52,607 bases of DNA. It comes from Candidatus Poseidoniales archaeon. GTDB taxonomy: Archaea > Thermoplasmatota > Poseidoniia > Poseidoniales > Poseidoniaceae. The stretch is taken from the NCBI GenBank assembly GCA_003602535.1, contig QQSA01000021.1, positions 15,924 through 68,530 on the forward strand. Reading direction: 5' to 3'. The first letter of the stretch is position 1. Every line of letters starts with the position of its first letter. This document shows, piece after piece, positions 1 to 52,607 of the stretch. The notes below the pieces were generated by a model, which had not been told where the DNA came from, did no database searches, and worked only from the letters and a program-made list of their open reading frames with translations. Made by a program: the position numbers and the translations under genes.

Positions 1-1487
1 CCTACAACTGCGCCAGTAGGCTTGTCGTTGATGTAGAAATTGCCTGCACTAAATCTAAGTGCAGCCAATGCGGTTTCAATATGTCTTCTGTCTTTAGCAA
101 AAATCGAACCAGTAAGTGCGTATTCTGAAGTAGAATCGCAGACTTCCAAAATTCTTTCAAAATCATCATCAGGATAAATGTGAATCGATAAAACAGGTCC
201 GAATATTTCTTCAGACATGCTTTCGTATCTCGAATCCTTACAAATTATGGTAGTAGGTTCAATGAAGTATCCCTTGGAGTCATCGTAATTTCCGCCAGTT
301 ACGATTTCACAACCTGAATCTTCCTTTGCACGCTCGATATATCCAACAATATTGTCGAAAGATTTTCTGTCGATAACTGCAGACATGAAGTTTGAGAAAT
401 CTCTTGGGTCGCCCATGGTAATCTTAGAAACTTCATTACAGTATTCTTCTTTAATAGAATCCCAAACGCTTTCTGGGATGTAAGCCCTACTCGCAGCACT
501 GCATTTTTGTCCTTGGAATTCAAATGCGCCTCTTAGAAGAGCAACGGTAAGTGCTCTTTGATCACAATCTGGGTGCGCTACGATGAAATCCTTCCCACCG
601 GTTTCTCCAACGATACGAGGGTATGATTTCAAATTCTCAAGATTGTTTGCGATATCTTTCCACATCTTTCTGAATACAGCTGTAGAACCTGTGAAGTGTA
701 CACCTGCTAATTCCGGATGAGTCATACAAATATCGCCAACAAGACTTGCCTTTCCTGGAATGAAATTGATTACACCTGGTGGTAAACCAGCATCCATCAT
801 TAGTTTCATTAATCTATAATTCGAGACATAGGAGTTCCTTGATGGCTTCCAAACTCCTGTATTGCCCATAATTGCTGCACTAGATGGAAGGTTTGCAGCA
901 ATACTACTGAAATTAAACGGAGTTACACTAAACACGAAACCTTCTAGAGGACGAACTTCACTTGAATTCCACATACTTGAAGGAGATACTGGTGGTTGTA
1001 GATCTTCGTAGATTTGGCGGCAATAATCGCTATTGAATCTCCAAAAGTCGATTAGCTCACAAGCAGAATCGATTTCTGCTTGATGGCAGGTTTTGGATTG
1101 ATTGAGCATAGTAGATGCATTGATTTCTGCCCTTCTTGGACCGGCTAGTAATTCACTTGCCTTTAGAAAAATTGCACATCGGGCTTCCCATGGCATATTT
1201 GACCACATGGTATGAGCATCAAGTGCGGATTGAATTGCTGCATTTACTTCTTCTTTACCAGCCATATGTACTCTGGCAATAACATGACTATGGTCATGAG
1301 GCATTACTTGCTCAACGATATCTCCAGTGAATACTTCTTCACCGTTGATTATGCATGGAATTTCTAATACTTCAGTTTCCTGTCTATCCAATTCTTCTCG
1401 CAATAACTTGCGTTCTTCGCTGCCAGGAAGGTAACCTAGAATTGGTTCATTTACGGGGGTAGGGGGTGCGACAATATTGTTCACCAT
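1..1487 (-). CDS. pruA: 1-pyrroline-5-carboxylate dehydrogenase (aldehyde dehydrogenase family), C-terminus truncated by window edge
   Basis: Reverse-strand open frame from ATG at 1487 reads MVNNIVAPPTPVNEPILGYLPGSEER... with ALDH motifs ...FTGSTAVFRKMWKDI..., ...RIVGETGGKDFIVAHPDCD..., ...GAFEFQGQKCSAASRAYIP.... Not in the supplied ORF track because it has no stop inside the window. Confidence 0.9.
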   Translation of the reverse strand, partial: MVNNIVAPPTPVNEPILGYLPGSEERKLLREELDRQETEVLEIPCIINGEEVFTGDIVEQVMPHDHSHVIARVHMAGKEEVNAAIQSALDAHTMWSNMPWEARCAIFLKASELLAGPRRAEINASTMLNQSKTCHQAEIDSACELIDFWRFNSDYCRQIYEDLQPPVSPSSMWNSSEVRPLEGFVFSVTPFNFSSIAANLPSSAAIMGNTGVWKPSRNSYVSNYRLMKLMMDAGLPPGVINFIPGKASLVGDICMTHPELAGVHFTGSTAVFRKMWKDIANNLENLKSYPRIVGETGGKDFIVAHPDCDQRALTVALLRGAFEFQGQKCSAASRAYIPESVWDSIKEEYCNEVSKITMGDPRDFSNFMSAVIDRKSFDNIVGYIERAKEDSGCEIVTGGNYDDSKGYFIEPTTIICKDSRYESMSEEIFGPVLSIHIYPDDDFERILEVCDSTSEYALTGSIFAKDRRHIETALAALRFSAGNFYINDKPTGAVV

Positions 1488-1524
1488 ATTCACCCCGAAG
1501 GGTTACGGCTCAAAATAATGCCCA

Positions 1525-2061
1525 TCAATACAAGTGCGACAATTTACTGCGAACTTTCGCCAATTTAGGCGCCACTACCATCTGACAGTAACCATTTCCT
1601 GGATTCAATTGGAAATAATTGTGATGATATTTCTCAGCCTCATGGTAATTTGATAATTCATCGATTTCAGTTACAATTTCATCATCAAAGTATTGTTGGA
1701 AATCATCTCGAACTTTGTCAGCGATTAATTTCTGCTCATCTCCTATGTAGTAGATAACCGAACGATATTGGGTTCCAATATCATTCCCTTGTCTATTCAA
1801 TTGAGTTGGGTCGTGAACTGTGAAGAATACTTCTAATATTGTCTCATAGGAGATAATTGATTCATCAAATATGATTTCAACAACTTCTGCATGACCGGTA
1901 ACTCCTGAACAAACTGAATTGTAATTTGGATTAGGATCGTGACCACCAGCATAAGCAGGTAATGCTGATTCAATACCTTTCATCTCCTTGTAAGCGCCTT
2001 CGACGCACCAGAAGCATCCTCCACCTACTACCGCTCTCGCCATAATTCTTCCACTGTTCAA
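1525..2061 (-). CDS. msrA: peptide-methionine (S)-S-oxide reductase MsrA
   Basis: GGGCFWCVEGAYKEMKGI active-site motif, ...YHHNYFQLNPGNGYCQMVVAPKLAK C-terminus. Confidence 0.93.
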   Translation of the reverse strand: MNSGRIMARAVVGGGCFWCVEGAYKEMKGIESALPAYAGGHDPNPNYNSVCSGVTGHAEVVEIIFDESIISYETILEVFFTVHDPTQLNRQGNDIGTQYRSVIYYIGDEQKLIADKVRDDFQQYFDDEIVTEIDELSNYHEAEKYHHNYFQLNPGNGYCQMVVAPKLAKVRSKLSHLY

Positions 2062-2140
2062 TCATTTATTGACTTCTTTGAACACTGTTCATCAAAAACC
2101 GATGGATGGTGCTATTTAGTGTGGGCATAATCGAATTTAC

Positions 2141-4813
2141 ATGCGGGTCATGGCGTTGGTGATGATTCTGCTATTTTCGATAATTCCAATTAGTTCAGAG
2201 GCAACATCTGGTAGAGCCTTAAATACTGAAATTGTGATGAATGAGAGCATATGGACTTCTTCAGATTCAGTACAAGCTGAAATTTATGTTTCTGGAGCGC
2301 CATTCAACAGAGACATCATCTTGAATTGGGAATTGAGTGATGAGAATGCACTAATTGTTAATGGAACCGAATTGTTCCAGATGGGAGGTTCAACTCATAT
2401 CATACAATTGAGTTTAAGTCAATTTTACCGAGGTGGTACATTCCATGATTTGTCCGTTGAAGTGATTTTAGATTCATCAACTGCAACTGATAATCAACCA
2501 TTCACTGTCCTGAGAAACTCACTTCTTGAATCGGCTTCGAATTTGATAGTATTCGGTGATTCATTGTCGGATATGGGTAATGGCAACTCTAGTGCTGCTG
2601 TTTCATTGGTATTTTCTTCACCACCTTATTGGGAAGGCCGTTTCTCAAACGGACCTGTATGGATTGAGCACGTGTCAGATGATTATGGCCTTAGTACTTC
2701 TTTTGGGAATGGTATTTCTGCAGGAGATAACAGAGCATTTGGAGGTTCACAAACCGGTCAAGGATATTCATATGTAATCCTGCCCAATACTGGAGCCCAA
2801 ATCAATAGTTATCTTGCGAATGTTCAGTCAAGTTTCTCTAGCTCAGATGTTGTTTTCATTTGGGCTGGAGGAAATGATTTCCTGTATGGCACTGGAAATC
2901 CTGATGTGATTAGCCAAAATATGGCTTCGCATATTGAAACTCTAGCATTAGCGGGAGCTAGCAGGTTCGTAGTTGCCAACTTGCCACCACTTGAACTAAC
3001 ACCGGAAGGAGCAGGCCGAACAGCTCAACAACAAGCAACAATGGCTAGCGATATTGTTACTTACAATAGTAAGTTATCTCAAGAGATTAACAATTTGTCT
3101 AGCACTATGAATCTGGATATCACCTTAATTGATGCATGGACAATATTTCATCAAATTGTGAATAACGCAGATCATGTTGGGATAACAAATACTCAAGATC
3201 AAGCTTGCACAGGAGGGACTTCAATCGGATTAGTTCCTCTTCCAATATGTGGTTCAGGTGCAAATGTGGTATCCAATGTAGAAGAGTATCTCTTTTTCGA
3301 CAAAGCTCATCCGACAGCAACTATGCATGAGATAATTGGAAATTTTGCAGTCATGAATATTGGTGATCCTGATGTGGATGGAGATGGAATTATTGACCAA
3401 TTAGATCAATGTGAATGGACTAATGATTTTTCGACTGTAGATGAAGAAGGATGCGATTGGAATCAACAAGATGAGGATACAGATGGGGTAAATAATTCGG
3501 ATGATGATTGCTTCGAAACTTTAGAGGGATTCACAGTAGATGAAAATGGATGTGCAGACTACCAAAAGGATACTGACGGAGATGGTCTGACTGATGATAT
3601 AGACCCTTGTCCTGCGGACGTATCTGGAAACGACCATGACTCTGATGGATGCATTGATTTGGTTGATGATGATGACGATAATGATGGCATCTTAGATTCT
3701 GAAGATTCATGTGTACGTGGCCAAATTGGAGTCCATGACTTCGATTATGATCAAGATGGATGTCACGATGATGAAGATTTAGATGATGATAATGATGGAT
3801 TTTCAGATGAAGATGAATCTGAGGCCGGAAGCGATCCGTTTGATGTTGATAGTGATGATGACAATGTGTGGGATGCTGAAGACGCATTCCCTCTGGATCC
3901 AAGTGAATGGAAAGATAGTGATGAAGATGGTTATGGAGATAATAGCGATGCCTTCCCATACGATTCTAGTGAATGGTTAGATTCTGATTATGATGAGGTT
4001 GGTGACAATTCTGATGCTTTCCCTGATGATCCAACAGAATGGGATGATAGTGATGGTGATGGGTATGGAGATAATTCTGATGATTGTCCTTTGGTATCAG
4101 GCACCTCCTTTTTCCCCAAAGGGTGTCCAGATAGGGATTCTGATGGTTTCGCTGACGATATAGATCAGTTCCCTGATGATTCAGGAGATTGGGTTGATTC
4201 AGATTCAGATGGTTATGGAGATAATAATGACCAATTCCCAGATGATCCAGATGAATGGTTGGATACTGATCTGGATGGTTATGGCGACAATAGTGATGCA
4301 TTCCCCAATAATGACAGTGAATGGAATGATACAGATTTGGATGGCTGTGGCGATAATACAGATGCTTTCCCAACAGACTCAACCGAATGCATAGATTCAG
4401 ATTTAGATGGTGTTGGAGATAATTCTGATCCATGGCCGAATAATCCTCTTGAATGGGCAGACAGCGATTATGATGGTGTTGGAGACAATTCTGATTTTGA
4501 TCCTTATGATTCTTCAGAAACCTCGGACAGAGATGGAGATGGAGTTGGAGACAACTCCGATTTGTGGCCGGACGACCCACGAAAGAAAAGGGACAGTGAC
4601 GGCGATGGTGTTGCAGATTCAGTCGACGCATTCCCAAATAATCCTAGCCTTGAGTCCTGGTTTGGGGTATTGACTAGTTTGTTTGTGATAACCGGAATTG
4701 TAATTGCAGGTATATTCTTGTTCAAAAGGTCAAGAAATCCTGACTTGCCGCCGCACGAAGAAATACCTCCCGAAAAACCGCTAGAGGCTCCCAGTACCTT
4801 CGATTGGGACTGA
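2141..4813 (+). CDS. secreted SGNH/GDSL lipase-esterase with long thrombospondin type-3 (TSP3) Asp-rich repeat stalk and C-terminal TM anchor
   Basis: N-terminal signal peptide; block I VFGDSLSDMGNGN, block III IWAGGNDFL, block V DKAHPTATMH; >12 DxDxDGxGDNSDAFPxDPxEW repeats; C-terminal hydrophobic helix followed by basic residues. Confidence 0.85.
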   Translation: MRVMALVMILLFSIIPISSEATSGRALNTEIVMNESIWTSSDSVQAEIYVSGAPFNRDIILNWELSDENALIVNGTELFQMGGSTHIIQLSLSQFYRGGTFHDLSVEVILDSSTATDNQPFTVLRNSLLESASNLIVFGDSLSDMGNGNSSAAVSLVFSSPPYWEGRFSNGPVWIEHVSDDYGLSTSFGNGISAGDNRAFGGSQTGQGYSYVILPNTGAQINSYLANVQSSFSSSDVVFIWAGGNDFLYGTGNPDVISQNMASHIETLALAGASRFVVANLPPLELTPEGAGRTAQQQATMASDIVTYNSKLSQEINNLSSTMNLDITLIDAWTIFHQIVNNADHVGITNTQDQACTGGTSIGLVPLPICGSGANVVSNVEEYLFFDKAHPTATMHEIIGNFAVMNIGDPDVDGDGIIDQLDQCEWTNDFSTVDEEGCDWNQQDEDTDGVNNSDDDCFETLEGFTVDENGCADYQKDTDGDGLTDDIDPCPADVSGNDHDSDGCIDLVDDDDDNDGILDSEDSCVRGQIGVHDFDYDQDGCHDDEDLDDDNDGFSDEDESEAGSDPFDVDSDDDNVWDAEDAFPLDPSEWKDSDEDGYGDNSDAFPYDSSEWLDSDYDEVGDNSDAFPDDPTEWDDSDGDGYGDNSDDCPLVSGTSFFPKGCPDRDSDGFADDIDQFPDDSGDWVDSDSDGYGDNNDQFPDDPDEWLDTDLDGYGDNSDAFPNNDSEWNDTDLDGCGDNTDAFPTDSTECIDSDLDGVGDNSDPWPNNPLEWADSDYDGVGDNSDFDPYDSSETSDRDGDGVGDNSDLWPDDPRKKRDSDGDGVADSVDAFPNNPSLESWFGVLTSLFVITGIVIAGIFLFKRSRNPDLPPHEEIPPEKPLEAPSTFDWD
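3360..4650 (+). repeat. tandem TSP3-type coding repeats, ~39 nt units (DSDxDGxGDNSDAFPxDPSEW)
   Basis: Recurrent gat(a/t)gatggttatggagataattctgat..ttccc..gatgatcc..gaatgg units in frame with the GDSL ORF. Confidence 0.85.
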
Positions 4814-4863
4814 TTCAACTGACCATGCTAAATAGGGTTGGCAGACGGCCACGGTTTGGAGGA

Positions 4864-6402
4864 ATGGCAATGAAGGTGCGATTTGCAGATTTAGGCATAA
4901 GTGCTCAGATGTGTCATGAGTTGAAACGAGCAGGTTTTGACGAGCCCTTTGAAGTTCAAAGAGAAACTATCCCAGATATGATGTTGGGAAGGGATGTATG
5001 TTGCCGTGCTCCAACCGGAAGTGGAAAGACACTTGCCTTTGGAATTCCAATGTTAGAAAGGGTGGGGCGTGGAGAACCTAGTCTCCCTAAAGCATTGATT
5101 CTAACTCCAACTAGAGAATTGGCTGAACAAATACATGGAGTTCTTGACCCAATCGCTTGGGGATTAAACCTGAAAGTTATGTCGATTTACGGTGGTGTCT
5201 CTTACACCAAACAAATTCGTCGCTTGGACAAAGGCGTGGACGTAGTGGTAGCTTGCCCTGGCCGTCTTCTAGATTTAATCGATAGAGAAAATGTATTCCT
5301 TGATGAAGTCGAAATAGTAATTCTCGATGAAGCAGATAGAATGGCAGATATGGGATTCACAGATGATGTTTGTCAAATTCTCGAGGAATGTTCTCCTGAA
5401 CGTCAAACAATCATGTTTAGTGCAACATTGGATGATGATGTTGCAGAAATTAGAGATAAATATCAAACCGAACCTCAAATTATAGAAATTGGTCCTGAGG
5501 AAGTTTCAGTCACAGAAATGAATCATCACTTCTGGTTAATGCCTAATTCAATGAAGAGTAGAATTACTTCTGAAGTTATTCGTAAATCCGGCAGAGGTTT
5601 CGTATTTTGTAGAACTAGAGCTGGCGTAGATAGAGTTGCGGATGAATTGGAAGAAGAAGGATTGAGAGTCACTAGCATTCATGGAGGTATGCCTCAAAGA
5701 AAGCGCTCCCAGGCTGTTGAGGAATTCGGTGAAGGCAGAACTCATGCGATTGTAGCAACAGATGTTGCTGCACGCGGCCTAGACATCAAAGGAGTACACT
5801 GCGTAGTTCATTTTGATCCTCCTGAGAATGGGAAGGCGTTCAAACACCGCTCAGGCCGTACAGCTCGCGCTGGAGGTTCAGGCAATGTAATCAGTCTAGT
5901 TCAGAATCCACAGAAAGGCAAGTGGTCAAGAATTCAGAAGGAAGTAGGTCTCAAAATTAAGTTTTCAACTCCTGAATTCAAAGACGTAATCCAACATGAA
6001 GACATTTCACACATTTCAGCTCCAAGGCGTGGTGGAAGAAATTCAGGTGGCAGAAAAGATCGACGAGGTCGCTCAAATGATAGGCGTGACGGAAGGAGTG
6101 ACGGAAGGCACTATGGTAGGCGAAGTTGGTCCAAAGATTCGAACTCAGGCGGAGGCCGTGGAGGAGGCCGTGGCGGAGGCCGTGGCGGAGGACGTAGTGG
6201 AAATCGCGATGGTGAAGCAAGAGGCCGTGATGGTGGACGTGGCCGATCAGAAGGTGGTCGTGATGGTGGCCGAGGAAGATCAGGCGGCGGAGGAAAACCT
6301 CGTTTCAATAGAAATAATCGCCCACCAAAAGGGCCAGGTCGCAGTAGAGGACGTGGCGGAGATAACAAGAGAAAATCTCGGAATACTCACAATAGAAACT
6401 GA
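4864..6402 (+). CDS. DEAD-box RNA helicase with C-terminal RGG-rich tail
   Basis: APTGSGKT, PTRELAEQ, VILDEADRMADMGF, FSATLDD, VATDVAARGLDIKGV, HRSGRTARAG; tail GGRGGGRGGGRGGGRSG. Start chosen at MAMKVRFADLGI; the track ORF begins at 4804. Confidence 0.92.
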   Translation: MAMKVRFADLGISAQMCHELKRAGFDEPFEVQRETIPDMMLGRDVCCRAPTGSGKTLAFGIPMLERVGRGEPSLPKALILTPTRELAEQIHGVLDPIAWGLNLKVMSIYGGVSYTKQIRRLDKGVDVVVACPGRLLDLIDRENVFLDEVEIVILDEADRMADMGFTDDVCQILEECSPERQTIMFSATLDDDVAEIRDKYQTEPQIIEIGPEEVSVTEMNHHFWLMPNSMKSRITSEVIRKSGRGFVFCRTRAGVDRVADELEEEGLRVTSIHGGMPQRKRSQAVEEFGEGRTHAIVATDVAARGLDIKGVHCVVHFDPPENGKAFKHRSGRTARAGGSGNVISLVQNPQKGKWSRIQKEVGLKIKFSTPEFKDVIQHEDISHISAPRRGGRNSGGRKDRRGRSNDRRDGRSDGRHYGRRSWSKDSNSGGGRGGGRGGGRGGGRSGNRDGEARGRDGGRGRSEGGRDGGRGRSGGGGKPRFNRNNRPPKGPGRSRGRGGDNKRKSRNTHNRN

Positions 6403-6468
6403 ATTGTTAGGATAATCTATGTTTCAAGTTAAACATGGTTTGATATACTTCATTGAGCAACTAGATTC

Positions 6469-9400
6469 ATGGTTGGTTATGGCCGTATGAATAATACGCC
6501 TACTGCTTCTCAGTTATCTGTGAGAAGTTGTTGCCTAATACTAGTCATGATATTGAGCAGTATGACTCCAATCGCTTCTGCTCAAAATGTCGCCCCAAAA
6601 TTTGCTGGTGCAACATTGAGCGAGAATCCAGAAGATGCTCCTTTGACTTATTCATTTTCGCCAGCTATTAGAGCCGCATTTGCCCGAGTAAGTGACCTCT
6701 CACAATATTCAGAATCAGAACTGGAAAGTACTTCCAAATGGGTGGTTGTTAGTTCTAATCCAATTGGCGAAGCAACAGGAATCCTTGCAAATACTTGGTA
6801 TGTTGAAGTAGACCCAAGTGATTCATTACAGTATTTTTCTAATCTACAAGATAGCGGAGAAATAGAAGTTGCCTATCCGTTGGTTAAAAGACAAATGACT
6901 CCAAAATGGATCCCTAATGATTCATATTTTACCGATCAATGGCATTTACAAAATACCGGACAAGAAAACGGAGTTTCAGGTGAAGATGTAAACATTACAG
7001 GAGCTTGGAATGATGTCCGTGGCACAGGTATTGTAATCGGAATTGTTGATGATGGCCTTGAATGGGATCATGCAGATCTCTCCACTAATTATGAATCTTC
7101 ATTAGATTATGATTATTGCAATTATGACGGTGATCCAACGCCAAGCAATTGGGATGCACATGGAACTGCAGCAGCAGGTGTTGCTGCTGCTACTGGAAAT
7201 AATGGCTTGGGAGTCAGTGGTTCTGCTCCCGATGCTTCTTTGGCTGGATTGATGTTAATCGCCTGCGGGAATTCGGACAGTGATGAAGCAAACACGTTAT
7301 CTCATCTGAATAATGACATCGATATTTACAGCAATAGTTGGGGCCCATCAGATGATGGAGATATCCTTGGGACTGCTGGGCCATTGATTTTAGCAGCATT
7401 TGAAGACGATGCCTACAATGGAAGAAACGGTCTTGGTAATATCATTACATGGGCTGCAGGCAATGGTTTAGGGAATGATGATGATTCAAATCTAGATGCA
7501 TATGCAAATAGTAGATTCACTATATCAGTTACCGCAGTTGGTAATGATGGTGAACAGACTAACTATGGTGAACCCGGTGCAAACGTTCTGATTTCTTCAC
7601 CTTCCTCTGATGGAAATGGGGTCGGAATTACTACTACTGATTTGGAAGGAAATAGCGGTTACACTAGTGGTGATTACACCAGTAGTTTCGGAGGAACATC
7701 AAGTGCGACCCCATTGGTTTCAGGCATAATTGCATTGATGCTAGAAGCTAATTCCAATTTGACCTGGAGAGATGTTCAGCAGATTCTTGTTGAGAGTGCT
7801 AGAACCAATGATCCTAATGATTCGGGTTGGAATACCAATGGTGCAGGCTTCGATTTTAATCACAAGTATGGTTTTGGAGTAATCGATGCAGGTCTCGCTG
7901 TAAATCTATCAAAGACATGGACTCAACTCGGCCCTGAAGTAAATATTAGTAGTGGGCAAATTACTGTCTCGCAATCTATCCCTGACAACGCTCCTAGCAC
8001 TCCTGTGGTCTCTTCACATGTGGTTGCAGAGTCCCTAATTGTTGAGTCAGTGGAAGTCATTTTTGATGCTGATCATACATATCGTAGCGATTTAGATGTA
8101 ACTTTAATCTCACCAGATGGAACCGAATCGGAATTAGTAAATTACTTTGCAAATCGAGATAGTGGTGATGACTACAATGAGTGGTTATTCAGTAGTGTAC
8201 AGCATTGGGGGGAAGTATCAGCAGGCACTTGGACTTTGGAAGTATATGATGACGGCAACCAAGATGTAGGTACATGGAATCATTGGGAGCTGATTATTCA
8301 TGGTACAGAGGTTGATTTAGACAGTGATGGTGATGGAATAACCGATTCAAATGAAACCGATGTATACGGGACAAATCCTGACAATCCAGATACTGATTAC
8401 GATGGCTTAAGTGATTATGTTGAGGTTTTCACAACAGGGACGAATGCTACCGATGCTGATACTGATGATGATTTCTTAAGCGATGGTGTTGAAATAAATA
8501 TCAACAATACCGACCCATTCGATAATGATACAGACGGTGATGGGTTAACTGATGGTCTCGAAGTTCTAAATTATTTCACAGACCCATTAGTAGCAGATCC
8601 TGATGCTGATGCTGATTCCTTTTATTGGTTCCAGGACTGCAATGATTCTAATGATCAAGTATATCCTTACGCTCTGGAAATACTAAATGGAATTGATGAT
8701 GATTGTGATAATTTGTGGGATGAAGGATACAATACTACAGATGAAGATTCTGACAATTTATCTGATTATTCTGAATATCACATACATGGTACAAATTTGT
8801 CAAACTTTGACACAGATGGCGATCTTCTAAGCGATGGAGATGAAGTTTTGATTTACTTCACAGACCCATTAGTCAAAGATAATGATTCAGATTTTGATGG
8901 TTGGTATTGGTTCGAAGATTGTGATGACAATAACTCTGCAATAAATCCTGATATTGTTGAATCACTTGATGGCATTGACAATAATTGTCGCGATGGAGTG
9001 GATGAAGATTTCATCGGTCAAGATTCAGATAGCGATGGATTATTGGATTTATTTGAATTTAACAATATGACAACTAATCCATTTGACCCAGATTCTGATG
9101 CTGATGGTTTAAACGATGGTACAGAGTACAATAATCTTTCAACTAACCCGATGGACAAAGATTCTGATGGCGATGGTTTAGAGGATGGAGAGGAAGTTCT
9201 CCAAACTCTTACCGATCCACTAGTTCCAGATTTGGATAATGATTCTGATGGTTTCCGTTGGTTCGAAGAATGTGATGATTCAAACCCTTTGATTAATCCA
9301 AATCAAGATGAGTTTTGGAATGGAATAGATGATGATTGTGATGAAGAAATCGATGAATTGGTAGACCGTTTAGATTACTTGACTAGTACTCCAGAAGAGT

Positions 9401-9957
9401 TCAATGTCTTGCTTAATGCTACATCAGATAATCTCGAGTTATCGATAAGCATAGACTTGAATCAACAAGAAATAGACAACTTGAATTTGTCAATTACATG
9501 GCTCAGAAATAGTACTGAGATTTCAACAGGAAAAGATTTGTTTGAACCCGCTTGGACTTGTGATGGTAACCAAACAGCCGAATTAGGTCTAATTCTATGT
9601 AACCATACAGGATTTATTGGCCCATGGATTGTTAGTGCTGTAATTTCAGATGGTAAACAAGATATCTATTTCACTTGGTATATTTCCTATGAAGTTTGGC
9701 ATCCTCCAGAGCCAGTCAGCGCTGAAGAAGATGAAACTGAATCAGCATCTGAATTCCAGATGTCTGTTAATCAGCTAGCCTACATTGGTGTTGGTGCAAT
9801 TATTGTGATTTTACTTGCAGTATTGTTATTCGGTGGTAAGAGGCCTCCTAAAAGTCAACAATCTGCATTCGTAGACCCTCGCTATCAATCAATGAATAAC
9901 CAGTATTCTGCAGTTCCTTCTGCGCCTACTTTACCGCCACCGCCGGGGGCATTTTAA
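6469..9957 (+). CDS. secreted kexin/furin-like S8 protease with P (proprotein convertase) domain, MopE-type and TSP3/EF-hand-like repeats, C-terminal TM
   Basis: GIVDDGLEWDHADLSTNY, WDAHGTAAAGVAAATGNN, DIYSNSWGPSDDGD, FGGTSSATPLVSGIIALML; P-domain SIPDN...VESVEVIFDADHTYRSDLDVTLISPDGT...GTWTLEVYDDGNQDVGTWNHWELIIHG; three DC(D/N)DxN..INP...NGIDDDCD motifs. Start could be 6487 (MNNTPT). Confidence 0.88.
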   Translation: MVGYGRMNNTPTASQLSVRSCCLILVMILSSMTPIASAQNVAPKFAGATLSENPEDAPLTYSFSPAIRAAFARVSDLSQYSESELESTSKWVVVSSNPIGEATGILANTWYVEVDPSDSLQYFSNLQDSGEIEVAYPLVKRQMTPKWIPNDSYFTDQWHLQNTGQENGVSGEDVNITGAWNDVRGTGIVIGIVDDGLEWDHADLSTNYESSLDYDYCNYDGDPTPSNWDAHGTAAAGVAAATGNNGLGVSGSAPDASLAGLMLIACGNSDSDEANTLSHLNNDIDIYSNSWGPSDDGDILGTAGPLILAAFEDDAYNGRNGLGNIITWAAGNGLGNDDDSNLDAYANSRFTISVTAVGNDGEQTNYGEPGANVLISSPSSDGNGVGITTTDLEGNSGYTSGDYTSSFGGTSSATPLVSGIIALMLEANSNLTWRDVQQILVESARTNDPNDSGWNTNGAGFDFNHKYGFGVIDAGLAVNLSKTWTQLGPEVNISSGQITVSQSIPDNAPSTPVVSSHVVAESLIVESVEVIFDADHTYRSDLDVTLISPDGTESELVNYFANRDSGDDYNEWLFSSVQHWGEVSAGTWTLEVYDDGNQDVGTWNHWELIIHGTEVDLDSDGDGITDSNETDVYGTNPDNPDTDYDGLSDYVEVFTTGTNATDADTDDDFLSDGVEININNTDPFDNDTDGDGLTDGLEVLNYFTDPLVADPDADADSFYWFQDCNDSNDQVYPYALEILNGIDDDCDNLWDEGYNTTDEDSDNLSDYSEYHIHGTNLSNFDTDGDLLSDGDEVLIYFTDPLVKDNDSDFDGWYWFEDCDDNNSAINPDIVESLDGIDNNCRDGVDEDFIGQDSDSDGLLDLFEFNNMTTNPFDPDSDADGLNDGTEYNNLSTNPMDKDSDGDGLEDGEEVLQTLTDPLVPDLDNDSDGFRWFEECDDSNPLINPNQDEFWNGIDDDCDEEIDELVDRLDYLTSTPEEFNVLLNATSDNLELSISIDLNQQEIDNLNLSITWLRNSTEISTGKDLFEPAWTCDGNQTAELGLILCNHTGFIGPWIVSAVISDGKQDIYFTWYISYEVWHPPEPVSAEEDETESASEFQMSVNQLAYIGVGAIIVILLAVLLFGGKRPPKSQQSAFVDPRYQSMNNQYSAVPSAPTLPPPPGAF

Positions 9958-12900
9958 CTTTCAAATTCGAACCAGTTTGATTCACTATTTGTTCGATACC
10001 ATTGCTTACCGTCATGCATTAGCCACGAGTATCCATTCTCATCGATTTGGTCTGCTATAGCATCTATTGGGGGCGCTGCTCCTATCTCGGGTAACAATTT
10101 CTGTTCTGGTTCAAAAAGTGGCGTTTGATCTACATCAGTAATCGGAGCAAACCCCTCAGTCATCATGTTTTCAGCATCTTGAAAATTATCATCTAACTCT
10201 GCTCTGATTCTTTCTAATCGAATACCTTGGTGAGGCCCAAGTAGGCGCAGCATCAGGCTATATTCCCACTTTAGAGCGACTTGCTCTAATTCATCTCTTG
10301 ATTTGGCATTCTCTAATTCTTCTTCATAGCGTGCGCATCTTCCATTACGTGTTACAAAGCCAAATAGAATCCATCCAAATATTGGTAGCCCTCCGAATAT
10401 TCCGATTAAATCCCATGCACCTAGTCCTATTTCTCCAATTTGGACTTCGAAACTATCTATCGGTGTATCATTAGGATCTAGTGGGTCAGTTCCAGAACGA
10501 ATCTCATCCGCATCAGTTACTAGATCATTATCGTCATCAGCATCTGAATTATCTCCAATACCATCTCCATCAGTGTCCAAGCATTCCTGTGCATTGTCCT
10601 TGAACGCATCAACCTCATCCATACATCCATCTGCATCTAAGTCGCCCGGGGAGGCTAGACGAGGTAAGATATCGATAGTATCGTTATATCCATCATTATC
10701 GAAATCGTTCAGATATGGGTCAGCATCTGTTCCATTTTGGTTATCTCCTAGTCCATCACCGTCTTCATCAATCCACTGAGTGGGATTGCTGGGAAACATG
10801 TCATACATTCTTCCTGCAGGATTATCTCCGTAACCATCACCATCTGCATCTGACCACTGTGTGGCATCATTACGAAAAGCATCAGGATTTGTTCCGCTTG
10901 GGTTGTCCCCATATCCGTCACCATCAATATCTCCCCATTGAGTAGGGTCGTTAGGGAATTTGTCAGCTCCAATACCCATTGGGTTGTCGCCCATTCCATC
11001 TCCATCCTTATCCTCGGCTTGAGTAGGGTCGTAAGGAAATGCGTCACTATCATCATCAATACCATCACGGTCAGAATCAGCGTGCCTGTTAGGATCATCA
11101 GGGTATGAATCTCCTAAGTTTCCTAGTGGGTTGTCTCCATATCCATCACCATCACTATCGTTTTGCTGAGTTGGGTCGAATGGAAATGCATCTAGTTCAT
11201 CAGAAACTCCATCTCCATCAGTGTCTAGGTATTCAGTCGGGTCATTAGGGAAGTCATCCCCTTCATCTGACCAGCCATCTCCGTCAGTATCTAAGCAGCC
11301 ATATCTATCGATTGTAGATGTGCCAAAGACAGTAGGGCATGAATCTCCAGCATTACCAAACTCTTCGTCACCATAGGTGTCACCATCTGTGTCGGACCAC
11401 TGTGTGGCGTCTAGATAGAACGCATCCGAGTTATCTCCAACCAAATCTCCATCAGTATCTTGCCATTCTGTGGGGTCATACTTGAATGGGTCAAGAATGT
11501 CTGGGCGGCCATCTCCGTCAGAATCAGGGCAGCCTTTCTCGAACTCCATTGTAGAGTTACCTGGGATTCTTGAGCAATAATCCTCGTAATCTTCGAAGCC
11601 ATCATTGTCATCATCATAATCTTCCAATGCGTCCATACAACCGTCACCATCTAAATCAGAAGTACTGGTTCTAATCCAGCCTGTCATACCTTTAGGACAA
11701 TTATCCAATGTGTCGTTTAATTGGTCATTATCATCATCATCATCTTCAATATCATCATGGCAGCCATCAGAATCATGGTCATTAATTGAGTTGGATATGA
11801 AGTAAGTTATTGATAGAGAACAATAATCTAGAACATCTACAACTAGGTCATTGTCATCATCGAAGTCCAATGAATTTGGGATTTCATCATTGTCAGAGTC
11901 TATGGTCATTATCGAGATATAAATCGATCTTGAACCTTGATTGATTAAATTGTTTCCGAAGGTGATTGATTGTGATTCAAATGTACCAGATAAATGCAAT
12001 TTACCAGATGAGTCTAACTCCATTGCTACCACAGATTCATGATTTGAACCTCCGGCAGACCGAGTCCAAGACGAAGTACCGTTTCTATCGAACTTTGTAA
12101 CAAATATGTCATCACTAGACCCTGTTGGTCCCCAATAAATTCCACCCCCAAAGGAAACAATATCAGAACCTGCGAATCCAGATACTATGATGTTGTTTGA
12201 ACCGTCGATTAAAACACTCCTTGGGTTAACATAGCAACTGCAATCAAAGTTTTTCGCCCATTCCCAAACTCCATTTTTGGATATTTTGGCCAAGAATCCG
12301 TTGGTCGAACCAGTACCTGAAAATGAATTATTTCCAATCTCTATTCCACTGTAATAATCTCCAATCAAAATTACATCAGAGTTGTTATCTAACTTTATAT
12401 CCCATATCCAATTTGTGCTCTGTGAATATGTAGGTGTCTGAACCCAATCTACTGAACCAGAATTGTTTATTTTCATAACTAAAAATTGCCTAAGAGAACC
12501 AGTTAAGGAATACTGAGCTATGTTTGTGTTACCGCTCCAATAACCTGACAAGTATGTGTTATCATTTTCATCAATAGCAATGGATGTGAAATACAGACCT
12601 TCTGATGCATATGTAGTTGAAGAAATTAAATTTCCTGCTGGGCTAAATTTTGATAGGATTCCATCATTACTTCCGTAGTTTGAGTACGCAACAACTATGT
12701 CGCCAGAAGATTCTACCGCTATTGAAAATGGACCTAAGGTATGACCTAGAGATGTAACCCATTCCCATGTTCCATTTGCTGATATTTTTGAGATATATCC
12801 CTCATGACTGATTGATGTAGTCGGATAAACATCGTAGTCCCCAAAACTAACTGTTCTTGAACCATATAACGATTTGAAGTATGATGTTATAATCAATCCA

Positions 12901-14162
12901 TCATTGTCATCAACTGCGATAGAACATCTATATTCTGGCCTTTGGCTGAAAGTTACAAGTGGCATTGTAGCATCCTGACCTTCAACTGAAGAGACCCATA
13001 AACAGGTATGGTTTGAAGAAAACTTTGCTACGAACGGTGCCACAGGAGTACTGGTAGATGATAAGTTGTGATATAAGTAGCAATTTTGTCCAAGATTGAC
13101 ATCGTCTCTAGTAGTCCCGTACACATAAATCTCTCCGGTGGAAGTAAATGCATAATCAATGATATCTTGGTCAGCGTTTGTTCCTAAAGAAATTCCTGAT
13201 TCCCAACCGAGAGGTTCGTTTATTGTGACATTAAATTTACCATTTGAGTTGGTTTGCCAGGGGTAGTCAAGGTGGCTGGTTTCGTTGAATACTGTGGCAG
13301 CAGCAGCTTGTTGCAGTTCTAGAACGAGGCCGTTTGATAGGCTTGTAGAATGAGATAGACCGACAGGATCGTTACCTGTAATCGTTGCATAGATTACCGC
13401 TGCAGCAAGATAAGAGCCGGAAAGTGAAGGATGACTTCCGTCACCTGTGTAGAGATTGTAGAACGTGTTTCCTGAATTAGTAGGCGTTCCACCCTCGGCT
13501 ACAATCTTGTCATGTATGTGCTCGAAAGCTAGGCCGACTGGTGCGACCCATGCGGTATCTCCATTGGCAGTAATGTTATCTCTGTAATCTAAGTAACCAC
13601 TTGCTAACTCATCTTGCATGTTTGAGAAATTAGAGAATCTTTGATTGTAGCCGTGCCAAGGATTAGCACCGTCTCCAGCTCGACGACCCCAAGTCATCAT
13701 CAGTACAGTCTCTCCACCATTATCTTCGATAACTTCAGCAAGTTCAACAGCGCCATCGTTGCTATTGATCCAATACGTATCTGTTCTTGGCAAGCCAGGA
13801 ACTTGGCTTTGGTCCTGCAATACAACCCAGTCCCATCCGCCATTGTTGAGTGTGGTATTCCATTGGTGGCCTGACGTTGCTACATTGCTAGCATGCTGTG
13901 ATAGTAACATACCACCACCATTGAGGCTTGAAACATTAGCCGGCTGTGAAGCAGCATTCATCACACCATCAACCAGATTGTGAAGTGAATTAGAGGCGAC
14001 GTAACTGTTTCCCATCAGAAGAATATCTGCTGGTCCTTGTCCTTGGCCGGGTCCTTCTTTAGATTCAAATTCCTCATCTAGGTAGTTCAAATCAACTGAT
14101 TGATATGGCATTAAGCACATCATGGCCATTACGGTTACCACAACCCAAGGCTTTGCTGTCAT
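9954..14162 (-). CDS. giant secreted protein: N-terminal SGNH-hydrolase-like domain, propeller-like repeats, TSP3 repeats, TM helix, cytosolic tail
   Basis: Signal peptide; LLMGNSYVASNSL (block I-like) and DGSHPSLSGSYLAAAVIY (block V-like); repeated NGTWEWxxxxG segments; Asp-rich TSP3 repeats; TM LGAWDLIGIFGGLPIFGWILFGFV; C-term DENGYSWLMHDGKQWYR. Confidence 0.8.
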   Translation of the reverse strand: MTAKPWVVVTVMAMMCLMPYQSVDLNYLDEEFESKEGPGQGQGPADILLMGNSYVASNSLHNLVDGVMNAASQPANVSSLNGGGMLLSQHASNVATSGHQWNTTLNNGGWDWVVLQDQSQVPGLPRTDTYWINSNDGAVELAEVIEDNGGETVLMMTWGRRAGDGANPWHGYNQRFSNFSNMQDELASGYLDYRDNITANGDTAWVAPVGLAFEHIHDKIVAEGGTPTNSGNTFYNLYTGDGSHPSLSGSYLAAAVIYATITGNDPVGLSHSTSLSNGLVLELQQAAAATVFNETSHLDYPWQTNSNGKFNVTINEPLGWESGISLGTNADQDIIDYAFTSTGEIYVYGTTRDDVNLGQNCYLYHNLSSTSTPVAPFVAKFSSNHTCLWVSSVEGQDATMPLVTFSQRPEYRCSIAVDDNDGLIITSYFKSLYGSRTVSFGDYDVYPTTSISHEGYISKISANGTWEWVTSLGHTLGPFSIAVESSGDIVVAYSNYGSNDGILSKFSPAGNLISSTTYASEGLYFTSIAIDENDNTYLSGYWSGNTNIAQYSLTGSLRQFLVMKINNSGSVDWVQTPTYSQSTNWIWDIKLDNNSDVILIGDYYSGIEIGNNSFSGTGSTNGFLAKISKNGVWEWAKNFDCSCYVNPRSVLIDGSNNIIVSGFAGSDIVSFGGGIYWGPTGSSDDIFVTKFDRNGTSSWTRSAGGSNHESVVAMELDSSGKLHLSGTFESQSITFGNNLINQGSRSIYISIMTIDSDNDEIPNSLDFDDDNDLVVDVLDYCSLSITYFISNSINDHDSDGCHDDIEDDDDDNDQLNDTLDNCPKGMTGWIRTSTSDLDGDGCMDALEDYDDDNDGFEDYEDYCSRIPGNSTMEFEKGCPDSDGDGRPDILDPFKYDPTEWQDTDGDLVGDNSDAFYLDATQWSDTDGDTYGDEEFGNAGDSCPTVFGTSTIDRYGCLDTDGDGWSDEGDDFPNDPTEYLDTDGDGVSDELDAFPFDPTQQNDSDGDGYGDNPLGNLGDSYPDDPNRHADSDRDGIDDDSDAFPYDPTQAEDKDGDGMGDNPMGIGADKFPNDPTQWGDIDGDGYGDNPSGTNPDAFRNDATQWSDADGDGYGDNPAGRMYDMFPSNPTQWIDEDGDGLGDNQNGTDADPYLNDFDNDGYNDTIDILPRLASPGDLDADGCMDEVDAFKDNAQECLDTDGDGIGDNSDADDDNDLVTDADEIRSGTDPLDPNDTPIDSFEVQIGEIGLGAWDLIGIFGGLPIFGWILFGFVTRNGRCARYEEELENAKSRDELEQVALKWEYSLMLRLLGPHQGIRLERIRAELDDNFQDAENMMTEGFAPITDVDQTPLFEPEQKLLPEIGAAPPIDAIADQIDENGYSWLMHDGKQWYRTNSESNWFEFES

Positions 14163-14210
14163 AGTCTAACTAAGAGGCTATACACCATAACAATTGGCGT
14201 TACAAAATCG

Positions 14211-14477
14211 TTACATGTCTGCTGAATTATCCTCTGAATCATCTGTGCTTTTGCTAAATGTTTTGATCCATTTGAACAATATTCGTGAAAATACCATTGA
14301 GAATGCTAGGAATATCAGGGAGTACCACCATGGACCTGATGATTCTGTTGCTATCAACCAAGTTACAATTAGTATTCCTGCGCCATAAAATGCACGGAAA
14401 ATAGCGAATATAATGAATGACTTGAAGACATTGCTTGCCAATATATTTTGTAGACGTGAATCATTCATCTGATTCAC
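14211..14477 (-). CDS. small membrane protein, unknown function (probably two TM helices)
   Basis: 88 aa hydrophobic ORF; its ATG overlaps the stop of the upstream gene by 4 nt (14474-14477), suggesting translational coupling. Confidence 0.6.
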   Translation of the reverse strand: MNQMNDSRLQNILASNVFKSFIIFAIFRAFYGAGILIVTWLIATESSGPWWYSLIFLAFSMVFSRILFKWIKTFSKSTDDSEDNSADM

Positions 14478-17134
14478 ATTCCACTACTGGTTTTGATGGA
14501 ATTTTTGTTTAGCCATTTGTCATACAGCATATAAGATAAAGTGACACCGGCAATTAATGCACAGAATAAAATGTCCCAAACCAGCTTGAAAACTATTCTT
14601 GGGAAGTCAGGAGAAATTGATAGTTGCATTGCTAAGAATGATACTCTGATAATTATCGCCATAAATGTAAATCTGATATCCCAACCGTTTGTTCTGAACA
14701 AGTTGAAGAACATTATTCCGACTAATACCGCAGGACCTGCACCCATGAATCCTACCCATGTGTTACTAGGAGATATCCGGTCTCCGATATAACCTCCTCT
14801 GAGAATTAAATTTCCTGGATTAATTTCTCTAGTGTGGAATAGTCCTTCAGTTTGTCCTAGTGTTGCCCACCATGCGTACCACATTCCAATGGGAATAATT
14901 GCTAGCATAGCTAAACGGCTTAAGTCAGATTTTTTATTCTCATTTCTGGTTTTAAGGAAATCCCATTCCTTGTTTATTATTGATTCAGTTGCACCGAAGA
15001 AGAACATACTTGTTGCTCCAGCCCAGGCACCCCAGCTCATTATTAACCATGCAAATGCACAGTAATGGAAGATAATTGATGACAGTTTCTTATTCGAGAA
15101 ATAATTGTAAATTGACATTGCAAATCCTATGCACAACACAGATAACATAATCCAATCGACAGTGTTGCTATTTTGACTAACCATTACAGGTATAGTCGCC
15201 ATTGTAGCAGATATAGCAATTCCATTTGTAAGTGGAATGTCTTTGTTCCGAGTAGCATAGATTAAAGTTGAAACAAATGCTATTGCAGCTGCCATCATCA
15301 CCATTCCAAAGTCATAGGATAGTGTCCAAAATATCATCTTGCGATTTGCTGAGAATCCATGAATCCTATGATCTGAATAGAATACAGTGGTAAATAATAC
15401 GCCCAATAGAGGGTAAAGAATGAATTTTGAAGTTCTTTCATTTTCTTTATCTGGAAGGAAAGTCTTCTTGTCGAGAACGAATAACAACAAAATTGCAAAA
15501 GCAATAACTGTAAATCTAGTTTCTACATAGATTAACATGAACGCCATCATTGTAGCAATACATGTTTGCGATGCATTACGTTTACGTTCGTCCAAATGAT
15601 TGGATTTTGTAATATAATATGCAATTCCTAATAATGCAATAGCAAGCAAAGCTAATCTGTACTCATAATAAAGTAGAGTTATTGCTAAAATAACATAGAT
15701 ATATGCTAGTTTTTTCAGCTGATTTTCATTAACTCTATCTGCTTTGGCAGTGTAATATGTAATTGCAAAAAATGCTATAGGGATGAATAGTCCAAGTGTA
15801 TAATAAATTCCAGTCAAATCTTCTCGTTTGTAGGCAAGAATTATTGAGGTTGTAAATAATAACTGTAGAGTTACTAAATCCATAATCATAATTTTTGGGT
15901 TATCTCCATCTTCCTTTAGAATTCTATAAAGTACTATGCTCAACAATAAAATTGAAAAAATAGTGACAAAAATATCAATTCCTCTAATTCCGATTTCATT
16001 ACCTGGGATTTTATTCCATTCAATATTGTCCGAACTAAGGCCTTCAACATAGTTATGACCATTTTCTTCCATCCATGAATTTCTTGCTAGTGCTGCATCC
16101 CAGTTCCATTGTTCATATGCAGCGATTTTTTCATCACTCAAGTCAAATGCTTCTAAAGGGATTTTGCCATGTACTGCATGGGGGAATGGAAGTGAGAAGA
16201 GGATAGATGGGAGAGTAGCTAGGTCTCTTTGAACCATGTCCTTAATTACCGCTTTTTTGATATTAGGGCCCCACATGAAGGCTGCAGTTTCACGTATAAT
16301 CATGTCTGGAGCGCCATGTTGGCCTGAATCAGTAAGTCCATGATCAGAAGTAACTACAACCGTCCAACTTTCAGGAACTATTCGGAATATTTCTTCAAGA
16401 GAATCATCAAGCATGGTTAATTTTTCCAGATATGTTTCTCCTACTCCATATCTGTGCCCAACACTGTCTAAACCTGCCAAATGAGCAACAATAACATTGG
16501 GTGCTCTGTCATAACCTTCAGGAGGATTGCCTTCAACCCAGGATTTTAACTCTACAAATCCTTCTTCATCGCCTTGATAATAATCTGCATGTCCATATCT
16601 GTGCTTTGCAAATGGAATAATTTCTCTGTCTGGGTAAAGGTCTTTCCAAACATAATCTCCTAGGATTCCAAATGTGTGATCATATTCTCCATCTCCGTCA
16701 CCGTCATGAGTACTAACTAAGTTCCATCCATCTGGAGTTCCTGGATGAACTGGATGGAAATTATTCAATCCTTCATTAGGTCTAGAAGGTACGCCAGTTG
16801 CCATTTCTTTGACACAAACAGCGGTCATAGTTATTGGATTAGATAGCATTTCCATATATGCTCCATCTGCAACCCTTCTATTCAGATTAGGCATATATTC
16901 AGAATTACTCATTTCAGCCCTTCTTCCACCGTCTAGAACAACGAATAATAGTCCCTCCGATAATGGTTCATCCGGGAATGGATTTGGTTCAACAGCCATC
17001 TCATCGGTTGGGTTCGGTGAATCAGAAACAATGTAGTCCCCAGTGATGAGGAAAGAGGGTAGTGAAATAATCACAATGGCTAAAACAGCCTTGTGATATT
17101 TGTTGTTCAACCACGAGATGCTTTCTTCCCCCAA
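14474..17134 (-). CDS. alkaline-phosphatase-superfamily membrane enzyme resembling GPI ethanolamine-phosphate transferases (PIG-N/O/G-like)
   Basis: FVVLDGGRRAEM...SNPITMTAVCVKEMATG; VIVAHLAGLDSVGHRYG; VVVTSDHGLTDSGQHG; then many TM helices. Confidence 0.75.
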   Translation of the reverse strand: MGEESISWLNNKYHKAVLAIVIISLPSFLITGDYIVSDSPNPTDEMAVEPNPFPDEPLSEGLLFVVLDGGRRAEMSNSEYMPNLNRRVADGAYMEMLSNPITMTAVCVKEMATGVPSRPNEGLNNFHPVHPGTPDGWNLVSTHDGDGDGEYDHTFGILGDYVWKDLYPDREIIPFAKHRYGHADYYQGDEEGFVELKSWVEGNPPEGYDRAPNVIVAHLAGLDSVGHRYGVGETYLEKLTMLDDSLEEIFRIVPESWTVVVTSDHGLTDSGQHGAPDMIIRETAAFMWGPNIKKAVIKDMVQRDLATLPSILFSLPFPHAVHGKIPLEAFDLSDEKIAAYEQWNWDAALARNSWMEENGHNYVEGLSSDNIEWNKIPGNEIGIRGIDIFVTIFSILLLSIVLYRILKEDGDNPKIMIMDLVTLQLLFTTSIILAYKREDLTGIYYTLGLFIPIAFFAITYYTAKADRVNENQLKKLAYIYVILAITLLYYEYRLALLAIALLGIAYYITKSNHLDERKRNASQTCIATMMAFMLIYVETRFTVIAFAILLLFVLDKKTFLPDKENERTSKFILYPLLGVLFTTVFYSDHRIHGFSANRKMIFWTLSYDFGMVMMAAAIAFVSTLIYATRNKDIPLTNGIAISATMATIPVMVSQNSNTVDWIMLSVLCIGFAMSIYNYFSNKKLSSIIFHYCAFAWLIMSWGAWAGATSMFFFGATESIINKEWDFLKTRNENKKSDLSRLAMLAIIPIGMWYAWWATLGQTEGLFHTREINPGNLILRGGYIGDRISPSNTWVGFMGAGPAVLVGIMFFNLFRTNGWDIRFTFMAIIIRVSFLAMQLSISPDFPRIVFKLVWDILFCALIAGVTLSYMLYDKWLNKNSIKTSSGM

Positions 17135-17323
17135 TACGATTTCAATAATTCATAGATATATCACTTGTTGCAGTAGATGTAAAGAAAATGTCGAACCAAT
17201 ATGATTTATTGAATGCGGAATAAACTCAATGCAGATTAATGCAAGGTTTTTTGTAAAGGTTTACTTTTGCTCCAATCATAGAAGGAGTAGTGAAATTATT
17301 TCGTCTAGCCTAAAGGTGGTAAA

Positions 17324-17737
17324 ATGTCAGAACTATTAAAAAAAATGAACAAAGCACTAGGATTAGAATTGCGCGCGATAAATATGTATGCACATTATGC
17401 TGCTTATGTCAAAGGTTTACATCGATTGCAACTAGAACCGCTTTTCCAAAGTGAAGCAACCGAATCAATGTTACATGCAGCAACAATTCGGAATGCAATC
17501 GTCAAGCATGGCGGCAAATGTGTCACTGAGAGGGATTCTAATCCAATAAATCATACAGAAAATTACAGAGACATGTTACAGGGTGCCCTAGATACCGAAA
17601 TCAAAGCGGCTGCTACATATGGCGAACTTTTGCAAATGCTTGAAGATATAGATGATCGAGAATTGTATGATAGTGTTGAACAGATTTACTTAACAGAGTT
17701 AAGATCAGTCGAAGAAATGAGATTGCTTTTGAATTAA
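17324..17737 (+). CDS. ferritin-like four-helix (putative diiron) protein
   Basis: 137 aa helical; spaced E/H residues LGLELRAINMYAHY, SEATESMLHAATIRNAI, LDTEIKAAATYGELL, IYLTELRSVEEM. Confidence 0.65.
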   Translation: MSELLKKMNKALGLELRAINMYAHYAAYVKGLHRLQLEPLFQSEATESMLHAATIRNAIVKHGGKCVTERDSNPINHTENYRDMLQGALDTEIKAAATYGELLQMLEDIDDRELYDSVEQIYLTELRSVEEMRLLLN

Positions 17738-20442
17738 TTTTCTAATCGCTGTAGTAAACCTACAGGTTTTTCATTTTCGAATTCTATATCTTCGATTTCC
17801 CATTCTTCGTCTTCATGTTCTTCTCTTAGCATCATGATGACTGAAGATGTGATGAAAAGAATAGTAATCGCCCACATCAGGAATGGAATCAAATCAAAGT
17901 ATGTGTCAAAATTCGTCCAATAGGTGAAGTAATCTTGATTTTGGACAATTGAACTTTCCATCCTTTCAGCATCATCGTCTTCAATTGTAGATGAGGACTT
18001 TATTTCGAATACCGGGACTAAATCGGACATTCGTGGCTCATTTTTCATGTCGTTTACATTTCTAGAATCAAGATAGAATCTGGTAGTTGAATCACCTGCG
18101 ATAATCAGTCCAGAAATTTGCTCTGACTTAATTTCAATCTCACTGCCCAGATAAATTGGCAATGCACTAGGTGTTGCGTCTAGCATTGAATATGTTTTCA
18201 ATAATTTAGCTTGTATCAATCGGTCAGTAGGTTCAACTGAAGCACTACAGACATCTACAGGTATGCCTTTCACAGTATCTGTGCCGCTACATTTGATATC
18301 GGCAACCGCATATCCTGAAACATCCACTTTGTCATCATCTCCAGTAATAAAACCGCCAGTTGTGCCGGAAATATCCTCTGGAGTTATAAGTCCAAATGTG
18401 TTGTCAAACATCCTGTCATTTCTCCACGATAATTGGCTTGATCCATCTTCTTCAATCAATTCACCTTTGTCGCAGCCTGGTCTTTCACCGGTACAAATTG
18501 TATAATTTGTACCATCTCCATTTTTGACTCCATTTGATCCATAGAAGGTTTTGCTAGACTCAAGTGATGCCCAGCCTACACTCACGTCATCAGGATTACC
18601 AGATTCTACATATGCATTGAATCGGTCATGCCATCCTAACAACCAACTGTTAACCGATTGTGTTAGGTAAGGTTCTACTCCAAAACTATCCGTCAACAAA
18701 TCACCTACAAAATCACCAAAAATCGAGTCGACTACTAGAGTGCGAAGTGCTTTAGCACTATTTTGGTCAATATCATAAGTGGATGCAATCACATCATTTC
18801 CCCATTGCTTAGTATTATTCGGGTCGGAAAATTCAGGAGGAACTTCTCCAGATAATTCTCCATATAGGAACAACATTGCTCCTTGTGTAGTAGTTACTCC
18901 CAATGGACCGTACAAAATCTCTGCAGATTGTTCAGGAGTTAGTGTGATAGGTGGTAAGGAATAGTTCTCTTCCCAAGAACCACCTTGGTTCAGACTATAT
19001 CCTAGGAAACCCCCATTGATTGGGTCATAATTTCCAAAGGTAGTGTTGACAAATTGTTTGGCATTCATAGTACCATTTCCGCCTAAAAGAGCCATCTGGA
19101 TAGATGATGATGATGCCGCCCATCCTGAAGCCCAAGTTCGTATTGAATTATATTGTTCATCATTCATACCAAAAGTGGACATTGCAATACTTGAATCTAG
19201 ATCAAGAAATTCGCTCAATCCGAAACCAGTACCTGCAGAATTTTTTGCTAAAAGTCCAAGTGGATTACTTGTTCCATCTCCATTCATCATCAAATTCATA
19301 CAATCTACGTTGGAGAAATCTACTCCCAATAAATTGTTTAATCTGTTGGCGATATCCTCACTATCTGTAAAAGGAGATCCTCCGCCATTAGATTGAAACT
19401 CTAGTCCGATTGCAATGTATAGTGACCAATCTCTGATTAGGGTTTGAGCATAATTTATCGACATCGTATCTCCGTTTCCATCCCCTGTTGTATCTACCAT
19501 CTCTGATGCGAGATATCCGTATGCTGTTGCCCTCTTTATAGAAGTTGAATTATCCGGGTCATCTTCAATTGCAGATAGAAGAGATTCCGGTTCTCCCATA
19601 GCAATGAAAGCAACCGGTCCTAAATCATCTAATAATGAAATATTGAAGTTGTTGTCTAATGGATGTAAAGATGAATAAAGAGCATCATCCAGGCCTCCAA
19701 GAAAATTTGCTACTGGAAGAATATTACCATCCAATGTATTTGGTAACAATACACTAACTTCACCGGATGCTTCAGCAGTTCCAAGGGCAGCATATCCATA
19801 AGATCCGAAACCAGCACCACCTACTGTATCAACCATAGATTGAATGAATTCAGATGTTGCAACTCCTGCTTGAGTCGTGTTCAAGTCTTGATTCATCATT
19901 CCACTTGCAAATCCAATCTTTGTCAAATCCATTATCCCATTGAATGCATTACCGGTTGCTCCAATCATTTGAGGCCTAAATTGGATATTCAACTGAGTTA
20001 GTTCATCATTACAAGAGTTTTCACTCTCTTCGGAACACTCAAATGTTTTCACTACATTGTAGGTTAAGTGACCTTTTTCACTATCATGTTCAATCAATGT
20101 TTTCTCTGAAGTAATGTCGTAAGTATAAGGCCCCATTTTTTGATATTTAGGCTGTGCTTGATTTTCTAGAACCTGTTGTAGGTTGGTAATTCCCCAGGCA
20201 TAATAATCACGAGTTGTAGTTGACTCCAACCAATCCTCCTCCTGAGTATCACAATCTCCGTCCTTTCCACATATAGTATCTAGAGGGAATGTTTCAAATT
20301 CTTCATTTACGGCTCCCTCAACAGCATTAGTGAAGACCAGTGGCAATAAAGTCAAATTAAGAAATAAACAAGTAAATCCAATTCCGATTAGCAACTTATC
20401 TCGAAAAAGTACCTGCATGAATTTGAACAAGAGATTCAGCAA
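17734..20442 (-). CDS. CD36/LIMP-2/SR-B-like two-TM ectodomain protein
   Basis: N-terminal TM; YYAWGITNLQQVLENQAQPKYQKMGPYTYDITSEKT...LTYNVVKTFE (CD36 N-terminal motif: NP.EV...GPY.Y); SSKTFYGSNGVKNGDGTNY; SQLSWRNDRMF; LVPVFEIKSSSTIEDDDAERMES (cf. VPxxWLxExxTIxDExA); C-terminal TM. Confidence 0.75.
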   Translation of the reverse strand: MLNLLFKFMQVLFRDKLLIGIGFTCLFLNLTLLPLVFTNAVEGAVNEEFETFPLDTICGKDGDCDTQEEDWLESTTTRDYYAWGITNLQQVLENQAQPKYQKMGPYTYDITSEKTLIEHDSEKGHLTYNVVKTFECSEESENSCNDELTQLNIQFRPQMIGATGNAFNGIMDLTKIGFASGMMNQDLNTTQAGVATSEFIQSMVDTVGGAGFGSYGYAALGTAEASGEVSVLLPNTLDGNILPVANFLGGLDDALYSSLHPLDNNFNISLLDDLGPVAFIAMGEPESLLSAIEDDPDNSTSIKRATAYGYLASEMVDTTGDGNGDTMSINYAQTLIRDWSLYIAIGLEFQSNGGGSPFTDSEDIANRLNNLLGVDFSNVDCMNLMMNGDGTSNPLGLLAKNSAGTGFGLSEFLDLDSSIAMSTFGMNDEQYNSIRTWASGWAASSSSIQMALLGGNGTMNAKQFVNTTFGNYDPINGGFLGYSLNQGGSWEENYSLPPITLTPEQSAEILYGPLGVTTTQGAMLFLYGELSGEVPPEFSDPNNTKQWGNDVIASTYDIDQNSAKALRTLVVDSIFGDFVGDLLTDSFGVEPYLTQSVNSWLLGWHDRFNAYVESGNPDDVSVGWASLESSKTFYGSNGVKNGDGTNYTICTGERPGCDKGELIEEDGSSQLSWRNDRMFDNTFGLITPEDISGTTGGFITGDDDKVDVSGYAVADIKCSGTDTVKGIPVDVCSASVEPTDRLIQAKLLKTYSMLDATPSALPIYLGSEIEIKSEQISGLIIAGDSTTRFYLDSRNVNDMKNEPRMSDLVPVFEIKSSSTIEDDDAERMESSIVQNQDYFTYWTNFDTYFDLIPFLMWAITILFITSSVIMMLREEHEDEEWEIEDIEFENEKPVGLLQRLEN

Positions 20443-20525
20443 TTAAAAGATTGAGCCGGTATATGTGAGGAATAGACTTAATCACCTTTGCATAATTACT
20501 TATCATAAAATCCTCTGGAGCGAGT

Positions 20526-22682
20526 ATGCGTGCTCAAAGGTTATCAAAAAATTTGGTAATCTTGTTGTTTTTCTTGATGATTCTATTCTCGTCAGCGTTT
20601 TCATCTGGAAGGCAACTAAATTCTTCAATTGCTGATGTCGATGATTTCACGGTATTTGGAAGAAGTATTGATTTCGATTGCTTGAACAACACTTCCTTGG
20701 GAGATTGCGATAACGATTCATTATCCAATATTGAAGAAGATCGTGACGGTGATGGCAATTGGTCGAATGATGACTCAGATGGAGATGGGATTCCAAATTA
20801 TCTTGATGAAGATGATGATAATGATGGCTGGCCAACCTGGATGGAATGTCCAATAAGTCCTGAACAAAGTCATGATGATTGTCCTGGATTTGGTCCAATA
20901 AAGGATTATTTGCATGCGAATTTATACAATTGTGATTTACCATTTGTCCATTTAGCTTATGCTTCTGACCCTTATGAGATGAAATTGTTTGTATTTATCG
21001 AACACAATTCTACGTTGGTTGAGTTATTGCATTTAATTGGAGAAGGAGGCGCTAATTCTGACCGCTCGCATCTTGATGGAAAAATACACTGGATTAACGC
21101 ATCACCATTGCCAGAAAACCGACATCATAGGTCATGGACACCATCAGGTATTGTCGACGAAGGTTCGATAAACACATCGAATGGTTTCTTCAGGGCTGAT
21201 TTTGATACGGATGGTGGATTTGTAGCGCAGCAAAATAATTCACTATTTGTTATGGATACTGAAACTAATCAGTTTGTGAATTTGGGAGAATTAAATCAAT
21301 CTACTGGAGGTGGTGGTGACTTAATTGTTAATCAAAATAATGATCTATTTTTGATATCTCACAAAGGTGAAATATTCTATGTGCCAGATAGTTCTCTAAA
21401 TGCAACATTGATAGGAGATATCTCACATATTGATGGTTTCAATAGCCCTAATCATATCAAAGGTACTACTTTACTTGAAAATGGTTCACTACTGTACAAT
21501 GCAGGTGAAAATATCTACCTAATTGAAGGGCAATGGAATTTAGGTTTTAACGAAACAGGATACCTCACAAATGGAGAAAAATTACAAATTTATCATATTC
21601 ATTCTTCGGCAGATGCTACTACTGGAGGAGACATGGCAAGTTGTCTTATTCCCGAATCAGACCAAGATCTTGATTCTATTCCTGATTATTATGAAGAGAG
21701 GGTTTTCTTAACAAATATTACTAGGAACGATACTGATTTTGATGGTCTTTCAGATGGCGATGAGATTCTGATTCATGGTACAGATCCATTGAAAAACGAT
21801 ACTGACGGGGATGGATGTAGTGATTCGGATGAAATCAATAATTCTAGTACTAGTCCATTAATTCAAGATTCAAATGGCGATGGAGTGTTTGATTGTTTAA
21901 TACAAACCGCATTGAGTTATTCAATTCCAGAAAATATTCTTTGGGATGAAGTAAATGTGGAGTGGTCACCGGAGATTACAGGTCATCAACCCGAAAATTG
22001 GTCCATTTTACCAGAACTACCATCATGGCTCAATTTTGAAGAAGGTATGTTCTCAGGATCTCCTTCGCCTCAATATTTTAATGAAACATTTGTCGTTACA
22101 TGCTATGGAAATGGTGGTAAAGCACAGGCTACAATAAATGTTGAAGTAATAGCTCCGCCACCAGTAATAGAATATCAAGAAAGTAAGCTCAATCATACAA
22201 TTGGAGATAATATAGAGATCAATGTGTCTTCACTCAGAGGTCCAATTGATTCCTGGGAACTATCTGATGATATACCGGGATGGTTGCAATTTGATGATGG
22301 AAATTTCTCTGGAATTGCGGAACAATCAGGGTGGTTAAATTTGACCGTAACAGCCAATGGGATATCAATAACTAATGGAGGTACAGGCTCGAACTCATCT
22401 TCTTCGATTAGTATATTTGTTCAAGATAATATTGATAGCAATGCAGATGATAAGTCAGAAGATGATGATGACGATGATGACGATGTCAGTGAGCCAAGTT
22501 TAGATGTCGATCTGTACACGGGATTGTTCCTCTTCATAATTCTAATTTTGATAATTACATTTGTAACATATCGTTTGACAAGAAGTAAGGAAGAAGACTG
22601 TGATGAAAAAAAGAAAGAAAGCGCTGTTGCAATTGTTGATAATGAAAAAAATTCTTCAGAACAAACAAATGAAGAAGAATAA
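20526..22682 (+). CDS. secreted surface protein with TSP3-like repeats, Ig-like domains, C-terminal TM
   Basis: Signal peptide; DGDGNWSNDDSDGDGIPNYLDEDDDNDGWP; DTDFDGLSDGDEILIHGTDPLKNDTDGDGCSDSDEINN; putative Ig repeats (PSWLNFEEGMFSGSP, PGWLQFDDGNFSGIA); acidic stretch then TM. Confidence 0.75.
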   Translation: MRAQRLSKNLVILLFFLMILFSSAFSSGRQLNSSIADVDDFTVFGRSIDFDCLNNTSLGDCDNDSLSNIEEDRDGDGNWSNDDSDGDGIPNYLDEDDDNDGWPTWMECPISPEQSHDDCPGFGPIKDYLHANLYNCDLPFVHLAYASDPYEMKLFVFIEHNSTLVELLHLIGEGGANSDRSHLDGKIHWINASPLPENRHHRSWTPSGIVDEGSINTSNGFFRADFDTDGGFVAQQNNSLFVMDTETNQFVNLGELNQSTGGGGDLIVNQNNDLFLISHKGEIFYVPDSSLNATLIGDISHIDGFNSPNHIKGTTLLENGSLLYNAGENIYLIEGQWNLGFNETGYLTNGEKLQIYHIHSSADATTGGDMASCLIPESDQDLDSIPDYYEERVFLTNITRNDTDFDGLSDGDEILIHGTDPLKNDTDGDGCSDSDEINNSSTSPLIQDSNGDGVFDCLIQTALSYSIPENILWDEVNVEWSPEITGHQPENWSILPELPSWLNFEEGMFSGSPSPQYFNETFVVTCYGNGGKAQATINVEVIAPPPVIEYQESKLNHTIGDNIEINVSSLRGPIDSWELSDDIPGWLQFDDGNFSGIAEQSGWLNLTVTANGISITNGGTGSNSSSSISIFVQDNIDSNADDKSEDDDDDDDDVSEPSLDVDLYTGLFLFIILILIITFVTYRLTRSKEEDCDEKKKESAVAIVDNEKNSSEQTNEEE

Positions 22683-22710
22683 CAATGTCTCTCAGCATTA
22701 AGATGCAAAG

Positions 22711-22783
22711 TGGACGCTGGGGGATTTGAACCCCCGGCCTCTTGAGTGCCACTCAAGCGATCTTCCAACTGATCTAAGCGCCC
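22711..22783 (-). tRNA. tRNA-Ala (GGC)
   Basis: Reverse complement GGGCGCTTAGATCAGTTGGAAGATCGCTTGAGTGGCACTCAAGAGGCCGGGGGTTCAAATCCCCCAGCGTCCA folds as a cloverleaf; loop GTGGCAC gives anticodon GGC; G3:U70 acceptor wobble (alanine identity element) present; no encoded CCA. Confidence 0.93.
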
Positions 22784-22859
22784 AACTAATTGCCTAAGGC
22801 AGCCTGCCCACCTATACTTCTATCATAAGGCTTCTCAATCAGTCCCCTCTGGGGTAAGC

Positions 22860-23348
22860 ATGGACGTAGAGGATGTACTAGCTGAAATACTCCCTCAAAT
22901 CCCTGAAAATGTGTTCACTAAATGGTTGCCAAGCCGTATTTCTCTTATCTGGTTGGAATATGATGATGACAGATTAGGTATGACTAGATTTGAAGAAGGA
23001 TCAGTTGAATTGGTTCGTCGTCGCAAATTATCACTAGACCCAGGAAAAATCACAATTGGATTACATCCTCGACTCAAAGATGAACCAGTTTTACTCAAAC
23101 ATACTTTGGCTCATGAATTAATTCATGCATCTGGAGTGTTAAACCATTCCAACGAGTTGCATGATGCGGTTGAAAAAATTGCCCCTGGAGTTTCAATTTC
23201 AGATTCTCCAATGTTGCAAGAAATGCGAGATGAATATCTTGGTTCGGCGCGTGTAAAATCTTGGGCCTGTTCTTATTGCGGATATGAGTGGAAACGCTCT
23301 ACTGTTCGCAAACCGATGAGATGTCATAAATGTGCTAGACCACTGTAA
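22860..23348 (+). CDS. SprT-like zinc metallopeptidase domain protein
   Basis: HTLAHELIHASG (HExxH) plus C-terminal zinc ribbon CSYCGYEWKR...MRCHKCARPL. Confidence 0.85.
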   Translation: MDVEDVLAEILPQIPENVFTKWLPSRISLIWLEYDDDRLGMTRFEEGSVELVRRRKLSLDPGKITIGLHPRLKDEPVLLKHTLAHELIHASGVLNHSNELHDAVEKIAPGVSISDSPMLQEMRDEYLGSARVKSWACSYCGYEWKRSTVRKPMRCHKCARPL

Positions 23349-23381
23349 GGCTGATAGAGGTGATTCCCTCCCGCCGGGATG

Positions 23382-23454
23382 GGCGTATGATGTAGTTTGG
23401 ATATCATCTTGGCCTTCTAAGCCGAATACCGGGGTTCAAATCCCCGTACGCCCG
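23382..23454 (+). tRNA. tRNA-Arg (TCT)
   Basis: GGGCGTATGATGTAGTTTGGATATCATCTTGGCCTTCTAAGCCGAATACCGGGGTTCAAATCCCCGTACGCCCG; anticodon loop CTTCTAA; acceptor GGGCGTA/TACGCCC. Confidence 0.93.
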
Positions 23455-23529
23455 CTCTCCAAAATGCACTTTTTGTGATATCATACATGATACTAAATGC
23501 TCTATATCATTCATAGGAATCGGATAATT

Positions 23530-24366
23530 ATGTCGGAGCAAAGGTCTGTCAAGTCAATCGTCCCCACGCGTACTGTTCTAGAAGGTGGCGGTTTCAAAGT
23601 TCGAAGACCAGCGGCGATGGGATCATTGATGAGCCCTTTCTTGCTATTAGATGAAATGGGCCCAGTTGATTATGCACCAGGTGAAGCAGTAGGTGCTCCT
23701 TGGCACCCACATCGAGGATTTGAGACAGTAACTTATCTTCTATCTGGAGAGATGGAACATGAAGATAGCCAAGGTTCCAAAGGCCTTCTTACTCCTGGTG
23801 ATGTTCAGTGGATGACTGCTGGCAAAGGAATTATTCATTCTGAGATGCCTACCAAGAAAATGATTGACGAAGGAGGATTAATGCATGGTTTCCAAATTTG
23901 GGTAAACCTCCCTGCTAAGGACAAGATGATGAATCCAAGATATCAAGATCTAACTGCTGCAGATTCCCCAATTGCTGAGAAAGATGGAGTTTGGGCAAGA
24001 GTGGTAGCCGGAGAGTGCCTCGGTGTTGAATCTTCAATCGACACTGTAATTCCAATTACCTATATCCATGTGAAAATGAATCAAGGTTCTGATTTGGAAA
24101 AGTCACTTGACTCGGAATTGAATGGTATGGTGTATGTTTTCAAAGGTGAAATCGAAATTGAAGGGAAGTCGGTTTCAGATGGCTCTCTTGCTTTACTGTC
24201 CAATGGTTCTTCTGTCCAATTTAAAGCAAAATCTGATTCAGAATTTTTGATTCTAGCAGGTCCAGAAATAGGTGAGCCAATAGCTCGTTATGGTCCATTT
24301 GTGATGAATACACGTGAAGAAATTATTCAGGCTATTGAAGACTATCAAAACGGGATTTTGGCTTAA
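23530..24366 (+). CDS. pirin family protein
   Basis: PFLLLDEMGPVDYAPGEAVGAPWHPHRGFETVTYLLSGEMEHEDSQG...GDVQWMTAGKGIIHSEMP. Start taken at MSEQRS; the track ORF starts at 23497. Confidence 0.9.
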   Translation: MSEQRSVKSIVPTRTVLEGGGFKVRRPAAMGSLMSPFLLLDEMGPVDYAPGEAVGAPWHPHRGFETVTYLLSGEMEHEDSQGSKGLLTPGDVQWMTAGKGIIHSEMPTKKMIDEGGLMHGFQIWVNLPAKDKMMNPRYQDLTAADSPIAEKDGVWARVVAGECLGVESSIDTVIPITYIHVKMNQGSDLEKSLDSELNGMVYVFKGEIEIEGKSVSDGSLALLSNGSSVQFKAKSDSEFLILAGPEIGEPIARYGPFVMNTREEIIQAIEDYQNGILA

Positions 24367-24429
24367 GTTGATTTGTTCTTCCTTTGGGAAGTCCTCATAT
24401 ACGAAAGGTTGGTCGGCGGACTGTTCACC

Positions 24430-24537
24430 ATGAAGCGAGGTTCCAGAGCGTGGAAGAAGACTGGTAATCAGCGATGGAAGTGGCGCAAGAAAAAGCTACG
24501 CCGTCGTAAGCGTGCTCGCCGACAGGCTAAGCAGTGA
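24430..24537 (+). CDS. rpl41e: ribosomal protein eL41 (L41e)
   Basis: 35-aa ORF absent from the track: MKRGSRAWKKTGNQRWKWRKKKLRRRKRARRQAKQ*; C-terminal WRKKKLRRRKRARR closely matches eL41 (WRKKRMRRLKRKRRKMR). Confidence 0.8.
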   Translation: MKRGSRAWKKTGNQRWKWRKKKLRRRKRARRQAKQ

Positions 24538-24555
24538 CGCTGAAGGTTAGAACAG

Positions 24556-24744
24556 GGGAGTATAGTATAACCTGGTAGTATAGCTGGCTCCAGTTGCACG
24601 GGAATGATGATAGGTAAAGGTCTGAAGATTGTGATGATCAACTGGAAGACTGACCTGTGAAATCCCGCCACCAGCCGTACACACAACACTTAGTGGCGGA
24701 TCAGAAGATACCAGCCGGTCGGGGTTCAAATCCCTGTGCTCCCA
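24556..24744 (+). tRNA. tRNA-Trp (CCA) with ~116-nt intron at 37/38 (intron about 24594-24709)
   Basis: Exon 1 GGGAGTATAGTATAACCTGGTAGTATAGCTGGCTCCAG; exon 2 ACCAGCCGGTCGGGGTTCAAATCCCTGTGCTCCCA; acceptor GGGAGTA/TGCTCCC; anticodon stem GCTGG/CCAGC; T-arm CGGGGTTCAAATCCCTG. Confidence 0.9.
24599..24667 (+). ncRNA. intron-encoded box C/D guide sRNA
   Basis: Box C ATGATGA 24604-24610, box D' CTGA 24622-24625, box C' GTGATGA 24631-24637, box D CTGA 24650-24653; spacers 11 and 12 nt; possible closing stem CGGGA(24599-24603)/TCCCG(24663-24667). Confidence 0.85.
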
Positions 24745-24824
24745 CCTTTCTGCTAGAATTATTCCTAACCGTTTAACCAACATATTCATGTTTGGTGGAC
24801 ATTTGAAACAAATTAGGGAAGCAT

Positions 24825-27002
24825 ATGCGTCGCGGTTTTACAATCTTATGTTTGGTTCTTTTTTTGGCGCCATTGACCGGTTCCCTAGGTAATGATGTTG
24901 ATTCAAATTCGGAATGGTCATCAGAAATTCCTGAAATGACTCCAATCGTTTACGAAGAGGTAAATTGGTGGGAAAGAACAACCATGGATTCCAATAGAAA
25001 TGGGATTTTCGACTCACTTGAAACTTTGAATGAACCAGTTGGTATAGGCCTATCCTATGGCAGAGATGTTACTGATTCAGATGTAGAATTGCTAGAGTCA
25101 ATGGGTTACGAAATTACAGATGTTATTGAGGCAGTGGATGCAGTTCTATTAGGAGTAATCAATTCAGAAGACATTTGGGAATTATCTCAAATTGATGGAG
25201 TTGTCATGGTTGAAAGATATGGGCAAGTTATTTTGTGGGGAGATGTTCAAACTCCAAACATAAAGGCTGAACCATCAGATGTTTATCCACAAGCTGCATG
25301 GGATTATTCGCCAATGGGCGGCCTTGGAATAAACATTGCAATGGTGGATACAGGAACTGATAATGAACATCCTGGATTGAAAGATAAATTCGTGGCAGGG
25401 TATGATGCAGTTTGCTTTGTTCACACAGACCCTGAATGTGTTCTTGCCGGCGGTAGAGAAACTGATGGATCATTTGACCCAGACGATGGTAACCAACATG
25501 GAACTGCTTGTATGGGTATGGCAGCTGCTACCGGCTTAGATGCTAATGGAGAGCAAACTGGCTTCGAAGGTTCTGCACCCAATGCTAGCTTAATCGATGT
25601 GAGGATTGGTACAGATGCTGGAGCAGGTCCATTCGAAAACTATCTTCTTTCACAAGAATTCTATGAATCTGCAATGAATGGTCTTCAATGGATAATAGAC
25701 AACAAGGACACTCCATGGCCTGGTGTTGATGAGAGCCTGTATGGCATAGATATCATTTCACTTTCTTGGGGTATTACCAGCCACGAAGGCGGAGGTAGTG
25801 ATGGAGAAGACATGCACTCACGTATCCTTAACGAAGCAACTCTTGCAGGAATTGCTGTAAGTGTAGCCGCTGGAAACGATGGTTCAGGAAATGATGGTCT
25901 ATCTGGTATGGGTTCTTCTTCTCTATCGATAACGGTTGGAGCTACTGATGACATGAATACAATCGAAAGAGATGACGATACAATCGCAGGTTATTCTAGT
26001 CGTGGCCCTCGTAGAGACAATGGCGATTCTAATCCTATCAATGAGATGAAGCCAGATGTAACTGCATCAGGTTCAGACATTGTGCAAGCAGAAGCTTGTG
26101 TAACTTCAGGTTCTTGTAACAACTTCTTAGGAGGCGATGCTTCACAAAACGGCTACACGGGACGTGGCTCAGGTACTTCTTACGCAACTCCTGCCGTTAC
26201 AGGAGTAATCGCTCTAATGATGGAGGTAAACGATGAAATCAATCCATTGGTGATTAGAGAAATTCTACGTTCAACTGCAGAAAGAAAAGAAACTCTGTCC
26301 GAAGAAGTAGATGGTGAGGGTGTTGAAGATGGCCCATGGGCTACTTATCCAGACATAGATCCTCATTGGAATCGTCATTTTGGTTGGGGCATGGTAGATG
26401 CTCATGATGCAGTATTGACGGCTAAGTATCTCAATGATGTAGGAATAACAACTTCTGATATGAATTTAGACTTGCAAGTGCACATCGAGGATATTTCAAC
26501 TGATGGTACTGTAAATACCTACACAGGTCTAGCATGGAGCCGTGGAGCAGTAATGGATAAAATCGAATATTCTGTAGATGGTGGAGATACATGGACTGAG
26601 GTAATGTATGAAGATGCAAATGGTTCACTTAGTGCCTACGAATCATTTGCATTCCAGTTTGTTGTAGATACAGATTACCTTCCAGAAGGTGACAATATGA
26701 TTATTGTTAGAGGAGTTGACGAAAATGGGGCTTCATCAATGATATCATGGGACTCAGTAACCGGTGGAGGAAATGTCGAATCTTACGGTAGTGGGGATTC
26801 AATTGGCAGATTGCTGTTTATTGGAGTAGTTGGACTTGCAATCCTAATTTTTGGGGCATTTGTAGCAATTCAACAACAAGTGGATGAACCAGTATTATTC
26901 GTTGCTTCAGGCGATGAAATGTCAAAAACGCCTCCAATAATTGATCATGAACCATTGGAAGCGACATTAGTCGATGATGTATCAGATAGCACCTCATCTT
27001 GA
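24825..27002 (+). CDS. secreted subtilisin-like (S8) serine protease with C-terminal TM
   Basis: GINIAMVDTGTDNEHPGL, GNQHGTACMGMAAATG, VSVAAGNDGSG, GTSYATPAVTGVIALMM; C-terminal TM helix. Confidence 0.88.
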   Translation: MRRGFTILCLVLFLAPLTGSLGNDVDSNSEWSSEIPEMTPIVYEEVNWWERTTMDSNRNGIFDSLETLNEPVGIGLSYGRDVTDSDVELLESMGYEITDVIEAVDAVLLGVINSEDIWELSQIDGVVMVERYGQVILWGDVQTPNIKAEPSDVYPQAAWDYSPMGGLGINIAMVDTGTDNEHPGLKDKFVAGYDAVCFVHTDPECVLAGGRETDGSFDPDDGNQHGTACMGMAAATGLDANGEQTGFEGSAPNASLIDVRIGTDAGAGPFENYLLSQEFYESAMNGLQWIIDNKDTPWPGVDESLYGIDIISLSWGITSHEGGGSDGEDMHSRILNEATLAGIAVSVAAGNDGSGNDGLSGMGSSSLSITVGATDDMNTIERDDDTIAGYSSRGPRRDNGDSNPINEMKPDVTASGSDIVQAEACVTSGSCNNFLGGDASQNGYTGRGSGTSYATPAVTGVIALMMEVNDEINPLVIREILRSTAERKETLSEEVDGEGVEDGPWATYPDIDPHWNRHFGWGMVDAHDAVLTAKYLNDVGITTSDMNLDLQVHIEDISTDGTVNTYTGLAWSRGAVMDKIEYSVDGGDTWTEVMYEDANGSLSAYESFAFQFVVDTDYLPEGDNMIIVRGVDENGASSMISWDSVTGGGNVESYGSGDSIGRLLFIGVVGLAILIFGAFVAIQQQVDEPVLFVASGDEMSKTPPIIDHEPLEATLVDDVSDSTSS

Positions 27003-27027
27003 AAAGTGAACTCGTAGTCGACCCGAC

Positions 27028-28176
27028 ATGCGTGGCTTCTCAGATAGAGCAATGGATATCCAACCTACTGGCGTACGCAAGATGTTTGATATGGCAGGTG
27101 ACGATGTAATTTCTTTTGGTTTAGGAGAGCCCGATTTCCAGCCACCTGAAATCGCTATTGAAGCAATGTATCAAGCTATGAAAGATGGTCATAACAAGTA
27201 TACTACTACCGCAGGACTACCAGCTCTACGAAAGAAAATTGCAAAATCTTGGGATCATGTTTGCCCTGGTTTAGATGAGAGCAATGTTTGCATGACAATG
27301 AGTGGTACTAATGCTCTTTTGAACATATTCGCATCGTTGGTAAATCCTGGGAAAAATGTGTTACTTCCAGAACCATATTTTCCATTGTATGGTCCAGATG
27401 TTGGCCTGTGGGGTGGAGAAGCAAGATTTTACGAATGCTTGTTTGAAAATGAGTTTGTTCCTACCATAGAACATCTTGAGACTCTAGTAGATGAAGATAC
27501 AGTTGCGATATTGTATAATTTCCCATCCAATCCAACAGGAGCAACAATTACCAAAGATCAGAGGGATGAATTGCTAAAATTTGCTCAGAGACATGACTTA
27601 TGGTTAATCACTGATGAAGTATATGACCGAATTGTTTTCGATGGCGAACATGTGTCATTTGTTGGTTGTGATAATGACCGTGTTATTCTTGTAAATTCAT
27701 TTTCGAAGACATTTGCTATGACAGGTTGGAGGATTGGTTACATTCTATCTGCAAATTCTGAAGCGATGGCTCAGATGACAAAATTGCAGTATTACATAAC
27801 CGCATGTTCTAATGATGCAATGCAATACGGAGTACTTGCTGCATTTGAAAAGGCAAATGATTACCCAGATGAAATGTGTTCTGAATTCAAAGCACGAAGA
27901 GACCTTATCTGTTCGAGATTAAATGCTATGCCGGGTGTACAATGCCATGTACCTGAAGGAGCATTCTATGTTTTCCCGAAAGTAGATGTCCCTGGGATGT
28001 CAAGTGAGGATGTAGCTATGGAATTGTTGAAAGGAGGTGTTTTGTGTTCACCAGGTAGTGCATTTGGCCCATCAGGTGAAGGTCACCTTAGATTCGCATA
28101 TACAATTTCACGTGAGGATATATCTCTTGGCATGGATAAGACTGAAATCGTGTTGAAAAGATTACGTGGCGATTGA
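27028..28176 (+). CDS. PLP-dependent class I aminotransferase (aspartate aminotransferase-like)
   Basis: SFGLGEPDFQPPE, KYTTTAGLPALRKKIA, YNFPSNPTGA, ITDEVYDRIVFDG, NSFSKTFAMTGWRIGY. Confidence 0.93.
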   Translation: MRGFSDRAMDIQPTGVRKMFDMAGDDVISFGLGEPDFQPPEIAIEAMYQAMKDGHNKYTTTAGLPALRKKIAKSWDHVCPGLDESNVCMTMSGTNALLNIFASLVNPGKNVLLPEPYFPLYGPDVGLWGGEARFYECLFENEFVPTIEHLETLVDEDTVAILYNFPSNPTGATITKDQRDELLKFAQRHDLWLITDEVYDRIVFDGEHVSFVGCDNDRVILVNSFSKTFAMTGWRIGYILSANSEAMAQMTKLQYYITACSNDAMQYGVLAAFEKANDYPDEMCSEFKARRDLICSRLNAMPGVQCHVPEGAFYVFPKVDVPGMSSEDVAMELLKGGVLCSPGSAFGPSGEGHLRFAYTISREDISLGMDKTEIVLKRLRGD

Positions 28177-28177
28177 G

Positions 28178-28756
28178 ATGTGGTCTGTAATATTGGATTT
28201 CTTCATTGGTGCAATTGTTGCATATATGATTACTAGAGTTCCATATTTGACATTCCCTCGGCTAAAATCTTGGAATGATCATTTCCCTCCTCATCCCGAA
28301 CCTATCTATGTGGATGCATACTTGATACAGAGAGTTCTTCATATGCGTTTATTCTATTGGTTAGGATTGGTATTTGCCATCATCCCTCTTGTATTTGGTT
28401 GGATGAGTATGTCATATGGTTCTCCTGCTATCGGATTTGGATTATGGTGTGTGTCAGGGTGGCTAATTCTTTCTCGCCTTACAGGTTTCATCTCTGATGA
28501 AGACCCTCCTTGGACAAAACAATTGGCTATGCACTTACAATTGGTTAGGAATAAAGCAGACTCAGAAAAGTCTTGCTGCAATTTACCCTATCCTGTTTGG
28601 CAAGTGACTTGTGTAAGGTGTACCAATTGCGGCTCTAAATTGCTAAACAAACCGAGACCTGATTTAGGTCGTCGACGTAGTGATGGATTTATTCGAGGAT
28701 TTTTCCGTTTGATTGTAACGGATGGTAGGCCAATAGTTGCTAGTGAAGAGGAATAA
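28178..28756 (+). CDS. membrane protein with C-terminal CxxC motif, unknown function
   Basis: Hydrophobic N-terminal half; VTCVRCTNCGSKLLNKPRP; ATG at 28178 preferred over the GTG at 28166. Confidence 0.55.
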   Translation: MWSVILDFFIGAIVAYMITRVPYLTFPRLKSWNDHFPPHPEPIYVDAYLIQRVLHMRLFYWLGLVFAIIPLVFGWMSMSYGSPAIGFGLWCVSGWLILSRLTGFISDEDPPWTKQLAMHLQLVRNKADSEKSCCNLPYPVWQVTCVRCTNCGSKLLNKPRPDLGRRRSDGFIRGFFRLIVTDGRPIVASEEE

Positions 28757-30148
28757 TCAATCAAACATTGAACCGAATCCTTCGAATTCAGAAGGCTCAT
28801 CTTCTTCAGGCTGAGATGTATCTTCTTCCGGTTGTACATCTGGTAATGAATCGGTATTGTCAACGAATGAGAAAGCATCTTCAGTAGTTGATACAGCATC
28901 CATTCCACTATCGAATGCTTGTGGCGCAGAATTTGCTGCAGCAATTGCGGTATTGCCTGCACTTTGTGCTTTGGAAGCAATTCCTGAGGCTGCTGTTGCC
29001 GCGATTCCAATACCAATTCCAACCGTTGCTCCGGCAACAGCTCCAACAACTCTTCCTGCAGATATCAGTGCGCCACCGTCTCCTTCTTCTTCAGGAGTTT
29101 TAATTTCAACTTCATCTCCCAATCTCATCCATTCTGGAGGAGTTCCCGATCCTCCTCCCAAACAAGCTAATGTTGTGAATGCTGCTAATGGCATTACAGC
29201 CAGTGCAGTTAACAGATCCAAGAAAGATGTTTCAGGAACACTACCAATTCTTAGTAAATCTTCCATGAATGTCTGTTCTAGATCTAAATTGGTAGACAAA
29301 TCTGCTCCTATCCATGATAATACGATTACACTTGCTAACCTACCCATCAGCCATAATACAAGTACAGGTGCTAGCCAAGATAGTTTAGTCATTGAAATCA
29401 ACCATCGTCTAGTGAATGCTGCAGTTGTTATGTGCTTGCGAGCAAATTTAGGAAATACTCTCATCACCATAATTAGTACAATGAGGTAGCAAGCCATTGC
29501 GACCTCTAATCTACGATTTTGTTTAATCCATTCTTCAGGTATGAAAATAATGAAACCTAGTGGAATGATTACCAGCATTAGCTGGAATGGAATTGCCAGT
29601 AGCACTAATCCTCCATGAGTAGAGAGAAGTGAATGTCTTTTGAGAATTCTATCATTGACCATTACTGTTAATTTAGCATGGGGAGATTTAGCATGATTTC
29701 TTCTTGAATTGCGAAGTGTAGCAGCATCTCTCTTAGCCCTGGTCAGTCCAAATGCTGCTCGCCATCCTCCCTTCTCAACTACCGATAGTGGAGTGAATCC
29801 TCCACATAATAATGCAAGCATTAGAGCTAGCATCCCGTATGCTAAGGATGCAGCAATAATCCACGGTATCATTTCAGATTGAAATGACATTGTGAAATTT
29901 TCTGATGCCATTTCAAAATTAATTAGGTAAGTGATAGAAAATGCAGCCATTGGAGTTAAGAATATTTGACAGAAAACTAGTCCAGTTAACCACAGGCGAG
30001 CAGCCATAGGACCTTTGTTAGAATACTCACCCACACTAGCACCCCAACTCTTTGCTTTCTCAAAGGTTGCCCTCGATTCATACCTGCAAGTACCGATTAA
30101 AACACTTCTTTGAATATGCCAATTAACTTCTGTCCCCTTCGGGGACAT
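28757..30148 (-). CDS. polytopic membrane protein, unknown function
   Basis: Multiple TM segments, Gly/Ala-rich helix (AGRVVGAVAGATVGIGIGIAATAASGIASKA), acidic C-terminus. The track ORF extends to 30337 and overlaps the divergent gene; start at MSPKGTEVNW (30148) or MAARLW is more plausible. Confidence 0.55.
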   Translation of the reverse strand: MSPKGTEVNWHIQRSVLIGTCRYESRATFEKAKSWGASVGEYSNKGPMAARLWLTGLVFCQIFLTPMAAFSITYLINFEMASENFTMSFQSEMIPWIIAASLAYGMLALMLALLCGGFTPLSVVEKGGWRAAFGLTRAKRDAATLRNSRRNHAKSPHAKLTVMVNDRILKRHSLLSTHGGLVLLAIPFQLMLVIIPLGFIIFIPEEWIKQNRRLEVAMACYLIVLIMVMRVFPKFARKHITTAAFTRRWLISMTKLSWLAPVLVLWLMGRLASVIVLSWIGADLSTNLDLEQTFMEDLLRIGSVPETSFLDLLTALAVMPLAAFTTLACLGGGSGTPPEWMRLGDEVEIKTPEEEGDGGALISAGRVVGAVAGATVGIGIGIAATAASGIASKAQSAGNTAIAAANSAPQAFDSGMDAVSTTEDAFSFVDNTDSLPDVQPEEDTSQPEEDEPSEFEGFGSMFD

Positions 30149-30188
30149 GTGAAGGGGACATTCATATGCCAAACTATGTTCGCATGCT

Positions 30189-33100
30189 GTGATGAACATG
30201 CGCAAGACGATACCACTTCTATTGGTGACAATCCTTCTCATGCAATCTCTACTAGTTTTGACTGTGGATGAAGTCGAAGCTACAATGGGCCGCGGTGGCT
30301 CTTCTGATGATTTCTCAGTTTCAGAAATAGAATTCAATTCTTCTGAAGAAAATCATTGGATTCAGCCTGATGGAAGTGTGGTAGTTTACATTGCTAAGGG
30401 CGATATTGTTGATATTTCCGTTGAAGTTCGTCGAGGAGGTGGGGCATTAACAGGTTCTAGTGCTACTGTCTCGGTTGAAATGGTTCATCCAATCGGATAT
30501 GTTATGAATTCAACTTCCTGGGAAACAGTCCCTATGCTCGGAGGTCAATCTTACACCGATTCATTCACTTGGGATGCATATGTTGCTCATTCATATCTGA
30601 ATGTTTCATCTAACGAATTGTCAGGTGGAATAATAATTAGAGCCACAGTTTTCAATTCTGCAGATGATCGAAATGAGAACGATGTGATGGAGAAGTCATT
30701 GCCTGTTGCTATTGCTCAGGATGACATGGATGCTGAAGGCGATCCTCGTGACCAAGCTCTACCAACCGCTTCCAAAGCAACTTTCTATGGTGGAGAATAT
30801 CCAATCGACGGCAGTGATGCTACAGGAATTGGAATCTGGCAGGAAGACGGCACTTCTTCTGCAGTTGGTTCTGCAAATTGGCGTCATTCAAATGCAGGTT
30901 CAGATTACCCTTCTGCATCACGAAGCCGTCTCGTATTCGCATTCAGAGGAGCAGATAGTAACTGTGGTTACGGTGCCTCTTTGGATGGTGGTCTGTCACA
31001 ACAATACATTCAGTGGATGTGTAAGGTTCAACTCAACTCAGCAGGATTAGTTTCTGCGCAAATGCACGCCCAAACATGGGGCCAAATGGGTGCAGGGGAC
31101 ATGGTCGCACTAGAATTATGGAGAGGAAACGGTGCTCCTGAAAATACGATTTACCATAATTTTGCTGAAGATATGCCAAGTACAGCAGCTGGTTCTTGGA
31201 GTAATATTTCTTGGGATCCTACTGACCAACTTGGTGGTCACTCGTGGTCATATGGTATATTATTCCAATCAGATGGTTCAGGTGCTTCAAGTGGAATGCA
31301 TGTAGATGACTTCGTAATGTTTGGTATTGAGAAAGTTAGTGAATATACTTTAGATATCGATTGTGATAACCCTACTGGCGGATACACCACGCCTCCAAAT
31401 ACAATTGTTCCAATGTATTGTACAATTACCAATAATGGATACATGGGTGCTCAGGTAAGATTACAATCAAACATATCGAATACAACTTGGATGAATCCAA
31501 GTCTGCCGATGATTAGAATTGATAGCGACAATCCTAATCAGCACGGAACCAATGTAATTCTGCCAGTAATTCCTGGAGGAAATACTTCGGAAATGTGGAT
31601 TAATCTTTCAATACCTGCGGGAGCAGATGTCCAACAACAAGTTTGGCAAGTTTGGTGGGAAGATGCAGGCGGTACACAATTGGGTGAAATGGGCAGGATT
31701 GCTACTGATATTGCGATAACGGAACAGTATGGTGTTCACCTTTCATCTACCGCTCCTCTTCTTGCAACATCTTTGCTTCCTGGTGAGTCGGCAGATATAC
31801 CGTTTAAATTACAGAATGCAGGTAACAGAGAAGCAGGATTTACAGTTACATCTAATTTCCAAGCAGACAACTGGGTTGCATATGTTACCGATTTAAATCA
31901 CCAAATTGTCCAGATGCCAATGCCTCTTGCTAAGGGCGAACAATTAGAATTGTTACTGAACGTAACAGCTCCTGAAGATTCATCTCCTGGTGAGATTCCT
32001 TTCTCGTTGAGAGCAGTATGTCCTTCTTGTGGACAATCATTATTTGGAAATGATGTGATTTCTAAGAAGATAGATGTTCCAGTTCTCAGAGAACTTTCAA
32101 TGGCTGCTGAGGAATTGTATGTTGAAGCACCTGCTAACGGGAACACTAGAATTGTGTATGTAGATTTATTGAATCTTGGAAATGATGATGAAGCCTATTC
32201 TCTCGATTTAGTAGAGTCGAATTGGCGCCTACAAGCTTCTCTTTCAGCTGATGAAACCCCGGTCTTAGATGCATGGGATGGCGAAACTAGTATTGCTTTG
32301 AATCTACCAATGCCAATCGGACTTGCTCCTGGCTTATACACTGCTAGAATTACAGCCTCTAGTATCGATGATCCATCGGTCCAAGAGCAAATTACAATCA
32401 ATGTCGAGGTGACAAATACTTCATCTGCAGGAGTTTCAGATGAAGTTGCAGATCAATCATATATTCCAGGTGGAGATCCACAATCTATGAGATTTGAAAT
32501 TACTAACAATGGAAATAAGGCTGATAGATTCGTTATGAGTATGGATGCTCCAGAGGGAATGAATGCACAATTCGAACAACTGATTGGAGAAAATTTGACC
32601 CCTCTACTCAATCCAGGAGAATCTTACAATGTTACAGTTACCTTCACATTTGATGATGATGTCAACGGCCAACTAGTTCTAAAGGTAATTGCAACAAGTG
32701 TAAATGACAATGATGTCACATCGGATGGTACATGCACTTATCTGGTCGGTTCACAGAACTGGCTGCGAATTATCTCAACAGAATCAATCATGATTTCCGA
32801 ATCTGGTAAAGTTGAAGTTGTTGTGAGAGTCAGGAATCAATATGATGCAGGTCAATCTGTAACTATGTCAATTGATCAACAAGGTAACAATAAATGGTAC
32901 AGTGCGTCAATAAAGAATACAGATAGGGATTTCTGGTTGGAAGTGGAAGGTGAAAGAGAAGTTACAATCATTTTGGATGTTCCATCTTCTGTTCTAGAAA
33001 CTCTTGATGAAGATTATGTTGATACTTATGTGAAAGTATGGGCCAAATCAAATTCTGTAGAAGAGTCAGCTTCTCTAGATTTACCAATCACACTGAAGAG

Positions 33101-33542
33101 TGTAGAATCAACAGATGATGAATCTGCAGGCTCTGGTTCAACAGATTGGGTCTCTGTTAGTATTTGGATTGTAGGAGCTGCTCTAATCATTTCTTTGCTT
33201 GGTGTATTATTGATGGTTATCAATAGTACCGAAGAAGAGGAAGCACAGCAATGGGACGACAATGGATATGAAGATAACTTGTCAGCAACTTACGGTTCAG
33301 TCGCTGCAGCACCTACGGTTGGTGCGATGGGAATTGAAAAAGCCGTTCCTGAAATATCTCCTCCAACCGTAGTCAATGTGGCTAATGTAAACGATGTGAC
33401 CACATATGATAGTGCTACATCAGGAGATGTTAACTCCAATTCTGAAGTGACTGGGCCTCCAGTACCAGAGGCAGGCTTACCAGAAGGTTGGACCATGGAT
33501 CAATGGGCGCATTACGGTCAACAATGGCTAGATAGTCAATAA
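30189..33542 (+). CDS. large secreted/surface protein with repeated Ig-like (CARDB/NEW3-like) domains, C-terminal TM and cytosolic tail
   Basis: Signal peptide; repeated beta-sandwich-like segments (NAGNREAGFTVTSNFQ..., NLGNDDEAYSLDLVESNW..., NNGNKADRFVMSMDAPEGM...); TM VSVSIWIVGAALIISLLGVLLMVI; tail ends LPEGWTMDQWAHYGQQWLDSQ. Confidence 0.75.
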   Translation: MMNMRKTIPLLLVTILLMQSLLVLTVDEVEATMGRGGSSDDFSVSEIEFNSSEENHWIQPDGSVVVYIAKGDIVDISVEVRRGGGALTGSSATVSVEMVHPIGYVMNSTSWETVPMLGGQSYTDSFTWDAYVAHSYLNVSSNELSGGIIIRATVFNSADDRNENDVMEKSLPVAIAQDDMDAEGDPRDQALPTASKATFYGGEYPIDGSDATGIGIWQEDGTSSAVGSANWRHSNAGSDYPSASRSRLVFAFRGADSNCGYGASLDGGLSQQYIQWMCKVQLNSAGLVSAQMHAQTWGQMGAGDMVALELWRGNGAPENTIYHNFAEDMPSTAAGSWSNISWDPTDQLGGHSWSYGILFQSDGSGASSGMHVDDFVMFGIEKVSEYTLDIDCDNPTGGYTTPPNTIVPMYCTITNNGYMGAQVRLQSNISNTTWMNPSLPMIRIDSDNPNQHGTNVILPVIPGGNTSEMWINLSIPAGADVQQQVWQVWWEDAGGTQLGEMGRIATDIAITEQYGVHLSSTAPLLATSLLPGESADIPFKLQNAGNREAGFTVTSNFQADNWVAYVTDLNHQIVQMPMPLAKGEQLELLLNVTAPEDSSPGEIPFSLRAVCPSCGQSLFGNDVISKKIDVPVLRELSMAAEELYVEAPANGNTRIVYVDLLNLGNDDEAYSLDLVESNWRLQASLSADETPVLDAWDGETSIALNLPMPIGLAPGLYTARITASSIDDPSVQEQITINVEVTNTSSAGVSDEVADQSYIPGGDPQSMRFEITNNGNKADRFVMSMDAPEGMNAQFEQLIGENLTPLLNPGESYNVTVTFTFDDDVNGQLVLKVIATSVNDNDVTSDGTCTYLVGSQNWLRIISTESIMISESGKVEVVVRVRNQYDAGQSVTMSIDQQGNNKWYSASIKNTDRDFWLEVEGEREVTIILDVPSSVLETLDEDYVDTYVKVWAKSNSVEESASLDLPITLKSVESTDDESAGSGSTDWVSVSIWIVGAALIISLLGVLLMVINSTEEEEAQQWDDNGYEDNLSATYGSVAAAPTVGAMGIEKAVPEISPPTVVNVANVNDVTTYDSATSGDVNSNSEVTGPPVPEAGLPEGWTMDQWAHYGQQWLDSQ

Positions 33543-33606
33543 TTATCTCTAGCGATGGATTGAAGGCGTAATGCCCGTGGGAACAACTACTGAGGCACTG
33601 ATTATG

Positions 33607-35226
33607 TATGGAAATGGACAAGCACCGATATTCATTCTAAAAGATGGAGTTCAGCGAACAAGAGGTCGCAGTGCTCAATCTAACAACATTGCAGCAGCAA
33701 AGGCTGTTGCAGACGCAGTAAGAAGCACTCTTGGTCCTAAGGGAATGGACAAAATGCTAGTTGATAGCATGGGTGATGTGGTAATCACCAATGATGGTGC
33801 CACTATATTGAAAGAAATGGATATTGAACATCCTGCTGCAAAGATGATTATCGAAGTTGCTAAGACTCAAGAGCAGCATTGCTATGATGGGACAACATCT
33901 GCAGTAGTTCTCTCGGGTGAATTGTTGAAGAGATCTGAAGATTTGATTGAACAAAATGTTCACCCTACTGTAATTTGTGAAGGTTTCAGACTTGCTGCTG
34001 AAAAAGCAGTAGGATGTCTTGAATCCCATGGTATTTCAACAAAGAATGATGATTCTGTTTTGATGGAAGTTGCTAAGACTTCCCTTACAGGTAAATCTGC
34101 GGGCGCAGTAAAGTCATTTTTGGCAGATATCTGTGTTAGAGCGGTCAATTCAGTTGGTACAATTGAGGATGGAGAAAGAATGGTCGACCTTTCAGATATT
34201 AAGGTTGAAAAGCGCCAGGGAGGATCTATCAAAGATAGTACCCTTGTGGATGGAATTATTTTGGACAAAGAAAGAGTTCATGCAGGTATGCCACGTTCAA
34301 TTTCCGACGCCAAGATTGCTTTGATTAACAGTGCGATTGAAGTTAAGAAGACAGAAGTCGATGCTAAGATTCAGATCACAGATCCGTCAATGCTTGCATC
34401 ATTCCTCGAAGAAGAAGAGAATTACATTCGAACTTTAGTAGAGAAAATACAGGCTAGTGGTGCTAATGCAATCATTTGTCAGAAAGGTATTGACGACCTT
34501 GCTCAGCACTACATGTCAAAAGCAGGAATCTTCGCAATACGCCGTGCTAAAAAGAGTGACATGGAAGCACTTTCTAAGGCAACAGGAGGTCGAGTCGTTA
34601 CCAATATTGATGATTTGACATTCGAAGATTTGGGATCAGCTGCTAAAGTAGAAGAGCGCAAGATCGGCGAATCAGATATGACCTTCATTACCGGTTGTCC
34701 TGAAGCCAAATCGGTTTCAGTTCTACTAAGGGGCGGAACCGAACACGTAGTCGACGAGATTCGTCGTGCTTTCGATGATGCAGTAGGCGTAGTTTCAGTC
34801 GCATGGGAAGATGGTGCAGTTCTGACTGGTGGAGGTAGTGTTCTAGCCGCTCTATCTCGTGATTTGAGGGCTTATGCTGAATCGATTGGTGGTCGTGAAC
34901 AAATGGCAATCGAAGCGTTTGCAAGTGCACTGGAAATTATTCCTAGAACTCTTGCGGAAAATGCAGGTTTAGATCCAGTGACGACAATAATCGAATTAAG
35001 AAAATCTCATGCTGATGGAAATGCAAATTCCGGAATCAACGTTGAAGAAGGCGGTGTAATGGATATGTTTGAAGCAAATGTTTTGGAGCCCCAGAGGGTA
35101 GTAGAACAAGCAATTCAGTCAGCAACAGAGACTGCAATTATGATTCTTAGAATCGACGATGTAATTTCTTCCAAAGGAATATCTGGTGAAGATATGATGG
35201 GTGGAATGGACGATTTCCACATGTGA
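33607..35226 (+). CDS. thermosome subunit (group II chaperonin, TCP-1/cpn60)
   Basis: [49 protein letters not shown]-equivalent [15 protein letters not shown]; start at [10 protein letters not shown] preferred over 33571. Confidence 0.95.
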
Positions 35227-35245
35227 TTTTTTGTCCACAGAAATT

Positions 35246-35263
35246 CTCTCCCTTTAGGGAGAG
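35246..35263. promoter_or_regulatory. perfect 7-bp inverted repeat (CTCTCCC-TTTA-GGGAGAG) between thermosome and the Fd-Fld-SdhB-like gene
   Basis: Read directly from sequence; could form an RNA hairpin downstream of the thermosome stop and a T-rich run. Confidence 0.5.
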
Positions 35264-35301
35264 GCACGAACCTTCAAAGACTACATCCTAGTGGAATGTA
35301 T

Positions 35302-35316
35302 TGCTCAGCGTGAGCA
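35302..35316. promoter_or_regulatory. inverted repeat TGCTCA-GCG-TGAGCA just upstream of start codon at 35329
   Basis: Read directly from sequence; 6-bp arms, 3-nt spacer. Confidence 0.4.
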
Positions 35317-35328
35317 TTAGGTGAACTC

Positions 35329-37299
35329 ATGCCAACCATTGCTAAGGTCTGGATCGAGGAAGATTGCATCACATGTGATGCATGTCAGGATATTTTGCCG
35401 GAAGTGTTCGAGGTAACAGACGACACAAGTCAGATCAAAGCAGATGTTCGAGAGGACGGGGCATTCGACCGCAATACTGGACTTTCTGCGATTAAAAATG
35501 AGTTCCGTTCAGAGTTCTCCGATTTGATTGAAGAAGCAGCTGATGCTTGTCCTGTTGAGATTATTAAATTTGAATATGAAGGTGGAGTTGCTGAAGAAGT
35601 TGCTGAAGAAGTTGCACCTGCTGCGTCTGAAGCAGTAGTTGCCCCGGTTGCAGTAGCAGATGCTGGTGCAGATGCAGGGGTTCTAGCAGGTGTACTTTCA
35701 GGAGATCGCAGCCTAGCAATCTTCTTTGGTTCACAAACAGGAAATGCAGCAGGCTTAGCGGAAAAAACAGCTAAGCGTGCAGTCGCTTACGGTCTTGAAC
35801 CAACCGTCATAGATATGGATGGATACGACCAAGCACAATTCTCTTCACACAAGCGTATTTTAATCATCACTTCAACATGGGGTGAAGGTGAGATGCCAGA
35901 TAATGCTGATGAGCTTTGGAATGCAACAGTAGCAGCAAACCCGTCTCTTGCTGGTGTACACTATTCAGTATGTGCTATTGGAGATTCATCGTATGATGAA
36001 TTCTGTAAGGCAGGAGAAGATTGGGATCAAAAGTTCGCATCTTTAGGTGCAACCTCAATCCTAGAGATGAAAATGTGCGATGTAGATTTCGATGAACCTT
36101 GGAATGAGTGGGTAACAGAAGTTCTTCCAAGAATTGCTTGTGTAGATTCTTCAGGAGTATTCCATGAAGATTTAGTTGAAGCGATGATTGCATACGGTGC
36201 TGGTGATGAAGATGATGAAGGCGCTGATGGCGACTTCAATCCACCGACAATCGAACAGGCTCCGATGTCATTGACTATGCGCATATTCAGATATGATCCA
36301 ATTAAAGCCCAATCAGGTTACGACACAATTGCTGTAGCTTTGCCAGGGCATGCTACAATCGAAGATGCATTGGTTGCAATAAAGAGAGAAGCCGATGGCT
36401 CTCTGACATTTAGGAGTGGAAGTATTTCTGGATTGAATCCGTTGACTGGAGTGAAGGCTAATGGAAGAATACTGCCTGCAGATACTACTAGAATCAGTGA
36501 TTTAGTAAGTGATGGAGGGACATTAACCGTCGAACCATTACCTGGTTACGAAGTTCTGAAAGATTTGATGGTTTCTTACGACCGATATGATGACTCTCGT
36601 GCTAATTCAAAACCTTGGTTAGAAGCAGATCCTCGTCAAGGGGAGAGACTTGCAAGTGGTGCTCCGATGGGAGTTATGGAATCTGCTCAAGCAACCAGAT
36701 TACACGCTTTAGCAGATGTTGGCTCGCTGCAATTAGTCAATGCAATGTCAGATACATTTGATGTTGATGACGTATACTCTGGACCGGGCATCGCTCTTCA
36801 AAGATGGGTTAGAAGTCAAGATCCACGTTCTGGAAATTCTCATGTCAAGAAGATGTTTGAACTGATGCAAAGAAAGGGCGGCGTATGGGACGAAGCAGAT
36901 ATTTCATCAATTCAAAGACATGGCATTGATGGATCACAAGCTGCAGATTCGCTTTACGCTGCAAGGTCTCGATTACTAGCAGAATACAAATTCACTGGTA
37001 AGAGCGGTAGATTGGTTAAGGTGTACTCACGTTCGGTAAAAATGTCAGGTAACGTCAATGAAACTACACTTTATCGTTCAGTATTGGGGCCATTAGGACT
37101 CGGTTCTAATATTATGAACGGGGTATCATTACGAATGATGCTAGGATTCACCAGAAATGGAGGTCCAATGATGAGAGGATTCCAAGGAATGCTTGTACCT
37201 CCTGCTGGCATTGGAAAGATTCCTGATATGTTCAATAGTAAGGTTGTTAATCATCACGAAGTAGTTGCAATTTTCAATGAATTAGATAGGAGATTCTGA
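35329..37299 (+). CDS. fusion: [4Fe-4S] ferredoxin + flavodoxin + SdhB/FrdB-like domain lacking all Fe-S cysteines
   Basis: Ferredoxin DCITCDACQDILPEVFEV...ADACPVEIIKF; flavodoxin LAIFFGSQTGNAAGLAEKTAKR, TSTWGEGEMPDNADELW, VCAIGDSSYDEFCKAG; SdhB-like from ~36265: TMRIFRYDP...IEDALVAIKREADGSLTFRSGSISGLNPLTGVKANGRILPADT...TLTVEPLPGYEVLKDLMVSYD...GVWDEADISSIQRHGIDG. Confidence 0.8.
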   Translation: MPTIAKVWIEEDCITCDACQDILPEVFEVTDDTSQIKADVREDGAFDRNTGLSAIKNEFRSEFSDLIEEAADACPVEIIKFEYEGGVAEEVAEEVAPAASEAVVAPVAVADAGADAGVLAGVLSGDRSLAIFFGSQTGNAAGLAEKTAKRAVAYGLEPTVIDMDGYDQAQFSSHKRILIITSTWGEGEMPDNADELWNATVAANPSLAGVHYSVCAIGDSSYDEFCKAGEDWDQKFASLGATSILEMKMCDVDFDEPWNEWVTEVLPRIACVDSSGVFHEDLVEAMIAYGAGDEDDEGADGDFNPPTIEQAPMSLTMRIFRYDPIKAQSGYDTIAVALPGHATIEDALVAIKREADGSLTFRSGSISGLNPLTGVKANGRILPADTTRISDLVSDGGTLTVEPLPGYEVLKDLMVSYDRYDDSRANSKPWLEADPRQGERLASGAPMGVMESAQATRLHALADVGSLQLVNAMSDTFDVDDVYSGPGIALQRWVRSQDPRSGNSHVKKMFELMQRKGGVWDEADISSIQRHGIDGSQAADSLYAARSRLLAEYKFTGKSGRLVKVYSRSVKMSGNVNETTLYRSVLGPLGLGSNIMNGVSLRMMLGFTRNGGPMMRGFQGMLVPPAGIGKIPDMFNSKVVNHHEVVAIFNELDRRF

Positions 37300-37308
37300 G
37301 GTGAAATT

Positions 37309-38169
37309 ATGGTTAAGTATTCTTATTATCCTGGAAATGTAGCCCGTCAATCCTCAAGAGAAGTTGAAGATACAATCCAGCCTCTTTGCCGCAGTTTAGG
37401 CATTGAGTTAATCGAAATGGTGGGATATAATGGAGATGGTGGAAACATCATCAAGCAAGGAAATAGGGATTTACAATTGGCTCTTAATGCTCGTAATCTT
37501 GCAATCGCAATGAAGAACGGACATGACATTATCACCCCTTGTGCTTCAGCCCAAGGTATTCTTCATGATTCGCTCAAAACTTTCCGAGAGAACCCAATAG
37601 CATTAGCAGATGCAAATCGCGTACTTGAGATGACTACAGGAATGACTCTAGATGTTTCAGAAATAACGACCAACCATTTGCTACATGTCCTTGTAGATGA
37701 AATTGGTTTGGATAAAGTGGAAGCAGCAGTTGTCAATCCTCTGGATATGGATATTGCTTGCTATTATGGACCTCATATGCAAATTGAAGGTGCATGTGGT
37801 AATGATGATGCCTGGAATCCAAGTTACATGGAGCAACTGATAACTGCATTAGGTGGACGCCCAGTTGAATACAAGACGAAGACTTCTAGCGTTGGTAATC
37901 CATCACTTCTTTCATTAGGGGATTCTGTGATGAAAATGACAGCTCGAGTTCTAAATGATGCCAAAAAGGCAGGAGCTCAAGTTTTGGTTAGTGCTTGTAC
38001 CCAATCACACTCAAATCTAGATTCATATCAAGGAAAAGCAGGACGTGTTTCTGGTAAGGACACAGATATTCCAGTTGTAAACTTCACTGAAATTATTGCA
38101 TTTGCTTTAGGCCATTTCACCGATCGTTTTGCACAGTTGAAAACACGTGCAATGTTAATTGGTTCCTGA
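37309..38169 (+). CDS. HdrB/SdhE-like (CCG-domain family) protein with degenerate cysteine motifs
   Basis: YSYYPGNVARQS...LGIELIEMVGYNGDGGNI...LNARNLAIAMKNGHDIITPCASAQ...NHLLHVLVDEIG...IACYYGPHMQ...YMEQLITALGGRPVEYKTKTSSVGNPS...VLVSACTQSHSNLD matches the HdrB fold pattern with most Cys replaced. Confidence 0.72.
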   Translation: MVKYSYYPGNVARQSSREVEDTIQPLCRSLGIELIEMVGYNGDGGNIIKQGNRDLQLALNARNLAIAMKNGHDIITPCASAQGILHDSLKTFRENPIALADANRVLEMTTGMTLDVSEITTNHLLHVLVDEIGLDKVEAAVVNPLDMDIACYYGPHMQIEGACGNDDAWNPSYMEQLITALGGRPVEYKTKTSSVGNPSLLSLGDSVMKMTARVLNDAKKAGAQVLVSACTQSHSNLDSYQGKAGRVSGKDTDIPVVNFTEIIAFALGHFTDRFAQLKTRAMLIGS

Positions 38170-40809
38170 TTAACCGTGCAAGAATTTGTACAGTTCTTTG
38201 GCTTGTATGGATGACACTCCTTCAATATCAGTAAGTGCTTGCTCACTAATTGTACATAATCCCATAATGTCTCCTGCAATTTCCATTATTCGGTTTGCAG
38301 TTGTTATTCCGATTCCTGGCAATTCTGCCAATATTTTAGTTCTCTGAAACATCACTTCTTTATCCCATCTATTTGCTAAAACACCATCCTCTGATTCTCC
38401 GTTCATTATTGACATTATTTCTGCGGATGCAGCTTTAATTGATGCCTTTTCAGCATCAATCATTTTTCTCTTGGTATGAATCATCAATAAGTCGAGAAAT
38501 CTGGATTCCCTTTTTGCAACAATTGAAACAAACCTTGCAGTTTCTTCCGGCGACCCTGTCATTAGGACCGGTAGCCCAAGATCTAGTGTAATCCATGCCA
38601 TAGCGCCATGAACTGCATTAGGATGTACTCTCTGAGTTTCAATAGATTCTACGATTAACAATGGCCTGGGTGCAGCATTGTGTAATCTTCTGGCTTGCTG
38701 TATCAATCGTCCATCAATTAATGAATCAATTAAATCTCTAGCACTTTTTCTTTCGATTAGTATTCGATCTGAAATTCTAATGTCGCCTACAGTAAGGTTT
38801 TCTAAACTAATTTCGTGACCATATAACTTTAGCATTGCAGGCAAGGTTGAATTTCCCTCTCTATGGTCAATTGTAATCAAAGTCTTTGAGTCGGCTTCAA
38901 TACTCATTGAATCTACTTCGGTTTGAGCAGCAGATGATGTGTCATTTTCTTTTTCTCTGGAATGACTAATTGTTCCATCAAGTACTGGTTTCCACCATTC
39001 GGACTTACTATCAGAAGTATTGTTAGAAAACTCTGTTAGAGACATTTGTGCCCTAGGTCTGTTTGATGGTTCCGAATTCTTCACATTGTTTGTCTTTGCT
39101 TGTTTTACGACATTTTCAGAAACATGTTCTTTTTCTCTAAACAATCTTTCTTCTTCCTTTTTTATGAACGATTCAGCATCTTTTCCATCGATTGTGAAAG
39201 ATGCCAAAACATCATTTTTTGGCTGTGCCCTTCTAGGTAATCTCGATTGTTTTTGCAATCCTTGTAAAGTTCTATACATCAGCTGCTCGCGACGTAAAGA
39301 TGCCTGTTGCACATACTCGTCACGAGTACCTTTTGCTACCAAAATATGGACATCTCCATCTTTTTGTCTAGCGGTTCTACCTCTTCGCTGTATTGCACGT
39401 ATTGCACTTGGTACTGGTTCGTAAAGAATCACACTATCTGCCGCAGGTACATCCAATCCCTCTTCTCCGACACTTGTAGCAACTAGAACATTGATTTCAC
39501 CTTCTCGAAATCTGTCTAATTGTGCAATCTGATCTTTTTGCTTCATTCCAATTTGACTTCCTTTGGTAGTCTGTCCAACAAACCTACCAGGTTTGATGCC
39601 TGGTTGGGAATTCAGAATTTCCATGAGGTTGTCAACAGTATCTCGATATTCAGTAAAAATGATTACTTTACCATCACCAGATAATCCTTGTTTTACTAAT
39701 TTCTTTACCAATTCAGGTTTAGGATGACACTCATCGCTTTCACGATCTTCTCTTAGTAAATCAGCTACTGGTGTCAATGATAGGAATCTCTTAGTTTTGC
39801 GATCTTTCTCTATTTTGGCTCTTTCAAGATATTTGATTGCACATGTTAATCCTTGAGTATCTAATAAATCCAATAATCTATGCAATCTTCTAAGGTCGCC
39901 AATTCGTTTTGCTGCATCGTATCCTCTTGCATCCCCTCTTCCTATTGCTGCGCTTGCCCTTCTGTGAGCTTCTTCAATCGCAGCAGTGGTGACTCTTCCA
40001 GACTTCACCAAGAATCCTGACCTCATCAAAAATTCTGCTTCTTCCGCTTCAAGAATTCGCAATGGCCTGATTTTACTGAGTAATTCATCAGGGATATTCA
40101 GTTCATGTTTTTCGATATCCATTGAGGTAATGTATGGTTGGACAAGGTCATCTTCTCTCTTAGTAACATGAAGTCTTTCAATTCCTAATCTTTGTATGAC
40201 TTCTAGGACTTTAGATGATTTCACTCCTGGTGAAGCAGTTGCAGCTAAAATGTGAGCCTTAGATGAAGCTTCTAGATACATATCTCCCAATTGGGCCATC
40301 GAATCTGAACCGGTAGCGTGATGTGCTTCATCAACGATTAGAAGATCGATATCTGAAAGCAAAATTCTTCCATTTCTCGCATCGTTTCTGATAACGTGGG
40401 GAGTTGCCATAACCATTTTCGCATCCTTCCAAATAGTCTCTCTTTTTGCAGGACGATCTTGGCCGGTTAATGTGACAATTTTGTCACTATCTAGATTGAT
40501 AAATTCTCTGGCCATTCTAGCCTGTTGAGCAACCAAACCAGTTGTAGGGGCTACCAATACTATTTTTCCAGGGCCATCTAATGACTCTGCCATAGCCATC
40601 CATTGAACTGCAGTTTTTCCTAAGCCGGTAGGCATTACGAGTAGTGTTGATCCTGAAATTGCTTGTTTGGCAGCGATTAATTGGTATGCTCTCGCTTCAA
40701 CACCATCTCTGAGTTGAGGGTGCGTCAGCGACGGTGTCATAGGTGCTATTGTGCGTCGGTGGCTCAAGAGGATTTGCATAGGAGGCTCTTCAAATTCATC
40801 TTCAACCAA
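38170..40809 (-). CDS. hef: Hef-like helicase/nuclease (SF2 helicase + ERCC4 nuclease + HhH)
   Basis: MPTGLGKTAVQW, LLIVDEAHHATG, LAATASPG, IQRRGRTARQKDG; nuclease ITIDHREGNSTLPAML...ILIERKSARDLIDSLIDGRL; HhH LAELPGIGITTANRIMEIAG. Confidence 0.92.
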   Translation of the reverse strand: MVEDEFEEPPMQILLSHRRTIAPMTPSLTHPQLRDGVEARAYQLIAAKQAISGSTLLVMPTGLGKTAVQWMAMAESLDGPGKIVLVAPTTGLVAQQARMAREFINLDSDKIVTLTGQDRPAKRETIWKDAKMVMATPHVIRNDARNGRILLSDIDLLIVDEAHHATGSDSMAQLGDMYLEASSKAHILAATASPGVKSSKVLEVIQRLGIERLHVTKREDDLVQPYITSMDIEKHELNIPDELLSKIRPLRILEAEEAEFLMRSGFLVKSGRVTTAAIEEAHRRASAAIGRGDARGYDAAKRIGDLRRLHRLLDLLDTQGLTCAIKYLERAKIEKDRKTKRFLSLTPVADLLREDRESDECHPKPELVKKLVKQGLSGDGKVIIFTEYRDTVDNLMEILNSQPGIKPGRFVGQTTKGSQIGMKQKDQIAQLDRFREGEINVLVATSVGEEGLDVPAADSVILYEPVPSAIRAIQRRGRTARQKDGDVHILVAKGTRDEYVQQASLRREQLMYRTLQGLQKQSRLPRRAQPKNDVLASFTIDGKDAESFIKKEEERLFREKEHVSENVVKQAKTNNVKNSEPSNRPRAQMSLTEFSNNTSDSKSEWWKPVLDGTISHSREKENDTSSAAQTEVDSMSIEADSKTLITIDHREGNSTLPAMLKLYGHEISLENLTVGDIRISDRILIERKSARDLIDSLIDGRLIQQARRLHNAAPRPLLIVESIETQRVHPNAVHGAMAWITLDLGLPVLMTGSPEETARFVSIVAKRESRFLDLLMIHTKRKMIDAEKASIKAASAEIMSIMNGESEDGVLANRWDKEVMFQRTKILAELPGIGITTANRIMEIAGDIMGLCTISEQALTDIEGVSSIQAKELYKFLHG

Positions 40810-40880
40810 AATGCTTGAAGACTGTCAATTACAATATGGCTCCAGCGTCCCTATGCAGCGTTCTTCACCGAACCACTCAT

Positions 40881-41040
40881 ATAGGGGAGGTAAGTCGGGA
40901 GACTGCTCAGAAGGTGAGCGGCCAGACACAGTGGGCAATGCACAGCACCCCATTACTCCCCGTCCCAATCGTGGACTGAGAGCCAGTGTCACGGCATCTC
41001 CCAAGCCTGAAGAGCCTCTGTAAGCCCCTTATCGGGGGGC
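40881..41040 (+). ncRNA. candidate structured RNA / leader upstream of the L3 operon
   Basis: GC-rich intergenic stretch with nested complementarity: GGGGAG 40884-40889/CTCCCC 40956-40961 enclosing CTGCTCA-GAAGG-TGAGCGG 40903-40921 and AGTGGG 40930-40935/CCCATT 40949-40954; possible GGGAGA 40897-40902/TCTCCC 40997-41002. Exact ends unknown. Confidence 0.4.
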
Positions 41041-41076
41041 CAATGCGGAGTATCGAAAACATAGGAGGCCGAACAT

Positions 41077-42105
41077 ATGGCAAAGAGAAGTCACCCAAGA
41101 CGTGGTAGTATGGCGTTTAGCCCGCGAAAGCGGTCATCACGCCATTTTGGACACGTCAAGTCGTGGCCAGAAACCGATGCGAGCGAGGTCCGTGTACAGG
41201 GATTCGCCGGCTGGAAAGCTGGCATGACCCACGTCATGGCTCGTGATCTAAACCCTAGATCGAACAGTGCAGGTCAGGAAGTAAGAATTCCTGTTACTGT
41301 TGTTGAAGTACCTAAGATGAGGGTACTCGGTGTTCGTGGATACAAGATGACTCCGTACGGCAAGCAAGCTGCTGGCGAAGCATGGGTTGATGCTGAACAA
41401 ATTTCTGAAGCGTTCCCACAACTGGTAGAACGCCGTCTTCACAATAATGCTCTAAAATCTCATGATTCAGACAAGCATCTTGAAGCGCTTGGTGAGGCAG
41501 ATCTTGTAGAAATTAGAATCATTGCTGCAACACAGCCACATTCAATCACAGGTACTCCTTCTAAGACTCCTGAAGTAATGGAATTAGGACTTGTTGGCGG
41601 CGATACTGCTGCTAAATTAGAATGGGCAAAGGAGAACATGGGCCAGGAACTTTCAATTTCTGATGTATTCAACGAGGGCGTCTTTGTAGATGCAATCGGT
41701 GTTACTAAGGGATATGGATGGCAAGGTGTAATCAAGAGATTCGGTGGGAAACTGCAATCTCACAAGAACTCAAAGAAGCGCCGTCAACATGGTAACATGG
41801 GTGACTTCGGAACAGGATATGTCCGTAAGACAATCCGCCAAGGTGGTCAAACTGGATACCACCAGAGAACTGAATACAACAAGAGAATTCTTTCAATAGC
41901 TTCTGCCGAAGAAAAAGCAATCACTCCTGCTGGAGGATTCCTTCACTATGGAGAAGTTAATTCAGAATACGTATTGGTCAAGGGAAGCCTTCCAGGTCCT
42001 GCAAAGCGCTTGGTAAGGTTCCGAGATGCAACTCGTGGATCTGATAAGGTCGAACATCCGTTCGAAATCACATATGTTAGCACAGCTAGCAAACAGGGGG
42101 TCTGA
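41077..42105 (+). CDS. rpl3: ribosomal protein uL3
   Basis: HPRRGSMAFSPRKRSSRHFGHVKSWP...FAGWKAGMTHVM...GVTKGYGWQGVIKRFGGKLQSHKNSKKRRQHGNMGDFGTGYV. Confidence 0.97.
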   Translation: MAKRSHPRRGSMAFSPRKRSSRHFGHVKSWPETDASEVRVQGFAGWKAGMTHVMARDLNPRSNSAGQEVRIPVTVVEVPKMRVLGVRGYKMTPYGKQAAGEAWVDAEQISEAFPQLVERRLHNNALKSHDSDKHLEALGEADLVEIRIIAATQPHSITGTPSKTPEVMELGLVGGDTAAKLEWAKENMGQELSISDVFNEGVFVDAIGVTKGYGWQGVIKRFGGKLQSHKNSKKRRQHGNMGDFGTGYVRKTIRQGGQTGYHQRTEYNKRILSIASAEEKAITPAGGFLHYGEVNSEYVLVKGSLPGPAKRLVRFRDATRGSDKVEHPFEITYVSTASKQGV

Positions 42106-42107
42106 AG

Positions 42108-42977
42108 ATGAAGGTAGCAGTACACAACATCATCAACAATGTCGAGCAAGACGAACTCGATGCTGGAAGACTTCAGGAAGTTTACGACATCGGTGTGGAA
42201 TTAGGAAAGAAAGTTTCACTGCCTGATTCATTTAGCACAGAAATCCGCACAGATCTGGTCAAACTAGCAGTGGCAAGTGCTCGTGCTAACCGTCGACAAG
42301 CATACGGTTCCAACGCTCATGTTGGAAAGCGTAAGCCAATGAGTGGTATGAAGCACTCAGTCGAATGGTGGGGCAAGGGACGTGGTGTTTCTCGTATTAT
42401 GAGAAGAACCGGTCAGCGCCGTGGTGCACAAAACCCGCACACTCTGGGTGGACGCCGTGCTCATGGTCCTAAGGTAGAGAAAGACTGGTCTCGTAAGTTA
42501 AACCGTAACGAGAGAAGACTTGCTCGAAACTCTGCTTTAACTGCAACTACTGATGTTGAAATGGTATCCAGCCGTGGACACCGTTTCGCAGAAGAAATTT
42601 CATCTCTTCCTATTATCTTAGGAGACTATTCTGAAAATGGAAAGAAAATTGACATTGAAGCATTCAACCTATCTGGTGGAACTCGCAAAGTCAGTGCAAT
42701 CTTCGAGGCTCTAGGTCTTGGAGACGATCTTCGCCGTGCAAGGGATGGTCGTAAGATTAGAGCAGGAAAGGCTACAATGCGTGGACGTGTCCACAAGACT
42801 CCAAAGAGTGTTCTATTAGTTGTAGCAAATAAAGACGGCCTTGCTAAGGCTGCACGTAATCTCCCAGGCGTCGACGTTGTCGCTGCTAAGGACCTATCAG
42901 CTGAGCATCTCGCCCCTGGTGGCGATCTTGGCCGTCTAACTGTCTTTACTAAGGCAGCAGTGGAGGCACTGAATTGA
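42108..42977 (+). CDS. rpl4: ribosomal protein uL4
   Basis: NRRQAYGSNAHVGKRKPMSGMKHSVEWWGKGRGVSRIMRRTGQRRGAQNPHTLGGRRAHGP. Confidence 0.96.
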   Translation: MKVAVHNIINNVEQDELDAGRLQEVYDIGVELGKKVSLPDSFSTEIRTDLVKLAVASARANRRQAYGSNAHVGKRKPMSGMKHSVEWWGKGRGVSRIMRRTGQRRGAQNPHTLGGRRAHGPKVEKDWSRKLNRNERRLARNSALTATTDVEMVSSRGHRFAEEISSLPIILGDYSENGKKIDIEAFNLSGGTRKVSAIFEALGLGDDLRRARDGRKIRAGKATMRGRVHKTPKSVLLVVANKDGLAKAARNLPGVDVVAAKDLSAEHLAPGGDLGRLTVFTKAAVEALN

Positions 42978-42990
42978 GGAGGTGTGATGA

Positions 42991-43251
42991 ATGGTAAATC
43001 CGTATGATGTAATCATGATGCCTTGGATCACTGAAAAGGCTATGGAAGCAAGAACTGCAGGTAACCGCTTGGAGTTTATTGTTCGCCGCAGCGCTTCTAA
43101 GTCAGAAATAGCAGAAGCAGTTGAGAAATTATTCGATGCTGAAGTTGCTAAAGTCAATGTCCGTAATACCAAGAATGGAAAGGTAGCAAGCGTCAGACTC
43201 GCTGAAGGCTACCATGCAGATGAGGCTGCTATGCGACTTGGCGCATTCTGA
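42991..43251 (+). CDS. rpl23: ribosomal protein uL23
   Basis: MPWITEKAMEA...LEFIVRRSASKSEIAEAVEKLFDAEVAKVNVRNTKNGK. Confidence 0.96.
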   Translation: MVNPYDVIMMPWITEKAMEARTAGNRLEFIVRRSASKSEIAEAVEKLFDAEVAKVNVRNTKNGKVASVRLAEGYHADEAAMRLGAF

Positions 43252-43263
43252 TGAGGTGATATC

Positions 43264-43983
<720 letters not shown>

Positions 43984-43994
43984 GGTGAATTATT

Positions 43995-44489
43995 ATGGCA
44001 AAGAAAAAGAAGTCCTTTATGACCCCTAAAGCGAGCAGAAGAAAGGCTCGTAAGAAGCGCACAACCGTAACAGGTCGCAAGAAGAAAGAATTCACATACC
44101 GTGGATATGAAGTAGAAGAACTGAAGGCTATGCCGCTTTGGCCATCTGAAGAAGATCCAAGCGCACCTTCAGTAATTACTCTACTAACTAGCCGTGCACG
44201 AAGATCAATTGCTCGTGGGCTATCTTCGGAAAATGAACATTTCATCGATCGTATGCGCCGTTCAACTGGCCGCACCGTTCGCACGCATCGCCGTGACGTC
44301 CCAATCCTGCCTGAATTCGTTGGCAAAAGAATCGCTGTTCACAACGGACAGAATTTCGTTGAGATAGATGTCAAGCCAGAAATGATTGGACACTATCTAG
44401 GAGAGTTCGCCCTAACCAGAAAGAGTGTAACACACTCTGGACCTGGTGTTGGTGCGACACGCTCTTCAACACACGTAGCATTGAAGTGA
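43995..44489 (+). CDS. rps19: ribosomal protein uS19
   Basis: FTYRGYEVEELKAM...VRTHRRDVPILPEFVGKRIAVHNGQNFVEIDVKPEMIGHYLGEFALTRKSVTHSGPG. Confidence 0.96.
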   Translation: MAKKKKSFMTPKASRRKARKKRTTVTGRKKKEFTYRGYEVEELKAMPLWPSEEDPSAPSVITLLTSRARRSIARGLSSENEHFIDRMRRSTGRTVRTHRRDVPILPEFVGKRIAVHNGQNFVEIDVKPEMIGHYLGEFALTRKSVTHSGPGVGATRSSTHVALK

Positions 44490-44499
44490 GGTGAATAAT

Positions 44500-45099
44500 A
44501 TGGGTTGGAAGAAATCAGAAATGGACCGCAGATCCAAGCGTAAGGAACTTCCTCAGAAGGGCTATACTCAGCTACTTCAGGGAAGCCGCCTTGCCACAGC
44601 ACGTGCAGTCAACGTAGATGTTCACGTTAAGCACTTATTCGAAATATCTCGTGCTATCAAGCACCGTACCGCAGGAGATGCGATAACTTTCCTAAACAAT
44701 GTACTGAAGATCGATAGCGACAGACCTGACATCCGAAAGAAGGCTGTTGCAGTTCCATTCCGCTTAGGTTCTGGAAACAAGAAGCGCAAGCGATCTGGAC
44801 CTTCGATGGTCGGTCACCGCAAGGGTGGAGTTGGACCGGGAAGATATCCTGTTAAGGCTAGCCGAATCATGATTAAGTTGCTAGAGAGTTGCATGGAAAA
44901 TGCACGCCATCAGTATGAAGACATAGATCCTGAAGAGATGGTTATTACTCACTGTGCAGCACACCGTGGTCAAATTAAGAGAGGATGGACTCCTCGTGCA
45001 CGTGGAAGTGCCTCTCCAAAGAACCACTACCGAGTTAATCTCGAACTATTCCTAGAAGACTTCAGCGGTGCTGAAGATGAGTTGGAGGATGACTTCTGA
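44500..45099 (+). CDS. rpl22: ribosomal protein uL22
   Basis: MGWKKSEMDRRSKRKELPQKGYTQLLQGSRLATARAV...AHRGQIKRGWTPRARGSASPKNHYRVNLELFL; ATG at 44500 preferred. Confidence 0.92.
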   Translation: MGWKKSEMDRRSKRKELPQKGYTQLLQGSRLATARAVNVDVHVKHLFEISRAIKHRTAGDAITFLNNVLKIDSDRPDIRKKAVAVPFRLGSGNKKRKRSGPSMVGHRKGGVGPGRYPVKASRIMIKLLESCMENARHQYEDIDPEEMVITHCAAHRGQIKRGWTPRARGSASPKNHYRVNLELFLEDFSGAEDELEDDF

Positions 45100-45109
45100 G
45101 GTGATTATG

Positions 45110-45778
45110 ATGAGCGACAATAAGAGTACACTAAGACGCATTATCGACCGTAACGTCGAGCGCCACCTTGTCAAGGAATTCTTGATGAATAATACCAAGA
45201 AAGCTGGATTCGGCGGATTGGATATTCGCAGAACACCTAACGGTACAGAAGTAACAGTCAAGGCAGAACGCCCTGGAATGGTTATTGGCCGAAAAGGTAA
45301 GATTATCAATGATCTTCAGAAACAACTCGATGAAAGATTTAGTCTTGAAAACCCTCGTCTAAAGGTCGACGAAGTAGAAGATGCAGCATTGAATGCACAA
45401 GTTATGGCTGAGAAGATTGCAAGCGCTATGGAGCGTGGATGGTATTACCGCCGTGCGGGCCACTCTGCTGCTCTCAACATTATGGAAGCTGGAGCACGTG
45501 GTGTAATCATCACTCTTGCAGGTAAGCTAACTGGAAGCAGAAACAGAACACAGAAGTTCATTCGTGGACACGTAAAGTACTGTGGAGAAACAGCATTGGA
45601 ACACATGGATGTTGGTTACTCAGTATGTATCAAGAAATTAGGTACAATCGGAGTTACAGTAGCAATCATGCGTAAAGGAACCAAACTTCCTCATGAAATC
45701 ACAATCTACTCTGAAGAACAACTGAGAATGAATGCAGAAGCAGCAGAAGATGCTCCAGTCGAGGAGGGATCTGAGTGA
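45110..45778 (+). CDS. rps3: ribosomal protein uS3
   Basis: IDRNVERHLVKEFLMNNTKKAGFGGLDIRRTPNGTEVTVKAERPGMVIGRKGKIINDLQKQL; start 45107 or 45110. Confidence 0.95.
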   Translation: MSDNKSTLRRIIDRNVERHLVKEFLMNNTKKAGFGGLDIRRTPNGTEVTVKAERPGMVIGRKGKIINDLQKQLDERFSLENPRLKVDEVEDAALNAQVMAEKIASAMERGWYYRRAGHSAALNIMEAGARGVIITLAGKLTGSRNRTQKFIRGHVKYCGETALEHMDVGYSVCIKKLGTIGVTVAIMRKGTKLPHEITIYSEEQLRMNAEAAEDAPVEEGSE

Positions 45779-45966
45779 CCCATGTTTCAAACAGAGAAAT
45801 CGCTTCAATGAGCGCAGATGCTCTCAAAGATAGATTAACAGAGCTGCAAGAAGAACTTCTGCAACTTCGTGCTGAACAGTCACTTGGTGGAACCCCTTCC
45901 AATATGGGTGCTTTCAAGGCTTGTCGACGCTCAATAGCGCGTATCAAGACTAAGATGGCTGAATGA
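45775..45966 (+). CDS. rpl29: ribosomal protein uL29
   Basis: SMSADALKDRLTELQEELLQLRAEQSLGGTPSNMGAFKACRRSIARIKTKM; GTG start overlaps the uS3 stop. Confidence 0.92.
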   Translation: MTHVSNREIASMSADALKDRLTELQEELLQLRAEQSLGGTPSNMGAFKACRRSIARIKTKMAE

Positions 45967-45996
45967 TATTATCAAATTAAAAGAGAAAGGAGGTGA

Positions 45997-46302
45997 ATGA
46001 AAATGGCTGCAATGTGCAATGTATGTGGACTTCCTTTCGAATTATGCATTTGTCAAGAGATTGCTAAGGAGCAACAAAAAGCCACTATCAGCACCGACCG
46101 CCGACGCTACGGCAAGATTGTTACTAAAGTCGAAGGAATCGATGATTCAGCTATCGACATAAATCAACTTGCTAAACTGTTGAAGAATAGGTGTGCTGCT
46201 GGTGGAACTGTTAAAGGACGTGTGATTGAACTTCAAGGAGATCACAAGAAAAAAGCTGCAGCGGTTCTTTCAAACAATGGATTCAATGTGGAGGTGCGAT
46301 AA
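45997..46302 (+). CDS. translation initiation factor aIF1 (SUI1 family)
   Basis: CNVCGLPFELCICQEIAKEQQKATISTDRRRYGKIVTKVEGIDDSAIDINQLAKLLKNRCAAGGTVKGRVIELQGDHKKKAAAVLSNNGFNVEVR. Confidence 0.93.
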   Translation: MKMAAMCNVCGLPFELCICQEIAKEQQKATISTDRRRYGKIVTKVEGIDDSAIDINQLAKLLKNRCAAGGTVKGRVIELQGDHKKKAAAVLSNNGFNVEVR

Positions 46303-46303
46303 G

Positions 46304-46567
46304 ATGGTTAACGCACTTCTGAATCAATCTTGGATAGGACGTGACATGATTGTTACTTCTTCTCCAGATATTGGACTAGTTGGACGTAGCGGTTTAATCG
46401 TTGACGAAACTAGAGAAACCATCACTTTGTTAGAGAATAATCGTGAAGTTATTCTTAGCAAGAGTTCTATCGAATTCAATCTAGGTGGCAGCGATGCCAC
46501 CATCGTTGGAATGTTGATGCGGCAACGTTCCGAGGACAGAATATACCGCAATTATAGGAGTGAGTGA
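46304..46567 (+). CDS. rnp1: RNase P protein component 1 (Rpp29/POP4)
   Basis: NQSWIGRDMIVTSSPDIGLVGRSGLIVDETRETITLLENNREVILSKSSIEFNL; location between aIF1 and uS17 is typical of archaea. Confidence 0.88.
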   Translation: MVNALLNQSWIGRDMIVTSSPDIGLVGRSGLIVDETRETITLLENNREVILSKSSIEFNLGGSDATIVGMLMRQRSEDRIYRNYRSE

Positions 46568-46572
46568 TTACG

Positions 46573-46908
46573 ATGCGCGACATCGGAGTTGATGTGAAAC
46601 CCCCTGCCGGTGAGTGGGATGGAGATGAGAACTGCCCGTTCTACGGGTCCCTGCGCCTACGCGGCCAGGTACTTGAAGGAACAGTAGCAGGAGTAGGAAT
46701 GCTGAGAACAATAGTTGTCGAAAGAGACAATGTTCGTTACATGCAGAAATATGAGAGATATGAAAAGCGCACAAGTGCACTTTCTGCTCATCTTCCAAAT
46801 TGTATTGGCGGAGTAGAAATTGGTGACAGAGTGAAAATCATGGAATGCCGTCCGCTTTCCAAGACAGTTTCATTCTGTGTCATCGAGAACAACGGAGGTG
46901 AGGCTTGA
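46573..46908 (+). CDS. rps17: ribosomal protein uS17
   Basis: DENCPFYGSLRLRGQVLEGTVAGVGMLRTIVVERDNVRYMQKYERYEKRTSALSAHLP...GDRVKIMECRPLSKTVSFCVIE. Confidence 0.95.
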   Translation: MRDIGVDVKPPAGEWDGDENCPFYGSLRLRGQVLEGTVAGVGMLRTIVVERDNVRYMQKYERYEKRTSALSAHLPNCIGGVEIGDRVKIMECRPLSKTVSFCVIENNGGEA

Positions 46909-47306
46909 TGCGTGGAATCGCAGGTAAGCAAACCCGTGGTCTGCCTACAATGGCTAGATTGCAAGTGGCCGATAACACAGGAGCTAAGATCGCTCAACTG
47001 ATCAACGTTCGCAAGTTAGGTGGCACAATGCGCCGTTATCCAGCAGCAGGCGTTGGAGACTTGATCAAAGTTTCAGTAAAGCGTGGTACTCCTGAAACAC
47101 GTCGACAAATGTTCAACGCAGTAGTAATCCGCCAACGCCGTCCATTCCGTAGAGTCGACGGTACTTGGGTCCAATTCGAAGACAATGCTTGTGTCATTAC
47201 AAATGAAAAAGGCGATGTCCAAGGTTCCGATATCAAAGGGCCTGTATCACGTGAGGCAGCAGAACGCTGGCCTCGTATCGCAGCAACTGCGAAACAGATC
47301 GTATGA
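46908..47306 (+). CDS. rpl14: ribosomal protein uL14
   Basis: GLPTMARLQVADNTGAKIAQLINV...GVGDLIKVSVKRGTPETRRQMFNAVVIRQRRPFRR. Confidence 0.96.
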   Translation: MRGIAGKQTRGLPTMARLQVADNTGAKIAQLINVRKLGGTMRRYPAAGVGDLIKVSVKRGTPETRRQMFNAVVIRQRRPFRRVDGTWVQFEDNACVITNEKGDVQGSDIKGPVSREAAERWPRIAATAKQIV

Positions 47307-47315
47307 GGTGATTCA

Positions 47316-47723
47316 ATGGTTAAGAGCAGCAAACCAGGAAAGCAACGCAAAGCACAAGCTAATGCGCCTATGCACATCAAGCGCAAGCGTGTACGCGCTC
47401 GCCTATTATTAGACAAGCCAGACGCACGTCTTGCAGGACTACGTTCCGTCACAGTCCGTGTCGGTGATACAGTACGTGTAGTTCGCGGAGATTTTGCACA
47501 CGGTGGCAAGAGAGTTGGTGGCAAGCGAAATGCAGATCCATTAACTGGTAAAGTTCTCAATGTAGAATCCAATACTGGTCGTATCTTCGTAGAAGGTGCT
47601 ACCGCTACAAAATCAGACAACAGAGAAGAAGCAGTGCCGGTCCACTGCTCGAACGTCGTCGTCGTTAAGTTAGACGAGACGGACAAGTTGCGAATGCAAC
47701 ATTTGACCGCAGATAGGAGTTGA
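47316..47723 (+). CDS. rpl24: ribosomal protein uL24
   Basis: SSKPGKQRKAQANAPMHIKRKRVRARL...RSVTVRVGDTVRVVRGDFAHGGK. Confidence 0.94.
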   Translation: MVKSSKPGKQRKAQANAPMHIKRKRVRARLLLDKPDARLAGLRSVTVRVGDTVRVVRGDFAHGGKRVGGKRNADPLTGKVLNVESNTGRIFVEGATATKSDNREEAVPVHCSNVVVVKLDETDKLRMQHLTADRS

Positions 47724-48430
47724 ATGAAATGGGAAGTAGTAGTCATTTGAAGCGATTGGCCATCCCTCGTAGCTGGCCTCTTCCACGTAAGACAACAGTT
47801 TGGGTAACACGTCCACGTGCAGGTGCTCATAGTCTTGAGAGATGCATGCCTTTGAATATTGTAATCCGAGATGTTATCGGTCTTGCTAGATCCACCCGTG
47901 AAGTTAGAACAATACTGCACAACGGCCTTGCTAAGGTCGATGGCCGTGTTGTCAAAGACACACGCCGTGGAGTAGGAATAATGGATGTTCTAACTTTAGG
48001 AGAAGAAAATTACCGCTGTGTATTAGACACAAATGGTCGTCTAAGGTACAGAGCAATTTCTGCTGAAGAAGCTGGTTGGAAAGTTTGCCGTGTTGAAGGC
48101 AAATCTACAATCAAGGGAGGAAAGACTCAGGTTCACCTTCACGATGGACGTAACATCTTGGTAGATGATGCGTCTGAACACAAGACTGGAGATTCACTGA
48201 AGATTTCACTTCCAGATCAAAAGGTTCTCGAACACATAAAGTTCGGTGAAGGAACCAGATGTATGCTGGTTGGTGGAGTTCACGTTGGAAAACTTGCAGA
48301 CGTCACCGATGTTATCGTAAAGCGTTCAAGTATGCCTAATGAAGTTGAATTTGATGGATTCGGAACAATTACTGACAACGTATTCTCAGTCGGTAGCTGT
48401 GTTCTACCTGGTGTGGAGGTGAGCCAATGA
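47720..48430 (+). CDS. rps4e: ribosomal protein eS4
   Basis: GSSSHLKRLAIPRSWPLPRKTTVWVTRPRAGAHSLERCMPLNIVIRDVIGLARSTREVRTILHNGLAKVDGRVVKD. Confidence 0.96.
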   Translation: MNEMGSSSHLKRLAIPRSWPLPRKTTVWVTRPRAGAHSLERCMPLNIVIRDVIGLARSTREVRTILHNGLAKVDGRVVKDTRRGVGIMDVLTLGEENYRCVLDTNGRLRYRAISAEEAGWKVCRVEGKSTIKGGKTQVHLHDGRNILVDDASEHKTGDSLKISLPDQKVLEHIKFGEGTRCMLVGGVHVGKLADVTDVIVKRSSMPNEVEFDGFGTITDNVFSVGSCVLPGVEVSQ

Positions 48431-48954
48431 GTGAGTCAGTTAACCCAATGGCGGTTCCACAAATTTCCAAGGTAGTAGTCAACATTGGTGTTGGTGAAGG
48501 TGGAGATCGCCTATCCAATGCTGAAAAGGTTCTAAACTTGGTAACCGGAGTTACTCCTGTCAGAACATTAGGTAAGCAACAGAACCGTGACCTCAAGGTA
48601 CGTGTAGGATTCCCAATTGGGTGTAAGGCTACAATGAGGGACTCGGAATCAATCAATAAATTCCTCAAAGATGCATTTTGGGTTCGTGAGAACATTATCC
48701 CAACTTGGAACTTTGACAGAACTGGAAACCTTTCTTTTGGAATTCCAGATTATACTGACTTACCTGAACAAAAATATGATCCAGATATCGGTATCTTTGG
48801 CATGGACATCAATGTCGTGCTTGAGAGGCCTGGCCACCGTGTCAGTCGTCGCCGACGTCGTAGTGCAAAAGTTGCACAGAGCCACCGAACCAATGCTGAT
48901 GAAGCCAGAGCATGGTTTGTTGAGAATTTTGGCATCACAATCTTGGAGGAGTGA
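48427..48954 (+). CDS. rpl5: ribosomal protein uL5
   Basis: [59 protein letters not shown]. Confidence 0.96.
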
Positions 48955-48956
48955 AA

Positions 48957-49109
48957 ATGGCACGAGACCATGGTGAAAATATTGGAAGAACAAACGGATG
49001 CCGCAGATGTGGACGCCGCCGAGGAATGATTCGCCGTCATGGACTACGACTATGCAGGCAGTGTTTCCGCGATGTAGCTCCAGAAATAGGATTTAAGAAA
49101 ATGAATTGA
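48957..49109 (+). CDS. rps14: ribosomal protein uS14 (zinc type)
   Basis: 50-aa ORF below the track cutoff: [50 protein letters not shown]; CxxC...CxxC zinc ligands. Confidence 0.95.
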
Positions 49110-49116
49110 GGTGATT

Positions 49117-49509
49117 ATGATGCAGTTTGACCCCCTTAATGATGCACTAGCTAAACTCTACAATGCAGAGCAAGCTGGTAAATACAACGTAGACCTCTCT
49201 CCAGCTTCCAAGTTGCTTGGATCTGTTCTAGAGATAATGCAAACCTCCGGCTATGTCGGAGAGATTGAGAAGAACGACGACGGACGTGGAGGAAGTTACA
49301 TCGTGCAACTTCGTGGCGCCATAAACGAATGTGGTGTTGTTAAGCCACGCCACTCAGTCCGCCGCCAGGAGTTCGATAAGTGGGAAGGTCGCTACCTTCC
49401 TGCACAAGATTTCGGGCTACTGATTTTGACTACTAACAGTGGTATTATGCACCACAAAGATGCAAAGGAAAGCCGAATTGGCGGTAAACTCCTTGCATAT
49501 GTTTTCTGA
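49117..49509 (+). CDS. rps8: ribosomal protein uS8
   Basis: DPLNDALAKLYNAEQAGKYNVDLSPASKLLGSVLEIMQTSGYVG...FGLLILTTNSGIMHHKDAKESRIGGKLLAYVF. Confidence 0.95.
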   Translation: MMQFDPLNDALAKLYNAEQAGKYNVDLSPASKLLGSVLEIMQTSGYVGEIEKNDDGRGGSYIVQLRGAINECGVVKPRHSVRRQEFDKWEGRYLPAQDFGLLILTTNSGIMHHKDAKESRIGGKLLAYVF

Positions 49510-49519
49510 GGTGATTAGG

Positions 49520-50059
49520 ATGGTAAAATTAGACCGAATTGAACACACAGTAGAAATTCCAGAAGGAGTTTCTGCAACGATTGATGGTGACATGGTCACT
49601 ATCACAGGACCTAAGGGTAACCTATCTAGGGAATTTGCTAGTGCTAGACACGACATTTTCCAAGAGGGTGGCGCTTTACTAGTTCGCATCGATCTTCCTC
49701 GTCGTAAAGAGAGAGCTCTTGCAGGAACATGGAATGCACACTTGAACAATATGGTAAAGGGAGTTACAGAAGGCTTCACATACAAATTGAAGGCACTTTA
49801 CTCTCACTTCCCTATGACATTAGCAGTAAAGGGTAACGAATTCGTAGTAAACAATTACTTTGGAGAGCGCGTCCCAAGGTCTGCTGTAATCCTCAACGGC
49901 GTCGAAGTTAAGGTTCAGAACAAGACTGAAGTGACAGTCAGTGGTATGGACAAGGAAGCAGTTGGACAAACTGCGGCCAACATCGAACGTTGCACTACCG
50001 TAAAGAAGCGTGACAGGCGTGTATTCCAAGATGGAATTTACCTGATCGAGAAGGCATGA
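49520..50059 (+). CDS. rpl6: ribosomal protein uL6
   Basis: MVKLDRIEHTVEIPEGVSATIDGDMVTITGPKGNLSREF...IERCTTVKKRDRRVFQDGIYLIEKA; SD TGAGGTGATTAGG precedes ATG 49520. Confidence 0.95.
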   Translation: MVKLDRIEHTVEIPEGVSATIDGDMVTITGPKGNLSREFASARHDIFQEGGALLVRIDLPRRKERALAGTWNAHLNNMVKGVTEGFTYKLKALYSHFPMTLAVKGNEFVVNNYFGERVPRSAVILNGVEVKVQNKTEVTVSGMDKEAVGQTAANIERCTTVKKRDRRVFQDGIYLIEKA

Positions 50060-50072
50060 TGGAGGAATTGAG

Positions 50073-50714
50073 ATGAGTGATTACGAAAATATGACTGTTG
50101 CTGAACTCAAGGAGTTGCTAAAAGAAGCAGGATTGCCTGTTTCTGGAAAGAAAGCAGACTTGATCGCACGCCTACAAGATGGTGCAGAAGAAACTGCTCC
50201 TGCAGAAGAGGAAATCGTAGAAGAAGAAATCGACGATGAAGTTGATGACGATGACTATGATGACGAAGACTGGGATGATGAGGAATTCGATGAAGAACAC
50301 GTCGCTCGTCAGAAACCAATTCTATCTGATGATATGAAGGCAGCATTAGCATTGCGTGCTGCTCAGAAGAAAGGAACCCCTTCTTTCCGTAGAACCGAAT
50401 GGTTCCGTTACAAGCGTCTATCACGTTCCGGATGGAGAAAACCTCACGGTATGGATAACAAGCAACGCCGCAATTACAAGTATCGTGGTTCTCTTGTAAG
50501 AATTGGACATGGTAAGGTGAAGGCAGCAAATGGTCTACACCCATCAGGTTTCGAAGAAGTTATGGTTCACAATTCTAGTGACTTAGACAGTATGGATGCT
50601 GAGACACAAGCAGCACGTGTTGGCGCTACAGTCGGCGGTCGCAAGCGAGAGATTATTCACTCACGTGCGGATGAATTAGGAATTAGAGTACTAAATCGCA
50701 GGAGGGATCGCTGA
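50073..50714 (+). CDS. rpl32e: ribosomal protein eL32 with N-terminal SAP domain and acidic linker
   Basis: N-term NMTVAELKELLKEAGLPVSGKKADLIARLQ (SAP); linker EEEIVEEEIDDEVDDDDYDDEDWDDEEFDEE; eL32 core PSFRRTEWFRYKRLSRSGWRKPHGMDNKQRRNYKYRG...GLHPSGFEEVMVHN. Confidence 0.92.
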   Translation: MSDYENMTVAELKELLKEAGLPVSGKKADLIARLQDGAEETAPAEEEIVEEEIDDEVDDDDYDDEDWDDEEFDEEHVARQKPILSDDMKAALALRAAQKKGTPSFRRTEWFRYKRLSRSGWRKPHGMDNKQRRNYKYRGSLVRIGHGKVKAANGLHPSGFEEVMVHNSSDLDSMDAETQAARVGATVGGRKREIIHSRADELGIRVLNRRRDR

Positions 50715-51172
50715 TGCAGATAACTAATCAAAAGAAGATGGCAGCTCAAATTCTAAAGTGCGGTGTTCACCGTGTTTGGATTAACCCTTCTTACCTAGAC
50801 CAGGTTGCACAATCTGTTCAGAAAGAAGATATCCGCGAAGCTATCGATAATGGATGGATTAAGGCTAAGGCAATCAAGGGAACTTCCCGTGTCCGTGCTC
50901 TTAAGCGTCAGGAACAGAAGCAGAAAGGACGTCAAAAAGGTCAAGGAAAAAGATCCGGTTCTGCCAATGCTCGTAATCCTCGAAAGCAGCAATGGATGGC
51001 TACAATCCGTGCTCAAAGGCGCACCCTGAAAGGAATGCGTGAAGATGGAACTCTGAAGAGTTCACAATACCGCCACTATTACCTAAAGGCAAAAGGTGGA
51101 TCTTACCGTTCAATAGCTCATATGAAGGCTCAGATGGGTGTTGAAGGAATCTCCATTGGAGGTGATGAGTGA
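50714..51172 (+). CDS. rpl19e: ribosomal protein eL19
   Basis: NQKKMAAQILKCGVHRVWINPSYLDQVAQSVQKEDIREAIDNGWIKAKAIKGTSRVRAL. Confidence 0.95.
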   Translation: MQITNQKKMAAQILKCGVHRVWINPSYLDQVAQSVQKEDIREAIDNGWIKAKAIKGTSRVRALKRQEQKQKGRQKGQGKRSGSANARNPRKQQWMATIRAQRRTLKGMREDGTLKSSQYRHYYLKAKGGSYRSIAHMKAQMGVEGISIGGDE

Positions 51173-51684
51173 TGGCTAACGGACCACGACAACGCAATCA
51201 ATACCGTCGCCGAAGATCTGGTGAAACAGATTATCGCCGCCGTCTAAAACTACTGAAGAGTGGAATCTCTCGTGCAGTGGTTAGAATTTCCAATACTCGT
51301 GTTGTATGCCAAGTAGTCTCTTGGGAGAGAGATGGAGACAAAGTCGAGTTGACTGTTACTGGCGATGATTTGGTATCTCGCTACGGATGGCCAGAATCAA
51401 ACTCTCGCAAAAATATTCCAGCATCCTATCTAGTAGGCTACGCTCTCGGAAAGTCCGCACTTGCTGCAGGACATGATGAAGCAGTGCTTGACATTGGATT
51501 GGCTGCTAGTACAAACGGAAACCGTGTGTTCGCTGCTCTGAAAGGAATGGTTGATGCAGGATTAGAGATACCTCATGGGGAATCTGTACTTCCTGGAGAA
51601 GACCGCCTGAACGGTGCGCACATAGACGATTCTTATGCTTCAACAGTTGAAGCAACCAAGTCAAAGATTGAGGAGGCGTTCTGA
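51172..51684 (+). CDS. rpl18: ribosomal protein uL18
   Basis: GPRQRNQYRRRRSGETDYRRRLKLLKSGISRAVVRISNTRVVCQVV. Confidence 0.94.
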   Translation: MANGPRQRNQYRRRRSGETDYRRRLKLLKSGISRAVVRISNTRVVCQVVSWERDGDKVELTVTGDDLVSRYGWPESNSRKNIPASYLVGYALGKSALAAGHDEAVLDIGLAASTNGNRVFAALKGMVDAGLEIPHGESVLPGEDRLNGAHIDDSYASTVEATKSKIEEAF

Positions 51685-51685
51685 T

Positions 51686-52453
51686 ATGAGTGAAGATACA
51701 TCCCAGATGGCACCGGGTCTGATTAAGGCCTTTGCACCAGTAGAAGAAGAGCAAAACGATGGAGGCCGCCGCCGCCGTCGCACATCAGCTGATGAAGCAA
51801 TATCTGCTCTACGATCATGGTCGCCTAAGACACGTCTAGGCCGTGAAGTAATGGCGGGTCGAATCGTAACTTACGAGCAAGCATTAGCGTCTGGTTTACC
51901 AATTCGTGAAGTTGAAATCGTAGATGCACTGATTCCAAATCTAGAAGATGAAGTTATCAAAGTAAATATGGTTCAAAGAATGACTGACTCTGGACGTCGT
52001 GTTCGATTCAATGTTATGGCCTGTGTCGGTAACAAAGACGGATATGTCGGTTTAGCAATGGCTAAGGGCAAGGAAGTTGCTCAAACTATCCGCAAGGCTC
52101 TTACTGCTGCTAAACTAAGTCTAATTCAAATTCAGCGTGGTAACGGTTCTTGGGAATCAAGCGTAGGGCCTGGAACTTCTGTGCCATTCAAGGTTCAGGG
52201 ACAAGCAGGTTCCACTCGTGTAACACTGATGCCTGCACCTGCAGGTAAGGGATTGGTTATCGGTGAAACCGGTAAGCGTGTTCTTGAACTAGCAGGTGTT
52301 TCAGATGTACTTTCTCGTACAAAAGGACAGACACGTACCACTATCAATTACGCAGCAGCAACTTTCAATGCATTAGCTGAAATTAACCGAACTAGAGTTA
52401 ATGATTCTCAGCGTGCAGAGTTATTCATCCACAAAGGGAGGATTCTAGAATGA
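51686..52453 (+). CDS. rps5: ribosomal protein uS5
   Basis: TRLGREVMAGRIVTYEQALASGLPIREVEIVDALIPNLEDEVIKVNMVQRMTDSGRRVRFNVMACVGNKDGYVGLAMAKGKEV; ATG 51686. Confidence 0.95.
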   Translation: MSEDTSQMAPGLIKAFAPVEEEQNDGGRRRRRTSADEAISALRSWSPKTRLGREVMAGRIVTYEQALASGLPIREVEIVDALIPNLEDEVIKVNMVQRMTDSGRRVRFNVMACVGNKDGYVGLAMAKGKEVAQTIRKALTAAKLSLIQIQRGNGSWESSVGPGTSVPFKVQGQAGSTRVTLMPAPAGKGLVIGETGKRVLELAGVSDVLSRTKGQTRTTINYAAATFNALAEINRTRVNDSQRAELFIHKGRILE

Positions 52454-52607
52454 GTTGGATTGTTGTAAGAGCTCGCTCCGATGTTAAAGTCGAGCGTTCA
52501 ATCAGGGAAACTATGGCTATGCTGAATTTGACACGTGTTAATCACGCAGTCATTATTCCTGAAAATGCACAGTACAAAGGAATGCTTCAGAAGGCTAAGG
52601 ATTACAT
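52450..52607 (+). CDS. rpl30: ribosomal protein uL30, truncated by window edge
   Basis: MSWIVVRARSDVKVERSIRETMAMLNLTRVNHAVIIPENAQYKGMLQKAKDY...; ATGA overlap with uS5 stop. Confidence 0.88.
   Translation, partial: MSWIVVRARSDVKVERSIRETMAMLNLTRVNHAVIIPENAQYKGMLQKAKDY

Follow-up and report, generated by a model that had tools for sequence, protein, structure and literature searches.

A cysteine-free SdhB-fold domain fused to ferredoxin and flavodoxin, and its stripped SdhE/HdrB neighbour, are conserved across the Poseidoniales

The window analysed here is a stretch of 52,607 nucleotides from the 1.76 Mb MAG of a Candidatus Poseidoniales archaeon (contig QQSA01000021.1). It contains an open reading frame of 656 codons, opening with ATG, in which a ferredoxin and a flavodoxin are joined to an SdhB-like part, and a second gene that starts 9 nt downstream and encodes a relative of SdhE and HdrB. 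We refer to the SdhB-like part of the fusion (residues 311-656, nucleotides 36259-37296) as S* and to the downstream protein as B*. The features, in window coordinates, are as follows.

35329..37299, + strand: ferredoxin–flavodoxin–S* fusion, 656 aa (ORF call, Pfam and NCBIfam matches)
35356..35568, + strand: single-cluster [4Fe-4S] ferredoxin domain (Fer4_13/Fer4_15; four Cys in 35/35)
35707..36138, + strand: CysJ-type flavodoxin (FMN) domain (Flavodoxin_1, E 6e-29; CysJ; FMN loops)
36259..37296, + strand: S*, SdhB-fold domain with 0/12 cluster cysteines (Fer2_3, SdhB profiles, fold, ligand columns)
37051..37296, + strand: C-terminal tail of S*, its most conserved part, GFTR.GG...PPAGIGK.P...NHHEVV (entropy, model confidence, alignment)
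37309..38169, + strand: B*, SdhE/HdrB-like protein of 286 aa with 2/10 CCG cysteines left (NF042965/TIGR03288, HdrB profile, model)
37540..37542, + strand: Cys78 of B*, N-lobe, invariant (128/128)
37996..37998, + strand: Cys230 of B*, C-lobe, invariant (128/128)

The domain content given in an initial annotation of the DNA, namely a four-cysteine ferredoxin, a CysJ-type flavodoxin and an SdhB-like domain in one frame, was confirmed by both profile collections. Pfam places Fer4_13 at residues 10-80, Flavodoxin_1 at 131-256 and Fer2_3, the SdhB N-terminal domain, at 317-419, and NCBIfam places CysJ at 127-270 and SdhB/FrdB models at 310-521. The linkers of the fusion are rich in Ala/Val/Glu/Pro and in Gly/Asp, the one between ferredoxin and flavodoxin being Ala/Val/Glu-rich. 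Both carrier domains appear functional: the four ligating cysteines of the ferredoxin are intact in 35/35 homologues, and the FMN-binding loops of the flavodoxin are at least 95% invariant over 78 domains, from which FMN binding is inferred.

S* contains no cysteine at all, and the claim of the initial annotation that none occurs from about position 36265 to the stop codon thus held. A profile built from 39 homologues matched PDB SdhB chains with an E-value of 3e-15, and SdhB structures were the best matches of the predicted S* structure, with TM scores of 0.83-0.86 on target length. Sequence profiles and structure match therefore show that S* derives from SdhB and has the SdhB sequence and fold, a beta-grasp plus a helical domain. 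Among 131 distinct S* sequences, none of the 12 columns that hold the cysteine ligands of the [2Fe-2S], [4Fe-4S] and [3Fe-4S] clusters is kept; the sole exception is one cysteine in 1/131 sequences, and 11 of the 12 columns are without any. The second former cysteine motif corresponds in the alignment to ADVGSLQLVNAMSD, a little further downstream than the initial annotation had put it. That annotation had named two outcomes that would refute it, absence of any relation to SdhB and homologues that keep the cysteines. Neither was found, since the relation holds by profile and by fold and none of the 131 homologues retains the cysteines. It is conceivable that residues other than cysteine (Asp, Ser, Asn, Glu or His) still hold the clusters, and two of the 12 former ligand columns are indeed fixed, as Ser and Glu. 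We consider this very unlikely because many of the other columns are variable or hydrophobic (V/I/F, L/Y/P, I/V), besides the absence of any cysteine from 11 of them.

The fusion is present in 294/319 Poseidoniales (Marine Group II) genomes, in 35/35 high-quality genomes and in 22/22 genera. When the whole phylum was searched with the profile, the scores of full-length members lay at 395-581 bits. Canonical SdhB proteins from outside the order reached 94 bits at best, and hits in the class's other family were marginal at most. Among the GTDB contigs we confirmed 243 relatives and retained 80, all of which are titled Poseidoniales, generic Euryarchaeota or uncultured euryarchaeote, save one titled Rhodobiaceae. 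That contig (L156, uncultured Rhodobiaceae bacterium) carries a Poseidoniales module and is probably mis-binned. B* adjoins S* in 129 of the 131 distinct sequences, the remaining two being cut by contig ends. In 9/9 distant loci the thermosome gene is followed by S*, B* and an ERCC4-type helicase, in that order, and L3 and L4 come next in the 8 loci that extend far enough.

A pseudogene or a sequencing or assembly artefact has to be considered, because hallmark residues are missing from three related subunits, S*, B* and the SdhA-like protein described below. We regard this explanation as all but excluded and reject it. The S* frames are open and collinear in 131 distinct sequences from two families, the carrier domains are intact, and median dN/dS is 0.031 for S* and 0.026 for B*, compared with 0.013 for the neighbouring thermosome. 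The absence of the same 12 cysteines from 131 distinct homologues rules out chance or error, and a dN/dS of about 0.03 together with order-wide presence excludes decay. The view of the initial annotation that S* was repurposed therefore stands; the role of scaffold, adaptor or regulator that it offered is not shown.

The conservation pattern of S* gives some indication of what the domain may do. The C-terminal tail, which carries an insertion relative to canonical SdhB, is far more conserved from S* residue 265 onwards than the rest (entropy 0.81 vs 1.61 bits, p 9e-11), and model confidence is below 50 over most of it, the last ~80 residues being low. The former cluster loops, in contrast, show no extra conservation over the remainder of S* (1.56 vs 1.39 bits). 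This suggests that S* could be a scaffold whose tail binds something, a possibility inferred from conservation without binding data.

B* matches both the SdhE of the SdhABE type and HdrB (NF042965/TIGR03288), with an E-value of 3e-53 against HdrB of known structure in a profile search. Its model (pLDDT 92) has the two-lobed HdrB fold, with a TM score of ~0.9 to HdrB, and descent from SdhE/HdrB is thereby shown by homology and fold. Using 11 canonical SdhE sequences as reference, we found that 8/10 CCG cluster ligands are gone from this B* and that 7 or 8 are lost in 123/128 B* sequences, one N-lobe column still being cysteine in some. In these 123 the two CCG motifs for non-cubane [4Fe-4S] clusters are consequently incomplete, with two of ten ligands, or three in some. 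The other five B* sequences retain all five N-lobe ligands and lack four of five in the C-lobe. They come from loci L041, L043, L046, L048 and L051 (genomes G164, G132, G131, G276 and G170), in genera g8, g10, g11 and g20, with both families represented. Cluster loss thus appears to have been stepwise, with apparent surviving intermediates, and the occurrence of intact N-lobes in both families makes it likely that the N-lobe cluster is ancestral and was lost at least twice, an inference from GTDB group labels and the S* tree. In one further locus (L061, genome G197) the B* frame is 393 aa long with extra sequence between the lobes, which is either an insertion or an assembly problem.

The loops that once surrounded the clusters of B* are more conserved than its remainder (0.81 vs 1.28 bits, p 8e-4). 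Together with the two invariant cysteines, this suggests a site and not mere bulk, and B* may keep working with a remodelled pocket, as inferred from conservation. One alternative is that B* is itself an enzyme that works through its cysteines, either a thiol/disulfide reductase or a two-cysteine acid–base catalyst of the Asp/Glu racemase kind, with the carriers feeding or controlling it. In its favour, Cys78 and Cys230 lie one per lobe and are invariant, and weak matches to PF01177 (Asp/Glu racemase; best E 8e-6) occur in 19/38 B* members and in none of the four canonical SdhE proteins scanned. Against it, the PF01177 match in the three B* proteins where it was located falls short of the curated cut-off and spans no more than a portion of the C-lobe (residues ~194-279 in several loci), Foldseek returned HdrB as best matches and racemases at TM ~0.3, and a non-redox isomerase would have no need of attached redox carriers. 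The racemase-like reading, resting on weak and partial Pfam matches alone, was rejected, and the cysteine-enzyme alternative as a whole is unlikely.

The carriers at the N-terminus of S* are not fixed. In many relatives a second flavodoxin takes the place of the ferredoxin domain, so that ~78/131 sequences have the form ferredoxin–flavodoxin–S* and 39/131 the form flavodoxin–flavodoxin–S*; flavodoxin–S* and ferredoxin–S* forms are few, and contig ends truncate some. On the S*+B* tree the carrier architecture changes 26 times, and at least 20 changes between the two main architectures are forced by well-supported branches. Since the carriers are kept functional and have been swapped at least 20 times, ferredoxin and flavodoxin appear equivalent in the N-terminal slot. 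Such equivalence is a classical sign of iron sparing. The N-terminal flavodoxins form mostly one group and require 6 changes, compared with 22-24 for the C-terminal flavodoxins, which suggests exchange of the 5' module; it may have passed between lineages by recombination, although this is an inference. The flavodoxin–flavodoxin form was found in 10/18 open-ocean versus 1/22 marginal-sea genomes (Fisher p 7e-4). Isolate names served to assign the regions post hoc, and phylogenetically independent pairs for ocean region and this form numbered 3:0, which is not significant and too small to count. We therefore did not accept the iron/ocean-region association as support.

No SdhA gene lies next to S*. 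An orphan SdhA-like flavoprotein, here called A* (G000:C118:6475-7863; L198:1480-3117), is unlinked to S*–B* and flanked by a conserved 457-aa protein without Pfam match and a HIT protein. It occurs in 278/319 genomes, 34/35 high-quality genomes and 22/22 genera of the order, and order-wide presence of A* is thus shown. In one genome (L221, G008) its homologue contains one in-frame TAA; in the rest of that genus the frame is open. A* scores 154-176 bits against SdhAs of other Thermoplasmatota and 90 bits against the SdhA of its own genome. It has the FAD-binding_2 fold, and in 61 A* sequences the FAD-binding residues are retained, the catalytic Arg is deleted in all, and most or all lack the covalent-FAD His, both substrate His, the Glu and the second Arg. 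The order thus retains a homologue of every SdhABE subunit, A*, S* and B*, each stripped of its hallmark residues. Rate covariation, used to find a partner, was not discriminating (A*–S* 0.36, A*–B* 0.37, A*–flavodoxin 0.50, A*–thermosome 0.33).

The initial annotation had also proposed looking in related genomes for the same fusion and for a separate canonical SdhB. Besides the wide occurrence of the fusion, the genome does encode a canonical SdhA–SdhB pair on a separate contig (C110), and displacement of canonical SdhB by S* is thereby rejected. A flavoprotein on contig C125, considered as partner of S*–B*, reads as NadB and was discarded. The genome has one 2-oxoacid:ferredoxin oxidoreductase (OFOR). 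When the whole genome was searched with the fusion, no other flavodoxin or ferredoxin of the fused types turned up, and the fused ferredoxin was the sole Fer4_13 match in the genome, a result that covers this ferredoxin class only. The adjacent stripped SdhE/HdrB, the orphan stripped SdhA and the swapping of ferredoxin and flavodoxin had all been missed by the initial annotation.

As to origin, B* is sister, with 98% support, to SdhE of intact SdhA–SdhB–SdhE operons in another Thermoplasmatota family. The S* and A* trees have long stems and leave their origins unresolved. A* branches outside those SdhAs that were sampled from other Thermoplasmatota, and a sister relation to SdhA of the family whose SdhE is the sister of B* was rejected by an AU test (p 0.0096), with long branches that make the test error-prone. 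The homology of A* to SdhA is shown.

The closest known system is the SdhABE-type succinate dehydrogenase/8-methylmenaquinol:fumarate reductase (Wolinella, PMC2680327), with which the module shares homology of S*, B* and A* to SdhB, SdhE and SdhA as well as the SdhB–SdhE gene order. It differs in that S* lacks the 12 SdhB ligands and B* lacks 8 (or 4) of the 10 SdhE ligands, A* is unlinked and without a dicarboxylate site, and ferredoxin or flavodoxin is fused to S*. B* resembles HdrB of heterodisulfide reductases (5odc, 8rvv) in fold and over the full length of the sequence, but its non-cubane ligands are largely gone and the organism is no methanogen. TfrB of thiol:fumarate reductase has the domain content of an SdhB–HdrB fusion. 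It shows the same fold pair as S*+B*, with a weak match to NF004898, whereas S* and B* are two genes, have no clusters and carry additional carrier domains. The fused FMN domain is of the same type as in CysJ and cytochrome P450 reductase; here, unlike there, no FAD/NADPH domain is present and S* is attached to the flavodoxin instead. In Foldseek, one chain of PDB 3kwl (Helicobacter pylori, function unknown) was hit by the models of B* (TM 0.72) and of S* (TM 0.47) alike, and 3kwl might be an SdhB–HdrB-like fusion. The resemblance is one of fold alone: no sequence match was found, and the only paper located names 3kwl in a list, so we do not accept it as a precedent. Because S*, B* and A* do not satisfy the cofactor or active-site criteria that define SdhB, SdhE/HdrB and SdhA, we would not class them as functional members of these families. 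The fusion architecture of the S*–B* module has no description in the literature we searched. Published work on Marine Group II reports complexes I and II of canonical type, with RnfB as the only Rnf component (PMC6336850), and the module is unmentioned in the Marine Group II literature examined, including that study.

In canonical systems SdhB takes electrons from SdhA via three clusters, and SdhE/HdrB holds two non-cubane clusters. With the three clusters of S* gone, transfer along a fixed wire through S* is not possible, nor is it through B* in most lineages, and the tethered carriers are the only redox centres remaining in the fusion. We propose that the module descends from an SdhABE-type enzyme in which the internal Fe–S wire was replaced by tethered ferredoxin or flavodoxin on a conserved scaffold, with a remodelled pocket in B*; we hold this slightly less likely to be right than wrong. 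S* and B* would be the stripped SdhB and SdhE of a complex II-like oxidoreductase, probably still pairing, and this complex is itself inferred. The Fe–S chain would have been removed by loss of three clusters from S* and of at least one, usually both, from B*. One or two carriers (a ferredoxin with a flavodoxin, a pair of flavodoxins, or a single carrier) sit on the N-terminus of S* via flexible linkers, whose composition would suit a swinging-domain mechanism. The donor, the direction of electron flow, the final acceptor and the reaction are likewise inferred. The carriers would take up low-potential electrons, likely from 2-oxoacid:ferredoxin oxidoreductase, collection at this enzyme being proposed since the genome has a single OFOR and no second carrier of the fused types. 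They would then swing to an acceptor on the S*–B* scaffold. The likeliest acceptor is the FAD of A*, which would dock like SdhA on SdhB, although both its partnership and its role are inferences. The B* pocket with its two invariant cysteines would form a further substrate or thiol site.

Several observations speak against this proposal. A* is unlinked from S*–B* and covariation did not single it out, the AU test rejects the A* sisterhood (with the long branches noted) and the placement of S* is unresolved, and support comes from MAGs and SAGs only, without biochemistry. The main competitor is a non-redox scaffold or regulator, in which S*–B* would hold the carriers near another enzyme, for example 2-oxoacid:ferredoxin oxidoreductase or complex I, and the FAD chemistry of A* would be unrelated. 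This remains possible. It fits the lack of extra conservation in the former loops of S*, the extreme conservation of a tail whose structure is predicted poorly in isolation, as would be the case for a binding segment, and an A* that is unlinked and shows no specific rate covariation. It fits less well with the B* pocket loops, conserved beyond the rest and with two invariant cysteines, and with the same phyletic range and stripping pattern in A*.

A bolder form of the tethered-carrier reading, towards which we are more sceptical than favourable, is that the whole SdhA+SdhB+SdhE complex was kept through all of Poseidoniales history after losing its substrate site and Fe–S wire, and is now run by tethered ferredoxin and flavodoxin swapped with iron supply. 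If so, a mobile, exchangeable carrier would stand in for a fixed electron wire.

Poseidoniales are among the most abundant surface-ocean archaea, aerobes whose ferredoxin electron handling is unclear, and to our knowledge no member has been cultured. The S*–B* module is readily mistaken for ordinary SdhB/HdrB fragments, and it could be an unrecognised iron-saving redox machine. A near-universal, strongly conserved module that holds the sole ferredoxin and flavodoxin of their types in this genome, mounted on a complex II scaffold with little iron left, would be central to Poseidoniales energy metabolism. The module also shows that Fe–S electron wires are removable with the scaffold retained and intermediates still extant. 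The repeated ferredoxin/flavodoxin swaps in one slot make archaeal iron economy directly testable in existing metagenomes.

Two other genes of the window deserve mention. At 28757-30337 on the - strand, a 526-aa protein without Pfam match is syntenic across the order, and its start overlaps a divergent 1117-aa ORF at 30189. The same conserved neighbourhood includes a subtilisin-like protease (mycosin-type match) at 24825-27002.

Follow-up and report, generated by a model that had tools for sequence, protein, structure and literature searches.

What remains of an iron-sulfur subunit when most of the cysteines that hold its clusters are gone? This question is raised by two adjacent genes on the stretch of DNA analysed here (the window, 52,607 nucleotides from a genome of the Poseidoniales, an order of archaea that are highly abundant in the surface ocean). 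One of them codes for a fusion that ends in an SdhB-like domain, the other for a protein resembling SdhE and HdrB (Table 1). A sequence-only reading had taken the latter for an HdrB-type protein with CCG domains, and had proposed that it forms with the SdhB-like part a co-evolved, cluster-free complex, derived from the SdhB-SdhE module of a type-E succinate:quinone reductase (SQR) and repurposed together. No description of such a module was found in the literature on Marine Group II flavodoxin and heterodisulfide reductase (for flavodoxin, titles and abstracts).

Table 1. Features of the gene pair in window positions; the last three rows give positions in the respective Helicobacter loci.
Feature	Position	Strand	Remark
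Partner gene, ferredoxin - flavodoxin - SdhB-like fusion	35329..37299	+	656 aa
Single-cluster [4Fe-4S] ferredoxin domain (Fer4_13)	35329..35583	+	cysteines kept in the window
FMN flavodoxin domain, CysJ/CPR type	35707..36144	+	no other PF00258 domain in the window's genome
SdhB-like domain with type-E C-terminal extension	36241..37296	+	12/12 cluster cysteines lost
Gap between the two genes	37300..37308	+	9 nt after the fusion's stop codon
SdhE/HdrB-like protein, two CCG-fold domains	37309..38169	+	286 aa ORF; 8/10 cluster ligands lost
Codon of Cys78, remaining Cys of domain-1 CxxC	37540..37542	+	C in 58/59 relatives
Codon of Cys230, remaining Cys of domain-2 CxxC	37996..37998	+	invariant, 59/59
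Helicobacter SdhB-like + HdrB-like pair, L179	4103-5587
Helicobacter SdhB-like + HdrB-like pair, L182	3419-4936
Helicobacter SdhB-like + HdrB-like pair, L181	3528-5021

The assignment of the second protein to the SdhE/HdrB fold is well beyond chance. Its best NCBIfam profile is NF042965, the SdhE of 8-methylmenaquinol:fumarate reductase (MfrE/SdhE; E 7.6e-31), and the HdrB profile TIGR03288 matches with E 1e-30, both far below the curated cut-offs (107.7 versus 500 bits and 107 versus 345 bits, respectively). The CCG-domain profile PF02754 reaches 23.3 bits at a cut-off of 20.6, in domain 1 only, and is matched by all 32 diverse family members with E <= 0.01. Moreover, HdrB chains in the PDB match with E 6.6e-27, and Foldseek gave TM-scores of 0.87-0.89 of target for HdrB structures (5ODC, 8RVY). 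A chance resemblance of motifs is ruled out by these profile and structure matches, and the proposed HdrB-type fold is thus sustained, also by the PF02754 comparison that had been suggested for it. However, the window protein differs from MfrE/SdhE in its sub-threshold score, its lost ligands and the missing flavoprotein subunit next to it. Unlike the HdrB of heterodisulfide reductase, which has the same fold, it is devoid of either CCG motif and has SdhE, not HdrB, as its nearest relatives; the tree described below and the curated cut-offs rule out that it is an HdrB of such an enzyme.

The motifs had been read exactly. The protein carries YYPGN, then NGDGG at the expected CCG (GDG at residues 42-44) and CASA (78-81), followed in the second half by YYGP (152-155), SSVG (193-196) and CTQS (230-233), hence both CxxC pairs keep their first Cys (78 and 230) and not the second (81 and 233), as had been stated. 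In order to view the family, a ligand matrix was built from 59 Poseidoniales SdhE-like sequences and 20 ligand-keeping SdhE/HdrB of the same phylum. Type-E SdhE carries a ten-cysteine motif (PMC2680327), and in the 20 reference sequences the ten ligand columns, i.e. window residues 10, 42, 43, 78, 81, 155, 194, 195, 230 and 233, are all Cys, save for a single non-Cys residue in two columns. Among the Poseidoniales, this motif for two [4Fe-4S] clusters is incomplete everywhere, with at most six of the ten ligands in any relative. The window protein keeps two (C78 and C230), a pattern found in 31 of the 59 sequences; C43, C78 and C230 are present in 21, all five domain-1 ligands plus C230 in six and four domain-1 ligands plus C230 in one, while Cys78 is replaced by Ser in L057. 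The domain-2 ligands are gone in all 59, C230 excepted, and their replacements are nearly fixed (P155 in 51, S194 in 59, V195 in 56 and S233 in 56 of 59). In addition to the family-specific invariant S194, the residues Q50, Q56, Y173, E261, R273 and R280 are invariant across the family and not in canonical homologs. The label cluster-free therefore suits the window's genus but not the family, and describes most lineages rather than all as judged from their ligands; close homologs with full motifs, which would speak against it, exist by half, namely as complete domain-1 sets in the six relatives mentioned.

Loss in both halves of the pair, as noted in the sequence-only reading, is confirmed by the counts in Table 1. 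The twelve cysteines of type-E SdhB are absent from all 58 aligned SdhB-like sequences, bar stray residues at two positions. The flavodoxin domain of the fusion matches the cysJ profile with E 6.7e-37, its FMN-binding motifs are nearly invariant among relatives, and no flavodoxin besides it was found in 12 of the 15 genomes examined for this. Unlike CysJ or cytochrome P450 reductase, which share this domain, the fusion lacks an FAD/NADPH domain and has a ferredoxin or a second flavodoxin upstream. Most loci show the order ferredoxin-flavodoxin-SdhB; a second flavodoxin stands in the ferredoxin's place in L034, L035, L036, L039, L044 and L060, which represent several genera of f2, the second family of the order, and five other loci have flavodoxin-SdhB. 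Fer4_13 was not found anywhere in six genomes of family f2 with ferredoxin-less architectures that were tested. Where the ferredoxin is absent and the SdhE-like protein is ligand-poor, which applies to some lineages, the module is left without an iron site that can be recognised. A need to save iron or to tolerate oxygen might account for this direction of change. In one further locus (L038, G046:C9, 2627-4024), the ferredoxin is joined straight to the SdhB-like domain without a flavodoxin, possibly owing to an assembly gap.

Where the pair comes from can be read from its closest outside relatives. In a profile search of the phylum these were the families f6 (approximately 237 bits) and then f27 (approximately 195 bits), Thermoplasmatota in which the gene serves as sdhE in a normal sdhA-sdhB-sdhE operon that has all the ligands. 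The SdhE-like protein aligns with these SdhE over its full length (273 columns, E 1.7e-64, hhalign), and the SdhB-like domain aligns with their SdhB over 311 columns (E 4e-23, profile alignment), which take in the type-E extension at the C-terminus. In the tree, the Poseidoniales SdhE-like proteins form one clade (100/100) that is placed nearest to the f6/f27 SdhE (parent branch 90/81) and away from HdrB. On these sequence grounds, the ancestor of the pair is identifiable as the SdhB-SdhE module of a type-E SQR, as had been proposed; the ligand-complete sister operons and the full-length homology agree with it, and so do the adjacency and the joint structure model described below. Compared with type-E SQR of Acidianus and the sdhABE of Thermoplasmatota, the B-E gene order, both full-length subunits and the SdhB extension are shared. 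In contrast, the Poseidoniales pair has no SdhA, its SdhB-like part holds at most stray single ligand-column residues instead of three clusters, eight of the ten SdhE ligands are lost in the window, and ferredoxin and flavodoxin domains are fused to SdhB. The module is not the succinate dehydrogenase (SDH) of the organism either, since the window's genome encodes a classical SDH at another place, comprising SdhA, an ordinary SdhB and a membrane anchor, in agreement with the complex II stated for Poseidoniales (PMC6336850). Two other CCG-domain proteins in the same genome (L061 and L062, G000:C117 and C101) are apparently membrane-anchored and have largely intact motifs.

A joint loss of the clusters in both halves is not supported. 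As read from the ligand matrix, the SdhB clusters and the domain-2 cluster of SdhE were lost first, before the order diversified, and the domain-1 site later. A one-time joint loss of all clusters is rejected for domain 1 by the trees and the matrix. In the SdhB-like tree, f2 forms one clade (100/99) with the domain-1-complete L048 and L050 at its base, and further domain-1-complete members belong to family f1. The tree of the SdhE-like proteins, calculated without the ligand columns, brings the ligand-poor sequences together (89/87), yet monophyly of f2 is not rejected by it (p-AU 0.236), i.e. two losses are not demanded by this gene tree alone. The residues left at the site also differ, being SDG or GDG versus TSCG. 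Because of both trees and these differing residues, we consider that the domain-1 site was probably lost independently, at least twice, in the two families.

Despite the loss of ligands, the pair is tightly kept together. It was found in 60 of 61 relatives, and in the 59 loci where both genes are readable they are adjacent without exception, separated in all but one by the 9-nt gap, another short gap or an ATGA overlap; hence the co-occurrence and linkage that the sequence-only reading had called for were borne out. Of 195 genomes sampled from the class, 164 carry the SdhE-like gene; matches are clear across both families of the order, and a third, sister family gave a single weak one. For within-genus pairs below saturation, the median dN/dS of the SdhE-like gene was 0.03 and that of parts of the fusion 0.05-0.08, which are rough values in view of high dS. 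Furthermore, 37 columns are invariant, and reading frames are intact in nearly all of more than 160 genomes. The relic or pseudogene pair that the massive loss of ligands might otherwise bring to mind is rejected by the dN/dS values and the intact frames, and is hardly credible in the face of the invariant columns. One SdhE-like gene (G151:C29:1932-2780) contains an in-frame TGA, the sole internal stop among the matches listed. In L034 (G039:C27), the two genes make up a single 997-aa frame with the junction near 3950-3975, due to a frame-shifting deletion by which the SdhB-like domain has lost its end; this is a single MAG and may be an assembly error, and the fused frame was therefore set aside as evidence of interaction. 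The gene neighbours give no hint to an acceptor in the window and five further loci read: upstream lies a thermosome gene, no SdhA, and downstream a Hef/ERCC4-type helicase-nuclease gene, which in the window (38170-40809, minus strand) ends directly against the SdhE-like gene and occurs in the same arrangement in the five others.

Structure prediction is in line with a heterodimer. AlphaFold2 placed the SdhB-like domain and the SdhE-like protein together (mean pLDDT 80.9, pTM 0.82, 20 paired rows), which supports the predicted complex that the sequence-only reading had wanted modelled, but is no proof: the model was a single chain with the in-frame stop read through, and this short artificial linker may favour closeness. 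For the full-length fusion with its partner the pTM was 0.61, with ferredoxin and flavodoxin confidently folded. Disordered linkers are predicted at 86-117 and 293-308, as expected for mobile domains, hence the flavodoxin is predicted to be mobile. Foldseek matched SdhB at a TM-score of about 0.82.

What could such a pair do? Our preferred reading, to which we give a probability of slightly below one half (about 0.45), is that a remnant of type-E SQR was recycled as an SdhB-SdhE platform, largely redox-inert, to which a mobile FMN flavodoxin is tethered. From an ancestral enzyme, SdhA was lost and SdhB became fused to a ferredoxin domain, a flavodoxin domain or both, while iron-sulfur clusters were removed stepwise, i.e. 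those of SdhB and of SdhE domain 2 across the order, later that of domain 1 in most lineages, and some ferredoxins as well. Judging from linkage and the AlphaFold model, the old heterodimer was most likely retained as platform. Supplied by the ferredoxin domain or the second flavodoxin, the FMN would swing on the flexible linkers and pass electrons to a candidate acceptor docked on or next to it. Since the SdhB half has no clusters, the old path from SdhB to SdhE is closed, and the FMN most likely feeds a docked partner. Altogether, this suggests a respiratory enzyme recycled into an iron-poor platform that would deliver electrons to a putative target.

A plausible acceptor is the Poseidoniales complex I, which lacks the NADH-input subunit NuoF. 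Of 13 Poseidoniales genomes, 12 have NuoD and 12 gave no match to NuoF; the one NuoF match (PF01512, L184, G004:C55) is either contamination or a real exception. Campylobacterota, in which a cluster-free pair occurs as well, have a complex I without nuoEF whose probable coupling partner is flavodoxin or ferredoxin (PMC6682613), which makes complex I a candidate together with the NuoD/NuoF pattern, but it is a parallel and not evidence of contact with our pair. The link is weak, because NuoF, to our knowledge, is also missing from other archaea with a working sdhABE. It is conceivable, though we would sooner bet against it, that the pair represents a new respiratory electron-input module, in which an iron-stripped SdhB-SdhE docks the tethered flavodoxin (plus ferredoxin or second flavodoxin), and that in organisms without NuoF this flavodoxin feeds the quinone pool or complex I. 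Cluster-free pairs would then have arisen convergently in Poseidoniales and Helicobacter, and in some lineages the whole module would contain no iron. The module is a candidate electron-input route for this complex I. A multi-cluster respiratory module has shed its metal stepwise while both subunits and their pairing stayed under strong purifying selection, the order of loss is readable because intermediates survive in living genomes, and iron-sulfur subunits, as this suggests, can persist as cofactor-free platforms.

An inert scaffold, nevertheless, does not account for everything: the invariance of C230, Q50, Q56, Y173, S194 and E261 exceeds its apparent needs. The main rival is therefore new chemistry around C230, which the family-specific invariant residues keep open. 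In the emptied SdhE pocket, Cys230, in most lineages with Cys78, and Ser194, Ser233, Gln50, Gln56, Tyr173 and Glu261 would form a binding site for a substrate such as a quinone or a thiol, to be reduced by the tethered FMN. The fixed residues that took the place of the domain-2 ligands, the universal C230 and the residues that are invariant here and not in canonical homologs, including R273 and R280, argue for it. However, the invariant residues may serve packing, and a universal Cys78-Cys230 pair is excluded by the Ser of L057 and by the six lineages in which Cys78 is a cluster ligand, so that we regard this reading as doubtful, albeit worth keeping in sight.

Metal could also have been retained, as a non-cubane-type [4Fe-4S] cluster in domain 1 where the ligands are complete, and elsewhere perhaps as a cluster with the unusual ligands Asp43, Ser42 and Cys78. 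The five, four and two domain-1 cysteines kept by six, one and 21 of the 59 relatives would fit. Yet, no relative having SdhB clusters, a cluster there would no longer be connected to the former electron path, and in the window's genus Cys78 alone is left of domain 1; for the window's own protein the case is weak, and overall we deem it improbable. Still less probable is that the pair mimics SdhB and acts in assembly or regulation by binding the flavoprotein of the classical SDH or some other SdhA-like protein. In favour of this, the SdhB fold is preserved along its entire length and the window's genome has a classical SdhA. However, that SDH comes with its own, different SdhB as well as a membrane anchor, and the flavodoxin/ferredoxin fusion and the retained SdhE-like subunit would be left unexplained.

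The pair had been treated as unique, which is not the case. Foldseek also found 3KWL, the solved structure of an uncharacterised Helicobacter pylori protein, which matches both halves (TM-score 0.68 of target). Proteins of this type (PF22196, HdrB-like_C) are encoded in Helicobacter by two adjacent genes (L179, L182) or by one gene (L181), and neither half shows cluster motifs; the Poseidoniales module provides context for 3KWL. The likeness is one of architecture only, an adjacent or fused, motif-free pair of SdhB-like and HdrB-like proteins: PF22196 scores 13 bits on the window protein at a cut-off of 33.4, and unlike the Poseidoniales module the Helicobacter pair has no flavodoxin or ferredoxin fusion. 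Since the SdhE-like half from Helicobacter matches canonical SdhE with a probability of 97 and the Poseidoniales family with one of 66, its clusters were probably lost independently. Some Poseidoniales still hold domain-1 ligands, and therefore the losses at least at this site are independent of Helicobacter. The Helicobacter pair is fused in H. cetorum, and a conserved gene coding for some 155-160 aa lies upstream of it, together with a pepF-like gene.
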